From Owenia fusiformis (taxonomy: Eukaryota > Annelida > Polychaeta > Sabellida > Oweniidae), in NCBI GenBank assembly GCA_903813345.2, contig CAIIXF020000005.1, positions 11,537,375-11,601,374 of the forward strand: a stretch of 64,000 nt of DNA. Reading direction: 5' to 3'. A model generated the notes under the pieces. The model searched no databases, was not told the DNA's origin, and saw nothing but the letters and a program-made list of their open reading frames with translations. Both the position numbers and the translations under genes were made by a program. Positions 1 through 64,000 of the stretch are shown piece by piece; the stretch's first letter is position 1, and every line of letters begins with the position of its first letter.

Positions 1-490
1 TTGCTACGGATGCAGTCTGCGCCATCTGCATTTCCCACTCACACCATCGACTGTCCATGAATGCGGGTGTCAACACAAACACAGTTCTCATGCTACCTGT
101 GATACACCGAAACATCTCATTCATATCATTTTGACCTGGCAGGAAGTCCCGCTCACTGAATGCACACTGGAGATTATAGGGCGGAGCTTCAAGAATTTTC
201 ACAACAGCCCAGACCCATGCTAGGTTCACAGAGGAATGGCAGAAGAATAAATGATACTCCTTCCCTTCCTCCAATTCATGCTCCAAGATTTCACCAGCCA
301 CGACACCAGCAGCATCAATATTTACAATGACCTCATCCATTATTTCATTTTCTTTATCATATTGTTCCTTCATATTTTCGACAACATGCATCTCTAATCC
401 AGAAGCTCCACCATCTTCACCTATAGGTGTGTTGATCCCTTCGATATCTTCATTATCATGTTCAATTAAATGTCTGTATTCATCACCCAT
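1..490 (-). CDS. TIR-domain protein, N-terminal part (runs off window)
   Basis: Read on the minus strand from the ATG at 488-490, an open frame of 163 codons continues to the window edge. An upstream in-frame stop with no earlier ATG supports this start, although an upstream exon is possible. Residues 1-75 are acidic and unlike any family I recognise. From about residue 79 the sequence is a TIR domain: box 1 is YHLFFCHSS (79-87), the BB loop is SERDFLPGQ (112-120) with the conserved RDxxPG, and the segment ending SRWCEWEM (147-154) matches the alpha-C/strand-D region. TIR domains assemble into innate-immune signalling complexes (MyD88/TLR/SARM type), and some cleave NAD. The catalytic glutamate region WCEWEM is present, but which class this belongs to cannot be told. 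No signal peptide or membrane segment is seen, so it is probably cytosolic. The gene lies antisense to MCMBP and may be nested in an MCMBP intron. Confidence 0.85.
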   Translation of the reverse strand, partial: MGDEYRHLIEHDNEDIEGINTPIGEDGGASGLEMHVVENMKEQYDKENEIMDEVIVNIDAAGVVAGEILEHELEEGKEYHLFFCHSSVNLAWVWAVVKILEAPPYNLQCAFSERDFLPGQNDMNEMFRCITGSMRTVFVLTPAFMDSRWCEWEMQMAQTASVA

Positions 491-1956
491 TGTTGTTGCT
501 GTTGTGTTTAGACTAACTAATCTTTTGCTAGAATATTCTTTGCACTCTTTAAAGGAATTATGTTATACTGAATGTTTTGTCTAAAATATTAGTTTCTTCT
601 AAGAATGAAATCTACAGCAAGTAGCAGAGACAAGGAGGTGCTACTTGATGCATTTGCTTCATGTGAGCTCATTTTTTCTTGTAATCATCACTAAACAGTT
701 CTCGGAAGTTCCAAAAATAGATATCACATCTTCTCTGAAGCATTGGAAGTTGTATGCCAATTTTTATAATAAACATAGCAGGAGATTGAATGACTCACTG
801 TCTATGAAAGTTGAGATTCCCGCTTATGAATCACACCTCGACTATGAATGATCTGCAATGTGGAATTAATAGCACATTGCATTACACTATAAATACACAA
901 GGACAATGCTTGATTTTATTGCTTTTCCTGATACTTGCATCTGGATGATTCCAGGTTAGTGCATATTGGGAAATGTAAAGGCATTGACGGGATGCTTGCA
1001 AGGACAGGGCAATTTGCCAGTCATGAAATGTCACTCTAACCTTGGCACTCAATTTAGCTTAATGTTAACTGAAACAATATTAACCGAACTACAGTCTAAC
1101 AAAAATGTGCATGGTTTAGAAATCCAGAAAGGTTGAGAATGGTTTAAGAAATAAGTGTCTGTAACAAATGGCAGCTGGTTATATTTTGCATGTTAATACC
1201 TTGTTTTTGAAATGTTGCAGCTGTTAAACATTGAATAAATAACTACAAGTAGGCCTATATTAGATCATTTTTGGAGGGGCCGTATATGCTTTAAGTATTG
1301 CATTGTATTTATACATCCTTAATTTAATTGTAATATCATGGTTAGAATCAATTGCTCTAGTCATTACATGTGCATCTCTTTAAAGGCTCATGGAACGTTA
1401 TAAGCACTTTGTATCACACCTCCTTGACAGTATGGGTTTTACGATTTTTTTATCACATGACAAGTGACTTGTGTTTTCACACTCGCCAATGAAAATTTAC
1501 ACTCACCACAGTGTTGTCACTGATGATAAATTATAAGTATACTCACAGTTTTCTTGTGAATAAAAATCTTTAAAAAGAAAGTATTATGTTTTTCAAAGTA
1601 CTAAAAATTGACTTTGTTCTATAATATTCCACAATGGCGAATTTCATATTTTTCATGTTAAACAATGTGGCAAGGCACTTCAATTTTACACTAGACTCTA
1701 AATATTTTCATCCACTTGGGGCTACTGTCAAGTGGATATGACCCACACTGCTTGACTTTGACTCATTAGGTCCTCAGTTCCAACCTCGCTGACCTCATTC
1801 CTTTCACCTGAACCAGCTGTGTGGGTTGCGATCTGGAAACTCGATGTGCAAGTGGATAAATGAGTTCGGGTGGGAGGAACTGGTGGTTCGCTACTAAAGA
1901 ACCAATAAAAATATCTGCAAACCTTGCATTTAACAGAATAATTTTGCTACTTTCAG
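491..1956. other. non-coding stretch between TIR gene and first visible MCMBP exon
   Basis: No exon was found on either strand. It holds one partial copy of a dispersed repeat (1158-1203) and otherwise AT-rich unique-looking sequence. The expected N-terminal MCMBP exons are not here. Confidence 0.6.
1158..1203 (+). repeat. dispersed sense-biased repeat, partial copy A
   Basis: It carries the family 3' part: CTGTAACAAATGGCAG, then TTTTGCATGTTAAT and a CCTTGT end. It has the same orientation as MCMBP, about 750 bp upstream of the exon at 1957. Confidence 0.55.
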
Positions 1957-4900
1957 ATATGCACGCCGAGATGTTGCAGCTCTTGGGAAATTCAGTGTAA
2001 ACATATGTGGTTGTCCTAGAGCCTCTAAGTTCCCAGACATGTACACCACCCTTCTAGAACAGCTTTCAACTAAGGTATGTTGGCTTGTGAACCAAGATCC
2101 TTTAGACTCTCGGCAGTAATTATCCCATCGAACGAAGTTCGGAGGGATATAGGGAACGCCTCCGTCCGTCCGTCCAGGCAATAACTCAAATACCGTTGGC
2201 CCCGATTTTGTTCATATTTTATACACATATACCCTATGGGGGTAGAAGTTCTGCTCGAAAGCCGATTTTCAAAATAGCCGCTCATTTCAAAATGGCCAAA
2301 TTTACAGTAATTTAGGTGCAATATGTAAAACTGTAATAGTAATATGTTTTAGATGTAAAAAAATTATATAGGACATTAATAAAGCTAGAAATGTAGATAT
2401 TAAAGAAGCATATGGCAGCCATTTTGAAAAATGGCGGCCTTTACTTGTTATTTTACGATTTTTGCTGTAACTCGAAAAGTAGTGGAGCGATTTTGTTCAT
2501 ATTTGGTATGTGAATACTATAAACATTGCACACTGTCTAAAGACACTTTTGGTAGAAGGCGGCCATTTTAAAAAATGGCCCCCATTTAAACGTATTTTAC
2601 TATAACTCAAAAAGTAGTGGAGCGATTTTGTTCATATTTGGTATGTGAATACTGTAAGCTAGTGGTGCAACTCGCAAGAAAAATGCTACTCGAGTAGAAA
2701 GTGTGAAAATGCCACTGTAATCGAGTACCACTCGCAAAAATGAGGGAAAAATTAAAAAAAATTAAAAACTCACCTAGTCGACTGTTTAAAGACCAAATAG
2801 ATACAATTTCTTCGTTTCTTCTATATGTTATTGATGTTATATATAGTTTGTATCAATTTAGTGAGAATAAATGTAGTTATTCATGCCATAATTGTGTTTG
2901 TTTGTTTGTTTTTAAATATTTTCATTTTGTTTCCGGAATCGATACTTTGTTTCGTTCAGTGCATCCAAAAATGATCATTCCCGGGGTATGAGATCGTTGT
3001 TTGGGAATTCAATGAATACTCAAGTTTGAAAAAACGTACTCGAGTAACTATCTTGGACAGGTTCAACGAGTGAGTGGCGAGTACTGGTATTCGAGTTGCA
3101 CCACTACTGTAAGCATGGCACACTGTCTAATGACACTTTTGGTATAAGGCGGCCATTTTTCAAAATGGCCGGCATTTTAACGTATTTTACTATAACTCGA
3201 AAAGTAGTGGAACGATTTTGTTTATATTTGGTATGAAAATACTATAAGCACGGCACACTGTCTATTGTCTAATGGCACTTTTGGTAGAAGGTGGCCATTT
3301 TGAAAAATGGCCGCCATTTTAACATATTTTTTACTATAACTTGAAAAGTAGTGGAGAGATTTTGTTCATATTTGGTATGTGTATACTATATTATAAGCAT
3401 GGCACATGGTCTAATGGCACTTTTGGAAGAAGGCGGCCATTTTGAAAAATGGCTGCCATTTTTGCAATATACTTTGTTTGTAAAAATGCCATCCATGGCT
3501 GTTCGATGGGATTCGCTACGCTTTGGCGTTGCCGTTGTTCTGGTTTTTCATGTTTCTGTAAACTATTGTATTATCATAATTCTGTATTAGGAAATCCAAA
3601 ATGGTATCCTGATGTTGGGATTTGGAATAATTTCAAAGTATGGGCATTTTTTACTCAAATCAAGGTTCTTTAAAGTAGATCACAATTGCAGTTTTTATTT
3701 GCATACTTACTGTATGGTATTTGCTCTATTTCAAAGTGTTATATTGTTGTTTGTTCTGACTGGCATGTGTGCTTTTCTGTCTGGATGAATGGGCAGGCGG
3801 GTTCCACATAAATCTTGTCATCAAAACAAAAAAGAATTGCTTAACTTTCCTTTTTGCAAGAGCTGACTAATGCCAGGATCTGATTAGCTTTTGGGAATGC
3901 TGGGTAAATTACTTGGTGGGCATTTTAGATTCTTCAATAGCAAAAGAGCTATATTTAAGACTGTGTCTTGGTCTAATTTGTGCATTAGAAAATCCAAAAA
4001 GTTGTTTTCTCATTACAGATGTTCTGTTTAACAGATGTTCTGTTTCCTCATTATAGATGTTTTGGTTAACAGATGTTCTGTTTCCTCATTATAGATGTTT
4101 TGTTTTCCTATTACAGATGTTCTGTTTTCTCATTATAGATGTTCTGTTTTCCCATTACAGATGTTCTGTTTTCCCATTACAGATGTTCTGTTTTCTAATT
4201 ACAGATGTTCTGTTTAACAGATGTTCTGTTTCCTCATTATAGATGTTTTGTTTTCCTATTTCAGATGCTCTGTTTTCCCATTACAGATGTTCTGTTTTCT
4301 CATTACAGATGTTTTGTTTCCCCATTACAGATGTTCTGTTTTCTCATTACAGATGTTCTGTTTTCTCATTATAGATGTTCTGTTTTCCCATTACAGATGT
4401 TCTGTTTTCCCATTACAGATGTTCTGTTTAACAGATGTTCTGTTTCCTCATTATAGATGTTTTGTTTTCCTATTTCAGATGCTCTGTTTTCCTATTACAG
4501 ATGTTCTGTTTTCTCATTACAGATGTTTTGTTTCCCCATTACAGATGTTCTGTTTAACAGATGTTCTGTTTCCTCATTATAGATGTTTTGTTTTCCTATT
4601 TCAGATGCTCTGTTTTCCCATTACAGATGTTCTGTTTCCCCATTACAGATGTTCTGTTTTCTCATTACAGATGCTCTGTTTTCCCATTACTGATGTTCTG
4701 TTTCCCCATTACAAATGTTCTGTTTTCTCATTATAGATGCTCTGTTTTCCCATTACAGATGTTCTGTTTCCCCATTACAGATGTTCTGTTTCCTCATTAT
4801 AGATGTTTTGTTTTCCTATTACAGATGTTCTGTTTTCTCATTATAGATGTTCTGTTTTCCCATTACAGATGTTCTGTTTTCTCATTACAGATGTTCTGTT

Positions 4901-7780
4901 TCCTCATTATAGATGTTTTGTTTTCCTATTTCAGATGCTCTGTTTTCCCATTACAGATGTTCTGTTTTCTCATTACAGATGTTTTGTTTCCCCATTACAG
5001 ATGTTCTGTTTTCTTATTACAGATGTTCTGTTTTCTCATTATAGATGTTCTGTTTTCCCATTACAGATGTTGTTTTCCCATTACAGATGTTCTGTTTAAC
5101 AGATGTTCTGTTTCCTCATTATAGATGTTTTGTTTTCCTATTTCAGATGCTCTGTTTTCCTATTACAGATGTTCTGTTTTTCTCATTACAAATGTTTTGT
5201 TTCCCCATTACAGATGTTCTGTTTAACAGATGTTCTGTTTCCTCATTATAGATGTTTTGTTTTCCTATTTCAGATGCTCTGTTTTCCCATTACAGATGTT
5301 CTGTTTCCCCATTACAGATGTTCTGTTTTCTCATTACAGATGCTCTGTTTTCCCATTACAGATGTTCTGTTTCCCCATTACAGATGTTCTGTTTTCTCAT
5401 TATAGATGCTCTGTTTTCCCATTACAGATGTTCTGTTTCCCCATTACAGATGTTCTGTTTTCTCATTACAGATGTTCTGTTTCCCCATTACAGATGTTCT
5501 GTTTTCTCATTACAGATGTTTTGTTTTCTCATTACAGATGTTTTGTTTACTCATTACAGATGTTCTGTTTTCCTATGAAGATTGACAGTATGAACAACAT
5601 GAAGTTCTCACCTAAGAAAGACTACACGGCTAACAGGCTTATCAGTGGCATCTTGCAGCTGGCAGAGCAGACACTGCTTGTTATAGACGAAACAGTACTG
5701 GAGTCTGGGCAGCTTAATGCTAATGGTGGGTGCTAGACTGAGTTGATATAGGCTATTTTGTGCCATTGTAAAATTTTCCATTGTATCCATTAATTTATCA
5801 ATAGCCTAGATAACAAGAATATATATTGATACTTTTAAAAAAACATTCCTTGGAAAATACTCAATTTCAATTGAAATCCTTTTTTGGCAGAACATGAAAT
5901 ATGATAATTTGTTTGTAGGGATTGGGAATCTTGCTGCATTGGGAAATGTAGTGAACTGGCAGAAGGTTGAATATGACTTCAACTTCCATAAACAAGACTT
6001 CCCATGTAACATTGCGTGTCTTATTCTCTCTGAGGGGAAATCAATGATAAATGTAAGTATACTACCCGCCTCCAGAGCCCCCCCCCCCCCCTTCTCACAG
6101 GGTGCTCAAAATGGTGACCATTTTTATTGCAGAAAAATCAGGTTTTAAAGGTGCAACAAGTAGTGCAGAGGGGCCATTCAACGATTATGGACCAGTGTCA
6201 AAATATATTTAAGTTATATTTCATCAAGACTAACATCTATTTTTATTTTCTACAAAGAAACCCCCTAGATAATCATTATTTCAGCTTATATTCCTCTTGA
6301 AACATGGTGGATCATAAAAATATAAGTTTTCCAAGACAGGTGTCATACAGTCACAATATATACAATTTCAATTAATTACAAAATGACAACACCCAATAAC
6401 TTTCATGCTGGGTAGATACTGCTGTCTTGCTGCATGTAGAATGGTGTGGAATCATGGGTTATTCAGTCATCTCGTTCTTTCAAGACAAAAGTTTATGAAT
6501 CTATATACATGTATATGAATAATGTATATATACATGTACTTGTAATTGAACTTCATTTTTTGCAGTCTGACTTCCTAATGCCCATGTCTCTACAATGGAA
6601 TGAAGAAAGCCTACCTGAGAAATTTTCAGCAATTGAGAGTTTCTTAACCCCTGCATTGTTAACTAAATTGAGAACATATCTAACGGCAGTGCAGTTCATT
6701 GAATATACATTGACTGATGATGTTCAAAAGGTAATACAGTTAAACCTAAATAGATGAATACATTAACATACAACAAAGAGAGTTTAGTTTCAACCATTCA
6801 GTTTACATACAGGGGTTGGCCCAAGGTTAATGTGAGCAGTTTGTCAAAATGACATCATGGACCGGTTGCCATGTTATTTTCCTATGCCTACTCAAAAAAT
6901 CAACTTGTTCGTATCAAAAGTGACCTGGCAAATGCCCAGTGGACCAGTCTTTAGTTCAAGCCCTGTTTACATATAAATTATTGTCTGTATTCAGTCAGTA
7001 TGTTATTTGTTTATTTTATGGTCTCTACAATCAGTTTGAAATGCATTTCTTAACTGTTCTTTTGAAAGTTTAGAAATATGAATACCTCAGACCGTAACAT
7101 TTTTATTTATTTTTTAAATGGGTCTCATATTAAAAAGATTCTGGCTATACTCCACTTGTTAACTACATTAGTGAAATATCATTAACTCAAATAATTTCAG
7201 ACAATAGAGGAAGATTTTGTTGAGCTCCGAAAAGCAGATGCTGCCACCTTTACAGTGGATGACTTTCACCGTCTCCTGACATTGGCAAGGTGAGTTGAAG
7301 GAACATACATTCACTTTATTCATGTTATGAAACACATGATTTAACCAGTTATCATACATAGGGACATATCTATGGAGTGCAGAAATAAAGAAAACACAAA
7401 ATCGCTTAAAATATTAAAGGTCTTTAAGTACCTTCTATAAAATTATTATTTTGAATGGCTAAAACAATCTGAGAAGCAATAAGGTGTTTACTAACTTATT
7501 TCGTTTATATTGAAATGACCTCAAATAGGGTTTTCGCAAAAAAAAGTGTTCCAGAATTTATATAAGGAAAGACCTCTTAGCACAAGATTTCAATCTTTGT
7601 TTTTATTAACTATTGAATTTTTATGGAGAAATAACAGCAGCAATTTTTATTTGCAGGTACTTGTCCCTAAGTCAAGGCCAAGCAACACTCACCATCGAGA
7701 CCTGGGAGCATGCGAAGCTTCTAGAACAAGAGCGCAAGAAGCGAGTTGCAAGCCTACCCAGGACAAGTGTCATATCATGA
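1957..7780 (+). CDS. MCMBP: MCM complex-binding protein, C-terminal exons (5' exons not in window)
   Basis: Six exons: 1957-2074, 5560-5725, 5919-6052, 6566-6730, 7201-7289 and 7657-7780 (TGA). All junctions are GT-AG with consistent phases. The product matches the C-terminal third of MCMBP: YARRDVAALGKF in the first visible exon, KKDYTANRL in the second, then NVVNWQKVEYDFNFH, FPCNIACLILSEGKS and, at the end, YLSLSQGQATLT. MCMBP binds MCM3-7 in the nucleus, supports assembly of nascent MCM hexamers and helps unload them late in S phase. About 280 residues are visible; vertebrate MCMBP has about 640. The N-terminal exons should lie upstream, but a minus-strand TIR gene occupies 1-490, so either that gene is nested or this locus is rearranged. 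The intron 2075-5559 holds a transposon cluster and a large array built from its own 3' splice site. Confidence 0.93.
2100..3475. repeat. tandem intronic repeat with GGCCGCCATTTT motif, split by a hAT element
   Basis: The left end carries GAACGAAGTTCGG and a run of TCCG repeats. It is followed by four diverged units of about 134-144 bp, each with a GTAGTGG-AGCGATTTTG core and a palindromic AAAATGGC/GCCATTTT segment. The internal CTGTAAGC was the target of the hAT insertion at 2660-3106. The head motif is a type I associate with molluscan repeats. Confidence 0.7.
2660..3106 (+). mobile_element. hAT-type MITE, copy 1
   Basis: It has perfect terminal inverted repeats, TAGTGGTGCAACTCG and its complement, flanked by the 8-bp duplication CTGTAAGC at 2652-2659 and 3107-3114. 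It is 447 bp long and non-coding. A near-identical copy in the opposite orientation lies at 25559-26000. The 8-bp duplication and end sequence are typical of hAT elements; no transposase is encoded, so it must have moved in trans. Confidence 0.9.
4003..5575 (+). repeat. 22-bp minisatellite made of MCMBP 3' splice sites
   Basis: About 70 head-to-tail units run up to the MCMBP exon at 5560. Each unit holds a pyrimidine stretch, TTACAG (or TTATAG/TTTCAG), then ATGTTCTG. Shorter 16-bp variants end in TTTAACAG. The last unit is the real junction: ...ATTACAG followed by exon bases ATGTTCTGTTTTCCTATG. Including those bases makes the protein here the same length as human MCMBP as I recall it, so the unit is intron end plus exon start. 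Three units (66 bp) restore frame, and the MCMBP frame stays open leftwards from 5560 to 5230, exactly 15 units. Confidence 0.92.
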
Positions 7781-8875
7781 TTTGCTTGGACATTGACATT
7801 GAGGGAGAAACATATTATCAAGTAAAAGTGTCATGACATATGAACTCCTCATTACACTGCAAGTGATGTATCATAATTTGTATTATATTGTTGAAAACAG
7901 TATGCAGTTGTGCAGTATTGATACTGATGTAATGCATATGACATTGCCTAACACCTAAAGTACACATGAAACTTTCAGAATTGAGGTATTTGAATAAATG
8001 AACAAAAATTATAATAATATTAGTATGTAAATATATATTTTATTTTATAAAATAAATGAATTTTTCGTTGTTTTTTGTGATAAGCCATTGTATGATCACA
8101 AAGTTGAAGATAGGATTGATTTTATTACAAAGAATAAGAAATGCACAAAATGATATCTCAAACAAAATACAATGAAAGGGAACCCGGAGCAGGTTCTGTT
8201 CACGGTGGTTCTCAGATTGAACAGCCAGGCCTCCATCAATGAGTTGCATCCTTCAGTCAGTTTTACAGGAAATCCCTCAGATGCGTACCTGGACCTATTG
8301 TTTCAATTTTCATGCTTTTTATTGCACGTTAAAAGTGCTATATGGTCATTGTCTTATTTCTATAAACAATGAAATATCTCTTGTCTAAACACCTCAAATT
8401 GAAGTTAAGCTTGCTTTTCATGAAGATTTTTCTGCGTGTACTATTGAGTGAATTTCAATGTAGCATGGGATTGCTCAATATACTAAAGCAGGAAGATTTG
8501 TGGAGTCCCCAAGATCTGGATAGCAAAACTCTTGTATATCCACAATGAAGTATGCAGTCCTGGGGTTCCTTTTGCCATTTTTTGTTTGAAATACCATTTT
8601 ATAGGGGTGCACAGTAAATGGGTACAATTTCACTGGTTCTTTGAGAAGGAAATGTTTTTATGCTCAACTTTTATGTCCTGTTTATATATTCTTTGTATAA
8701 ATAAACATAGTTTGATTTCACATTGTATAAGTATATGAGGCCTTTCTGAATATCCAAACTTTTGTTAGGCCTATTTATAGTACTAGACTTCTGATACTGG
8801 CACACTATGTTGTGTCTCATACACTTTAATGCTTGTATTAGGAGGCCACTGATAAGACAATAGACCAAAGCTCCA
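7781..8875. other. MCMBP 3' UTR and convergent intergenic region
   Basis: It contains the MCMBP polyadenylation signal near 7993. No further exons, RNAs or clear transposon ends were found in the remainder. Confidence 0.5.
7993..7998 (+). terminator. MCMBP polyadenylation signal AATAAA
   Basis: AATAAA lies about 213 nt after the MCMBP stop codon, in an AT-rich context. A second AATAAA-like hexamer follows near 8050. Confidence 0.6.
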
Positions 8876-8881
8876 TTTATT
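8876..8881 (-). terminator. polyadenylation signal of the lectin gene
   Basis: AATAAA on the minus strand lies just beyond the 39-bp array. The whole array would therefore lie in the 3' UTR of the lectin transcript. Confidence 0.55.
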
Positions 8882-8892
8882 TACAGGCCATT

Positions 8893-9495
8893 AATATGTA
8901 CACTACAGTTATTTATGCCAATGGTAGTTCACATATCCACAATACAATTATTTATGCCAATGGTAGTTCACATATGTACCCTACAGTTATTTATGCCAAT
9001 GGTAGTTCACATATGTATCATACAGTTATTTATACTCATGGTAGTTCACATATGTATCATACAGTTATTTATGCCAATGGTAGTTCACATATGTACCATA
9101 CAGTTATTTATGCCAATGGTAGTTCACATATGTATGATACAGTTATTTATACTAATGGTAGTTCACATATGTATCATACAGTTATTTATGCCAATGGTAG
9201 TTCACATATGTATCATACAGTTATTTATGCCAATGGTAGTTCACATATGTACCATACAATTATCTATGCCAATGGTAGTTCACATATGTACCATACAGTT
9301 ATTTATGCCAATGGTAGTTCACATATGTACCGTACAGTTATTTATGCCAATGGTAGTTCACATATGTACCCTACAGTTATTTATGCCAATGGTAGTTCAC
9401 AAATGTACCATACACTTATTTGTGCCAATGGTAGTTCACATTGTACCATACAGTTATTTATGCCAATGGTAGTTCACAAATGTACCCTACAAGTG
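8893..9495 (-). repeat. 39-bp minisatellite made from the lectin gene's final codons and stop
   Basis: About 15 units of 39 bp. Read on the minus strand each unit contains GGTACATATGTGAACT, ACCATTGGCATAA, then ATAACTGTAT. The right-most unit is the true end of the lectin coding sequence (GYICELPLA then TAA at 9458-9460). The remaining copies fill the 3' UTR. Because 39 is divisible by 3, the array is also open on the plus strand, giving a meaningless 13-residue repeat. Confidence 0.9.
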
Positions 9496-12400
9496 ACGGA
9501 TCACCATTAACATTGCCAGAGACCTCTACTGAGAGAACAGGTGCCAAGATGCTATAATCAGGAGAATTTGCAGTCCCTGTATCTGTAATGTAAAATGAAC
9601 ATTATGAAACAACTTGTAATGCAAATTCTAATGAATCAATGAGTAGTTGAAGCTTTATTCATTAAAAGACTAGAAATGATGTCTATTTCGTAGACATGTA
9701 TTGAAGAAAGTTCAGCATTGAAAGATCAGTATGCAAAATATGAAGTTGATGCTATATATTAGAATTCAGTATGTACCTTAAGCCTCTCTCACATTTGATC
9801 AACGGCGACCGTAGCTTTCCAAAATCAAGAAAATCATGCATAATAAACATAGGGATAAACCTGCTGGTTTTCTACATCAATTTTGTGGAACTACGTCATC
9901 CGTAGATTAGCTTTAGTCACAAACATTTGCGCTGAGAAGCTTAGGCTATATGTAGTATTAAAGGGGCTCAGCCTTTATTTAACCCATAACTCGTACTCTC
10001 AATATACTTTGATCTAATCCTTCCATTTGTAAATATTTCAGTTTGAAATAATGAAATAACAAATGAATTAATTGACTTTTAGGTTTAAGGGGTGTATGTA
10101 CGGGTGTATGTACCTCTCATTTATGTAACTTACTAGCTGGTAGATTAGCAGAAGCATCCAGTCCATCTGTGCCACACCACTCACCATCTGTTAATTCGTC
10201 AGTTGGTCCAAGCCATAACCTGTCTAGTGTAGGGTCCATACCATTCGCCTGCATACAGGCATAACATTATGTTCAGTACTTGCCAAAATTTTAGAAAACC
10301 CTAAACCTCCATTATAAATTTTCAGTGTACTTTATTCCAAGACAAAATAAATTGAAACAGATTTGAAATGTCAATTTTATTATACCTACAAATATTGTAT
10401 AAAAATGTATTAATTTTGAAATAGTTTAATGTACATCCATTCATGCATATTAGGGAGTTTAAGCTTGCAATGTTCTTCACAACCTAAACGTGAACGGAAA
10501 ACGTTTAAGCGATTGCATTTGTATGGGCAATTGGTCATGCGTGTAGGTTGGCGTTTCGATTTTATATGCAAGCTTAAACTCCCTATTATCTCCTAAAGAC
10601 GGAAGCTCATTTTGTGTAGCTTCTAGAAATCCTTAAAATCTCAACAAAGTAATTTGTAAAACCATTGTCAAATAAATTTATTTCCCAGTGGTTGGCTGTT
10701 AATATACCTGCATAGATTGTACAAAGAACAACCCATCAATTGCAAGATTCATAATGTTTGCTAATCTTCCAAGGGGTCCCCCACCTCTCGCAGGGTCACT
10801 ATCCAAGCAGAACCAAGCGGCCTCTTCACGTCTCTTGTAATAAGCGTTGGCATTGATCGGGTACCTGAATGCCTTGAGGCATCTGCTTGTAGTCCCCACT
10901 GTCTCCTCGAGCCACCCATCAGGACAGGAGGCAACGGTCTCAGTGGGGAGACCATCATCTGAAGCACAAGAGAAATATTTTAAATGAGAAAATATTCCAA
11001 AGGGCCAAAAGAATTCAAATGAAATAAATGTTGCAGAACAATGACGGAATGAGAGAATATGTTTGCACAGTGACCCGCCAGAGATAAAATAAAAAGGTGT
11101 TTCGCAAGGATCTATTTTGGATGCCTTATTTATTAAATATTCTGGGATAATTTTTCTATCAAATCAACAATAGTTTAACCTATAACATATGCTAAACTCA
11201 TCTTTTTCCACGATTGACTCCGTATGATGTCATCGAACGATTTTCTTGTTTTATAGAAATGAAAACATATCAGACATTTTCACATACCGCATGTTAACTT
11301 CCTGTATGTCGTATATCCTACTGCATCGCCCGAGTCATCGTATGGGTAAGTAGTGAAATCTAATGGTCCAGTATGCGTGAAACATTCGCCAGTGTCACTG
11401 AGAGTTGAAGCAACACAAGCAGGGTCAGCGTCACACACTGCCGCACATTGTGCAGCCGTCCCGGTACCCTGGCTCGTCCCACCGATTATACGATGGTTTA
11501 CCAATGTCTCGCCAGTTGTTGGACACGTGTCTAAGAGAAAAAGGCGACGAATATTTTGATGAGAGATATATTTTTACGAGTAAAACAAGCTCTTGATTGT
11601 GATACCTGAACAGAAACAGGCATGCTTTAGCATTTCAGATAACGCATTATACCGTTTTGATTGATCACATAGAAATAATACATGCCTAGCCTATGTGTGA
11701 AAAAATACGTGTATGCCTATGCAAAAATGCATGTGCAATGCAAAACTTAACTCATACTTTCTACTATTTGCCAGTGGTTATTTCTGCAAATCTGAACTTA
11801 CTGCATGTTTTCCTGAACTGTGTGCAGCATGCATCAAGGCCTTCAACAATATCGTTTGGATTAATTGGCCGTTCGTGTATCCAACACTCGTTGTAGTCTC
11901 TGTTCCAATCTGCCCCATAACAGAGCTGTGAAATTCAATAGCAATGAAAGAAATACACAGATTGGTAGCCATCTTGAAACACTAGTGAGTGGCCTACTAA
12001 AAGGTGTAATGAAATAGAGTTCTCCAATTTTGGAATAACGTTTTCAAAATGTCGAGATATTTTAGTAATTATTTTCAAAAACGTTCCAATTCCACAATTT
12101 TACACTTCTGTCTTTGACATTATTAATGATATCTCTCGATCGTTTTCATAGACATCGTCAATATTTCATTCTACCATCGAATCATACCAACGAATCTTAT
12201 AATGAATTGATTTAGTCGTTGCGTTTAATTTGATTTACCGAAAGAACATACCTCGACGAAAAATATGTTTTCTCGGAAGTATTCAAAAAAATCCTTGTTA
12301 CCGTTGAACACTGTCTACATGTACACAAGAAATCACAGTGAACGATTTCATCGTGACTAAAAAGAAATGGCATATAAAACAAGGAAAGTACAAAAACAGT

Positions 12401-13864
12401 TGTTTGTTTGATTTTTCTTACATTTTGTCAGGTGAGGGGTAAAAAATAATCATACAAATGTCTTGTTTATTTATTAATGACAGGGTACATGTTTTAAATG
12501 CCCAATTATGTTTAATATTTTGATGAAATCGTTTTGCTTCACTCCATTGATCAATTTTTTTTAAAAATAGTAACGTACATATTTGAAGTAACAAATATTT
12601 GAGTCGGTAAATGTTTTTAGACTATCGGATCATTTATTAAGATTTGAGGATTTTTGATATATTAAACATATTAAATTCTAATTGTATTATATTTTTACAT
12701 TATCTCGTAAGAGATAATGTAAAAATAGTTTGTACTAGCCTATTTCTCTATATAGGCTATATTATTCTAAATTCTATAATATTATTATATCATACAGACT
12801 GACCTGTGAATTCTTGCAGAAGTTTATACAGTCTGTCAAAGTGGTGAGCTCCCCACGAAGACCCGCCCCAAAGGCATATGTTCTGTCATACGTGTTCAAC
12901 GTCAAGTCTGGAAGGATAGATGCAGAAAAAAATTTAGCGAACAATTTGTAAATGTATGCAGCTCTCAGCATGACACAGCACTTACCCTTTGCATTCGTTC
13001 AACTTCATTTCTTAAAAGAGAGCTTCGTCTTTATAGTTTATAACTCAGATAACTAGACTGCGCACAGGGTACATGACACTAAAAATGAGAAATTAGCATG
13101 CGATACTATTAGGTTTTAAGCAATGAACTGAATCAATGCCATGTTTGTAAAATATATCGCAAGATGGGCTTATCCAGCTTTCAGTGGGGTGCGATCGTGA
13201 CATAAGCGAGCCAAAAAAAGATTTTTAAGATTTGTGAATTGTTTCATGGGCTTTCAACTAATTGAAAGCCCATGATTGAATTTTACAAAAATTGATGTGT
13301 CTTCCTTCGAAATTGAGTTAGAATCTTCAAATAAAAAGCATTTTAAAGTTTTATTTTACTAATTGAAAGCCCATGATTGAATTTTACAAAAATTGATGTG
13401 ACTTCCTTCGAAATTGAGTTAGAATCTTCAAATAAAAAGCGTTTTAGTTTTATTGGTTATGGGAGGGGGTGCGACGCTTATGGAAGTTTAATGCCTTTTA
13501 AAGTTGTTTAAGATATGAATGAATCTTATTAAAATTGATTGTACCATTGATTTTCAAGATGCATGGATATTGCGTTATGTTATTTTACACCCGCTTGAGT
13601 AAACCATACTGTGACTTGCTCCATTGATCACAAGCCTAGCCCAATCTCTTATTCCACTATTGGTTGAAAACAATGAATATTATATGTTTTCTGATCATAT
13701 AAAGGGAGAACTTGTTAATACATATGGCCCCACACTTTCAATTACTTCCACGTTAAAGTGAGACAAAGAACTACTCTTTATTTCTTCTTACCTTGTTTTG
13801 TAGATAATATGCAAAATGTCGCTAAATATAAAAATATCCCGACAAACATAATCTTGGATTCCAT
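9458..13864 (-). CDS. secreted cysteine-rich / PAN-like / C-type lectin-domain protein
   Basis: Seven exons (minus strand order): 13792-13864, 12804-12907, 11802-11925, 11288-11530, 10708-10958, 10134-10248 and 9458-9582. Phases agree throughout, giving 344 residues. Exon 1 is a signal peptide (MESKIMFVGIFLYLATFCIL), so the protein is secreted. Exons 2-3 encode a cysteine-rich module (TDCINFCKNSQ, LCYGADWNRDYNECW, ACCTQFRKTC). Exon 4 resembles a PAN/apple-like fold (CAAVCDADPACVASTL, ending TTYRKLTC). Exons 5-7 form a C-type lectin-like domain: CPDGWLEETVG at its start, LWLGPTDELTDGEWCG for the WIGL and carbohydrate-loop region, and GYICEL at the last cysteine. The canonical EPN/QPD sugar-binding triplet is not obvious, so glycan binding is uncertain. 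A role in recognition or mucus/matrix is plausible but inferred. The stop codon lies inside the first unit of a 39-bp array. Confidence 0.85.
10452..10584. mobile_element. small MITE with 18-bp inverted ends, 3-bp duplication ATT
   Basis: Ends AGGGAGTTTAAGCTTGCA and its complement are flanked by ATT (10449-10451 and 10585-10587). It is 133 bp, non-coding, in a lectin-gene intron. A 3-bp duplication fits PIF/Harbinger-type MITEs. Confidence 0.75.
13245..13274. repeat. perfect hairpin CATGGGCTTTCAA
   Basis: 13-bp arms are separated by CTAA. The same arm sequence recurs in a hairpin at 55062-55098. In the lectin-gene first intron. Confidence 0.6.
13258..13450. repeat. 101-bp direct duplication
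   Basis: Two nearly identical copies start with CTAATTGAAAGCCCATG (13258 and 13359) and differ at a few bases, indicating a recent tandem duplication. Confidence 0.8.
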
Positions 13865-14246
13865 TTTTTCGATCCAACACGAAACGATTTGATTTTCTCC
13901 ACTTATCAATCGGCTACTTTTAATTAAAAAAATGTTTGTATGTCCTCAGCGTTGATGGGAAAACAATAATAATGAAATGCATAAAGGAAACGAACATCAC
14001 AAAGATAACATCTATTAGCTCAAAGTAAAACTTCTCATTCTAACTTTAATGCAGTTTTTGCCTCGAGCTAAATGAATAACAAACAAATGATAAATCGAAT
14101 ATTTATTTTGATAATTGCTTTGTTTAATTATCTTTTGAATAGAATGTCAATAGCAAAAATAATCATGAAATGTATTCAAATGGATGCTGGTGGTATGTGT
14201 AGAATTTTAAAGGATATCTAGGTGAATTTCCAAAACAGCATTTCTA
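13865..14246. other. upstream region of lectin gene
   Basis: AT-rich sequence directly 5' of the lectin start codon. It presumably holds the promoter, but no clear TATA box or factor site could be assigned. Confidence 0.4.
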
Positions 14247-15535
14247 CACGGCGTATAACCCAAACACTCCTACATGCACGACGGAGCGTTTCATTATTGA
14301 AATTAAACAAAGAAACGCTCCGGAGTAGGAAAACTGGCTGGCGGGAATGATGAGCCGTCTGACGATTTCCCCAATAATGGGAATAAGAGGTATGAGTTCC
14401 ATATTTCGAGTATACCATTCGATGGGTGTGATATTCATGTTGTACTTGGCTGGCTGTTGACGGTTGAAGCAATTAGGAAGAGCTGTACGAAGCAGTATAG
14501 TGATCAAAATTCAAAAACGTATTTGTCATTCTACCGGTCAAAACCCCCTTTGTCGATACATGTGATTAGTTGAGCCAAGATTAGAGCACCAACGTATATT
14601 TTAGTCAAATTCCAATGCTTCAACGCACCATACATTATCGTAATAGTGATTTGATGACCGAAAATCCAGTCTTAAAAATGATGACATTCTCATATTCAAG
14701 AAACGCTCCGATCCGGTTAACACAGTGAACTGGAAACGCTCCGGTAGTCTAGATCAGTTTCGGAAATATATAGCTTGCCTTTCCTTTTCAGGAAGCGAAA
14801 GAAAAGATCTATTATACCCCTTGGCATCAAAAGAAGAAAGATTAAGTCACATATAAAGTTTAGTTTTTCTCTATAGTTTTATGATTTAGCACACATGTAG
14901 GCATGACATCATCTAATGTAGGCTTAAATCAGCTAGTTGCACGTTTAGCACCACCAGGTTCAGATGTTTCAATTTGCCTAACAAGTACAACACGTTTTTG
15001 AGAGATAGATTCGATTCGGAACTCTTCTAATAATCTGAAATGATATCAAAACAAAATGGTAAGAGCGTTTCTAAAATTGTGTTCTAAATCGACGGAGCGT
15101 TTTGAGGAAAACAAGCGATTTCTCGAGAACAAGTAATGGATTTGGACTGGGATTTTAGGAAATGAGAATATACGAGTTTGTGATCTACTACTTTAACAGA
15201 AAGATTAACGTTTTCATAGAAATACTAGTTTAATTCGTAATTTGTGGTCAAATCGTCATCTTCAGATTCGTTCGATCTACACTACGGAGCTTTGATCAAG
15301 CAAATAACAGTTTACCACCAGAAGTTGAATAAATAAGATCTTTCCTCACGGTATCGTTCATCGAATAGTACATAATATTTCACCATAACATATGATATGT
15401 AAGAGAAACGAGAGAAACGATACTTACGGTCATAGTGGAATCTTCATTAGCCGCCATTTTATTTCGCTCCGGAGCGTTTCCGCGTAAATGAAACGCTCCG
15501 TCGTGCATGTATGAGCGTTTGGGCTATACACCGTG
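14247..15535. mobile_element. 1.29-kb non-autonomous DNA element with about 50-bp inverted ends and TA flanks
   Basis: The left end CACGGCGTATAACCCAAAC and the right end (complement CACGGTGTATAGCCCAAAC) continue as matching inverted repeats through CATGCACGACGGAGCGTTTC. TA flanks both sides (14245-14246 and 15536-15537). AAACGCTCCG/CGGAGCGTTT recurs internally near 14280, 14315, 14700, 14735, 15065 and 15095. No transposase frame is present. Confidence 0.8.
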
Positions 15536-16929
15536 TACATATATTATTGGGGATGAGGACAGGTTTGAGCTGGTCACGGTTTTGGGAATATTTGAGTTGA
15601 TTTGACTTTTCGGTTAAATTGTCCATGAAGCGTTTTTTTTAAATTGATCGATATTTTTTACCATTTTGCGATAAAAATGTGTTAGCTACTATATCTATTT
15701 CATGAACTCTAGACTTTAGAATGTTCACTGGTTTTGTCAGTAGAAATCATATCCGATTTATTCTGATCTAAATGATCATGCTTGGTGTGTCTTCTCGAAT
15801 TGAATTACATTTGTGTTCACATCTAAAAAATGCTAAGATTCCAATTTTGTTCCTTGATTATATACATCTTCGACTTAAGGGGTTGTTATTTATAAGTTTA
15901 AGCAATCGAAACCTTGTGAATCAAAAATATGCCTTAATTACTTAATAGTTCGGAAAACAACAAACAACCGGGTCAACAATACGAAAAATTATGAATAGGG
16001 AGCCTATGTCAACATTTTTTTCAAAAGACACAAAAGAGGATCTTCTTTTCTGATTTTTATTGCATGAAAATAATATCCAACAACAACAAGGGTTCTAAAA
16101 CTTCTTCAAAACTTCTTCAAAAGTAAAATGGCATTGGAATATTAAAGTTTTGGGGATACAGATTAATTTTTGATGACCAAAATTATGCTGAAAACAATGG
16201 ATAGCATGAGTTTTCCCAATGGGAATAACGTGGGAATTGTGGTATTTCACTTTCGCATTTCAATTTCAATACCTATTTATGGCCAAAAAGTATATCATGA
16301 TGAAATAAATGACAAGGCCTACCATACTATACCTAGCCATATACCTCGATATTTTTGATCGATCTGTGTTTCGAAAAATTTTGGGCCCCTAAAAAACAAA
16401 TGTGGGCCCTTTTGAAATTTTGAGGCCCAATTCAAAATTTGGCCTGAAATTAAAAAATGAGGCCTTAAAAGCCCCAGTAATGACCAAAAAGGCCCACTTT
16501 TTGGGGCCTTCAGGGGCCTTTTTTCTGGGCCCACCTCAGCCCCCCCCAGACGCCAGTGCAAGTCGTGTTAAAAATGCTGACTGCATGCTCTTAGGGTGTC
16601 CGTCTTGCCCTGCTGTTCCCTAGGCCTAATATAGGCTACTAGTAGCCTAGTCTGTGATCCCATGGATGAATTTTCCTCCATGTTTCCCCTTTCAAAGATC
16701 AGACAGCCTTTGAAAGAGGAAGGCCTAACCTCAATGATGGTGACCGTCATAGCCCCGGGAATACCCTAGGCCTTGAAAGCACATGGTACTACATGGAATC
16801 TGATTTTATTCCAAGGTGCCATGGACTAAATTTTGTAGACTACTTCTCATTTGTCTCACTAGGCCTACTTCGCATTGGCAAGTAGCATGCACAGGTAGTT
16901 GAACTAGTTACACAATCCTTGAAAATTGG

Positions 16930-17103
16930 GACTTTTAAATTTCGCGCCGTCATAATTCCCGGGGAAATCTCGCGTTAAACGTCATGTGACCTTCACATGC
17001 AAAGAGACAACATGGCTGACACTTTCTGAAGAAATTTTTCTTTAATATTTTGTTGATCCCAACTAAATAAACAAAAGAAGGTGTACTTAAACATATTGGA
17101 AGA
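16930..17103 (+). promoter_or_regulatory. TATA-less promoter candidate of TTC31-like gene
   Basis: A short GC-richer patch lies 120-170 bp upstream of the start codon. It contains TTTCGCGCC (16940-16948, E2F-like), TCTCGCG and GTCATGTGAC (16981-16990, bHLH-zip-like). AACATGGCTG follows at 17009-17018, resembling a YY1/initiator-type element. Confidence 0.5.
17012..17029 (+). other. short upstream ORF (5 codons and stop)
   Basis: ATG GCT GAC ACT TTC TGA lies 75 nt before the main start. If transcription starts upstream of 17012 it could reduce translation of the main frame. Confidence 0.4.
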
Positions 17104-20100
17104 ATGCCTACCACAATAGAGAATGCGTATGATGTGTTAGAACTTCCATCAGGTAAGTCGTTATGGTCGCTTTAGCATTTGAAACACAAAATTTTTGTCA
17201 AAAATTGACATTTCATGATGAATTCTGATGTTTGTCAGTGTATTAGATTCTCGTGTAGATACAGTAACAATATCCAGTACCGCAAACGTTGTGTAGAAGT
17301 TCACTCTGAGTTTGACAACCATACCTCCCAAAGTTCTTCACTCATTGTAAGGTTTATCTTACTGTACAGAGAGAAGTCACTGAAATTGTCATTTGAAATT
17401 TCTTACAATGAAAAATTATGAATTTGTTAGCTCATTGTGACTAAATGGTCTGCTGAGAAGCATGTATTAGGTGCTTTATATATAAATCAATACATAATTT
17501 GTTTGTAAAGATAAAACAGAAATTCTAGTGGCCAGTTCATATGGTTAAAATAACGAAATAATGAAATGTAACCATGTGTCTGCTAGTGTTGTCGCGATGT
17601 GCCATAATCGTACATCGGCAATTTTCAGTTGTAAACATCGATGCACATCGCGGTGTACATCGAGAAAAAGTCCGAGAAAAGTGCACTGAAATACCGAACG
17701 CTAATGCACTAAAATACTGAACAGAACAAATTAATAAGAGTACGCTGGTTCATCCGGGAACTTCTGGTAACGGTGAAATGAAAGTAAAGTAATTTTTTTA
17801 GATTAATGGTTCATTTCGACTAGCTAAAACAGTTTTAAAGCGAAAGAATATCAGAATACATTGAAAAATGAAATAAGACATGAAAAAGGTAAGCGATTTG
17901 CGTCAAAATAAGATAAGAAAGGGTGATTTTTAGCAAATTAATTTTTTTCTAAAAACATCGATGTTTTGTTTCAGACATCGATGCATCGCCAGAATCAGCT
18001 TTGGCGATGTATATCGCGATGTATCGATTAATCGCGACAACACTAGTGTCTACTTATCAGTTTGTTTTATGTCATCCATCCTGCTAGGTTACATTGTAAA
18101 AGGCAGCCAAACACGACAATGAAGGCAACAACATATCAATATTGATCTAAGCAGAATTTTTGGAAATTTAGATTGTCCATTTTACAAGCTCTTGGACAAT
18201 TGTCTGATCATGTGACACGTGTCTGATCACGTGACTAGTTACTGTATCGATCATGTGACTTAATGACGTGTCACCCAAACCATGTCTTCAAGGAAAACAG
18301 TAGTATTTATTTTGGAAAATGTTTTGCATTCATTTGCTACTGGTTATAGCAGGCCCAATTACGCAATGAACAAAACTGCTAAATTGTTTTTCTTGCCTAA
18401 CAGGCCCAATACGCAACGAACGAAACTGCTAAATTTGAATTTTTAGTCTGCTTATTGATCTATTGATTCATAAAGACCTGAAATGATGCATTCAAATAAG
18501 ACCGCCTCCTAAATGAAAACACTGTCTACACATAAAGTGGTGAAAAACAACAAACTAAAGTTGAAAGATCGCAACGTTCGCTACTTTGTTCAATTCCCGA
18601 AATCTCTAAGGGGCTGCAAATAGGAAATTTTTAAGATTTAGATTTTATAACCTCAGAATACTGCCTTCAGTGTCGTGTTTGGCTGAGTTCCACAATGTAA
18701 CCTAGCAGGATGGATGACTAACAAACTAATAAGTAGACACATGGTTACATTTCGTTATTTTAACCATATGAACTGGTCACTAGAATTTCTGTTTTATCTT
18801 TAGTTATCTTATTTTGTTCCTTCAACTGCCTGTTGTGGTAGTAAATCAACATTCTATTAGGCTACAAACGTTTTAGACATAAATTGCTGTTATATTTAGG
18901 TTTCACGAGATTTCGTGACTTTCAAAATCACTCACATAAGATAAATGTAAACAGTCACACAGCCTTTTTACACCAACATCAATGTGCATATACATATACA
19001 GTATGCAGGCGAAAAGTGAAAATGCTGTGCCACCAATTCAAAGTTTCTTAACTCCAAATAACACAACAAGTTGTCTATGTAAACGGTTCCTCAGCTAGCT
19101 TTAGACATGTGTGTTCAGTAAGAGCTATCTATTATATATAGACTAAGTCGTTATATGTTATCCTGTGCCAGGACTACAGTGACTCCTGAGAACATCCATA
19201 TAGGCTGTCTGTATGGTTATAATGTGTGAGAAATTTCCATGCCTTTTACACTTAAATGACCTACCTCAATAAATTCCTGATTTTTTTGTTCCGCCAATCA
19301 ATCTATATGATTGGGAATTCAACTATACAAAAGGAATCCTTAAATACTCAGGAAAGTACATGTATTGAGGTTTGAGGTAGGTCATTTTAGTTTTCGAGGC
19401 TCGGAAAATTCTCCAATATTGTAATCATGTAGACTACTTATAGGGATGTTCTCATTACTATTGTCGTGGAGCTATACTATTGTTGTGGCGCTATTAAGAG
19501 CAAAAAATCAGAATTTATTCATTTGGAACATGGTGCATTTAGGTACAGTAAGTACGATAAAATAAGCAAAAATTGTACACCTCTCATCAGAATGGAAACA
19601 AAGCATCTAGCGAACCTTGCGTGGAGTTGTTCATTCTGACAATATTTGTCAATCATTAGGTTTATTCATGCGGTACTAACTTACAAGTCTCATACAGCAA
19701 TGTTTTTTTCAAACTTGTTCCATTCAAAGCATAACAAAATTGCCTTTCTGTTGGTACATTATTCTGTTATACAGAGTCCCTACTTCCAGCGGCATTTTGG
19801 TCCCCAGCTGTGAGAAGGGCTTCTAATAGTTTGGTACCAAAACGCTGCTAAAACGAGGGACTCTACAATAAAGCAATGTACCGACAGAAAGTCAATTTTG
19901 TTTTGCTTTGAATGGAACGAGTTTGAAGAAAAACAGTGCAGTATGAGACTCACAATCCTTAATTTTCAAACACCTGGTAGGTCAAAAATTCAAATGAACG
20001 GTCGAAGTTAGTACCACATGTTATTGTGCAAGCTTCACATGATTTCAACTTTTCAAGCATTCAGTGCTTTGATTTTTAACTTTCGTTTCAGTTGTTTAAT

Positions 20101-23100
20101 GTTTCTTTGTTATAGGTGCTGACAGCAGTTCAGTGTTAACCAGCTACAAACGTTTAGCTCTACAATGGCACCCGGACAAACACCAGAACTCAGAAAAAGC
20201 TAAAAAGGTGAGCTAAGAGAACATTCTCATTCTTATGTTATATGAGGAGCAGTTGCAGTCCAGCTTTCAGGGCCAGCTTGATATCAGGGCAGAAGTCTCC
20301 TTGCAGAATTAAGATTAGTTTAGAATTATACACACAAACAAGCATTTTTATCAGAACTTCTGGATCGGCCTTTGTATGTACATGTAGTACTAATATTGTA
20401 ATACATCTTGTAAAAAGTCACTCCACCTTAGTTGGAAACAAACCCACAACCTCCTGATTACATTTCGAGTTCTCTACCACTTGAACTGACTCTCTCACAT
20501 CAATATCATACATATTAGGCTATATAGCATTGCAGCCATGTCTTACATGCCCAGATTCCCTGCCCAATCATTATGTTTGTTTTCTCAAGTTCTTGTATTT
20601 TTGTTTTCAGAAGTTTCGAAAGATAAGTATAGCTTATAAAAGACTAGCATCTGAAGATTTTGACTCAGAGGATGAAAACGACCTGACACTCGTGAGTAAC
20701 TTGTAACAGTGTAATTACTATTTTTGCAATGTTTTGGTGACATTTTATATGGCAATATTTTTATTTTGTGAATTTAAGCCTTTTTAATTTTACAGTTAAT
20801 TTTTGCAGATCTTTTGCAGATTTAAAGAAACAAGTAAAGACTTGCACTATAATTGTGAATGTACATATTTGATGCATAAATGCTTGATGTACAAGCGACC
20901 TCGATAGTTCTTGGATAGCATTGTGAACGAATATTAACAAAATATTTTCTATGCTCTATTGTTAAATATCTGACAGATGATTGGTTGATTCCCCTATGAT
21001 CATTATTAGCAAATATATACATGTTTGTTTATTTTTGTTTCCAGGGAGATATGAAGGATTTGTTTGAGGATATATTTTTACAAAAAACAGGTGAGTTAGG
21101 AATCTTGTCCCCAAATGTCAATCGTTTGGGAAATGATCTTACCCCGCAATCTCATTAAAATGAAAACTGAAAAAGTTTGTTTATAAAAACACACCTTTTC
21201 TAAAAGCTAATTTCCAGATATATCCAATTCCTCTTAGTTCATGGTCCCATGATGATCACAATTTCTGTGCAAATACATTAATCTGATTAGCCAGTTTCAG
21301 TCATGTCAATTAAGAGGCAGTAACTGAATATATCATCCTACAAACTATTCTGAAATAATATTGTGTTTTATAAAGGATTTTTTATCTCAACAACTTGTTA
21401 GAGAACTTCTTATTTCCATTATTTGATGTTCAATCCGACATTTCTCAGTCTGGACACTTGTTCTAATAGTTGGAAATTGTTTACTCCTTCCATAGGCCTA
21501 CATATTTAAGAAACCTTGAAATGTGAACACCTTTTATGTGAACACCTTTTAATCTTAACACCTTTGGCTGGTCCCAGTGGTATTCAGATTAGGTTTCACT
21601 GTATATTAAATGTGCTATACCACACATGTATTCAAGATATACCATAATAACATGTATTCAAGATAGTGATGATTTTGTTTTAGAAAGTCATAATGGTTAT
21701 GATGATGTCAGTTCTGATGACTCCGAAGATGAGACGGATTATCTCACCATGTTTGCCAATAAACTAAAAACAAAACAAGATTTTAGAAAAAATAGATCAG
21801 GTAATTTAAGCTATGATACGAGAAGTATTGAAATAATATTTGCACAAAAAGTAATGTTTTTTCAGCTACAAAGAATCAATATTAATACTGTAAAGAACTT
21901 TAACTACTCACTAAATTGTTGTTATACTAGTAGATAAGATACAAATGTACCGTACGGTAAATGTTTCCCTACTTTAAATTCAATCTTTGCATAGAACATA
22001 GTCTTATATTACATAGTCCTGTACAGTACATAGTCCTACATGTTTATGTTCTTAATTTCAGATGAAAATCATCACAACGGCTCCAGGTTAACTGCCGAGG
22101 TATGTATGAGTTCCTTCATGTCTAGTTTACACTGTTATGTCAGCATATTGGGAAAAAGATGATGGGGGATCATAGGTACCAAATACCATGAAGAGAGAGA
22201 GTAATGGATATCACACATGTTCTCATGCACAAATATTTCCCATTAGTCTTTATGAATCACATTTATTGTATTATTGGAGAATTAAAAAATTGTCATTATA
22301 ACTTTATTTTGTCACTATCAAAAGTGTAGGTGTCCAGTGTCTGGCATTTGGCATCTGCAACAAATGGCAGGTGGTGACATTTTGCACTTGAATGCCTTGT
22401 ATTGTAAATGTTTGCCACATTTTAATTTTTCATTACAGGAGATCGAGAAAAATGCTGATGAACTTTTAGCTGAAGAAGAAAAAGAGAAACGAAAAGCAGA
22501 AAAACGACGAGCCAAGAAGAAAGTAAGATCCTTCATTGAATCAGAAAATACCTTTTGAAATATTTGCTCTGAATATAGTAGTTTATATCAATGTCTTAAT
22601 AATTTTGATTGTTCAATCTTTCATGTCTTCGTTGAAATTGGACCAAAGTGCCATCTTTTGAATATTTTAGAGGCGGAGAGAGAAAAAGAGAATAGAAAAA
22701 TCAGAAGAGACAAAAGGAGAAAACACCAAAAATACTAACCATAAGTCAAAACAAAATGGATTAGATAGGCATAAAGATAAAAAGTAAGTATTATTTCATT
22801 GGGACAAAACTTGATCAATTGTCCATGAGAACTCCAGTGGCAAGGGGGAGTCCTAAATTATCTCTTTATTTAACACCTATAAGAAATACAATATATTTCA
22901 CACCTGTTTTCATAGTTTCATTAGTATTTGATGTCAAGTGTACTGTATATTAATATAATTGAAGATCCAACTTAGTTGGAAAAATATTCCAAAAATATCT
23001 GAGTTATAGGGTGAACTATGGCAGGTACTTCCAATTTATCAGAAATTTCCAACTTGAAATTTTAATTGCTAAACACACTGTCTTGGAAAAAATAAAAATG

Positions 23101-26100
23101 ATTGTGTAATTTGTAACACATTCATCATTTTCTTTCAGATCAAAAGGGTCTTCAGATTCTGAAACTGAAGATTTTGATCAAAAGTCAGCATTTTTCAAAG
23201 TTGTTAGTAAAAAGAAAAAAGGTACAACTGAAGTGTTACCAGAGATTCAACCCAATGTTACCACTAAGAAAATTAAGGGGAAACCACAACAAAAAGATAC
23301 AACGGAAGAGGTATAATATACCAGATATGAAATACAAGCTCATTTAAAAAAAATTAATCATGAGATCAGTTCTTAATCATTAAAGAGAATCATTTTAATG
23401 ATATTTTAAAATGAAGTATCAGTCTATTTTGTGTGAAATATTGTTAATTATCCAAATTGCAGATTTCTTTTGTCTTACATCGAGAAATGCGTATCTTATT
23501 AATTGAAAGAGTGAGGTCTTTATTATGAGGTCCATTTCATAAAGGTAACCATGATGATTACCATTTTTTAATTAAAGATCATACTTTTAGAGTTAAATAT
23601 TGTTAATTATAAGCATACATGTATAGAAAAAGTCAGTTAATCAGTTCTAAATGTTTACTGTTTGCATTTTAGACAGAGGAACTAGATCCATTGGTATTAC
23701 GTAGTCGACAGTTAGCTATCCGAGGTAATGAAATGGCCAATGAAGGGCACTACCAAATGGCAGCTGACCTGTTCTCAGAGGCTATCAAACTAGATCACTC
23801 AGATTATAGGTATGTACATGCAGTTCAGATTATAGATATGTACATGCAGTTCAGATTATAGATATGTACATGTAGTTCATATCATAGGTATGCAGTTCAG
23901 ATTATAGATATGTACATGCAGTTCAGATTATAGATACATGTACATACATGCAGTTCAGATTATAGGTATGCAGTTCAGATTATAGATATGTACATGCAGT
24001 TCAGATTATAGATATGTACATGCAGTTCAGATTATAGGTATGTACATGCAGTTCAGATTAAATATATGTACATGCAGTTCAGATTATACATACGTACATG
24101 CAGTTCAGATTATAGATACGTACATGCAGTTCAGATTATAGATATGTACATGCAGTTCAGATTATAGGTATGCAGTTCAGATTATAGATATGTACATGCA
24201 GTTCAGATTATAGATATGTACTTGCAGTTCAGATTATAGGTATGCAGTTCAGATTATAGATATGTACATGCAGTTCAGATTATAGATATGTACTTGCAGT
24301 TCAGATTATAGATATGTACATGCAGATCAGATTATAGATAAGTACATGCAGTTCAGATTATAGGTATGTACATGCAGTGCAGATTATAGATATGTACATG
24401 CAGTTCAGATTATAGATATGTACATGCAGTTCAGATTATAGATAAGTACATGCAGTTCAGATTATAGGTATGTACATGCAGTGCAGATTTTAGATATGTT
24501 CATGCAGTTCAGATTATAGATATGTACATGCAGTTCAGATTATAGTTATGTACATGTAGTTCAGATTATAGGTATGTACATGCAGTTCAGATTATAGATA
24601 CGTACATGCAGTTCAGATTATAGATATGTACATGCAGTTCAGATTATAGATACGTACATGCAGTTCAGATTATAGATGTTTAGATTATAGATACGTACAT
24701 GCAGTTCAGATTATAGATACGTACATGCAGTTCAGATTATAGATGCGTACATGCAGTTCAGATTATAGATATGTACATGCAGCTCAGATTATAGATACGT
24801 ACATGCAGTTCAGATTATAGATTAGTGCATGCAGTTCAGATTATAGATATGTACATGCAGTAATTGCAGTTCAGATTATAGATATGTACATGCAGTACAG
24901 ATTATATTTGTGTACATTAGATTATCAGATTATAGCTGTGTTCATGCAGTTGTATCGTTAATTGATGGAACTCAATGTTTTATTCACTTCTCTTTTTAAT
25001 GTTTCATGTATATTATGTAGTAAGACTTGTCTCATATTATGATCTGTTTAACAAATATGCTTATATGAAGGGACAATAGCAAATTGTTTTGATGTTTATT
25101 TCAGGTTTTATGGTAATAGATCTTACTGTTTTGACCGCCTCTTGCAATATGAAAAAGCACTGAAAGATGCGGACAAAGCTATAGCCTTAGATAGTGATTG
25201 GCCAAAAGGTTTCTTCAGGAAAGGAAGAGCTTTAGCGGGTTTAAAAGTAAGTGATTTATGAGCAATACACCTCAGATCTGCTCATTTGATGGGAAGTTAC
25301 TTGGCATAACAGGCCAACTCAAATATCTATATGATATGCCATTTTTACTACACACAGAAATTGATGTTTGAAACTTCAAGGTAAAAAGTCCCAAAAACTT
25401 TTACCGGGTGATAATATTACTATTTTGTCAATATCTAGAAGTTTTAAAAAGAGACGAAGGGTCTAATCTTTAGCTGAAGTACTTTTATAAAGATAAAACT
25501 TAGATTGATGATGTTTATGCAGTTATTCTATTTATGGCTATATGCTAATGCTGAGCAGTAGTGGTGCAACTCGAATGCCAGTACTCGCCACTCACTCGTT
25601 GAACCTGTCCAAGATAGTTACTCGAGTACGTTTTTTCAAACTCGAGTAGGCATTGAATTCCCAAACAACGATCTCATACCCCGGGAATGATCATTTTTGG
25701 ATGCACTGAACGAAACAAAGTATCGATTCCGGAAACAAAATGAAAATATTTAAAAACAAACAAACACAAATATGGCATGAATAACTACATTTATTCTCAC
25801 TAAATTGATACAAACTATATATAACATCAATAACATATAGAAGAAACGAAGAAATTGTATCTATTTGGTCTTCAAACAGTCGACTAGGTGAGTTTTTATT
25901 TTTTTAAATTTTTCCCTCATTTTTGCGAGTGGTACTCGATTACAGTGGCATTTTCACACTTTCTACTCGAGTAGCATTTTTCTTGCGAGTTGCACCACTA
26001 CTGAGCAGGCATTTATGCAGCTGTCATTTTATTTACAGCAATATACTGAGCAAAGCAAGTGTTAACACAGGTGTTATTCCAATTACAGTCACAAACTGAA

Positions 26101-29100
26101 CAAACATTTATGCAGGTGTAATTCTATTTACAGCTATATGCTGATGCTGAGCAGGCATTTATGCAGGTGATCAAACTAGACAGGAACTGTGACGATGCTT
26201 TACAAGAACTGCTACGTGTTAGAACACATCAACTTACGGTAAATACTTCAGAACAAATAATATGTTATCATCAATGCACTGTACTGCGGTGGGTTCAGTT
26301 ATTGGTCAAGTTGTTTCTGGTCTGACTGTGTCCACATCTTCTAAATTATGGGTTAGATCATGATTACTGTAGAAGCAGTTATTATAACGAGGAAGATATT
26401 ATAGCGAAAAATAGCATCTAGCATCGATCGTTATATTTAATTCCGTGATAATTACATCTAGACCATCACAGGCCAAAAAATATGAAGATGAAAAAATAAA
26501 AATAAATTCTCCGATCGTGATTTGAGCTGTTTTTGAATAAAATAGACAGATTATGAAAAACGTCCTTAATGTGATACCCTAAGTCATATTGATATGTTCT
26601 TATACCGTTCATATTTATAAAATAAAGCTAAAAGTAAGTTTTTACAACAGTGGTCATTTGAAGTTTTCGCCATATTAGATTTACAAAAAATTTACGAACT
26701 ATCGTAATTACAAAAAACGAACTCGACCAAAACTTGATAAAGCATTAACATGTAATCGAAACTAATAAACAATCAAGATTTAATAAACATAATTTAATGA
26801 CTTTCGAAATTCGTGTTTTACTCCAAGCCCTGATGACGCAGACCACTCTAATGGCGAACACTGCGTTCGTTTTTAGGTAAAATCCCAGAATGCACTACGA
26901 GTCAACATTACGATTTCGATTAGAATTTTCGATAAATCCTTTTTATTATGCGTGAAATATGATCAATTTGGGCAATTGTACGACAAGATGTCTGGTTTTG
27001 AAATGAATTAAGCTATAAGCTATAATTTATTCTCGCGTTTTATGATTTTGGCTATATTTCGTTATAGTTTGTTCCCGCTATAATTTCTGCTTCTACAGTA
27101 GTAATGACAGCTTGATTATACCACTGACCTATCTTGGTCACTCATTTAAATTTACCTATCATTGACCTATTTTGGTCACTCACTAAGATTAAACTCCTCG
27201 ACCCATTCTGGACTCAGGTCAGGTATTTTAATTTATCCGATGCCAAGTAGAGTTTTAGGGAGATAAGTTGGTAAGATATATCCCGTATCCTGATTTTGAG
27301 GTTTCCATATCCTGAACCTCCATATCTCCCGCCATATCTCCCGCTTCAGGGCATATCTTCCCGCTTCAAAAAAAATTGAATAAATAAGAAAAAATAGAAA
27401 AAAAGAAAAAATGTGAAAAAAATAGAAAAAAATAAAAAAAATAGAAAAAATAGAAAAAAATTAGAAAAATGTGAAAAAATTGAAAAAATAAAAAAGAATT
27501 GAAAAAAATCGAAAGAAAATTAGAAAACTCTACTTGGCATAGGATAAAGCAGTTATGTACGGTCGGTTTGGATATTGGGTTCATCCTTCGTGAGATATGC
27601 ACATCTACCTTCGGTCCCTACGGTCCCTCAGGTAGATATGCATATCTCCCTCTGGAAAAACCCCATATCCAAAACCTCCCAGTACATAACCCTTATATAT
27701 TCATTCATACATGTAACCCTTCTTGTCCCAATCATGAATTCAAACTTAAATGAAATAACTTCCAATGTACATTTAGAATAAATCTATTTTGCGTGTATGA
27801 AATGGTTGTAGCTGAACCTCAAGTTAATAGTTCTAGTAAAATGAACTGTTTTGTATTTCAGGAGATGGGATTCTCAAGACAACAGGCAGAGTCTGCAATA
27901 CGCCAATACAACACTGTACAACAAGCTTTAGACTCTTTATTAGCAGGAGTTGGTGAGTATAATATGATACTGTACAACAAGTTTAGGGACTGGGCAAAAA
28001 CAGAGCAGAATTGATTCTGGAACTTCCCTTTGTAATTTGGGTGTTCAGACTTTTTAATATATCAGTGAAAGTTTATTGAAAAAAGGTAGAAATACATTAT
28101 AAACAGAAATTTATATTGTGTTTAAACAAGTGAACACTACATTCATCAGGCTTTACTAACATATACAGGGTGTCCCACAAGTTATGGTAATTATGCTTGA
28201 AAATTTTTATTTGATAAGGAAACAAAGGTATAGCCAAGCTAGGTGCCTTGAAAATATGTGTAGCAAGTGAATGAGGTAATCCAAAATATGAGATATTCAT
28301 TTTAAGGGTTTCATACAAATGTACCAATTCTACATTTTATCACACCATCTGTGGGATATACTCGTCATGATGCCTGCATGATCGTGATCGTTATTGTGAT
28401 CGTCCCGATTTTTTGTCATTTGCCATTTCAGGAAAATCGCTCATCAGATTTTCTCCAAATTTGCACACATGATAGAGGATATCACGTTCTTGGGCTGAAT
28501 ACTTTTGGGCGACCATCTTGTTTTCTGGTGGCTATTTTGAAGGTTTTTCGATAAATCTTGTCATCGCCATTTCAGGAAAACCTCTCATAGGATTTTCTTT
28601 AAATGCACACACATGAAAGAGGATATTAAGTTCTAGACCCCATTAACTTTTAGGCGGCCATCTCCTTTACTGAAGGCCATTTTGAAGGTTTTTCAATAAA
28701 TCTTGTCATCGCCATTTCAGGAAAACCTCTAATCAGATTTCTCCAAATTTGATGATAGAGGATATCAAGTTATATGCCTGATTAATTTTTGGGCGGCCAT
28801 TTTGTTTCCTAGTTTTCTTCAGTTTTACTGGTTCATACACTGTCTGGCTATTTGATGGTGTGATCTCGTTCAAGTCATGTGCCTTGTTGATGGTTGTTAA
28901 ATGTTTTATTTTTCTATTTTAGTTGCTGAGAGTAACCTAGGGGGAGAGGTGTATGTATCCGATGAGGATGACTACACAATAACACATAGCAACAAACCAA
29001 CAGTGTCCACGACAACAAACCATATAGCAACCACACAACAATTTACAACAGTATACACACAAAAAACAGAAAAAATACCAGATACAAAAATGGAGTAAGA

Positions 29101-31267
29101 TACTGTTTAGTCTTGTTTAGATAAATATCAATATTTTATAATTTAAACTGAGTAATTAGTCATAAAAAGCAGTAATCTTGTATCATTTCAGTATTTAATA
29201 AACATAACTACATACTGTTTTGAATACTTGATTTACACCTATCACTTTCCTTATACTTCGTGTTTCAATCTCAACTTATCTATTCACATTTCTTGGAGCT
29301 AATAACGTTTATCACTGTTTTAAGATAAAGTAATTCTTTCATTATATGCTATATATCTCTGTTTTCAGTCCTAAGAATCCAGAAGGTCTCACCGCTTTAT
29401 GGGTTGGTAATGTGTTACCTGAAGTCAAAGAAAAAAATCTCACACAGTTGTTTTCAAAGTAAGTTGAATAAAAGAAATGAATGTCTTCAAGTTTTCCTGA
29501 TTATTTTCTTATCCAAACATGTTTGATATTTGTATCAAATTAAAGCTGAGTCGGTATGCCGGGCTCTTCACTGTACTTTTACTTTTTGTGAGTTTTTATT
29601 ATGAATAGTAATAATAGAATCTAGAACCTTATAAGGCAATACTGTTAGATATTATATTGGTGCCAAAATCCAATTAGGTTTTGGGAATGCTGGGTAAATT
29701 CCATGATGGTTAGTTTGCTCTTCGAAGTGTGATATTTATCACTGTGTGTTTTGTTTTGCAGATATGGTACTGTCACTAGTGTACGATGTTTACCAGAAAA
29801 GTATTGTGCTTTTATCAATTTTAAAACTAAAGAGGGAGCTGGAAAAGCTATGAATAACTTACAGGTAGGTCTAAGTATAATGAAAGATAATATACATGTT
29901 TTAAAGAGAACTTGTACTTCAACTTGTAAACATATGGTCCTCTCGTTAGTTCTCTCCTTGGTAGTATTTACTTGGCTGATTGAGTAAAGAGGTATGAGGC
30001 AAATGTCCAGGAAATATCACTTGACAAGGGGACATAATTCCTGGAGTCATACCATTACTGGTTCGCATCCAAGTTTTCTTCAAACATGTAGCTTACGTAA
30101 CCTCCCAAATCTCCCCTTGTTTCAATGTAAATGTGTCATGACAGATTTACCAAATTCTTCAAGTCCAATAAGGCCCAAACTCATTATATTTTAATTGAAC
30201 TATAAAAAAGAAACAGAACATAAATAGATCTTTTGAAATGTTGAGATATAATCTTATTCCACTATCAATAAGTTCATCTAATTACATTCTGTACAGTATG
30301 ATTATATTGTGTATTTTAACTACACATGTAATTCTGAAGTGCTACTTGCACCAAGTGCCACTTGCAAAAGTGCCATTTAAGCGCCACTTTCAAAAAAGTG
30401 CCACTTGTGCATAAAATTACATATACTGTAATATAAGGTATTGAATGTCCTTTAGGGCTTTGAATGTGGAGGCCAACGCTTGCTTATCAAGTTTCCCGAC
30501 AATCCAATAGAGAATGGCGTGCCTGGAACAGTTCCAGGTAGTCTGGTGTTGAAGAAGTCCAACATAACAGCTCCATCCCCTTCACATCAACAGAATCAAC
30601 AAGCTCCAAAAACGTAAGTTTGTTTGTTTAATTTGTTTGATTTTAATTATGTAACGACTCACCACGATACTGTTATTTATTACGTCTCCTTTTTTGTGGA
30701 CGGTGTTCGGCATTCAGCAGTTGGCGTCAATTACAAATGGTCGGTGGTAACATTTTGCATGTTAATGCCGTGTTTGTCACAGTGTTTCAAATCGAAGTGT
30801 TTTGACTTGGCTATAACAAATATTTTTAGCTTTCCCCTTCTGTCATGGGAGTAAATTTTGCAAATAGGAGACAATTATAAATAGTACTGCCTGGTTAATT
30901 CTCTCATGTAATGTTAAAAACAAGTGGTTTGATGAATTATGTTTTGTTCAGTGGGATTTGCATCAGTTACATCGGCTGTTATTGTCTGTAACAAATGGCA
31001 GGTGTGTATTTTAATGCCTTGTGTTCTAGCTTGAAGAGTACTCCATAGGTGATTTCATTTATTTGCAGACAAAGCATACCAGGCCTACCAGCTTCTCTAG
31101 CCGCAGCTGCAGGAGTACGGAACGAACCTAAGCAGACTGGTCCCGTCAATGGAGATGAGTGCTACTTCTGGCGTACCACGGGTTGTGCTTACGGTGACAA
31201 ATGCCACTACAAACACAATCCAACTAGTAAAGGAATCGATAAAAAACCATGGCAGAAAGTCAAATAG
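17104..31267 (+). CDS. TTC31: TTC31-like multidomain protein: J domain, TPR, UBA, RRM, CCCH zinc finger
   Basis: Eighteen exons: 17104-17152, 20116-20207, 20611-20691, 21045-21090, 21684-21800, 22062-22099, 22439-22522, 22671-22783, 23139-23310, 23673-23809, 25105-25246, 26134-26238, 27862-27952, 28923-29094, 29369-29458, 29762-29864, 30456-30613 and 31069-31267. They join in frame to 662 residues. J domain 5-70: YDVLEL, then HPD at 35-37, which stimulates Hsp70 ATPase. Residues 142-206 are a highly charged helix (AEEEKEKRKAEKRRAKKK). TPRs span about 270-376 (FYGNRSYCFDRL). A UBA-like segment (EMGFSRQQAESAIR, 393-422) would bind ubiquitin. RRM 487-560: RNP2 LWVGNV, RNP1 KYCAFINF. A CCCH finger, C628-x7-C636-x5-C642-x3-H646, is near the C-terminus. 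The charged helix and TPRs match vertebrate TTC31 as I remember it; the other domains are additional to that protein. A role linking RNA binding with chaperone or ubiquitin control is inference. Confidence 0.9.
17584..18045. mobile_element. hAT-type MITE nested in the foldback arm
   Basis: Ends TAGTGTTGTCGCGAT and its complement are flanked by GTGTCTGC (17576-17583) and GTGTCTAC (18046-18053), a 7/8 target duplication. It is 462 bp, with internal ATCGATGCATCG-type motifs. The uninterrupted right arm of the host element shows the pre-insertion sequence. Confidence 0.85.
18204..18275. promoter_or_regulatory. cluster of CACGTG/CATGTG E-boxes
   Basis: Within 66 bp: CATGTG (18209), CACGTG (18216), CACGTG (18228), CATGTG (18252) and GACGTGTCAC (18265), mostly in a GATCAYGTGAC context. 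This suits bHLH-zip factors (USF/MITF/TFE type), but it lies between the arms of a foldback element, so regulatory use is unproven. Confidence 0.4.
19254..19388. mobile_element. small inverted-repeat element
   Basis: AAATGACCTACCTCAATA at the left is matched by its near complement at the right (TATTGAGG...GAGGTAGGTCATTT). 135 bp, non-coding, in intron 1 of the TTC31-like gene. Confidence 0.6.
19672..20015. mobile_element. foldback MITE, about 340 bp
   Basis: The arms share GGTACTAAC, AAGTCTCATAC, GTTCCATTCAAAGC, ACAAAATTG and CTTTCTG-GGTACATT in inverted order. The centre is formed by AGAGTCCCT and GGTACCAAAACGCTGC. The whole unit can fold into one long hairpin. Confidence 0.7.
21535..21605. 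repeat. AACACC-type MITE remnant
   Basis: GTGAACACCTTTTAATC and a right end ...GGTTTCACTGTA match the short family seen also at 38264, 49844 and 59581. Confidence 0.4.
22324..22404 (+). repeat. dispersed sense-biased repeat, copy B
   Basis: It contains CAACAAATGGCAGGTGGTGA, CATTTTGCA and AATGCCTTGT. It ends about 35 nt before the acceptor of the exon at 22439, in the sense orientation. Confidence 0.7.
23800..24925 (+). repeat. 26-bp minisatellite made of a TTC31-like exon end and 5' splice site
   Basis: About 42 units follow the exon ending at 23809. The founding copy is TCAGATTATAG (exon) then GTATGTACATGCAGT (intron). Most later units read ATAGATATG, so the donor GT is lost by G to A. About nine keep ATAGGTATG (for example near 23886, 23951, 24031, 24164, 24361). 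The array ends in degenerate units near 24900. Confidence 0.92.
25559..26000 (-). mobile_element. hAT-type MITE, copy 2
   Basis: It has the same TAGTGGTGCAACTCG ends as copy 1 but inverted, flanked by the perfect 8-bp duplication CTGAGCAG (25551-25558 and 26001-26008). 442 bp; the internal sequence is almost identical to 2660-3106. Confidence 0.92.
26367..27098. mobile_element. 732-bp MITE with CTGTAGAAGCAG ends
   Basis: The left end CTGTAGAAGCAGTTATTATA is matched inverted by TATAATTTCTGCTTCTACAG. TA flanks both ends (26365-26366, 27099-27100). Non-coding; the TA target suggests a Tc1/mariner-type source. Confidence 0.8.
27233..27547. mobile_element. inverted-repeat element with A-rich core
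   Basis: Ends TTATCCGATGCCAAGTAGAG and the complement of CTCTACTTGGCATAGGATAA. The core (27365-27530) is an A-rich run of AAATAGAAAA units. It sits just inside the intron before the UBA exon. Confidence 0.65.
28430..28810. repeat. three tandem units of about 140 bp
   Basis: Repeated blocks share GCCATTTCAGGAAAA, TTTTCTCCAAATTTG, GAGGATAT and GGGCGGCCAT. Style and GGCCAT motif resemble the repeat at 2100-3475, although the sequence is different. Confidence 0.65.
30690..30780 (+). repeat. dispersed sense-biased repeat, copy C
   Basis: TTTTTGTGGACGGTGTTCGG at the left and GGTGGTAACATTTTGCATG, then TTAATGCC at the right. Sense to the TTC31-like gene, in its last intron. Confidence 0.7.
30980..31024 (+). 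repeat. dispersed sense-biased repeat, copy D (3' part)
   Basis: CTGTAACAAATGGCAGGTG, then TTTTAATGCCTTGT. It ends about 45 nt before the acceptor of the final exon at 31069. Confidence 0.65.
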
Positions 31268-32334
31268 CTGATTTGGACTCTGTGTAGAGTCCCTACTAAA
31301 AATATAGGAAAAATAAAAAATATATGACATTTTTACAAAAATAAAAAATACAGTCAGTGCGTATCGTGTTGAACTGTTACTGAGAAGATGAGTGTGTTAT
31401 GATGTAGAATGTCGTCATAGTAATGCAGATGATGAGTGTGGTATGGAGTAGAACTTTGTCATAGCAACCTAGCCTCTGTTTATGGATAGTAGACTGGATA
31501 GTTCAATTACAAACTAGAGATAATTAATCTTCATCTATTATAAGTTATAGTTAAGTAAAGTCAACGAGTAACTTATTATATTCAGTAGCTTATAACAATA
31601 CAATACAAGGGAAAAACAAAGGGCAATATAAAACAATTTCGGTTCCTAATTTGATATTTAGAGAATTCATTTTTCTCAAATTAAGCATGTCTAGTTGAAA
31701 CAAGATATTACAAAGCAATGTGTAACTTGTACTGTACATGTGAATGTATGTGGTAAATTGGTAGGCCATCTGGGTTCAAGTTTTGTTTGTTAGCTTATTT
31801 ACACTAACCTATGGTTCGAAGCAGCCAGAGTTCATTGTATCATACTATTCAGGTTTTTGTGTTTGTAAATGAATGCTCTAAACAGTGTAATACTATGTTC
31901 TATAGAATATTCTGGTAAATATATGCAGGATTTCCCGGGTGAATTTATATGTTAAAATCCCACTACCTTTGGACAATATTGTCAAAATCCTGACCCTCCC
32001 TGTATGGGATGGGGGTTCGGTCTAACGTAAAGTTGTACACCTTTGAATGCTGCTTTACTGCTTAAAATGGCAGCCTATATTGTTATTAGAATATGCTCAC
32101 TGATAGCCTAAATTATTTTTCAGGTTTATATACTGTATTAAATTATGCTCTATTGAAGGGAATTGTAAGGGATAAGAGACTGTAAAATATTGGAAGCAAC
32201 CTTCAATGTGATTCCAATATGTTTTTCTTTTAATCATTTTATTTTCTGAAAAATGAATTGAGATATCTGTTCAAATATAGATAGAATTAATCGACGATTT
32301 AAGATGTGGAAATGTCCAAATGCGTGAGACACTT

Positions 32335-32546
32335 AAAATTGAAAAATGGGAGATCCCCAGTTTCTATTTTTGCCAGGTTATCTAAAAATCAAAATACATC
32401 ATGAAGTAGAAAAATGGGAGGTCCCCAGTTTCTATTTTTGCAAGTTTATCTTAAAAATCAAAATACATCATGAAGTTGAAAAATGGGAGATCCTCAGTTT
32501 CTAATTTTGCAAGGTTATCTAAAAATCAAAATACAACCATGAAGTA
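32335..32546. repeat. three-copy tandem repeat of about 68 bp
   Basis: Units begin GAAAAATGGGAG and contain CCCAGTTTCTATTTTTGC and AAAATCAAAATACA, then CATGAAGT. Confidence 0.8.
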
Positions 32547-32948
32547 AATCTTTTTTTTTTAAAAAGATAGGTTTGCCATTGAATGATGAGAGCAAAATAC
32601 TCTCAAATTGTCTTTATCCCTTGTAGTTCCTCTGATATCAGTTGCAGGCCAAATAGAAATATGTAGTTGTGAGAAACATTTGATGAAATGCTGTTCCTAC
32701 ATGTATATGGATGAAATGCTGTTCCTTTATGAATGAAGTGCTGTTCTCATAGAATGTTGTAGTTCAAGAAACAAACCTAGTCATGATTTGGTTCAAATAT
32801 TATGATTTACATGATAATAATTTATAATCACATGATGATTATGATTAGTCATATTTCATTTATTTACTTTTGGACTTTTGGTACAGATTGTTAAGTTGGG
32901 ATGATATATAAAATCATCCAACCGTGATCCCGATGCAGGGGTATTAAC

Positions 32949-32954
32949 AATAAA
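32949..32954 (+). terminator. polyadenylation signal of TTC31-like gene
   Basis: AATAAA followed by a GT/T-rich stretch, about 1.7 kb after the stop. Closer weak hexamers exist, so the actual end is uncertain. Confidence 0.45.
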
Positions 32955-33465
32955 GCATATAAGTTTATAGGTAAAACAATGTTGGTGTTTTTATTCGTTT
33001 CTTTTATATGCAATACAGTGTGTTGAATCATCAATGCTGCGTCAGAAGAGAGACTTCTAAAGAGGGGACTGGAAACTTAAACAAGGCATTAAAGGCAGAA
33101 TCAGATCTATAGGGGTGACAAAATAACAAGCAACATGTATAATTGACCTACCAGTCTATTCCTTACAATCTCATATACAATATCCCCAAAAAGATTCATG
33201 ATATCTTATGAATTGGTGAAGTTATAATGGAATCAAAGTGCAAAATTGGGTGAAAATGTTTAAATTCTCCCAAATAATAAGAATGGTAACCATTCTTTTA
33301 GAAAAATAATACATTATTGTAAAAATCTTTAGTTTTCCTGAAATAAAGTGTGCACTTTGGGGATTTTTAGAAAATAGACATGAAAAGGAATGACATAAAC
33401 CAGATATATTCTAAAATTGAAACAATTTTTTGTTAGGCTGCTTGCTAGATCTGATTCTCTCTTTA

Positions 33466-33560
33466 ACATTCAAAATGCCACCACTTGTCATTTGTTGCAG
33501 GTGCCAACAGCCGAATACCATCCACAAAAAGATGGAGACCACTTCTGGTGGTGACATAAA
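33466..33560 (-). repeat. dispersed repeat, copy E
   Basis: CAAAATGCCACCACTTGTCA, TTTGTTGCAG and CCATCCACAAAAAGATGGAG match the family on the minus strand. Intergenic. Confidence 0.6.
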
Positions 33561-34969
33561 AGTTAAAAACTGATCTATGTCAAACTTTTGTTGAGTCCAA
33601 GTTTGTCAATGGGATGTTGGTGGCCTTTTAACTAAAACCATTATGGTGAAGATTCAAATAGCAACTTGATTTTGTAAATTCACGGTATTGCCAAGCTACA
33701 AAAAATCGGTGAGACTGACTTGAAGGAGAAATAAGATATTTTTCATTTTTGGGGGCAAGATAACATGGACCTCAGATAACACAAATACATTTCATATTTG
33801 ACCTTTCAAATGACCTTGTCTGGCCTGATATATGTGTGGCAAAATTAAATGATTTCTCTCACCTGACAATAGTAGTTTCTAAATTCCCGCGGTTTTAGTT
33901 CTTCACATGCCTGACAGAATGTGCTGGCAGCATCTTGGGCCACAATTCAATATGGCTGTGTGGTGCCATTGAAATAAATGGAGAAATAAAATTCGTCTCA
34001 CAAAATCATGAGTATTACTTATGCATCTATATGTATCTGTACAATATTACACAATTTTATATTGCAAATGACATTTCCAAATCAACCAGAAAAGACATAA
34101 ACATTTCTCACAAATGTTTATTTCATCATTCAACATACAAGAAAAAAACAGCATTTAAAAATTTTACTAACAAATTAAGATTATTGTGTTATTGACTAAA
34201 ACAATTTTTGATTCCTATTAACCAAGTAATAACTGTAATTCAATCATAGCTAAATATTCTTGACCAATCAGATTGCTTGTTTACTGCTCATTATTGAACA
34301 ACAATGAACAATTCTTGTTGAATAACTGCACTACTAGTATTCAAATCTGTTATAAAAAAAGTATCACATCAAGAGGCACTTTGCATTGTTAAGAATAAAT
34401 ATCATGGGATGACATCACCGAATTTGGTCAATGTGAGGTCTCCGAGCAGGTCCTTTTTACAAAAAATTTCAAGATTTTCACACACAAGCAGAAGCATTGC
34501 ATATGCTGGTTGATTTTCTCTGCGAATAAGCAGTTATTCAGTTAAAGCATGTATTGTGTGAAAATCTTTGTCAAACGGCCTGCTCTAAGCAGGAAAAACA
34601 CTACTCACTTAGAAAACATCATTTGAGGTAACTTCAGAGATTGGTAATGGCATGTGCACTTTTTGATTGAAAACTTTTGATTGAAAAGGTGGCATATATA
34701 CATGTAGTTGACACTTTACTCAAAATTGAATGAATCATATGATACAAATAGCTTCGCCATCTTTTGTAGACAATGTCATTGATAAAAACTTTACATAAAC
34801 ATTGAAGTAGGTCTTTATTTTCCCAAATAATTATAATATAAGATATAGAGAATTTCTAAAAGATAAATCAGTAAGTGTTATGATTGGTTGAATGTTAGTA
34901 CAATGTGTACCCTTGAATATTTGAATTGAATCATTTACCATCTTAACTCTTAAGACATTATTAACATAA

Positions 34970-35095
34970 CAAAATGTCATCACTAGTTATGGGAAGTTGT
35001 AAAAATTTGTTGCAGAATCCGATCACCACCGCCAAACCTTCCACAAAACAGTTGGATACTATTACAATATGTCAACACTTCTGATGGTGACGTCA
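34970..35095 (-). repeat. dispersed repeat, copy F (diverged)
   Basis: AAAATGTCATCACTAG, TTTGTTGCAG and CCTTCCACAAAAC are arranged in family order on the minus strand. Intergenic. Confidence 0.5.
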
Positions 35096-35804
35096 ATACT
35101 GTAATGTTGATAAATAATAACTTGAAGTGAAGTAATTTTTTGATGATTCATATTTAATTGTTTAATTGTGTTCACACTACAAATGATTATATATAATTAT
35201 CAGCTCACGTTACTGTACATGTACATTCAGACTGAAAGAAATTTCATCATCAGGCCAATTTGTCCAAAGAGTAAATTAATCAAGTTTCAATAAACCATGA
35301 TTGTATTTAGAAAAAAAATTGATTGTTCTGATTTCAAAATTGCTAAAATGTCCAACAATTAGCATGTACATGTAAATTCCTTCTAGCAGTTCCAGTTCTC
35401 TCCCCTGCATTTGATCAATCAGATACTCCACCTTGTTGACAACCTAAATTACATGCCACCCTGTTGAATATTTTTGAGCCAAAAGATGACTTGTGTAAAT
35501 TTTTCTACCAAAACAGGTAAATAAAATTTAGCACCCTGTTCAGAACAACATCTGGGAGAACACCGAGTATACAGACCGTTCCAATTAACCATGCCACCTT
35601 TTGGCAGATCAATAAAGCTATCATATCTTCGCTAGATTGATGATGTCATAGATTGTAGGTAGCAATCTGTCCAAGCAAAAATAGGCTTAGAAAAATAGAA
35701 CTTATACTGATTATTTTGAAAAAGTACAACCAATGGCTGAAAGGGATCATCAATCTACCCAATATATCCATAGCTTCCTTGATGTACCAAGAGGTGGCAC
35801 AGGG

Positions 35805-35810
35805 TTTATT
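35805..35810 (-). terminator. DUSP11 polyadenylation signal
   Basis: AATAAA on the minus strand, 55 nt after the DUSP11 stop codon. Confidence 0.55.
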
Positions 35811-35864
35811 GGAAAGTTCTATTGGTTCAAAATTTTTTTCAAAGATGTTTACTTGGGGGTAGCC

Positions 35865-38800
35865 TCACTGTGTGTAACCTGTTTGATCCGATCCATGAGA
35901 TATTGATTCTTCGTCACCATAGCAATCATTAATACCAGCTCCATTGTAACCATTACTATGGTAACTAGTGTCAGCCGTCCAGTCATATGCACCATTATTC
36001 CATTGATTGGCACCATATTGGAAATTCCAGCCTTGATGTTCATAATGCTGATTCATGGTGTAACCACCGCCATACCTACTATTTCCCCCATCATAATACC
36101 CGTCATACCCATAACCATTATGCCTCTTAGTCCGCCAATTTCTATCATCATTACTTCTATCATTACACTGGTCTCTAATTGGTTCTCTGGGTCTTAAATT
36201 ATCCTCGTCTCTAAAATTGTCTCTTGGGTTTCTAAAATCATCACTGCGATTTCTAAAATTGTGCCTATGATTTCTATAATCATCCCTGTCATTTCTAAAA
36301 TTGTCTCTAGGGTTTCTAAAATTATCCCTGTGGTTTCTAAAATTATCCCTGTCATTTCTAAAATTATCCCTGTGGTTTCTATAATCCCTACTGTTTCTCT
36401 CCCAGGGTCTGTTTTGATCAGATGTTTGCTCTTCTGTGTCCTCCCCACCACTTATATCCCTACAAGCAAAGACAATTATAATATACATCTTATAACAACA
36501 GTGGTTACACAACAAAGCCCACATTGAAGAATTTTGTAACTAAATATAACAAGGCATTAACATGCAAAATGTCACCACCTGCCATTTGTTACAGAAATAA
36601 AATGCCGACTGCTGAACTGACCAACCAGTGAAAAGCAACTGCAAAATGCCAAACACTGTCCACAAAAAAATTGAAGACCATAACAATACGTCATCAGTAG
36701 TGGCAGTGACATAATAAAAAATACCTTTCTTGAAATTTATTCAATTATGACCAATCATGAGATTTTCATACCAACAATCAAGAAAATGACATGCCATTGT
36801 TGCCTTCCAACAAGCAGATGAAAAAATTGTTCCATTTTCAGCCTGGTAAAAACATGTCATTAATGCCTTGATCACATTTGCTCCGATCCATCAGGCGGTG
36901 CCCGGCCGATTGAGTGTTTTGTTCAATATCGTTTTCAATTTTGAACAAAATACTCAATCGCTGGGCACCATAGTGAAAATCGGAGCAAATGTGACCAAGG
37001 CATTAGTGTAAACAAGTGTTTGATGTCAGATTGCCAATTTATTTATTTAACTTATTTACAAGTTTATTTAACTTATTTACGGAAGAATATGTGAATGTAC
37101 TTTAGATAACTATCTCACAAAATGACTTTTTCAAATTATCCACTTCATTCATGAAAGATGTTTCTTACTCTAAACTTAATAAACTTACTTGATCCCCATT
37201 TTCAAGTCCTCTAAGTAGTTCTCTCTTTCTAAGTCATGGCCCCTGGCCTTGTTAAATGCTGAAATAATAAACAGACATGAGGTGAGTAAAATATCTCCAA
37301 GTCTAAGATGTAGCCCCTGGTCTTGTTGAAAGTTACATTAATAAGCAGAGATACAGTAAAACCTGTCTAAATGGAACAACTTTGTGTTCCACTTGGGAGG
37401 TGTTCCACTTAAAGAGGTACATTTAACGTAAAGTCAGTTGGTCTTTGGATTCTGAAGTGTTCCACTAACAGAGGTATTCCACTTTAAGAGGTGTTCCATT
37501 TTACAATTTTCGTTGTATAAGATTACTAAAATAAAGTTGCCCTTTTAAAGCTACATACATATGTAGTTACATTAAAGCATAAATAAGTGAAACAAGAATT
37601 AAACTGTTCTAAATAAAAAGACATGCACAGGGTCGTCACTTTTTCAGTTTTTAATGAGCTATGGGCTTTGAAACTTGTAACCCATAATTTTACATGCTAA
37701 AAATATGCCAAAAGCAGCAGGTTAACCTCATATCTTGCAAAATGGCAGACCTAGTGTCAATACTTAAGTAATAAACTCTCTAAGATTAACACAACAACTC
37801 ACTTACCCTCTATAGCCTGGGCAGGTTCGAACTTCATCTTATTAATCATGTACCTGCAATTGCAAAATCATTCAATGAATCTATTTAGATGGGAGACTAT
37901 AAGAAATTTAGTAAATAATATGTGGTATATTAAATAAGAAGAACAATAAAACCCATAAAGGACCTCTGCATCCCATTTATGAAATAGCTAAGCAAAGTCA
38001 TATCAAAAAGACATTTAGTGTGTTTATTTAATTTTGCAAAACAGGGAATCTACAGCCTACTGTAAAATACAAAATTCACACATTTCTAGGGTGCAAAAGA
38101 ACAGTATGGTATATTGAGAACCTAGCACTGTACCTGCATATTAAATAGCCTGTTCTGTTTACTCCATGTGTACAATGCACTGCTATTAAACTGTCTGGAA
38201 CACAATGAAATACATGGATTAAAAGCAAAGACCAAGAATCTTTGGTTCATGATACAACTACATAAGTGAAACCTCTCTAAGTGGCACATCTTTGATACCT
38301 CTAAAAGGTGTTCCACTTGGGTGGTGTTCCACTTTTAGGGGCTAATTTAACATTAAGTCAGTTAGTCTTGTGACTCTGGAAAGCATTCTTCTAACAGAGG
38401 TGTTCCACTTCTGGAGGTGTTCCACTTTACAGGTTTAACTGTATGACCAATGATTTTTGCTGATAAATGTTAGGGACTGAAATCGAATGTCACATAATAT
38501 TTGCACATTTGGATATCCATTTTTATAAAGTTGCATTTTTGTAATTTCCAAAACTTGAAAGTAGTAAATTCTTGTTTGTACATTATGATTTAAGTCTGAT
38601 TGACAAACATTCAACACAAAGATAAAATAGACCAGTTTTGAATCTTACCATTTTCTTTATATTTTTCTAAAAAATCATCCACGACTTTGAAGAATTTTCG
38701 TATAACTGAATTTTTGGGTATTTCATGACCTGCAGTGTTAATCTTTGAGTGTTCAATAGTATGATTCTCTGCCTGCTCATCTCTGATTGTGAACTCCTGA

Positions 38801-41800
38801 AAATTATATATAAAATGAATATATATATTTTATTTCACAACAGCAGTGGAGATGGCACTAAGGGTAAATATGACATATGTTTTATTTTTGATTTTAGATT
38901 TACAAAATATATTTAGACTAAACCTGTAAAACTGTTACTACTATTTTATAAATACATTTTTTATGTAATATTAATTGAATGACTTTTTACAAGGATGTGA
39001 TATAGAGGTACAAGAAAGTTTTCCTAAAGTCATTATTCTTTATCATTTTAAAATGTTTTTACCTTACACTAGTGATACATAATGAAAGATGCCTGTTTCT
39101 GAGTACAAGTAAGTCAAAGGATAAACTAGAAAGTATCCTATGTAAGCTAAAGAGTTATCCAAAGGAAAGCATGATGTATCTGATTTTGCACAGGAAGTTG
39201 TGAGAGCACATATCCTGTTCATTCTACATTCATACATTATTCATAATGTGGTAATCAGATACATTATATCTGGATAAGTACGAGGAGGTGAATATAAGAG
39301 GGAGGGGGTGACTTCCTCCCTATGGCTATGAGCTAAGATGGAAAGCTATATCCTTTAAAATTTCTTTAAAATTCGCCAATATCGCAGTTGTTTGAGCATT
39401 TATTTGTGGTTATTTACCATCGTAGCTTTATTAATTTACATGGTGAAACATTTGGAATCCAGATTCAACTTAGTTTAGCTGAAATCGGAGGTTTATCGAA
39501 AACGAAAGAATTTCGGCAACCATCTTGAATGAAGCTAACTGCAGTTAGAGTCATCCAGCTGTGGAACAGTGCTATTGTTAGTTTTTTTTACAAAACCTGT
39601 TTAATATATCATAATCCAAAAAAATTCCAAGTATGGGATAAACATGATTTAATCATCTCACCTGAGGTTTATAGTATCTGCTAGTGTTTGTCAGGTCTAT
39701 GACGAGTCCCAATCTTTCACCACGTTCTTCAATACACTGAACAAGATCCTTGGGACCAAACCTGAAAAGGATTAATAAGACATAGATGAAGAAACAAGGG
39801 TAGCACAAAAAGCCATGGGAGATTTATGGGATCAGTCAATCCTTATACAGATAAGACACAATTCTATGTTGAAAGATGCCCTGATGTTTAAGACAGAATC
39901 AGACCTGCAAAGAGCAACCTTTCCAAAATGTGTTTCAATTCTAGAATATTTAACTCCTAGTCACTCAGATGCACTATTAGCAATGTAAAAAGTTTACAAA
40001 CTCAGACTTTTGTATATTTTTTGTCATATACTTGATGAAATAAATGCCCCCCACCAAAATAAATCTGGACGAGATCACTATGACGTACAGTTATATGCAC
40101 AAGAGTGCATTTTCTTAAGCTGAATTCATGATTCTATTGTTCTCTAACTATACTGACGTCAACATTTTCATGGTTACAACAATAAGTTTTAATGCTCTGA
40201 CCTGTGAATCAAGGCACCCCAGAATAATTATATTATATTGCAACACGAAGTGTGAAAATGAATCATAAGATTACCTTTCTTCCTCTTCAACCTTGTTACA
40301 AATATTCTGAAAGTAAATGAATATTGCATTTTACATTGTGTTCTGGTATATAATGTGAATATTTTTTTGTATAATGATATAAAAGTATAATTTAATATTG
40401 TAATTTCCAATAATGTAATATTATGTTGTGTTGTAAAGTTTCATAATTTTTATACAAGTTGATATGTCTGATGCCTCAGTCTACAGACACTATATATATA
40501 GTATAACATACGATAATATGTAGTTTAACCACATCTATATGTACTTTTGCCACATCTATATGTAATACCACATCAATATATACTACATGTCGAGAGCAAC
40601 CAGGTGTACCACCTGTCAAAATATTGAAATATTGAGATATTTAAAAAATAAGATTCAGAATAGGACTCCAAGGGAGATGACTACTTGAGATATTATTCTA
40701 GAATTTACCTTTTCTAGGGGAACTTTGCAGGCCAGTATTCTTGTTCCAGGGATCCTCTTACCAACTCTGGAGTATGGCAGCCATCTGGATAAAAAATTAA
40801 TATGAACATAGTATTTTGCTACAGAATTCAGACAATTTTGCAATATCATGATGTAGCTTTGTCAAAAAAATGATTGGGGTGCACTTAAAAAAATTAAATT
40901 GAAATTAGCATAAATTAAAATTGAAATGAATTAAGAAATGTCATGACAACAGTATTCTAACAAAATATTTTGATTTTAAACTATCATTTTACCAAAATAT
41001 GTGATTAAATATCTAAAATGGCCAAAATCACTTAAAAAGTGCTCAGAATGGTGAAAAACTGCATGATTTTGAAAGATTTTTTAGGCAGGGGGGGTTTCAA
41101 ACTGGCTGGAACCCATCGACCCCCCCCCCCCCTGGCTACGGGCCTGCACTAAAAAAATAGCTTACTTCAATGAACTCAGCGTACTATTGCTTTTTAACTA
41201 CATTGACCGATGTTCTCCAGGGAGAGTTTTACTCCATTGAATGAATTAACACAAGTTTTAGCTTACAAGTGAAACATCAATTTTTCTTAAAGTATACTTC
41301 ATAAGTTTTGCTTAAAACTCTGTTACCATGATAACTAGTGTAAAGCCCCATGGGAGTGGAGAAAAAAGTCGAAAGAATGTTGACACCAATCCATGCTAAA
41401 ATGGATAGAATTCTATCTAGCGAAGGTCTAAGCACTGGTAGTATAACTGACCGAAATGAATCCCATCCCCCACTCTGTATAAGGCCTACCAAGAAGAGTG
41501 CAGTGGGGATTTTGGTCAATTCATTTCTACTACCTTGCTGGAGACTCTCTGCTCTCCAGCCAAATTACTTGGCTAGAAGTGATTTCATTTGGAGCACCAT
41601 GCACTAATAAAAAAGTTTGTCCTGGAGAAAAAGGAATTTAAATGCTATTTCAAAAATCGTATTTGAGAATATTTGATCTATTAGGACTGAAATGAATATC
41701 CTTTGTGAGATATTGGATGCTTTCGTCTACACTTAAAAATAACATTTTGGTAAAAAATTGCTATACCTGCATTTGGTATTTTCTGGTACAAAATTAAGTA

Positions 41801-43228
41801 TGAAAGCATGTGTATATTTCTTTGCTTTTTTCAGGAAAGTTTCATTACATTGTCTCCTTTTAGTAAACCTTGAAACAGATCAATGGTAGCTCCTGTGTTG
41901 TCTGGAAACTTTGAAAGAAAATTTGGGAAAATAGAAAGTGTGAAATATCTGAATTTCCTGGAGTTCCCATTGACCTCTTACCAGATATACTAACAGAAGA
42001 CAATGTAATGATACTTTCCAGAAAAAAGCAAGGAAATTAACACATGTCTTAATTCTTTATAGTGTACAAGAAAATAATGTGTGTAGGTATATCCAGCTGC
42101 ACCTTAAAATCATTGGTCTGCAATTTTTAAAACAACTGTTGAATTGAACTTTTCTCGCTATAGCGAATAACATGAATGAAAACATTAAGTGTGAGGGAAT
42201 GGATTTTTCCTTTCAGGATGACACTAAATTCTCTTCCGATTACCTTTCAGAAAAAGTCATGGATGATGATAGGTTTATTGTTGATATGATCATTCATTAG
42301 ATATCTAGATCTATTGTATGACTATGAATTAGGGGTGAAACAAATACTCGAGTATTCGGTTGCAAATAGGTCTGGGGTGATATTCGAATGGCATTTTGTG
42401 GTATTCGAATATTAAACGATTGACTGCACATGCGTACCGATTTAGTCTCCCGCCAAGACAAACCCAATTCTAAGGCAATCCCGATATAGATTACATGGTT
42501 ACTCACCTAAGAGTAAGCAGCTCTTACTTGTAACCTCTGAGCACTGCTGATTAATCCAGTGGCATCCATAAGAGTAAAATACTTGAATATAAAGTTAAGA
42601 ACATTCGTTTGTACGAGAGGCAATGTGCGCCAGGTTCGTTTTTAGGTTCGGTTTTTAGCGCATGCGCTTGGAATAAGTATTTATAATCATTCATAACACA
42701 ACCGTTGCATTGTCTTATCGTCTACAACTTCACTATTAATTGTGAATTCGAATACAATAAAAAAAGTTCTACACTAATAGTCGGCAATCGTTTCTTTACG
42801 TAATTACGCATGGTATGTGTTTTAGAACCATAGTATATTTGGTGTTTCCCGATCACGTATAAAATAAGTTCAGAATTTAATGTTAATAACATAATACGTC
42901 AAAGCAGGTCCGTGAGACAGTGACCAGGCGACTATTCATCAGCCAGCATTCTATTCGTATGGCGTATTTACTTCACATGCTCTTAGAAATCAAACAACTT
43001 ATATTTACTTCCGGGTTTTTAACGAATATTCGGGGCCGAACGGGGATTTGCTGGCCGAATATTCGGTATGAGAATTTACTATTCGATTCAGCCCTATGAA
43101 TGATCATGCCATTCATGGTCAATGAATGATCATGATGATCTGATCTCACGAATAATAATCAGATATTCAAAGTGAGACATATGATCGTAAAAGAACGACA
43201 CTTACCTATCTGGAACCTTCCCTGGCAT
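35865..43228 (-). CDS. DUSP11: RNA 5'-tri/diphosphatase, dual-specificity phosphatase 11
   Basis: Nine exons (minus order): 43206-43228, 40709-40784, 40275-40306, 39662-39761, 38649-38796, 38134-38194, 37807-37853, 37189-37258 and 35865-36459. They join in frame to 383 residues, close to vertebrate DUSP11. DUSP11 (PIR1) removes gamma and beta phosphates from 5'-triphosphate RNA in the nucleus and affects RNA-polymerase III transcripts and innate RNA sensing. The N-terminus WLPYSRVGKRIPGTR is the family signature. LGLVIDLTNTSRYY follows. The active site is HCTHGVNRTG with C134 and R140 (HCx5R), followed by GYLICRYMI and FNKARGHDLERENYLEDL. The last exon is an Arg/Asn/Asp-rich tail of repeated RDNFRN-type heptads, then Tyr/Gly-rich sequence, suggesting RNA contact. 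The tail is repeat-expanded and unlike the vertebrate tail. Confidence 0.95.
36200..36390 (-). repeat. 21-bp coding minisatellite in DUSP11 last exon
   Basis: About nine units of 21 bp each encode a heptad RNxRDNF (x is H, D or P), with decayed copies such as RSDDF and RDDYRN. Length is a multiple of 3, so expansion keeps the frame. Confidence 0.85.
36550..36715 (-). repeat. dispersed sense-biased repeat, copy G (near full length)
   Basis: On the minus strand it runs from TTATGTCACTGCCAC through TTTTTTTGTGGACAGTG and CTGTAACAAATGGCAGGTGG to TTTTGCATGTTAATGCCTTG. It ends about 90 nt before the acceptor of the DUSP11 last exon, in the sense orientation. Confidence 0.8.
36863..37003. mobile_element. 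MITE with ATGCCTTG ends and TA flanks
   Basis: Ends ATGCCTTGATCACATTTGCT and near complement; CACATTTGCTCCGAT arms; TA on both sides. 141 bp, in a DUSP11 intron. Confidence 0.75.
37354..37516. repeat. CAGTAAAACCTGTC-type MITE
   Basis: It starts CAGTAAAACCTGTCTAAATG and contains repeated GTGTTCCACTT words. The right end is decayed. Related copies lie at 38264, 49844 and 59581. Confidence 0.55.
38264..38441. repeat. CAGTAAAACCTGTC-type MITE, second copy
   Basis: AGTGAAACCTCTCTAAGTGG at the left and TTACAGGTTTAACTG at the right form imperfect inverted ends around GTGTTCCACTT repeats. In a DUSP11 intron. Confidence 0.55.
42330..43093. mobile_element. hAT-like element in DUSP11 intron 1
   Basis: The left end TAGGGGTGAAAC and the right end (complement TAGGGCTGAATC) lead into inverted TATTCGG/CCGAATA words. 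CTATGAAT occurs at 42322-42329 and at 43094-43101, overlapping the last bases, which fits an 8-bp duplication. No transposase frame. Confidence 0.7.
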
Positions 43229-45833
43229 ATTAACAATTTTCGGAAGCTTCAAAATCAAGTTCTAAATGGTATCTAACGCTCTAAAATTAAAAAAATTGAG
43301 ATGTTTTTCTTAGGTAATCGTGGACCGGAAGTCAGTTCTATTTCAAATCTCAGTTCGTTCAGTGCGTTCACACCTGCACAATTGCACTAAATGAAATTGC
43401 TTTAGGATGGGTTTCATTTCACTTTCTTTTCCAGCATCAATGAGTATCACAAAATATAATTTATTGTCAAAATGTATCTGGTTCAAATATGTTAGTGTAC
43501 AATCCTAAAAGTACACTACCCTCATACTGTTGTAAACTCCTCATCCTGTGTTGCACATAATGTTGCAAGCATTGACAAGAACTTTCAGAACATGTATCTA
43601 AGATTCTTTTCTTCATCATAGCATGTGTATATTTTCATTCAACATGTTTGGTTTACTTTATCTTGGTTTAACAAATGGCTTCTTTTTTATGTTGTGTCTT
43701 GGGGTGATCCATGTGGATGAATGGAACTTGTGTCACAACCAAGAACATAAATGTGCTATTGATTTTATAATTTTAACGTTTCCAAGTAGTCTATTCATTA
43801 AAACAGTGTTCAATGTTAATCTGATAAAGGGTTGGGTTGTGTTTGATCACTCCTGGAGAGAACTGAAAAATATAATGCAGAATCATCTAGTTGAAAGCCC
43901 ATGGATTATGTTAATGCTCCTTTGGATCTTTACCCAATCCACTTCATTAAACAAAAAAACGGGCAAAAAACAACACTCTCCATAATATCTTAGTTGTTAT
44001 ATTTGTATTATTTATTTGATAATTAATTCAATATACAAGCACACTACCTTGCATGCATAAATATTAGTTTGAACCATATGCTCTTTCTGGATGATCTACA
44101 GTAGACCCCAGTGGTACACCCCAAAAATCAATTAGGATTGAGAAAAGCTAGCATTTAGCATCAACATGCAGCTTGTATCTAACTAGGATTATCTACATCT
44201 AAGTCTTCAAAATCCAGCATTTTTCAGTTTTTTATAAAAATGTTTATCACAATCAAACCATAAATTACATCATGATTGTGCTTTTTATTATTTTGTTTTA
44301 CATAATTATCTGTATATACAAGTAGTTAATTATTTTGTTCCATTATATTAATCTTTGAGAGTAACTAGACAGCCATTTTCAACAATTTCTATTGCTTGAC
44401 TACTGATTTGGCAACTAAACACAACATAAGTGAAATCTGTGTAAGGAAACACAATTGACTGTAACATGGATATATTGTCATAGCAACAAGCAACACTTTT
44501 CACCTTCAAATAAACGCCATCCTCCCGACAGAGGGCAACTGAACTCATTTATCCTTCCTAGAGAATGAAGATATTCTGGTTCTTGGACCCCTGCTGTTGG
44601 AGGATGATAAATTCTTACAAACATTCCATATCTTGAAACCTAAACAATTTCACTATTTACAAAATTACTTGACAAACCATACCTTTATTAACATGTTCAC
44701 ATTTCAAAAAATACCTCATACCTCCCCAAAAGGGGAATTTTAGACTTATGAGTCATTTTAAGTTAAAGAATCAATTTAATGACTCAGATAACCTTTAACT
44801 AGTGTTCTGATTTGTCACCAGATAACTCATGCTTTAAATGACGTACCATATTCTGATAATTACTGATAAATGGATATTTAATACAGATTGAGATAAGTAT
44901 TTCATGTATCGTGAACATTGTCATGTAATTGTATAATTACATCTTTAACCTGTGACTGGGCAACTGGACAGGTCAAGGCTTAGTGTGGTATATTGTCTTA
45001 TTTTTTAGCTTAGTGTGGTATATTGTCTTATTTTTACAATATTCCGTGTTATTACATTGCACTAAGAAGCAGTTGCAACTTACAATCCACTTGAAAGAGT
45101 AAGTGTGACCTTTTCCTTAAAAGTGAAACTTTTGTCCCATCGACTTCCTCTTGTAGCCTCTTTAATACATGCAATACATTTGCTAGGTATTCTTTGGATG
45201 TATAGTAGAGTATAAGCTTATAAACCATTTGAAGCAATATCAAATATATACTATATGACCTGACCTACTGACCCTATACTAGTAATGTGTAAAATAAAAT
45301 GTGTGGATATAATTCTCATAGGCCTACTCCATTGATATAACACTGTATGACAAACATGATCATGTTAATTTCATATTGTCCATGGATATCTCAAGTGACG
45401 GCATTCACTCAACAAATCTCAGTACATACACCATGTCCAAGTTAGTAATCTTATGTGGATTTGAGCAAGTAAATATGGATGTGTTTTGGTATTAAGAAAC
45501 ATTTCCAATCAACGGAAAGTTCAATTTGACGATAACACTCAACACACTGATTAATATACTGTAAAACATGTCATTTTTGCAGAATATTAAGTTATTAGAA
45601 AATGACCAATTAGCCACATCGACAAATTAGTTATTCAACTATGGATGTCAGTTTGAGGAACCATCAATTCAAGATGATATTTGAATATACTGTAAAATGA
45701 AACAGTGAATCGGGAGTGAATCACACATGTTTTACAGTATTCCTGTGTCTTATTTTGACTTTAAGTCGTATCTTGCCCAAGCACCATTCAATCACGTGAA
45801 TGTTTCAATTAAATCATTGGTGTACAGAGCCCT
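43229..45833. other. intergenic region between DUSP11 5' end and WDR1 3' end
   Basis: DUSP11 promoter lies next to 43229; no TATA is evident. A 27-bp duplication (TTAGTGTGGTATATTGTC) lies at 44985-45035. A possible orphan exon is at 44473-44639 (minus). A 120-codon open frame at 43623-43985 looks accidental. Confidence 0.45.
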
Positions 45834-48800
45834 CTAGTGATGTGTTATCTTCCACTTCCTAATACAACTATCCTGACCCACAGAGATGAGGGTGTTACCA
45901 TCCAACCATGCCACCCTGGTGATTTGATTCTGGGGGTGAGCTCCTGGAATGACACAAAGTACAAAATATTATTATTTTGGCTAAGGTAATGCCACTCATG
46001 GGCTATTAGGTCAAGATCATTATTTTAATGAAGGGCAGACTTTCTTCAAGCACCTGACAGTGAAATAGCATCATTATGTCATGATTTTTATTTTATGTGA
46101 AACCGTTATTTAATGCAGCAGCCAAACACATATTCTCCAAGTATCAAAGTACTAAGTCGCAAAATACACTTTTAAAACCCATATTCAGATTAAGCCAGAG
46201 TAAAAGCCTACCTCTGATAGTAATGTGCTTGTTCAGTTGTTCAGTATTCCAGATTTCTAGATTTGTATCAAGTGATCCACTGCCAAGCTTGGTGCCATCT
46301 GGTGTCCATGCTATAGTGTTCACCTTGGCCGTGTGGTAGCCCCACATTGTAGGCTTGCTCTAGATAGTAATAAATCAAAGAAATTATTACACTGCATTTT
46401 ACTCAATACAATGGGAATTTCAATGAATAAAGAAGGTGAGTACAGAAAATCCAAGATCTTGGTGTTAAAAACTTTTCAAGGAGTGGCTGAAGTATTTTTT
46501 ATTGGATGTTTATAACATGACTTTGACATAACAAAAATGTACTGGATTTATACCCAACCAATGTTATGTATTGTGGGAGGGATTTTTTAAATTGAGAGTA
46601 ACTTTTAATTTGGAATATTGTATAAATATAATCATACTACACTTACTTTATAACCTGGCATTTCAAAGAGCGAAACTTTCCTATTGCTATCTGCAGATGC
46701 GAGGTATTGACCATTTGGAGAAAATTTGAGGTCCTGTACACTACCTGTCATCGCTATAGTTTGGGTCTCAGAGAGCGTGTCACCATTCAGACTGTACACA
46801 TGGATGTTCTGGTCCTAAAAGTGTTTAACATAGTTAAATTCCTTAGTAGGTGATTTCTCTGAATTTTAACTGCTAATTGGAAAATGAATTCCTATATACA
46901 TAATAATAGGAAAAGTTCAGCTTTTTTCGATGAAGCAAAAAAGAATTATACATGTTTCATTTGGATACAATTACAATCAAAAACAATTATGTCTAGTTCT
47001 ATATGAGTGTAGCAACTAGCAATGTAATCATTTTGATTGCAATTTTCACTTCAAGACAAATGACATTCATTATCTGTTGCCATAGTGTTTCTATCAAAAT
47101 CCCCTGATTTTTCCCAGACTTTTTCCTGATTCAAGTGTGAAATTCCTTGACAGAATGCATTACTTAATTAACGAAAAATTCAAAATATTGGGGATTCATG
47201 AACTGCATGTATAAATTTGAGTAGTCTTCCCTTAGATTTTTTCATATCATGTATCTTGTGTTCAATTTTCAACGATAGAAAATTTCATGTCAATTAAAAT
47301 TCTCTGACATTTTTCAGAATTAAAAAATTCCTTGATTATTTTAATCCTTTTTTGTGGTAAAACTGAACTTTCATTATTTTTTCAGGTCAGGAATTTTTTC
47401 CTGATTTTCCCCTGACCCAGGTTATATGTGTTTCCATAAAAATGGTAGAGTTTGTTAATATTGTAACTTACAAATGCTCCTCCAGCAACAACTTCTGTCA
47501 GTCCAGGATTAATGGCTACACAAAGAGGTTCAAAATCGACCTTTAAACTGAACACCTTGTTCCCATTCCTCAAGACGGACATCTACAATTAGAATACAGA
47601 GATGTGATATAAACAAGGTTATCTACTGGGAGGGATTAAATTTGACATTCATTTCAAAAGTCACTCAGTAGGATATTTCCAGGGGGATTGAAGCAGGGAT
47701 GTAAAACAGTAATTAGCAAGTTCATTTGTGATAAAAGATTACAAAAGATATATCTGGATTTTCTGTTTCCAAATTATTGTATGAGAACATTACAAAACAC
47801 CAAGTCCAAGTTGCAATAACAAAAGTGTAGATTGTTCAAAACGCTGACACCGTATGTCAACCCTACTTGGAGTTGACATAAAAATCTTATTCTTTATTCC
47901 AGATGATTAAGACAGCAATGCAAGTTTATTTTTTGAAAAAATTACATATAACACATTTCCTTATAATTTTGCATATGTACAATATATTTTCTTAATTTTT
48001 CATGCTTAAAATGTGAAATACATAGTCAGAGTATTCAAGAGTTAAATAAAAAAGTTAAGTAAAGTTTCTCTAAGTAAAATCAATTTTCATCCATGTTTTT
48101 GAGTTCTTTGTAGACCTGGAGTCTTCATGATTTATCAAAAATGTTACAGAATTGACAGTTTGACATACATCATGCACATTAAATTTAAGCCTATTTAATT
48201 GATTCCTTGCTATTTCCACTCGTTTTCAAAATTTAAAACATGATTGCTAGAAAATACACAATGTGAATGTACTTACATGGTTCACACATGCCACCACAGA
48301 CAAACCTCCAGAGGCAACTGACACTTTCCTTGGTTGAGACTCCAAACTTGAGGAATTTGAACTGGAAACACAAAAAATAAATATGGGTTTATAAATAATC
48401 AGATTTTAGATACATAAGACATATGTGATTTACAGAGAGGATCTGAATTTGAAATTGACCAATTGGAGAAATTTCTCAGGGAGTAGCCAGTTCCACTATA
48501 TAAAAGTGGCATTCATTTGGAATTGAGCAGGCATTAGAAACTCCTTCTAGAACAGATGTTCTATTCCCATTAGACATTAGCCTAAATCTGGACCAAATTT
48601 GAATAATAACTTCTATTGAATTTGCTATTTAAGTTATCAAAAATTACATGAAAATGTTTTTGTGCAAAACAATGGCCATTTCAAATTCAGTAGCCATTTT
48701 GAAAATTCTTTCTTAAGCAGAGATCCTATGTCTCTAAGGTATCAACATATAAAACATGAACCAAATTCATTACCACCATTGGAGTAACCAAATAATGGCA

Positions 48801-51800
48801 AAGACAAACAACCTATCTGCTCCATTAATTTACATATTTTACATAGATGTGAGTTTTTCACATGGATGTGAGTATTTTTCATAGATGTGAGTTTTTCACA
48901 TGGATGTCAGTATTTTAATTGTATGTGTAATTGTATATCATTTGATAAGAAAGCTGTAAAGAAAAATGCCTTACACCATGAACTTCAGACATATGTGTTA
49001 AGAATGTGTTAAGAATTACTTGTATTCTCCAGAAGTGACTGGTGTCATTCGTATTGTGTCATCCATAGAAACAGACGTGATGACATCATCTTGAATCTGC
49101 AAATCCTGAATCTGGTTATTGTGTCCCTTTCCCTTCATTTCCTCACACTGACCATTGTTTATGTTCCACTTAAGGATTTGACCATCAGAGGCCCCAGTGA
49201 ATGCAACACTGTGGTCTTCTGTAAGAGCAAGGGCTGTGATTGGTTTACTGTGGCCCTGAAATTTATAAAGATCATTATATTAATTCACAAAAATTGCATG
49301 ATTATGAGCATTCTTCATGTTTACTACCTGGTTATATTATACATATCATGTATGTTAGTATTTTACATTAATGTTTCACATGGATGTATTTTATATAGAT
49401 GTGAGTTTTTCACACGGATGTGAGTATTTAACATTATTGTTTCACATGGATGTATTTTACATAGATGTGAGTTTTTCACATGGATGTATTTTATATAGAT
49501 GTGAGTTTTTCACATGGATGTCAGTATTTTAATTGTATGTAAGTATTTTAAAGGGATTCCAATTTTTACATGGTTGTGATTATTTTACATGGTGGATGTA
49601 TTTTACAGGAATGTGAGTATTTCACATGGACACAAGTTTTTCCTTGGTTGTATTTCACAGGGCTGCATCTACACAGTTAAACGTTTTTTACAGTATTGAG
49701 TTTGTGCAGCTGTGAGTAGTTTCCAATTTAAATTTGCATATTCCCCATTCATTGGTTCTTTGGCTTACAGATTTCAAGGAATACACTCTGATTGAATCAT
49801 AGACAGTTAATCAGTACACCTTGACAAAATGAAATATTTCTATAAGTGAAACACCTTCCAAGTGGAACATATTAAGAGGTACCAAAGGATTTTCACTTAC
49901 ACAGGTTTTACTGTATTAAATATTTTTCGTATGAGTATGTTACAAACCTTGACAATCCTGGAGGGTTGAGATGGATTATTCCTATCAAGGTAGTTAATGT
50001 GTCCAGACAGAGATACGGAGATGAGGTAGTCGCCCTGCCACAGACATCCCACCTGCATATCTTCTATCCTAGTGCCCATAGGGAATTCCCTGCAATAGAA
50101 TATACATGTACATTGAAACCAGTGTTCGGCAAAAGGGGAAAATATCAGGTGGTCCAACGGACCATTGGTTTGCAAAAAGTTGGTGGTCCATCCTAAGTGT
50201 AGGGATTCAAGTGGACACCCTGTTTTCAAAAGTTTGTGGTCCATATTATAACACATCTCTAATCCAAACATCTCTAAATGTGAACACTTTTCTCCGTCCC
50301 AATTTGTTATCTTTCATTGACTTATTTAAAATCTTGAAATGAGAACAACTGCTGATCCGAACACTTGGCCAGTCCAAAATGTGTTAGGATTAGACACGTT
50401 TCACTGTGATGCGAGATTAACGCAAGGCAATAAAATGTAACTTAAATAAAAACTCAAATTTCTTGGAATGGTTTCAACATACCTTGAGAACTGCCATAAC
50501 TAAAAGCTATAAAATCACTAAATAAAAACATGAATTAGAATTACTTTATACCTGATTTCTAGAAACCTGTACTCACACGACACATTGTTTAGTTTCCACA
50601 TTAAATATTTTGCAGGTTTTGTCACCGGATACTGTTAGCACTTCCTTGCTATCAGGACTGAAGGAAAGCTGGAATTATGATTGGTTGATCAGTCATAAGA
50701 AACTAAAAATCACTTTGAAAATCAAAATGTAGACTCAAAGTTTAACAAGTAATTTTGAATGCAAAGATTTCGAAAAAGATATCACTTTGTATTAATTTAA
50801 GAAAAACAAGACTTGTCAACCCGCATCTGGTCAACTGTAACATATACAGTACTACTAAAGAGAGGGATACATTAACCCAGAATTCCACAAGGGATACTAT
50901 AAGTGTGGCATACTTACACCATAGATGCCTCCTTTGTGGGCAGGTGGTCCCAATTCTCCAATCTTCTCTCCACTTGCTCCATCAAATACAAACGCCTAAA
51001 TATAAAATTACAACAGGTACAATTTATTTATTTTTATTTATATGCATATAAAATTATAACAGGTACAATTTATCTATACACATATAAAATTATAACAGGT
51101 ACAATTCACTTAAACTCATGTGTTATCCTTTAGCCAGGAATTGCCCTCAAAATAAAAAAAGACAAACAAGTTTCGAGTTTGGGAGAGCTTTAGTAAGTAC
51201 TGCACTGCACTATGTAGTGTTACAGCATCTCAGCAAAAAGGCCAATATAAAGTGCAAAAAGATTGGTATGACATAACAATATAAAAATCAGAGTTGAATA
51301 ATTGACTGACTCCAATCTCAGTCTCATCTTTATATTTACTTTTTCTCTTTTTCTACAATGGGTAATGGGGAAAAGTAATAGTTAACAGGTGATCAAACTG
51401 TGATGATTTGATTTTAATTAACGGAGTGGCTCCAGGACCGACAATTGTCGGTACTGGAGACTGTCAAGGGGTATTTGCTGGGGTACCGACAATTGTCACC
51501 TAGTAGTGTCAGATAGAGAACCGACAATTGTCGGTACGCAAGTGGCTGCTACGTGTTTTTGCTAGAGAGCCGACAATTTCATAAATAAATTCACTACTTC
51601 TAATTTCATAAATAACTTCATCACTGGTAGTCTAGTGGTTAGCGAGCACGATTCGAACACACTCGGTCCCGAGTTCGAATCCCGGCAAGACCTACTTTTT
51701 TCTTTTGAGGGGGGATAGTGCTTCTTTTGCAGTATGGAATCGTACAGGCATTAACTTGTAGTGAGCCATAATTTATTTCGACAAAAATTGATTCAACTTC

Positions 51801-54800
51801 CATCAAAATTGTCCTACAAGCTTCAATTAAAAAACATTTTAAAGCTCTTTTCTTGTTCTATCTAATGGGTCGATATATACAATTAGGAGGGGATGCTTTC
51901 GCCCCCGTCGACCTCTACCCTTACTACGCCATGGCACAGGAGAAATATCTCATTTGGAATATATCACTGTTTACTTTGCGTTTGGTAGCTCTCTCATGCG
52001 AGATGGAATCGTAGCCATTAACTAAGGGAGCCAAATGCAACTTCCATCAAAAATTGTGCTATAAGGTATGAGTACCGTAATCCAACACCAAATTCGAAAA
52101 TTCATAACAATACTTTGCACATATGGCGTTCGTGACCAACTATGAAACGCTTACCCCCCCCCCCCCCCCATAGTGTTATACATCAAAATGCACCTGTCCA
52201 TATAGGGGTTCGATTGACCTGCATCAAATTATAGGGAGTCAGGTTACTTTTTGAGATATCAGCGTCCGTTTATTGTAACTCGCGTTTGCTACCACTTCCT
52301 CAATTCTGATATGACAGGCAAACGCGTAGTAAACATCCTCACGTTCGGAACTATTTTGACCTACATCGCTATTTTCGTAATTCAAATGAAAGTTGAACTC
52401 CTCTTTATTTTGATACCAAATAGTGGCATACTAGGTACCCTAGAAGCCAACTATGGGTTATTTAGAACGATACCACAGGTTTTTAAATGGACTACTGTAT
52501 ATACCTTTTGGCGGATGGATATGGAACCTCATACCATACGATAAGCTCTAAAAAACATTCTAGCTATTTTCTTCTATCTAATGGGTAGCAAACGCCCCTT
52601 CCTTTTTATTGGGTTTTCAACGTTTACTACCATTCCCTGTTCCCGGGCTACCATTTTTTGACTGGGTTTGGTAATCCCCGGGTAACCGGGGCTAATGCCC
52701 TCCCCTGGTTTTGCACTTGTTCCCAAAATATCCGTATGATATCTGAAATATCCCCCCACGCATTGCGCATGCGCCAGAAAATTCGAAAATCAATATTTGT
52801 CGGTCCTCTAGCGTGTAAACACAGCATATCTCCCGTACCGACAATTTATTTGTCGGTCCTCTAGCGTGCCACCACATCAGAGTCTAGAGTACCGACAATT
52901 GTCGGTACTCTAGCCTTTACGTTTAATTAAATATTATGGGATATAGACTAGAGAGAACACTTACCTTCCCATCTGCCCCACCAGATATGAAGACAGAGCC
53001 ATCTGGTGCATATTTGATAGCATTAACAAACCGTGTGTGCTCCTGAAAAAAACATTAAATTATTGTGAGCGCTAGTGAAGTATAAACATTGCTGTTTAAA
53101 CATATATTGATGATTTTATAATTTCTCTCTCAATTGCTAATCGGAAACATATTCTTAAAAATTACTCGATCATGTTTCCAAAGTATAACATATTTTACAA
53201 CATAATATTTTTTAGACTGAAGCTTGATATTTAATAAGTAGATGATATAATGATGGTTTCTTTTACTATATCAAATATTAGCCTTGCCCAAGTCGGTATT
53301 TTTTACTTATCTGATCTTGAATTATTACCGCCGGTCATAATAGAAATCAGATAGTAAAAGAGACCGACTTGGGCAAGGCTAATCAAATATCAATACAAAT
53401 TAATTTTTTTTAAAAATACAAATAAAAATAAAAACATTCATCAATTTCAAATTCACATAAAATTTAATTTCTCAATTTTCGAAATATCAAATATTATGAA
53501 TAAAACAATAGCGTAACTTACAGTAAAGTTGGATTCGTATTTGAAAGGTGGGCCCTTAAAGAATGATACAGACATATCTTCACTGGCCGTCGCTATCCTG
53601 AATGGACGTGTTGGCTTGAAATCACAGGCATTGATTGGCTTAGTCATTCCTCTGATTTCCCCAGTAGATGTTCCCGTGTCAGCGTTGAACACATGGCCAA
53701 ATCTGAATAATAAAAACAATATGGTTAATCTGGACTGCTCATCAATATACTCCTTCCTTTTAAGTACGTACATTTGTATATAATTTCAGTGTTCTTTCCA
53801 GATAGTTACGACCTTCACATTCACCTTAATGTTACAGTTAATTTAAATTTCCAGTATGCTTTGGTCTAAATCTGGAAAAAGAAAAATATTACAAATATAC
53901 ATACATTTTTAATTGTTCACTCGACCTCAAAGAAAATCTTTTTTTTGGACTTTCAGAGCTATTTAGAATAAGTAATTTTCAAATCAAATCAAAAATATAT
54001 ATTTTCTCTGTTCTCTTTGAAAAATAAGGGGACACATGTACGTAGTTAATCAACAATGATTATGAATTTTATCTGATGCAAATAAATGAAATTCATGCTA
54101 TGCTAATCCAGATGGTTTTAATCAGAGGAGAATAGTTTGAGTATAAGTGTATGCACAGTAACTCAAAAAGCCATTTTTTCAAAATCTCAACGAGGTTAGG
54201 TTAACAGGAACTCCAGAGATAAGCGGATCATCCGAAAAAAAAACGTGACTATAATGTCACACGTCATTCTTGATGAGATCATAATAAAATTACTAGGGGG
54301 TCATTTACAGAAACTTAGTAAAGTTACGAATTCATAAATCAATTGTTGTAACCATGGATATAATGACGTCACAGTTAGAGAACAATGGGTTTTACGAATT
54401 CTTAACTTTATGAAGCTTCTGTTAATGGACCCCAGGTCTGAAAATGATCTGATAATGATATAATTATATGAAAGTGCGTCATTAGATTTCCTGGGCTTAA
54501 CACAATTCCTTAGACTCTGGACTTAACATATTATAAAACCTGAAAATATTGTTACAGTGAATGGGTACATATTTTTATCTGGAGCATATCTGAAACAGTG
54601 GCTTTCCACTCAAAATAAAAAAAAAATGTAAAAAATGGATAAATGGTATATAAGTAATCTGGACAGACAGCCATACAATTGATATAATCAGTATTATCGG
54701 AGCAATTATTGCTAATTGTCAGCAAATAATGACAAACATGCACGAATACGTAAGCTTAAGACAGGACTTTTATAACACAGGTGACTCACGTGGTAAAAAA

Positions 54801-57800
54801 TGAATTACGAAATAGTACGTTGCTAAGTATATAAGGGGGATAATCAGCAATAAAGGCAAAAAAGGAGAAAAGGATCTCGAGAAACAACATCTACTGTTGA
54901 GGACTATTGTATATCATTATGGACATCACAGTTTCTTGGTTCCTAGCATTGACTATCGTGCAGGTAAGCACAATTTCATACTTTTATACTCAGTTATACA
55001 AATTAAGTTTAGCTTGTCATCATTTTGGTCATTGTTTGTAATTTCATTGACATTGGAGAGATTATGGGCTTTCAAGAGATCTTCTTGAAAGCCCATAAAG
55101 AGACTGTCAATCACTCGAGGGATAATGCAAAACAGCCAGCCAAAATAGTATCACACTTTAGGCAATCTGTAAAAATGAGTGAACTGTTAAGATAATATGA
55201 TGATAATGGGCATCTATATAAGATGCTTTTAAAAATGTTAAACGATTTTCAATGTGTTTTTTCAATTTTTTTTTATTAAAATCAATGTATTGATGTTTGT
55301 GTCAATCAATGTAGGAATGTCTGATTAAAGATAAAGCTAGGATAAATTCATTGTTTTAATTGCATATACATTTTATTTTAAAGTGAGTAATACAATAAAG
55401 GAATAGGTCACCATTATGCAGGACAGGTGTAGAACACAGACATAATGGTTCTTTTTATTGATACATGTCTAAGAAATGTCCCAATGTATGAGACTTTTCA
55501 ACCAAATCACCATTTTTAAATTTCAGGTTGTGTATGCATTCACAACAGTATCTAGTAATATTGCTGAAAAAATCCCAACTGAAGTTCTGAAAGACACAAT
55601 AATGCCAACTGATGCTCTGGAAGACACAATGATGTCAACTGATGCTCTGGGAGACACAATGATGTCAACTGATGTTCTGGAAGACACGATGATGTCAACT
55701 GATGTTCTAGAAAACACAATGATGTCAACTGATGCTCTGGAAGACACAATGATGTCAACTGATGTTCTGGAAAACACAATGATGTCAACTGATGCTCTTG
55801 AAGACACAATGATGTCAACTGATGTTCTGGAAGACACGATGATGTCAATTGATGTTCTAGAAAACACAACAATGTCAACTGATGTTCTGAAAAACGTAAA
55901 AATGGCAACTGGTTTTCTGGAAGATACAACATTTACAATAAATGATGACAACATTCAAGGTCTTAATAATACCAGTGAATCACTATCAAATAAGCATCAA
56001 TTACAAGTCGATAATGAGACATTAAACGGCAGAAACATGTCAAACAAACACAGTAATAATCGCTCTAATTCAACAACAATTAACCCCACTGGGATCACTC
56101 TTTCAACAGAAGAAAAGCGCATTAAGACATTTATTGGAGCATTTCTTTCAATTGTTGGTATACTGGCAAACATTACAGTAATTTGCGCTATTGCAATGTC
56201 ATACAAACAATTAAACAAAAAATATCTTCTAATTTTGAGCATCATGATGTGTAACTTAATGACAACTGGTATCTTAACTCCATTATATCTTGTCAATTTA
56301 CACCATTCTATTCTGAGCTCAAGTGAAGTATTTTGTAACATGTTTGCAATGGGTTACACTTTATCCACTGTTATATCATTTGGTTCTTATGTTCTCATGA
56401 GTATTTATCTATTTGTAGATTTGGGTGATTTCACCGAGAGAAAACATAAAGCAATTATTGTTAGTTTAGTACTACTTTGGATACTTGGTATAGGTGGAGT
56501 TGTCATCAATGGCCTGATTATAGGAGCCACCTATTTGCCAAAACAGGAAATATGTATTTTGAATCCAGTAGTGGGATTTATTGATAAAGATCATGATTTT
56601 GAGGAATTACATTTTAAACAGGAGCTCGTATGTGTAATTTCATTGATGATAATCATTCTAGTAAGTGGTATTCTGTATATAAAAACAAAGTTTTTGCAAA
56701 ATCGTTTGATTCAACTTGAAAAAACGAGTACTCGTAGAATTTTTGACAAGTTTGCCAACAAAACAGTATCTCTTAAGTTCGATACAACAATGAATGAGAA
56801 TGAAATTCAAATACAAGTACAGAATTTAGAACAAAATAGGCGGAATGTCAGAATTGGTGTTTCACATTTTCTGAAAAACTATACACAGACATATGCGATT
56901 CTTTTTACAATATTTGTGATATGTAATTTACCATTTTTTATTTTTGCAACTCTTGAGCCAAAGATGCCTGAAATCCCCACCTATTTGTTCAAACTACTCT
57001 TATTACTAAGGTGGTGTAGCTGCATTATTCACCCTATTGTTTATGGATTAAGATTTACAACATTACGGAGGGCAATTATTCGTCTCAAATTAGTACTTTG
57101 CCAGAATATGTAAGAACCGTATATGATTTTCCTTAAACATGTTCTTCAACGTCCTGTTTAGTAAAATAAAGGTTGTGAAAAGAAGAAGAAAATTTTTTTT
57201 TGTCATATACAATTTAACAAACAACAATTATCAGGGAGCTCTTTACTCATTAGCTACCACACTCATTACCCAATGCACTCATTACCTACCACACTCATTA
57301 TCCAATGCACTCATTAACTGATGCACTCATTACCTACTTCACTCATTCCCTGCACTCATTAACCGATGCACTCATTACCTACCACACTCATTAACTGATG
57401 CAGTCATTAACTACCACACTCATTATCCAATGCACTCATTAACTGGTGCACTCATAACCTACCACACTCATTAGCTGATGCACTCATTACCTACCACACT
57501 CATTAACTGATGCAGTCATTAACTACCACACTCATTATCCAATGCACTCATTAACTGATGCACTCATTACCTACTTCACTCATTCCCTGCACTCATTAAC
57601 CAATGCACTCATAACCTACCACACTCATTAACTGATGCAGTCATTAACTGATGTAGTCATTAACTACCACACTCATTATCCAATGCACTCATTAACTGAT
57701 GCACTCATTATCTACTTCACTCATTCCCTGCTCTCATTAACCGATGCACTCATTACCTACCACACTCATAAACTGATGCACTCATTAACTACCACACTCA

Positions 57801-60800
57801 TTATCCAATGCACTCATTAACTGATGCACTCATTACCTACTTCACTCATTCCCTGCACTCATTAACCAATGCACTCATTACCTACCACACTCATAAACTG
57901 ATGCACTCATTAACTACCATACTCATTATCAAATGCACTCATTAACTGATGCAGTCATTAACTACCACACCCATTATCCAATGCACTCATTAACTGATGC
58001 ATTCATTAACTACCACACCCATTATCCAATGCACTCATTAACTGATGCACTCATTACCCACTTCACTCATTCCCTGCACTCATTAACTGATGCACTCATT
58101 ACCTACCACACTCATTATCCAATCCACTCATTAACTGATGCAGTCATTAACTACCACACCCATTATCCAATGCACTCATTAACTGATGCACTCATTACCT
58201 ACTTCACTCATTCCCTGCACTCATTAACTGATGCACTCATTACCTACCACACTCATTATCCAATCCACTCATTAACTGATGCAGTCATTAACTACCACAC
58301 CCATTATCCAATGCACTCATTAACTGATGCACTCATTACCAACTTCACTCATTCCCTGCTCTCATTAACCGATGCACTCATTACCTACCACACTCATAAA
58401 CTGATGCACTCATTAACTACCACACCAATTATCCAATGCACTCATTAACTGATGCACTCATTACCTACTTCACTCATTCCCTGCACTCATTAACTGATGC
58501 ACTCATTACCTACCACACTCATTATCCTATCCACTCATTTACTGATGCACTCATTACCTACCACACTCATTTTCCAATGAACTCATTAACTGATGCACTC
58601 ATTACCTACTTCACTCATTTTCCAATGCACTCATTAACTGATGCACTCATTACCTACCACACTCATTACCCGATCCACTCATTAACTGATGCACTCATTA
58701 CCTACCACACTCATTATCCTATCCACTCATTTACTGATGCACTCATTACCTACCAAACTCATTTTCCAATGCACTCATTAACTGATGCACTCATTACCTA
58801 CTAAATTCATTCACTGAACTTATTATCTTTTGCAAAACACTTTCATCTTTTACTCAAAATTATATGTTATTTTATTTTATGTGCTACTTTCATTTTTTCA
58901 AAGATTCTGTTTTTCTTTCCCTCAAAATGTCCAATACATGTTAGGGGTAGAATATAACAAGGTCATTCTGCCCATCACGTTTCATAGTGAGTACATGAAA
59001 TATTCACTCAATATAAACCAAACATACAGAACAAATCATTAACTAGTCTAATAATATACATATCTTAAAAAAAGAAAAAGTGACTCTTAAAATGCTGTAG
59101 CACAACACATTAATCTGTAATATTTTATAAAATGTAAATAAGATGTAAATACAAGACAATTCCATAAATATGTACATAGTTATGTTTAATTGCAATCTAC
59201 TCAAAAATGCTTTACATATTGGAGTAACAAGGAATTGAAATGACAAAATGTTATCACCTAGTTGCTCACAAGATTATGGTCAGGATATCAACTCAGAAAA
59301 TGTCATAAAATTTGTAATGTCGGAAAAAACAACAATCACACATATGATTAAAATAAAAATGACATGTTACAATCAAGAGAATAATAAGCAATATAGCATG
59401 TTAGAAATTGCCTTACTTTTCTTTGCCTTCTCCCACTGCTACTATACGTTGGTTGTCACTTGACCAAGCCAAATCGCAAACTTTGCCCGCAAAAGGTGTA
59501 AACTCATTTTTCAAAATATGCTCCTTGTTCACTGTATCCCAGATTCTGACCTTCCCAGAGGTATCTGAAATAACAATGTTCAGTAAAACCTGTCTTAGTG
59601 AACACCTCTCTCTGGTGAACACCTCTCTCTGGTGAACACCTGTGTTAAGTGAACACCACTTCAAGACACATTTTACATTGATTTCTGTATTAAATCCCCT
59701 ACCTGTAGTGAACACCTACCTATAGTGAACACCTACCTACAGTGAACACTTATTTGTGGCTCTATAGGTATTCAGTATATACAGGTTTTACTGTATAATG
59801 TTTGTTGAGATAATGATAAACTTACCCAGACAAATATTGAGAAGCACCAATATGCTTTGGAAAAGTCATGATAATTAATATATTGTTTTGAAATCTTTAA
59901 ATAAATGTGATTTAAATGTAAGCATTCTTTGTGTAGAATGACACTGTAAGTAAAAGTAAATTCTCTTAATGATAAATCACCAATGGAATATGCAATTCTG
60001 GAAGAGTGCACTTTGGCATCCTCCGACCACAGGGCTCCAGACATCATTCACTACATTCCTTCCTTCTTTCAAGGAAGGAGGAGTTCTGGAGGCCTGTTTT
60101 CAGATGATGGCTCTTTTACAGCTGTGCATTGACAATGAACTGCCTTGAATTGGATTTTTTAACTTAAAAGTTAACTTCCGTTTTATCGAAATGAGAAACA
60201 GGGGTCTTTGAATTCACTTTCATAGATATTTGAAAAATTGAACATCAGAGAAGGTGTAAGACTACCAATCATCACAAAAGCCAGAAAACATATTTTGTCA
60301 ACCATTTTTTCACTTCCATTGTACAGAGTTCCTTTATCATAATATTCAATGAGAACAGAAGTTAAAACACCTGCTACACGAATAGTTCAACCAAGGTGCT
60401 ACCAACATGTGTTAACTTATATATTATTACCCATTTATTACTTAATATGTCAATGTCACGTAGTGCACTGTAGTCTTGAATGTATGATAATGATTGAGAA
60501 ATATATGACCTCAAAATTGAGGCTTTTCACTATGTATTTTAAAACTTTATTTTTAACAGACATGATCTCTACGTGTCTGTTTTACTAAATATATTTTAAC
60601 AGGGGATTCACAGAATGTCTGGTCTATTTAACCTTTTGGTTTACATGTATGTAATCTGAGGGTTGATCCAAAAGTAATGCTCCTGCTCCACATACCTCGT
60701 TGTCATGTTGCTATGGTAACCAGACACCTCTGTTACTAGTAAAATTTATTGCTTATTTTTACACAAAATGAAACGGCCAAATATGAACAGTATTCATAAA

Positions 60801-63317
60801 GTATTAGTATTTTTGGTGCAAATGGTACAGAACTTGTATGTTATACTGCAATATTGTGAGATGTTTATTTCAGAAAATCTGTTTTAAGTTCATGTTCAAA
60901 TTATTTGCTTGTTACAATTCCTTGATATTCCACCAGTTGCACAAAATATTTATACCCAATTATCTATAAAATAAAAATCTTTGATTTCCCTAAATAATTC
61001 TTATATTATGCAGTATGCAGTGGTGTAGCTTGGGTATTTTGTGAGTGTATGCCACCAGTGAGCGAAGTGAACAAAGCTTTGATGAGAGTTTGGGGGTTCC
61101 CCCAGAAAATGAGATTGTATTTGAACCATTCTGGGATGTTTAAAAAATATGAAATTCCAACTACTATGGACTAATAAAATTATTGGACATTTTTATCCAA
61201 TATTTAATTACATCAACCCATTTTTAAATGATAGCATGATAAAACAGGTGCTTCTTGGAAATAAAACTCATTTGCATTCGCCATTTATCCTTTATTTTGC
61301 TTTTCATATAATGAATGTTACTACCTACACATATTCTGAATATCCAGTATTTTTAAAGTGTGTGGCAATTCAATATAATAAATCAACTTTTCTCTAAATT
61401 TTGAGAGTACGCCATGGTGTTTTATACCTATAAGACGTTACGTCATTGGTAGGCATGCACTCTATTTCACAGTGAGTATAATGGTGCATATTACCTCCTG
61501 AAGCAATGTAGAAGCCACTGGGGGAGTATTTAGCCACCGTTGTTTGACAAGAATGTTGTGTGTACACATCAGCAATGGAAGGGTCCTGCAATGGATTCAT
61601 ATTTAGAAAATGAACATGTTAAGTAAGAAACAATAGTTTCATTAAAGTACATGTATGTATTTTAAAGATTTTTAGATTAAAAGTTGGATAAGAATATTGA
61701 AATCATGAAAAGGTAATTAAGGTACAGCAAAGCTGATCCAAACACCTCCCTTATAATGTAATCACCTCTCCACCTAACACTTTCTTTCAGTTGCGTTTTA
61801 TCTGCCATAGATTACCATTTTAAAATACAATGTATCTTTGAAAATGAGGACCAAACCTCTTTCAGTAGCATTCAGATAAGACAGGATTTACTATACATGT
61901 ACTATATTTGCATCAGTTTTTGTCAGGATTGTGAAAATGATAATTTTGTAATCTCTCAATGGGAAAATTATGTAGAGATCACTGCTTAATCTTATTTTGA
62001 AAATTTATACTTTAAAATGTAACCATTTCATACACTACATCATATACTATATAATATTGCTTCATATTTTCACATTCTGTACAGTAAACCTATTTGAAAA
62101 TCTGCTCTGCAGTCTCCATAGAAAAACACAAACCTCGATGTTTCTGATGATGATGCTGTTGCCATTGGTATACAGGAAGTTTTTTCCCTTTGGATCTCCA
62201 CCAATCACAATGTGCTGACCACGCGTGGTGCGAGGAAGTGTCGCATAACAAGCCTCTGGAAAATAAGATGTCAACAAGGCATTAGCATGCAAAATGTCAC
62301 CACCTGCCACTTGTTACAGACGCTAACTGCTGAACACCAACCATCAAATGACAAACACCAATCACCGAACACCATCCACAAAAAAAATGGAGACCATAAC
62401 CACTTGTGTGGGGGTGACATAATTATGATATAGACTCATGAACACGGGATAGTCAGCCATTTTTCAACATTCAGTTTTTCGAAACGATAATTTCGTGCAC
62501 CTTTTTGCGTATACCAGTCGTTATATAGGCTGTCCTTCGTTAAAAATAATATACCGGAATGAACCTAAGGAAACAAAGAACTCTAGGAACTACCAATTTT
62601 TAACAGTGGACGTGTCTTGAGGAAGAAATTGACTCTGGAGCTAATAATTTGGAGGTAAAAATTGGTTCGGGTTCGGGTCGGTTCTTGCATTTTAATCACT
62701 TCTTTACATATTCTTCAGATTTCTCAGCAACTAGTGGATGGATTACTACCATTTTGGATAACTTTGCTCTGTAGTGTTGTTCATCAGCATGTCGATTATT
62801 GAAAGGATTCCTTATGTTTTTACTGGATATATCTAACAATCATTTTCTACAAGTTTCAGTAAGCATCAAAAATGACCTCCCTTATACTCTTAATAAGCAG
62901 TACACACTCATCGGAGGGCTTGCCCGACGCCTCGAGACAAGCCCCTGTGGTAGAGCCTGATGGGGAGCAAGTCATCTACAAGTCATCCCCTCCTTCTTAT
63001 AGGCCTATATTTATTATTTCATGCAAGACAGTAATATTAAGATGGTCTTGGAACAAGGTAAGCACTTCATCGCTGACAAATTTTATTCATGATCACCATT
63101 TGATCTACAAACTGATTGGTGAAAACAGAAAAAATTAAAAATCCAGGAAGTGAATCAACAAACTGCTAAAACTTTGTTTTTGGAGAACTCAGACAAACGC
63201 AGTAATAAGACATTACAATCATATTGAAGAAAAATAGTTTTAAATTAACGTAGACGTATTTTACGTATTTTTGATCATGACTTTGAATAGAAACCACTTA
63301 CCAAGTGTGAAAGACAT
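45834..63317 (-). CDS. WDR1: actin-interacting protein 1 / WD repeat protein 1
   Basis: Fifteen exons (minus order): 63302-63317, 62134-62255, 61495-61585, 59417-59564, 53522-53702, 52965-53042, 50918-50995, 50577-50668, 49948-50089, 49020-49255, 48277-48361, 47472-47582, 46647-46814, 46212-46359 and 45834-45943. They join in frame to 601 residues; human WDR1 has 606. AIP1 works with cofilin in the cytoplasm to disassemble actin filaments and forms two seven-bladed WD40 propellers. Diagnostic stretches: [56 protein letters not shown]-like [32 protein letters not shown] and the C-terminal [18 protein letters not shown]. The first exon has only 16 coding bases (MSFTL). The gene is stretched by transposons and hosts a GPCR gene on the opposite strand in the intron 53703-59416. 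Confidence 0.96.
48838..48950. repeat. minisatellite with ATAGATGTGAGTTTTTCACA words, left block
   Basis: Repeats of CACATGGATGTGAGTATTTT and ATAGATGTGAGTTTTTC. The same motif recurs beyond exon 49020-49255. Confidence 0.65.
49360..49640. repeat. minisatellite with ATAGATGTGAGTTTTTCACA words, right block
   Basis: Units built from TTTCACATGGATGTATTTTA and TAGATGTGAGTTTTTCAC. It matches the block at 48838-48950 across the intervening WDR1 exon. Confidence 0.7.
49844..49913. mobile_element. short MITE of the CAGTAAAACCTG family
   Basis: AGTGAAACACCTTCCAAGTG at the left and ACACAGGTTTTACTG at the right form an imperfect inverted pair. 70 bp. Confidence 0.55.
51422..52921. mobile_element. 1500-bp MULE-like element with palindromic ACCGACAATTGTCGGT ends
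   Basis: It is flanked by the 9-bp duplication TTTAATTAA (51413-51421 and 52922-52930). The ends align without gaps: left CGGAGTGGCTCCAG and right complement CGTAAAGGCTAGAG, each followed by the palindrome ACCGACAATTGTCGGT (51437-51452 and 52891-52906). Another full palindrome is at 51520-51535, and partial ones lie near 51484 and 52836. A tRNA-like stretch is inside. No transposase frame was recognised. The right end is 43 bp from WDR1 exon 52965-53042. Confidence 0.8.
51621..51692 (+). other. tRNA-like (degenerate) sequence inside the MULE-like element
   Basis: An A-box-like TAGTCTAGTGGTTAGCG and a B-box GAGTTCGAATCCC are spaced as in a tRNA. The T-arm pairs at 4 of 5 positions. The acceptor ends do not pair (TCACTGG against CAAGACC) and the anticodon arm is poor, so it is a tRNA relic or pol-III-type promoter, not a working tRNA. 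Confidence 0.6.
53279..53381. mobile_element. 103-bp inverted-repeat MITE with 9-bp duplication
   Basis: Arms TAGCCTTGCCCAAGTCGGT and complement, flanked by ATCAAATAT at 53270-53278 and 53382-53390. The perfect 9-bp duplication fits Mutator-like elements. Confidence 0.85.
54828..54835 (+). promoter_or_regulatory. TATA box of the nested GPCR gene
   Basis: TATATAAG followed by GGGGG, 84 bp before the start codon. CACGTG lies about 40 bp further upstream. Confidence 0.55.
54919..57113 (+). CDS. rhodopsin-like (class A) orphan GPCR with decapeptide-repeat ectodomain
   Basis: Two exons, 54919-54963 and 55527-57113, give 543 residues. The first exon is a signal peptide ([15 protein letters not shown]). 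Residues 30-145 are about eleven decapeptides of the form [21 protein letters not shown] Ser/Asn-rich stretch with possible N-glycosylation sites (NNTS, NRSNST) follows. Seven hydrophobic helices start near residue 214: [20 protein letters not shown] for TM1, with the conserved GxxxN shape, and YGLRF after TM7. The NPxxY motif is HPIVY, and the usual DRY is replaced by FVDLG-type sequence after TM3. The TM2 aspartate is Asn (MCNLMTTG). These changes suggest a fast-evolving receptor with altered activation. The ligand is unknown. It is nested in a WDR1 intron on the opposite strand. Confidence 0.85.
55062..55098. repeat. perfect 16-bp hairpin in GPCR intron
   Basis: TTATGGGCTTTCAAGA arms around GATCT. 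It shares ATGGGCTTTCAA with the hairpin at 13245-13274. Confidence 0.65.
55590..55920 (+). repeat. 30-bp coding minisatellite in GPCR ectodomain
   Basis: About eleven 30-bp units of the type GATGCTCTGGAAGACACAAT, then GATGTCAACT. Alternating ALEDT/VLENT subtypes form a higher-order 60-bp pattern, implying duplication of unit pairs. Confidence 0.9.
57165..57170 (+). terminator. GPCR polyadenylation signal
   Basis: AATAAA 52 nt after the stop codon, followed by GGTTGTG. Confidence 0.6.
57237..58805. repeat. 16-bp / 48-bp satellite after the GPCR gene
   Basis: A 16-bp unit beginning CACTCATTA has three main forms ending ACTGATG, CCTACCA and TCCAATG. These combine into a 48-bp higher-order unit repeated about 33 times. 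Blocks with CTTCACTCATTCCCTG interrupt the order. Open frames through it (16-residue repeat) only reflect that 48 is divisible by 3. Confidence 0.9.
58806..59416. other. WDR1 intron remainder
   Basis: AT-rich sequence between the satellite and WDR1 exon 4. I see no gene, transposon end or RNA here. Confidence 0.4.
59581..59793. mobile_element. MITE, CAGTAAAACCTG family, full-length copy
   Basis: The left end CAGTAAAACCTGTCTTAGTG and right end ACAGGTTTTACTG form inverted repeats. The interior is repeated GTGAACACCT units. 213 bp; starts 17 bp outside WDR1 exon 4. Confidence 0.7.
59794..61494. other. WDR1 intron 3
   Basis: 60655-60760 begins GAGGGTTGATCCAAAAGTAA, resembling a mariner end, but no partner end was found. 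61015-61110 carries a decayed AGCGAAGTGAACAAAG repeat of a type common in invertebrates. Otherwise featureless. Confidence 0.4.
61725..61905. repeat. AACACC-type MITE remnant in WDR1 intron 2
   Basis: GCTGATCCAAACACCTCCC at the left and ATAAGACAGGATTTACTATA at the right are decayed relatives of the family ends. Confidence 0.35.
62269..62430 (-). repeat. dispersed sense-biased repeat, copy H (full length)
   Basis: On the minus strand it runs from TTATGTCACCCCCACACAAG through GTGGATGGTGTTCGGTGA and CTGTAACAAGTGGCAGGTGG to TTTTGCATGCTAATGCCTTG. It ends about 15 nt before the acceptor of WDR1 exon 2, in the sense orientation. Confidence 0.8.
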
Positions 63318-63480
63318 TTCTAAACTTTTTGAAGCCGGCTGATTCACCCGGAAGTGAGTAAGTAGGTTAGCGCACCTGCGCAACTGGGCATTACCAAATA
63401 TGGACATTTCGTCTGCTCCACGTTTGCGCTTATTGTTCAAGTCAGTTCCGAAATTGTAATGCAATGAGGCTCATATTATT
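63318..63480 (-). promoter_or_regulatory. TATA-less WDR1 promoter candidate
   Basis: CCGGAAGT (63348-63355, ETS-type site) and GCGCACCTGCGCA (E-box within a GCGCA repeat, 63370-63382) sit just upstream of the start codon in a GC-richer patch. Confidence 0.5.
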
Positions 63481-64000
63481 TTCACGTACACATAACCCAT
63501 TCCATACAAGGCCTCCATCTTTTGATTTTGCACACAGTATAAAAATATAGGCTATATTGCGGGGAGAGATTCTGGCTATATTGTTAATCATAGATTGATT
63601 GATTGATTGACCTGCCATCTTTATTTAAAAATTATTCCTATCACCCTTTAGAATTGGAAGCATATGACATATTAGGCATGGCCTATATCAGACAAAATGC
63701 ACTTTTCTTCAAGGATGTGTGTTTTTACTAAAATGATAAACATCAAATTTTGCTAATATGGAATCAATGGAATAGCCTAATGAAAACAAATTCTGAATTT
63801 TTTGTTTCATTTTTTGGGAGGGTGCAGAGGGAGAGGGGTTCCCCATTTTTCTGAATTTAACCAGTTCATGATAACTTGTTATTCACGGCACTTCATTAAC
63901 GTTTTTGACTAAATATGAGGTATCAGATCTAGATGCAATTTCAGGTCAAAAAGAAAATAAAATGAACAAAAACAATCCGAAAGAATTTTCACTCGGGAGA
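63481..64000. other. right-edge non-coding sequence
   Basis: Includes GATT repeats near 63593 and a short G-rich patch near 63820. No exon or RNA recognised. Confidence 0.4.

Follow-up and report, generated by a model that had tools for sequence, protein, structure and literature searches.

Tandem repeats whose unit extends across an exon-intron boundary into the exon, and many copies of which carry splice signals, have been described under the name of mirages. They were previously known from a few genes of amphioxus, namely Adh3 and the globin genes BflGb6 and BflGb9 (PMC3087553), and PGBD5 and troponin C have also been cited for them (PMC3902484). According to these descriptions, both 5' and 3' boundaries are affected and the length of the arrays is variable (PMC3087553), the Adh3 units, as cited in the same paper, range over 10-72 bp, and the Adh3 data together with RT-PCR of the globins suggest that regular splicing is undisturbed by the repeats (PMC3087553; PMC3902484). 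A related phenomenon is reported from human segmental duplications, where internal tandem repeats average four copies of 30 bp and many are kept in alternative transcripts (PMC2812944).

Here we describe a tandem array at a splice acceptor of the MCMBP gene in the annelid Owenia fusiformis. By its structure, this array is a mirage, and thus of a known kind. As in the published accounts of amphioxus, its tandem units span the boundary, many of them carry splice signals, and in the annelid, too, 3' and 5' boundaries are affected. What is new is the scale: 72 decoy boundaries lie before a single MCMBP acceptor, whereas BflGb6 is described with 6 and 3 units in two haplotypes; the same gene carries a second array; 23 of 430 sampled exon edges are affected; and the host is an annelid, whereas the described hosts are cephalochordates, the comparison being one with published descriptions. 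The array shares with NAGNAG and other close tandem acceptors that several AGs compete for one exon, but the AGs are spaced 16-23 nt apart over 1.5 kb and not 3 nt apart. Recursive splice sites read AG/GT, whereas the units read AG/ATG; GTRAGT, GTAAG and GTGAG each occur 0 times in the array, which should therefore make no internal exon. The human internal tandem repeats resemble it as minisatellite expansions at a boundary that are able to alter gene structure, but the MCMBP copies are intronic and precede an apparently conserved exon. Among the papers listed in our literature searches, none had a title or abstract opening that described the MCMBP array or a genome-wide survey of such arrays, and no paper combining 'Owenia fusiformis' and 'minisatellite' was found in the literature searched.

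The MCMBP gene and its 22-bp array

The window, i.e. the whole stretch of 64,000 nucleotides that was analyzed, contains six MCMBP exons on the plus strand, delimited by exon joining and by similarity to the Pfam family MCM_bind. The exon upstream of the array (1957-2074, 118 bp) ends at a donor gtatgt at 2075 and is followed, as judged from splice dinucleotides and exon joining, by an intron of 3485 nt (2075-5559) with the array at its 3' end. Next come the exon at 5560-5725, whose first 17 nt are unit-like and whose limits draw also on the Pfam test and the unit comparison presented below, then those at 5919-6052, 6566-6730 and 7201-7289, and the last coding exon (7657-7780), which ends in TGA. 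Joined in one frame, the six exons yield a single MCM_bind match of 320.1 bits covering profile positions 323-577 of 577. A search of the genome with the same family gave seven matches, all at one locus on C5, where exons further upstream account for positions 13-111 and 200-323 of the profile, leaving 112-199 without a match in this search. Since all matches fall at one locus and the exons share one frame, the array ends an intron of an apparently single-copy, working MCMBP gene. No solved structure related to the MCMBP segment was returned at E values up to 1, no Rfam match in the window reached the gathering score, and a search of the assembly for COX1 gave no match.

Tandem Repeats Finder (TRF) describes the array within the window as 73.3 copies with a period of 22 at 4003-5572 (score 1990). 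Split at the unit starts, it resolves into a left partial unit of 17 bp, TTGTTTTCTCATTACAG (4002-4018, plus strand), which may be the remnant of the founding intron end, and 72 complete units of intron-end and exon-start sequence (4019-5559, plus strand), 63 of which measure 22 bp, 7 measure 16 bp, and one each 20 and 23 bp. This agrees with a reading of the window from sequence only, which had counted about 70 tandem 22-bp units before the MCMBP exon. The same sequence-only reading placed splice signals in every unit, which is slightly too strong. AG is present at 70 of the 73 unit boundaries, the authentic one included, and hence at 69 of the 72 decoy boundaries (starts 4019 to 5538), the exceptions being units -41 (ACTG), -40 (ACAA) and -18 (ACAA); the 16-bp units end in TTTAACAG or GTTAACAG, and ATGTTCTG is variable among the units, appearing as ATGCTCTG and ATGTTTTG.

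An exact 30-bp pattern taken from the array has 12 matches in the whole assembly, all of them within the window, and the reversed control has none. Internally, a block of 26 units occurs twice (window 4221-5449), the copies lying 31 units apart with 21 of the 26 units identical. Three of the four substitutions that followed the duplication of this block fall on the acceptor AG; the number is small and the observation post hoc, and it gives a hint that would fit a mild cost of the decoys. A DSL match of the peptide encoded by the array (24.6 bits) was weak and was judged spurious.

Position of the exon start

A 130-residue segment that includes the unit-like residues MFCFPMK scores 183.1 bits against MCM_bind, and the score falls to 161.5 bits when these residues are deleted, to 171.5 when they are replaced by seven X, and to 173.6 when they are scrambled. 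The segment spans 132 profile positions, leaving about two unmatched, which is fewer than any unit. The unit-like residues thus score in the family profile, indicating that the unit includes true exon sequence. The nucleotide comparison shows the same relationship at the level of the units: none of the 72 is identical to the exon over its first 17 nt, but 16 of these positions agree in 17 units and 15 of them in 31 units, and 23 units match the first 13 nt exactly.

These results bear out the proposal that the unit consists of the end of the intron and the start of the exon. From the deletion, masking and scrambling scores, the exon most likely begins at 5560 rather than at 5581, with the AG at 5558-5559 as the probable authentic acceptor and the last unit boundary, 5559/5560, as the real junction, as had been read from the sequence. 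The alternative considered in that reading, an exon beginning after the AG at 5580, is disfavored by the same losses in score.

Decoy acceptors

If decoys were spliced to the exon, few of them would leave the protein intact. Of the 70 boundaries with an AG, 48 are out of frame, and every one of these leads to a stop; another 16 keep the frame but are interrupted by a stop, and the remaining 6, the authentic acceptor among them, are both in frame and open. A frameshift or a stop would therefore follow from 64 of the 69 AG-bearing decoys. The five that are in frame and open, -3, -6, -9, -12 and -15, would start the exon at 5494, 5428, 5362, 5296 and 5230, respectively, and all lie within the last 15 units (5230-5559, plus strand). 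That the MCMBP frame is open through exactly these 15 units was correctly noted earlier, but it is not special, because a second frame is open over nearly the same stretch (5252-5578, 108 aa), and we rejected selection for an open 15-unit frame on this ground.

The decoys are also similar to the authentic site in the signals compared. The authentic acceptor has 13 pyrimidines among 18 positions and the 69 AG-bearing decoys have a mean of 13.61, with 61 of the 69 equal to or better than the authentic site. A stronger authentic acceptor was thus rejected as the basis of the choice, and the description of dozens of equivalent acceptors before this exon holds. To scan for branch points we took yUnAy words and the first AG at a distance of at least 12 nt, following the rule that an AG closer than 12 nt to the branch point is passed over (PMC1431707). 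Of the 41 such words in the array region, 25 would be served by this rule with an AG at a distance of 28 nt, and the same distance separates the authentic AG from the only candidate that serves it under this rule, a CTCAT at 5528-5532 (plus strand) with its A at 5531. By these two simple measures, the authentic site is set apart by its position, and neither by its strength nor by its branch point.

Splice-junction arrays elsewhere in the genome

The MCMBP gene carries a second array, in which a 34-bp unit is repeated 16.3 times on the donor of the exon that precedes the exon at 1957-2074 (L005:5763-6319, corresponding to C5:11534662-11535218). Its unit repeats the end of the exon and the donor GTAAGT, and the GT is kept in 14 of the 15 located decoys, while other donor positions have been lost in some. 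Two MCMBP introns also hold similar repeats of 140-150 bp with GGCGGCCATTTT words (window 3114-3462 and L005:4268-4977), perhaps a dispersed element.

To estimate how frequent such arrays are, we surveyed all kinesin (PF00225) and MCM (PF00493) matches listed in the genome, counting once the 18 kinesin matches that fall within one 159-bp array. The matches approximate exons, and some cross introns. Arrays spanning the junction were found at 15 of the 155 matches listed, 12 at acceptors and 3 at donors. A replicate with the CCT family (PF00118), for which the set of 60 matches was fixed before inspection, gave 8 of the 60 listed, 4 at acceptors and 4 at donors. The combined survey amounts to 23 of the 215 exon matches listed, or 23 of 430 edges (about 5%); these frequencies are estimates, because the matches are conserved segments and not annotated exons, were drawn from listed candidates, and were finally called by judgement. 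Going by this sample, splice-junction arrays are strikingly common in this genome, and we regard how often they seem to occur as a larger finding than the MCMBP array itself.

Several candidates were set aside. Three (L074, L097 and L048) were simple sequence, judged from the unit; one (L035) lay outside the profile match; L087, L133 and the donor-side entry of L040 had no clear unit carrying the junction; in L127 a simple repeat precedes the acceptor; and one L129 entry was a second listing of the same array. L125, with two copies of 30 bp, was retained and is the weakest array counted. Such arrays occur in a kinesin gene on the minus strand (L051:346-3189), where 17.9 copies of 159 bp each contain an acceptor and about 130 bp of exon, and in an MCM-family gene, also on the minus strand (L049:1647-2792), with 8 copies of 129 bp that contain the acceptor and about 88 bp of exon; in the latter, 6 of the 8 decoys carry a TAG that is absent from the real exon. 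On another MCM-family exon, which we take to be part of MCM7, the junction array consists of three copies of 54 bp.

The arrays near exons are neither visibly kept off the junction nor drawn to it, since coverage on and off the junction is similar. Among the 155 matches listed, arrays cover the start of 13, and the figures for points 150 nt and 300 nt upstream of the start are 14 and 13; they cover the end of 5, against 6 at a point 150 nt downstream of it and 8 at 300 nt. Across 17 arrays, the CCT arrays being left out, AG or GT is retained in 139 of 145 located decoys, where 118.8 would be predicted from other near-junction dinucleotides; in this rough comparison, made against the authentic copy, there is no purge of decoy sites. 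With respect to frame, the nearest accepted decoy lies at a distance divisible by three in 8 of the 22 other arrays, which is the level of chance, and this decoy is out of frame or stopped in 18 of the 22 and in frame and open in 4; in L124, the twenty-third array, no intact decoy was found. The automatic walk along the decoys located 1 of about 11 in L064, and in L131 the accepted decoy lies 123 nt away and is not the next unit.

Other repeats were observed in the window. At 8894-9491, 15.4 copies of 39 bp seem to border directly on the donor of an exon that belongs to the next gene and lies on the minus strand; at 55576-55929, a 30-bp repeat with 11.8 copies apparently lies within a coding exon; and at 57245-58825, a 16-bp array of about 99 copies has a higher-order period of 141 bp, with a GC skew of -0.334 in the 4-kb window around it.

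Origin of the array and choice of the acceptor

To account for these observations, we propose to regard the array as a splice-junction minisatellite of the mirage type, in which the last copy is authentic and the others are decoys, with the copy proximal to the exon being picked through exon definition and arrays of this nearly harmless sort accumulating; we consider this explanation highly probable. A segment straddling the end of the intron and the first bases of the exon would have been duplicated in tandem, probably seeded by two short direct copies of TGTTTTC, one on either side of the old junction at a spacing of 22 bp, and would then have expanded by slippage or unequal exchange. TGTTTTC is found at -16 and +6, 22 nt apart, common to the left partial unit and the head of the exon, and of the lags 14-30 of the collapsed junction, 22 gives the best self-match (10 of 16); this test has a circular element, since the construction itself puts the left partial unit in register. 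The last copy, still joined to the rest of the exon, would serve as the authentic acceptor, as protein-family scoring supports; the spliceosome would most likely take this copy, paired with the site across the exon, and the decoys would be removed with the intron. Since most decoys are intact and resemble the authentic site in pyrimidine content, the choice is not accounted for by site strength as far as we measured it, and since the arrays would be nearly harmless, they could accumulate to about 5% of the sampled edges.

Exon definition also carries an expectation about intron length. Where the flanking introns are long, the sites nearest to each other across the exon are reported to be favored, according to a study that combined database analysis with reporter tests (PMC9225289). 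Among the 304 of 430 edges with a neighboring match within 20 kb, arrays occur at 3 of 134 with a gap under 500 nt and at 11 of 170 with a longer one (Fisher p = 0.10), and one array sits in a gap of 207 nt. The expectation is thus weakly borne out, and the arrays themselves lengthen introns. Further considerations weigh against our explanation: it is protein conservation that points to use of the last acceptor, a model in which sites transcribed first are used first would favor the upstream acceptors, and the substitutions that hit AGs in the duplicated block give a small, post hoc hint that decoys have a cost.

This last hint is what one would expect if the number of copies were to set the dose of MCMBP, with a fraction of the transcripts spliced to decoys and most of these containing a stop and being sent to decay, and the premature stops that would follow from 64 of the 69 AG-bearing decoys also speak for such a rheostat; however, 69 of the 72 decoy AGs are still present, and amphioxus mirages are described as leaving splicing undisturbed (PMC3087553), so that we consider it unlikely. 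The use of decoys could also yield MCMBP isoforms with 22, 44, 66, 88 or 110 extra residues, for which the five acceptors -3 to -15 that are in frame and open, together with the 25 of 41 branch-point-like words that would serve an AG 28 nt away, provide the means. Only 5 of the 69 AG-bearing decoys qualify, though, an insert would interrupt an MCM_bind match that is continuous through the junction (254 residues to 255 profile positions), and the other arrays show no preference for frame (8 of 22). Functional isoforms with 22-residue insertions, as suggested by the sequence-only reading, are thus possible from five decoys but find no support in the multiples of three elsewhere, and we think them very unlikely. 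An ordinary intronic minisatellite that merely abuts the exon might be expected where tandem repeats are common, as they are in the window, for which TRF lists 50 rows when overlapping ones are counted, but the first 17 nt of the exon are unit-like and encode residues that score in MCM_bind, and we give this explanation almost no credence.

Implications

The presence of these arrays in an annelid indicates that mirages are not confined to cephalochordates. In agreement with such a host, the genome has three matches above the cut-off to Eryth_link_C (PF16915), an annelid family. Each array is a natural competition experiment, with 73 near-identical acceptor boundaries in one MCMBP intron and 16 near-identical donors in the intron before it, differing mainly in their position. 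If only the copy proximal to the exon is used, this would support a proximity rule of exon definition over a kinetic choice or the choice of the first AG. Should their frequency in the genome match that in the sample (23 of 430 edges), the arrays would mislead gene models, and the published proposal that introns arise from mirages could be tested on many of them.

More tentatively, and with somewhat less than even confidence, we suggest that an annelid genome has, independently of lancelets, a genome-wide process that repeatedly duplicates splice junctions in tandem, with about 1 in 10 of the sampled exons of conserved genes carrying a decoy array at an edge. Such arrays may be tolerated because exon definition ignores the copies that lie farther from the exon. 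If such a process is indeed at work, the arrays would provide raw material for the growth of introns, for intron sliding and for new introns.
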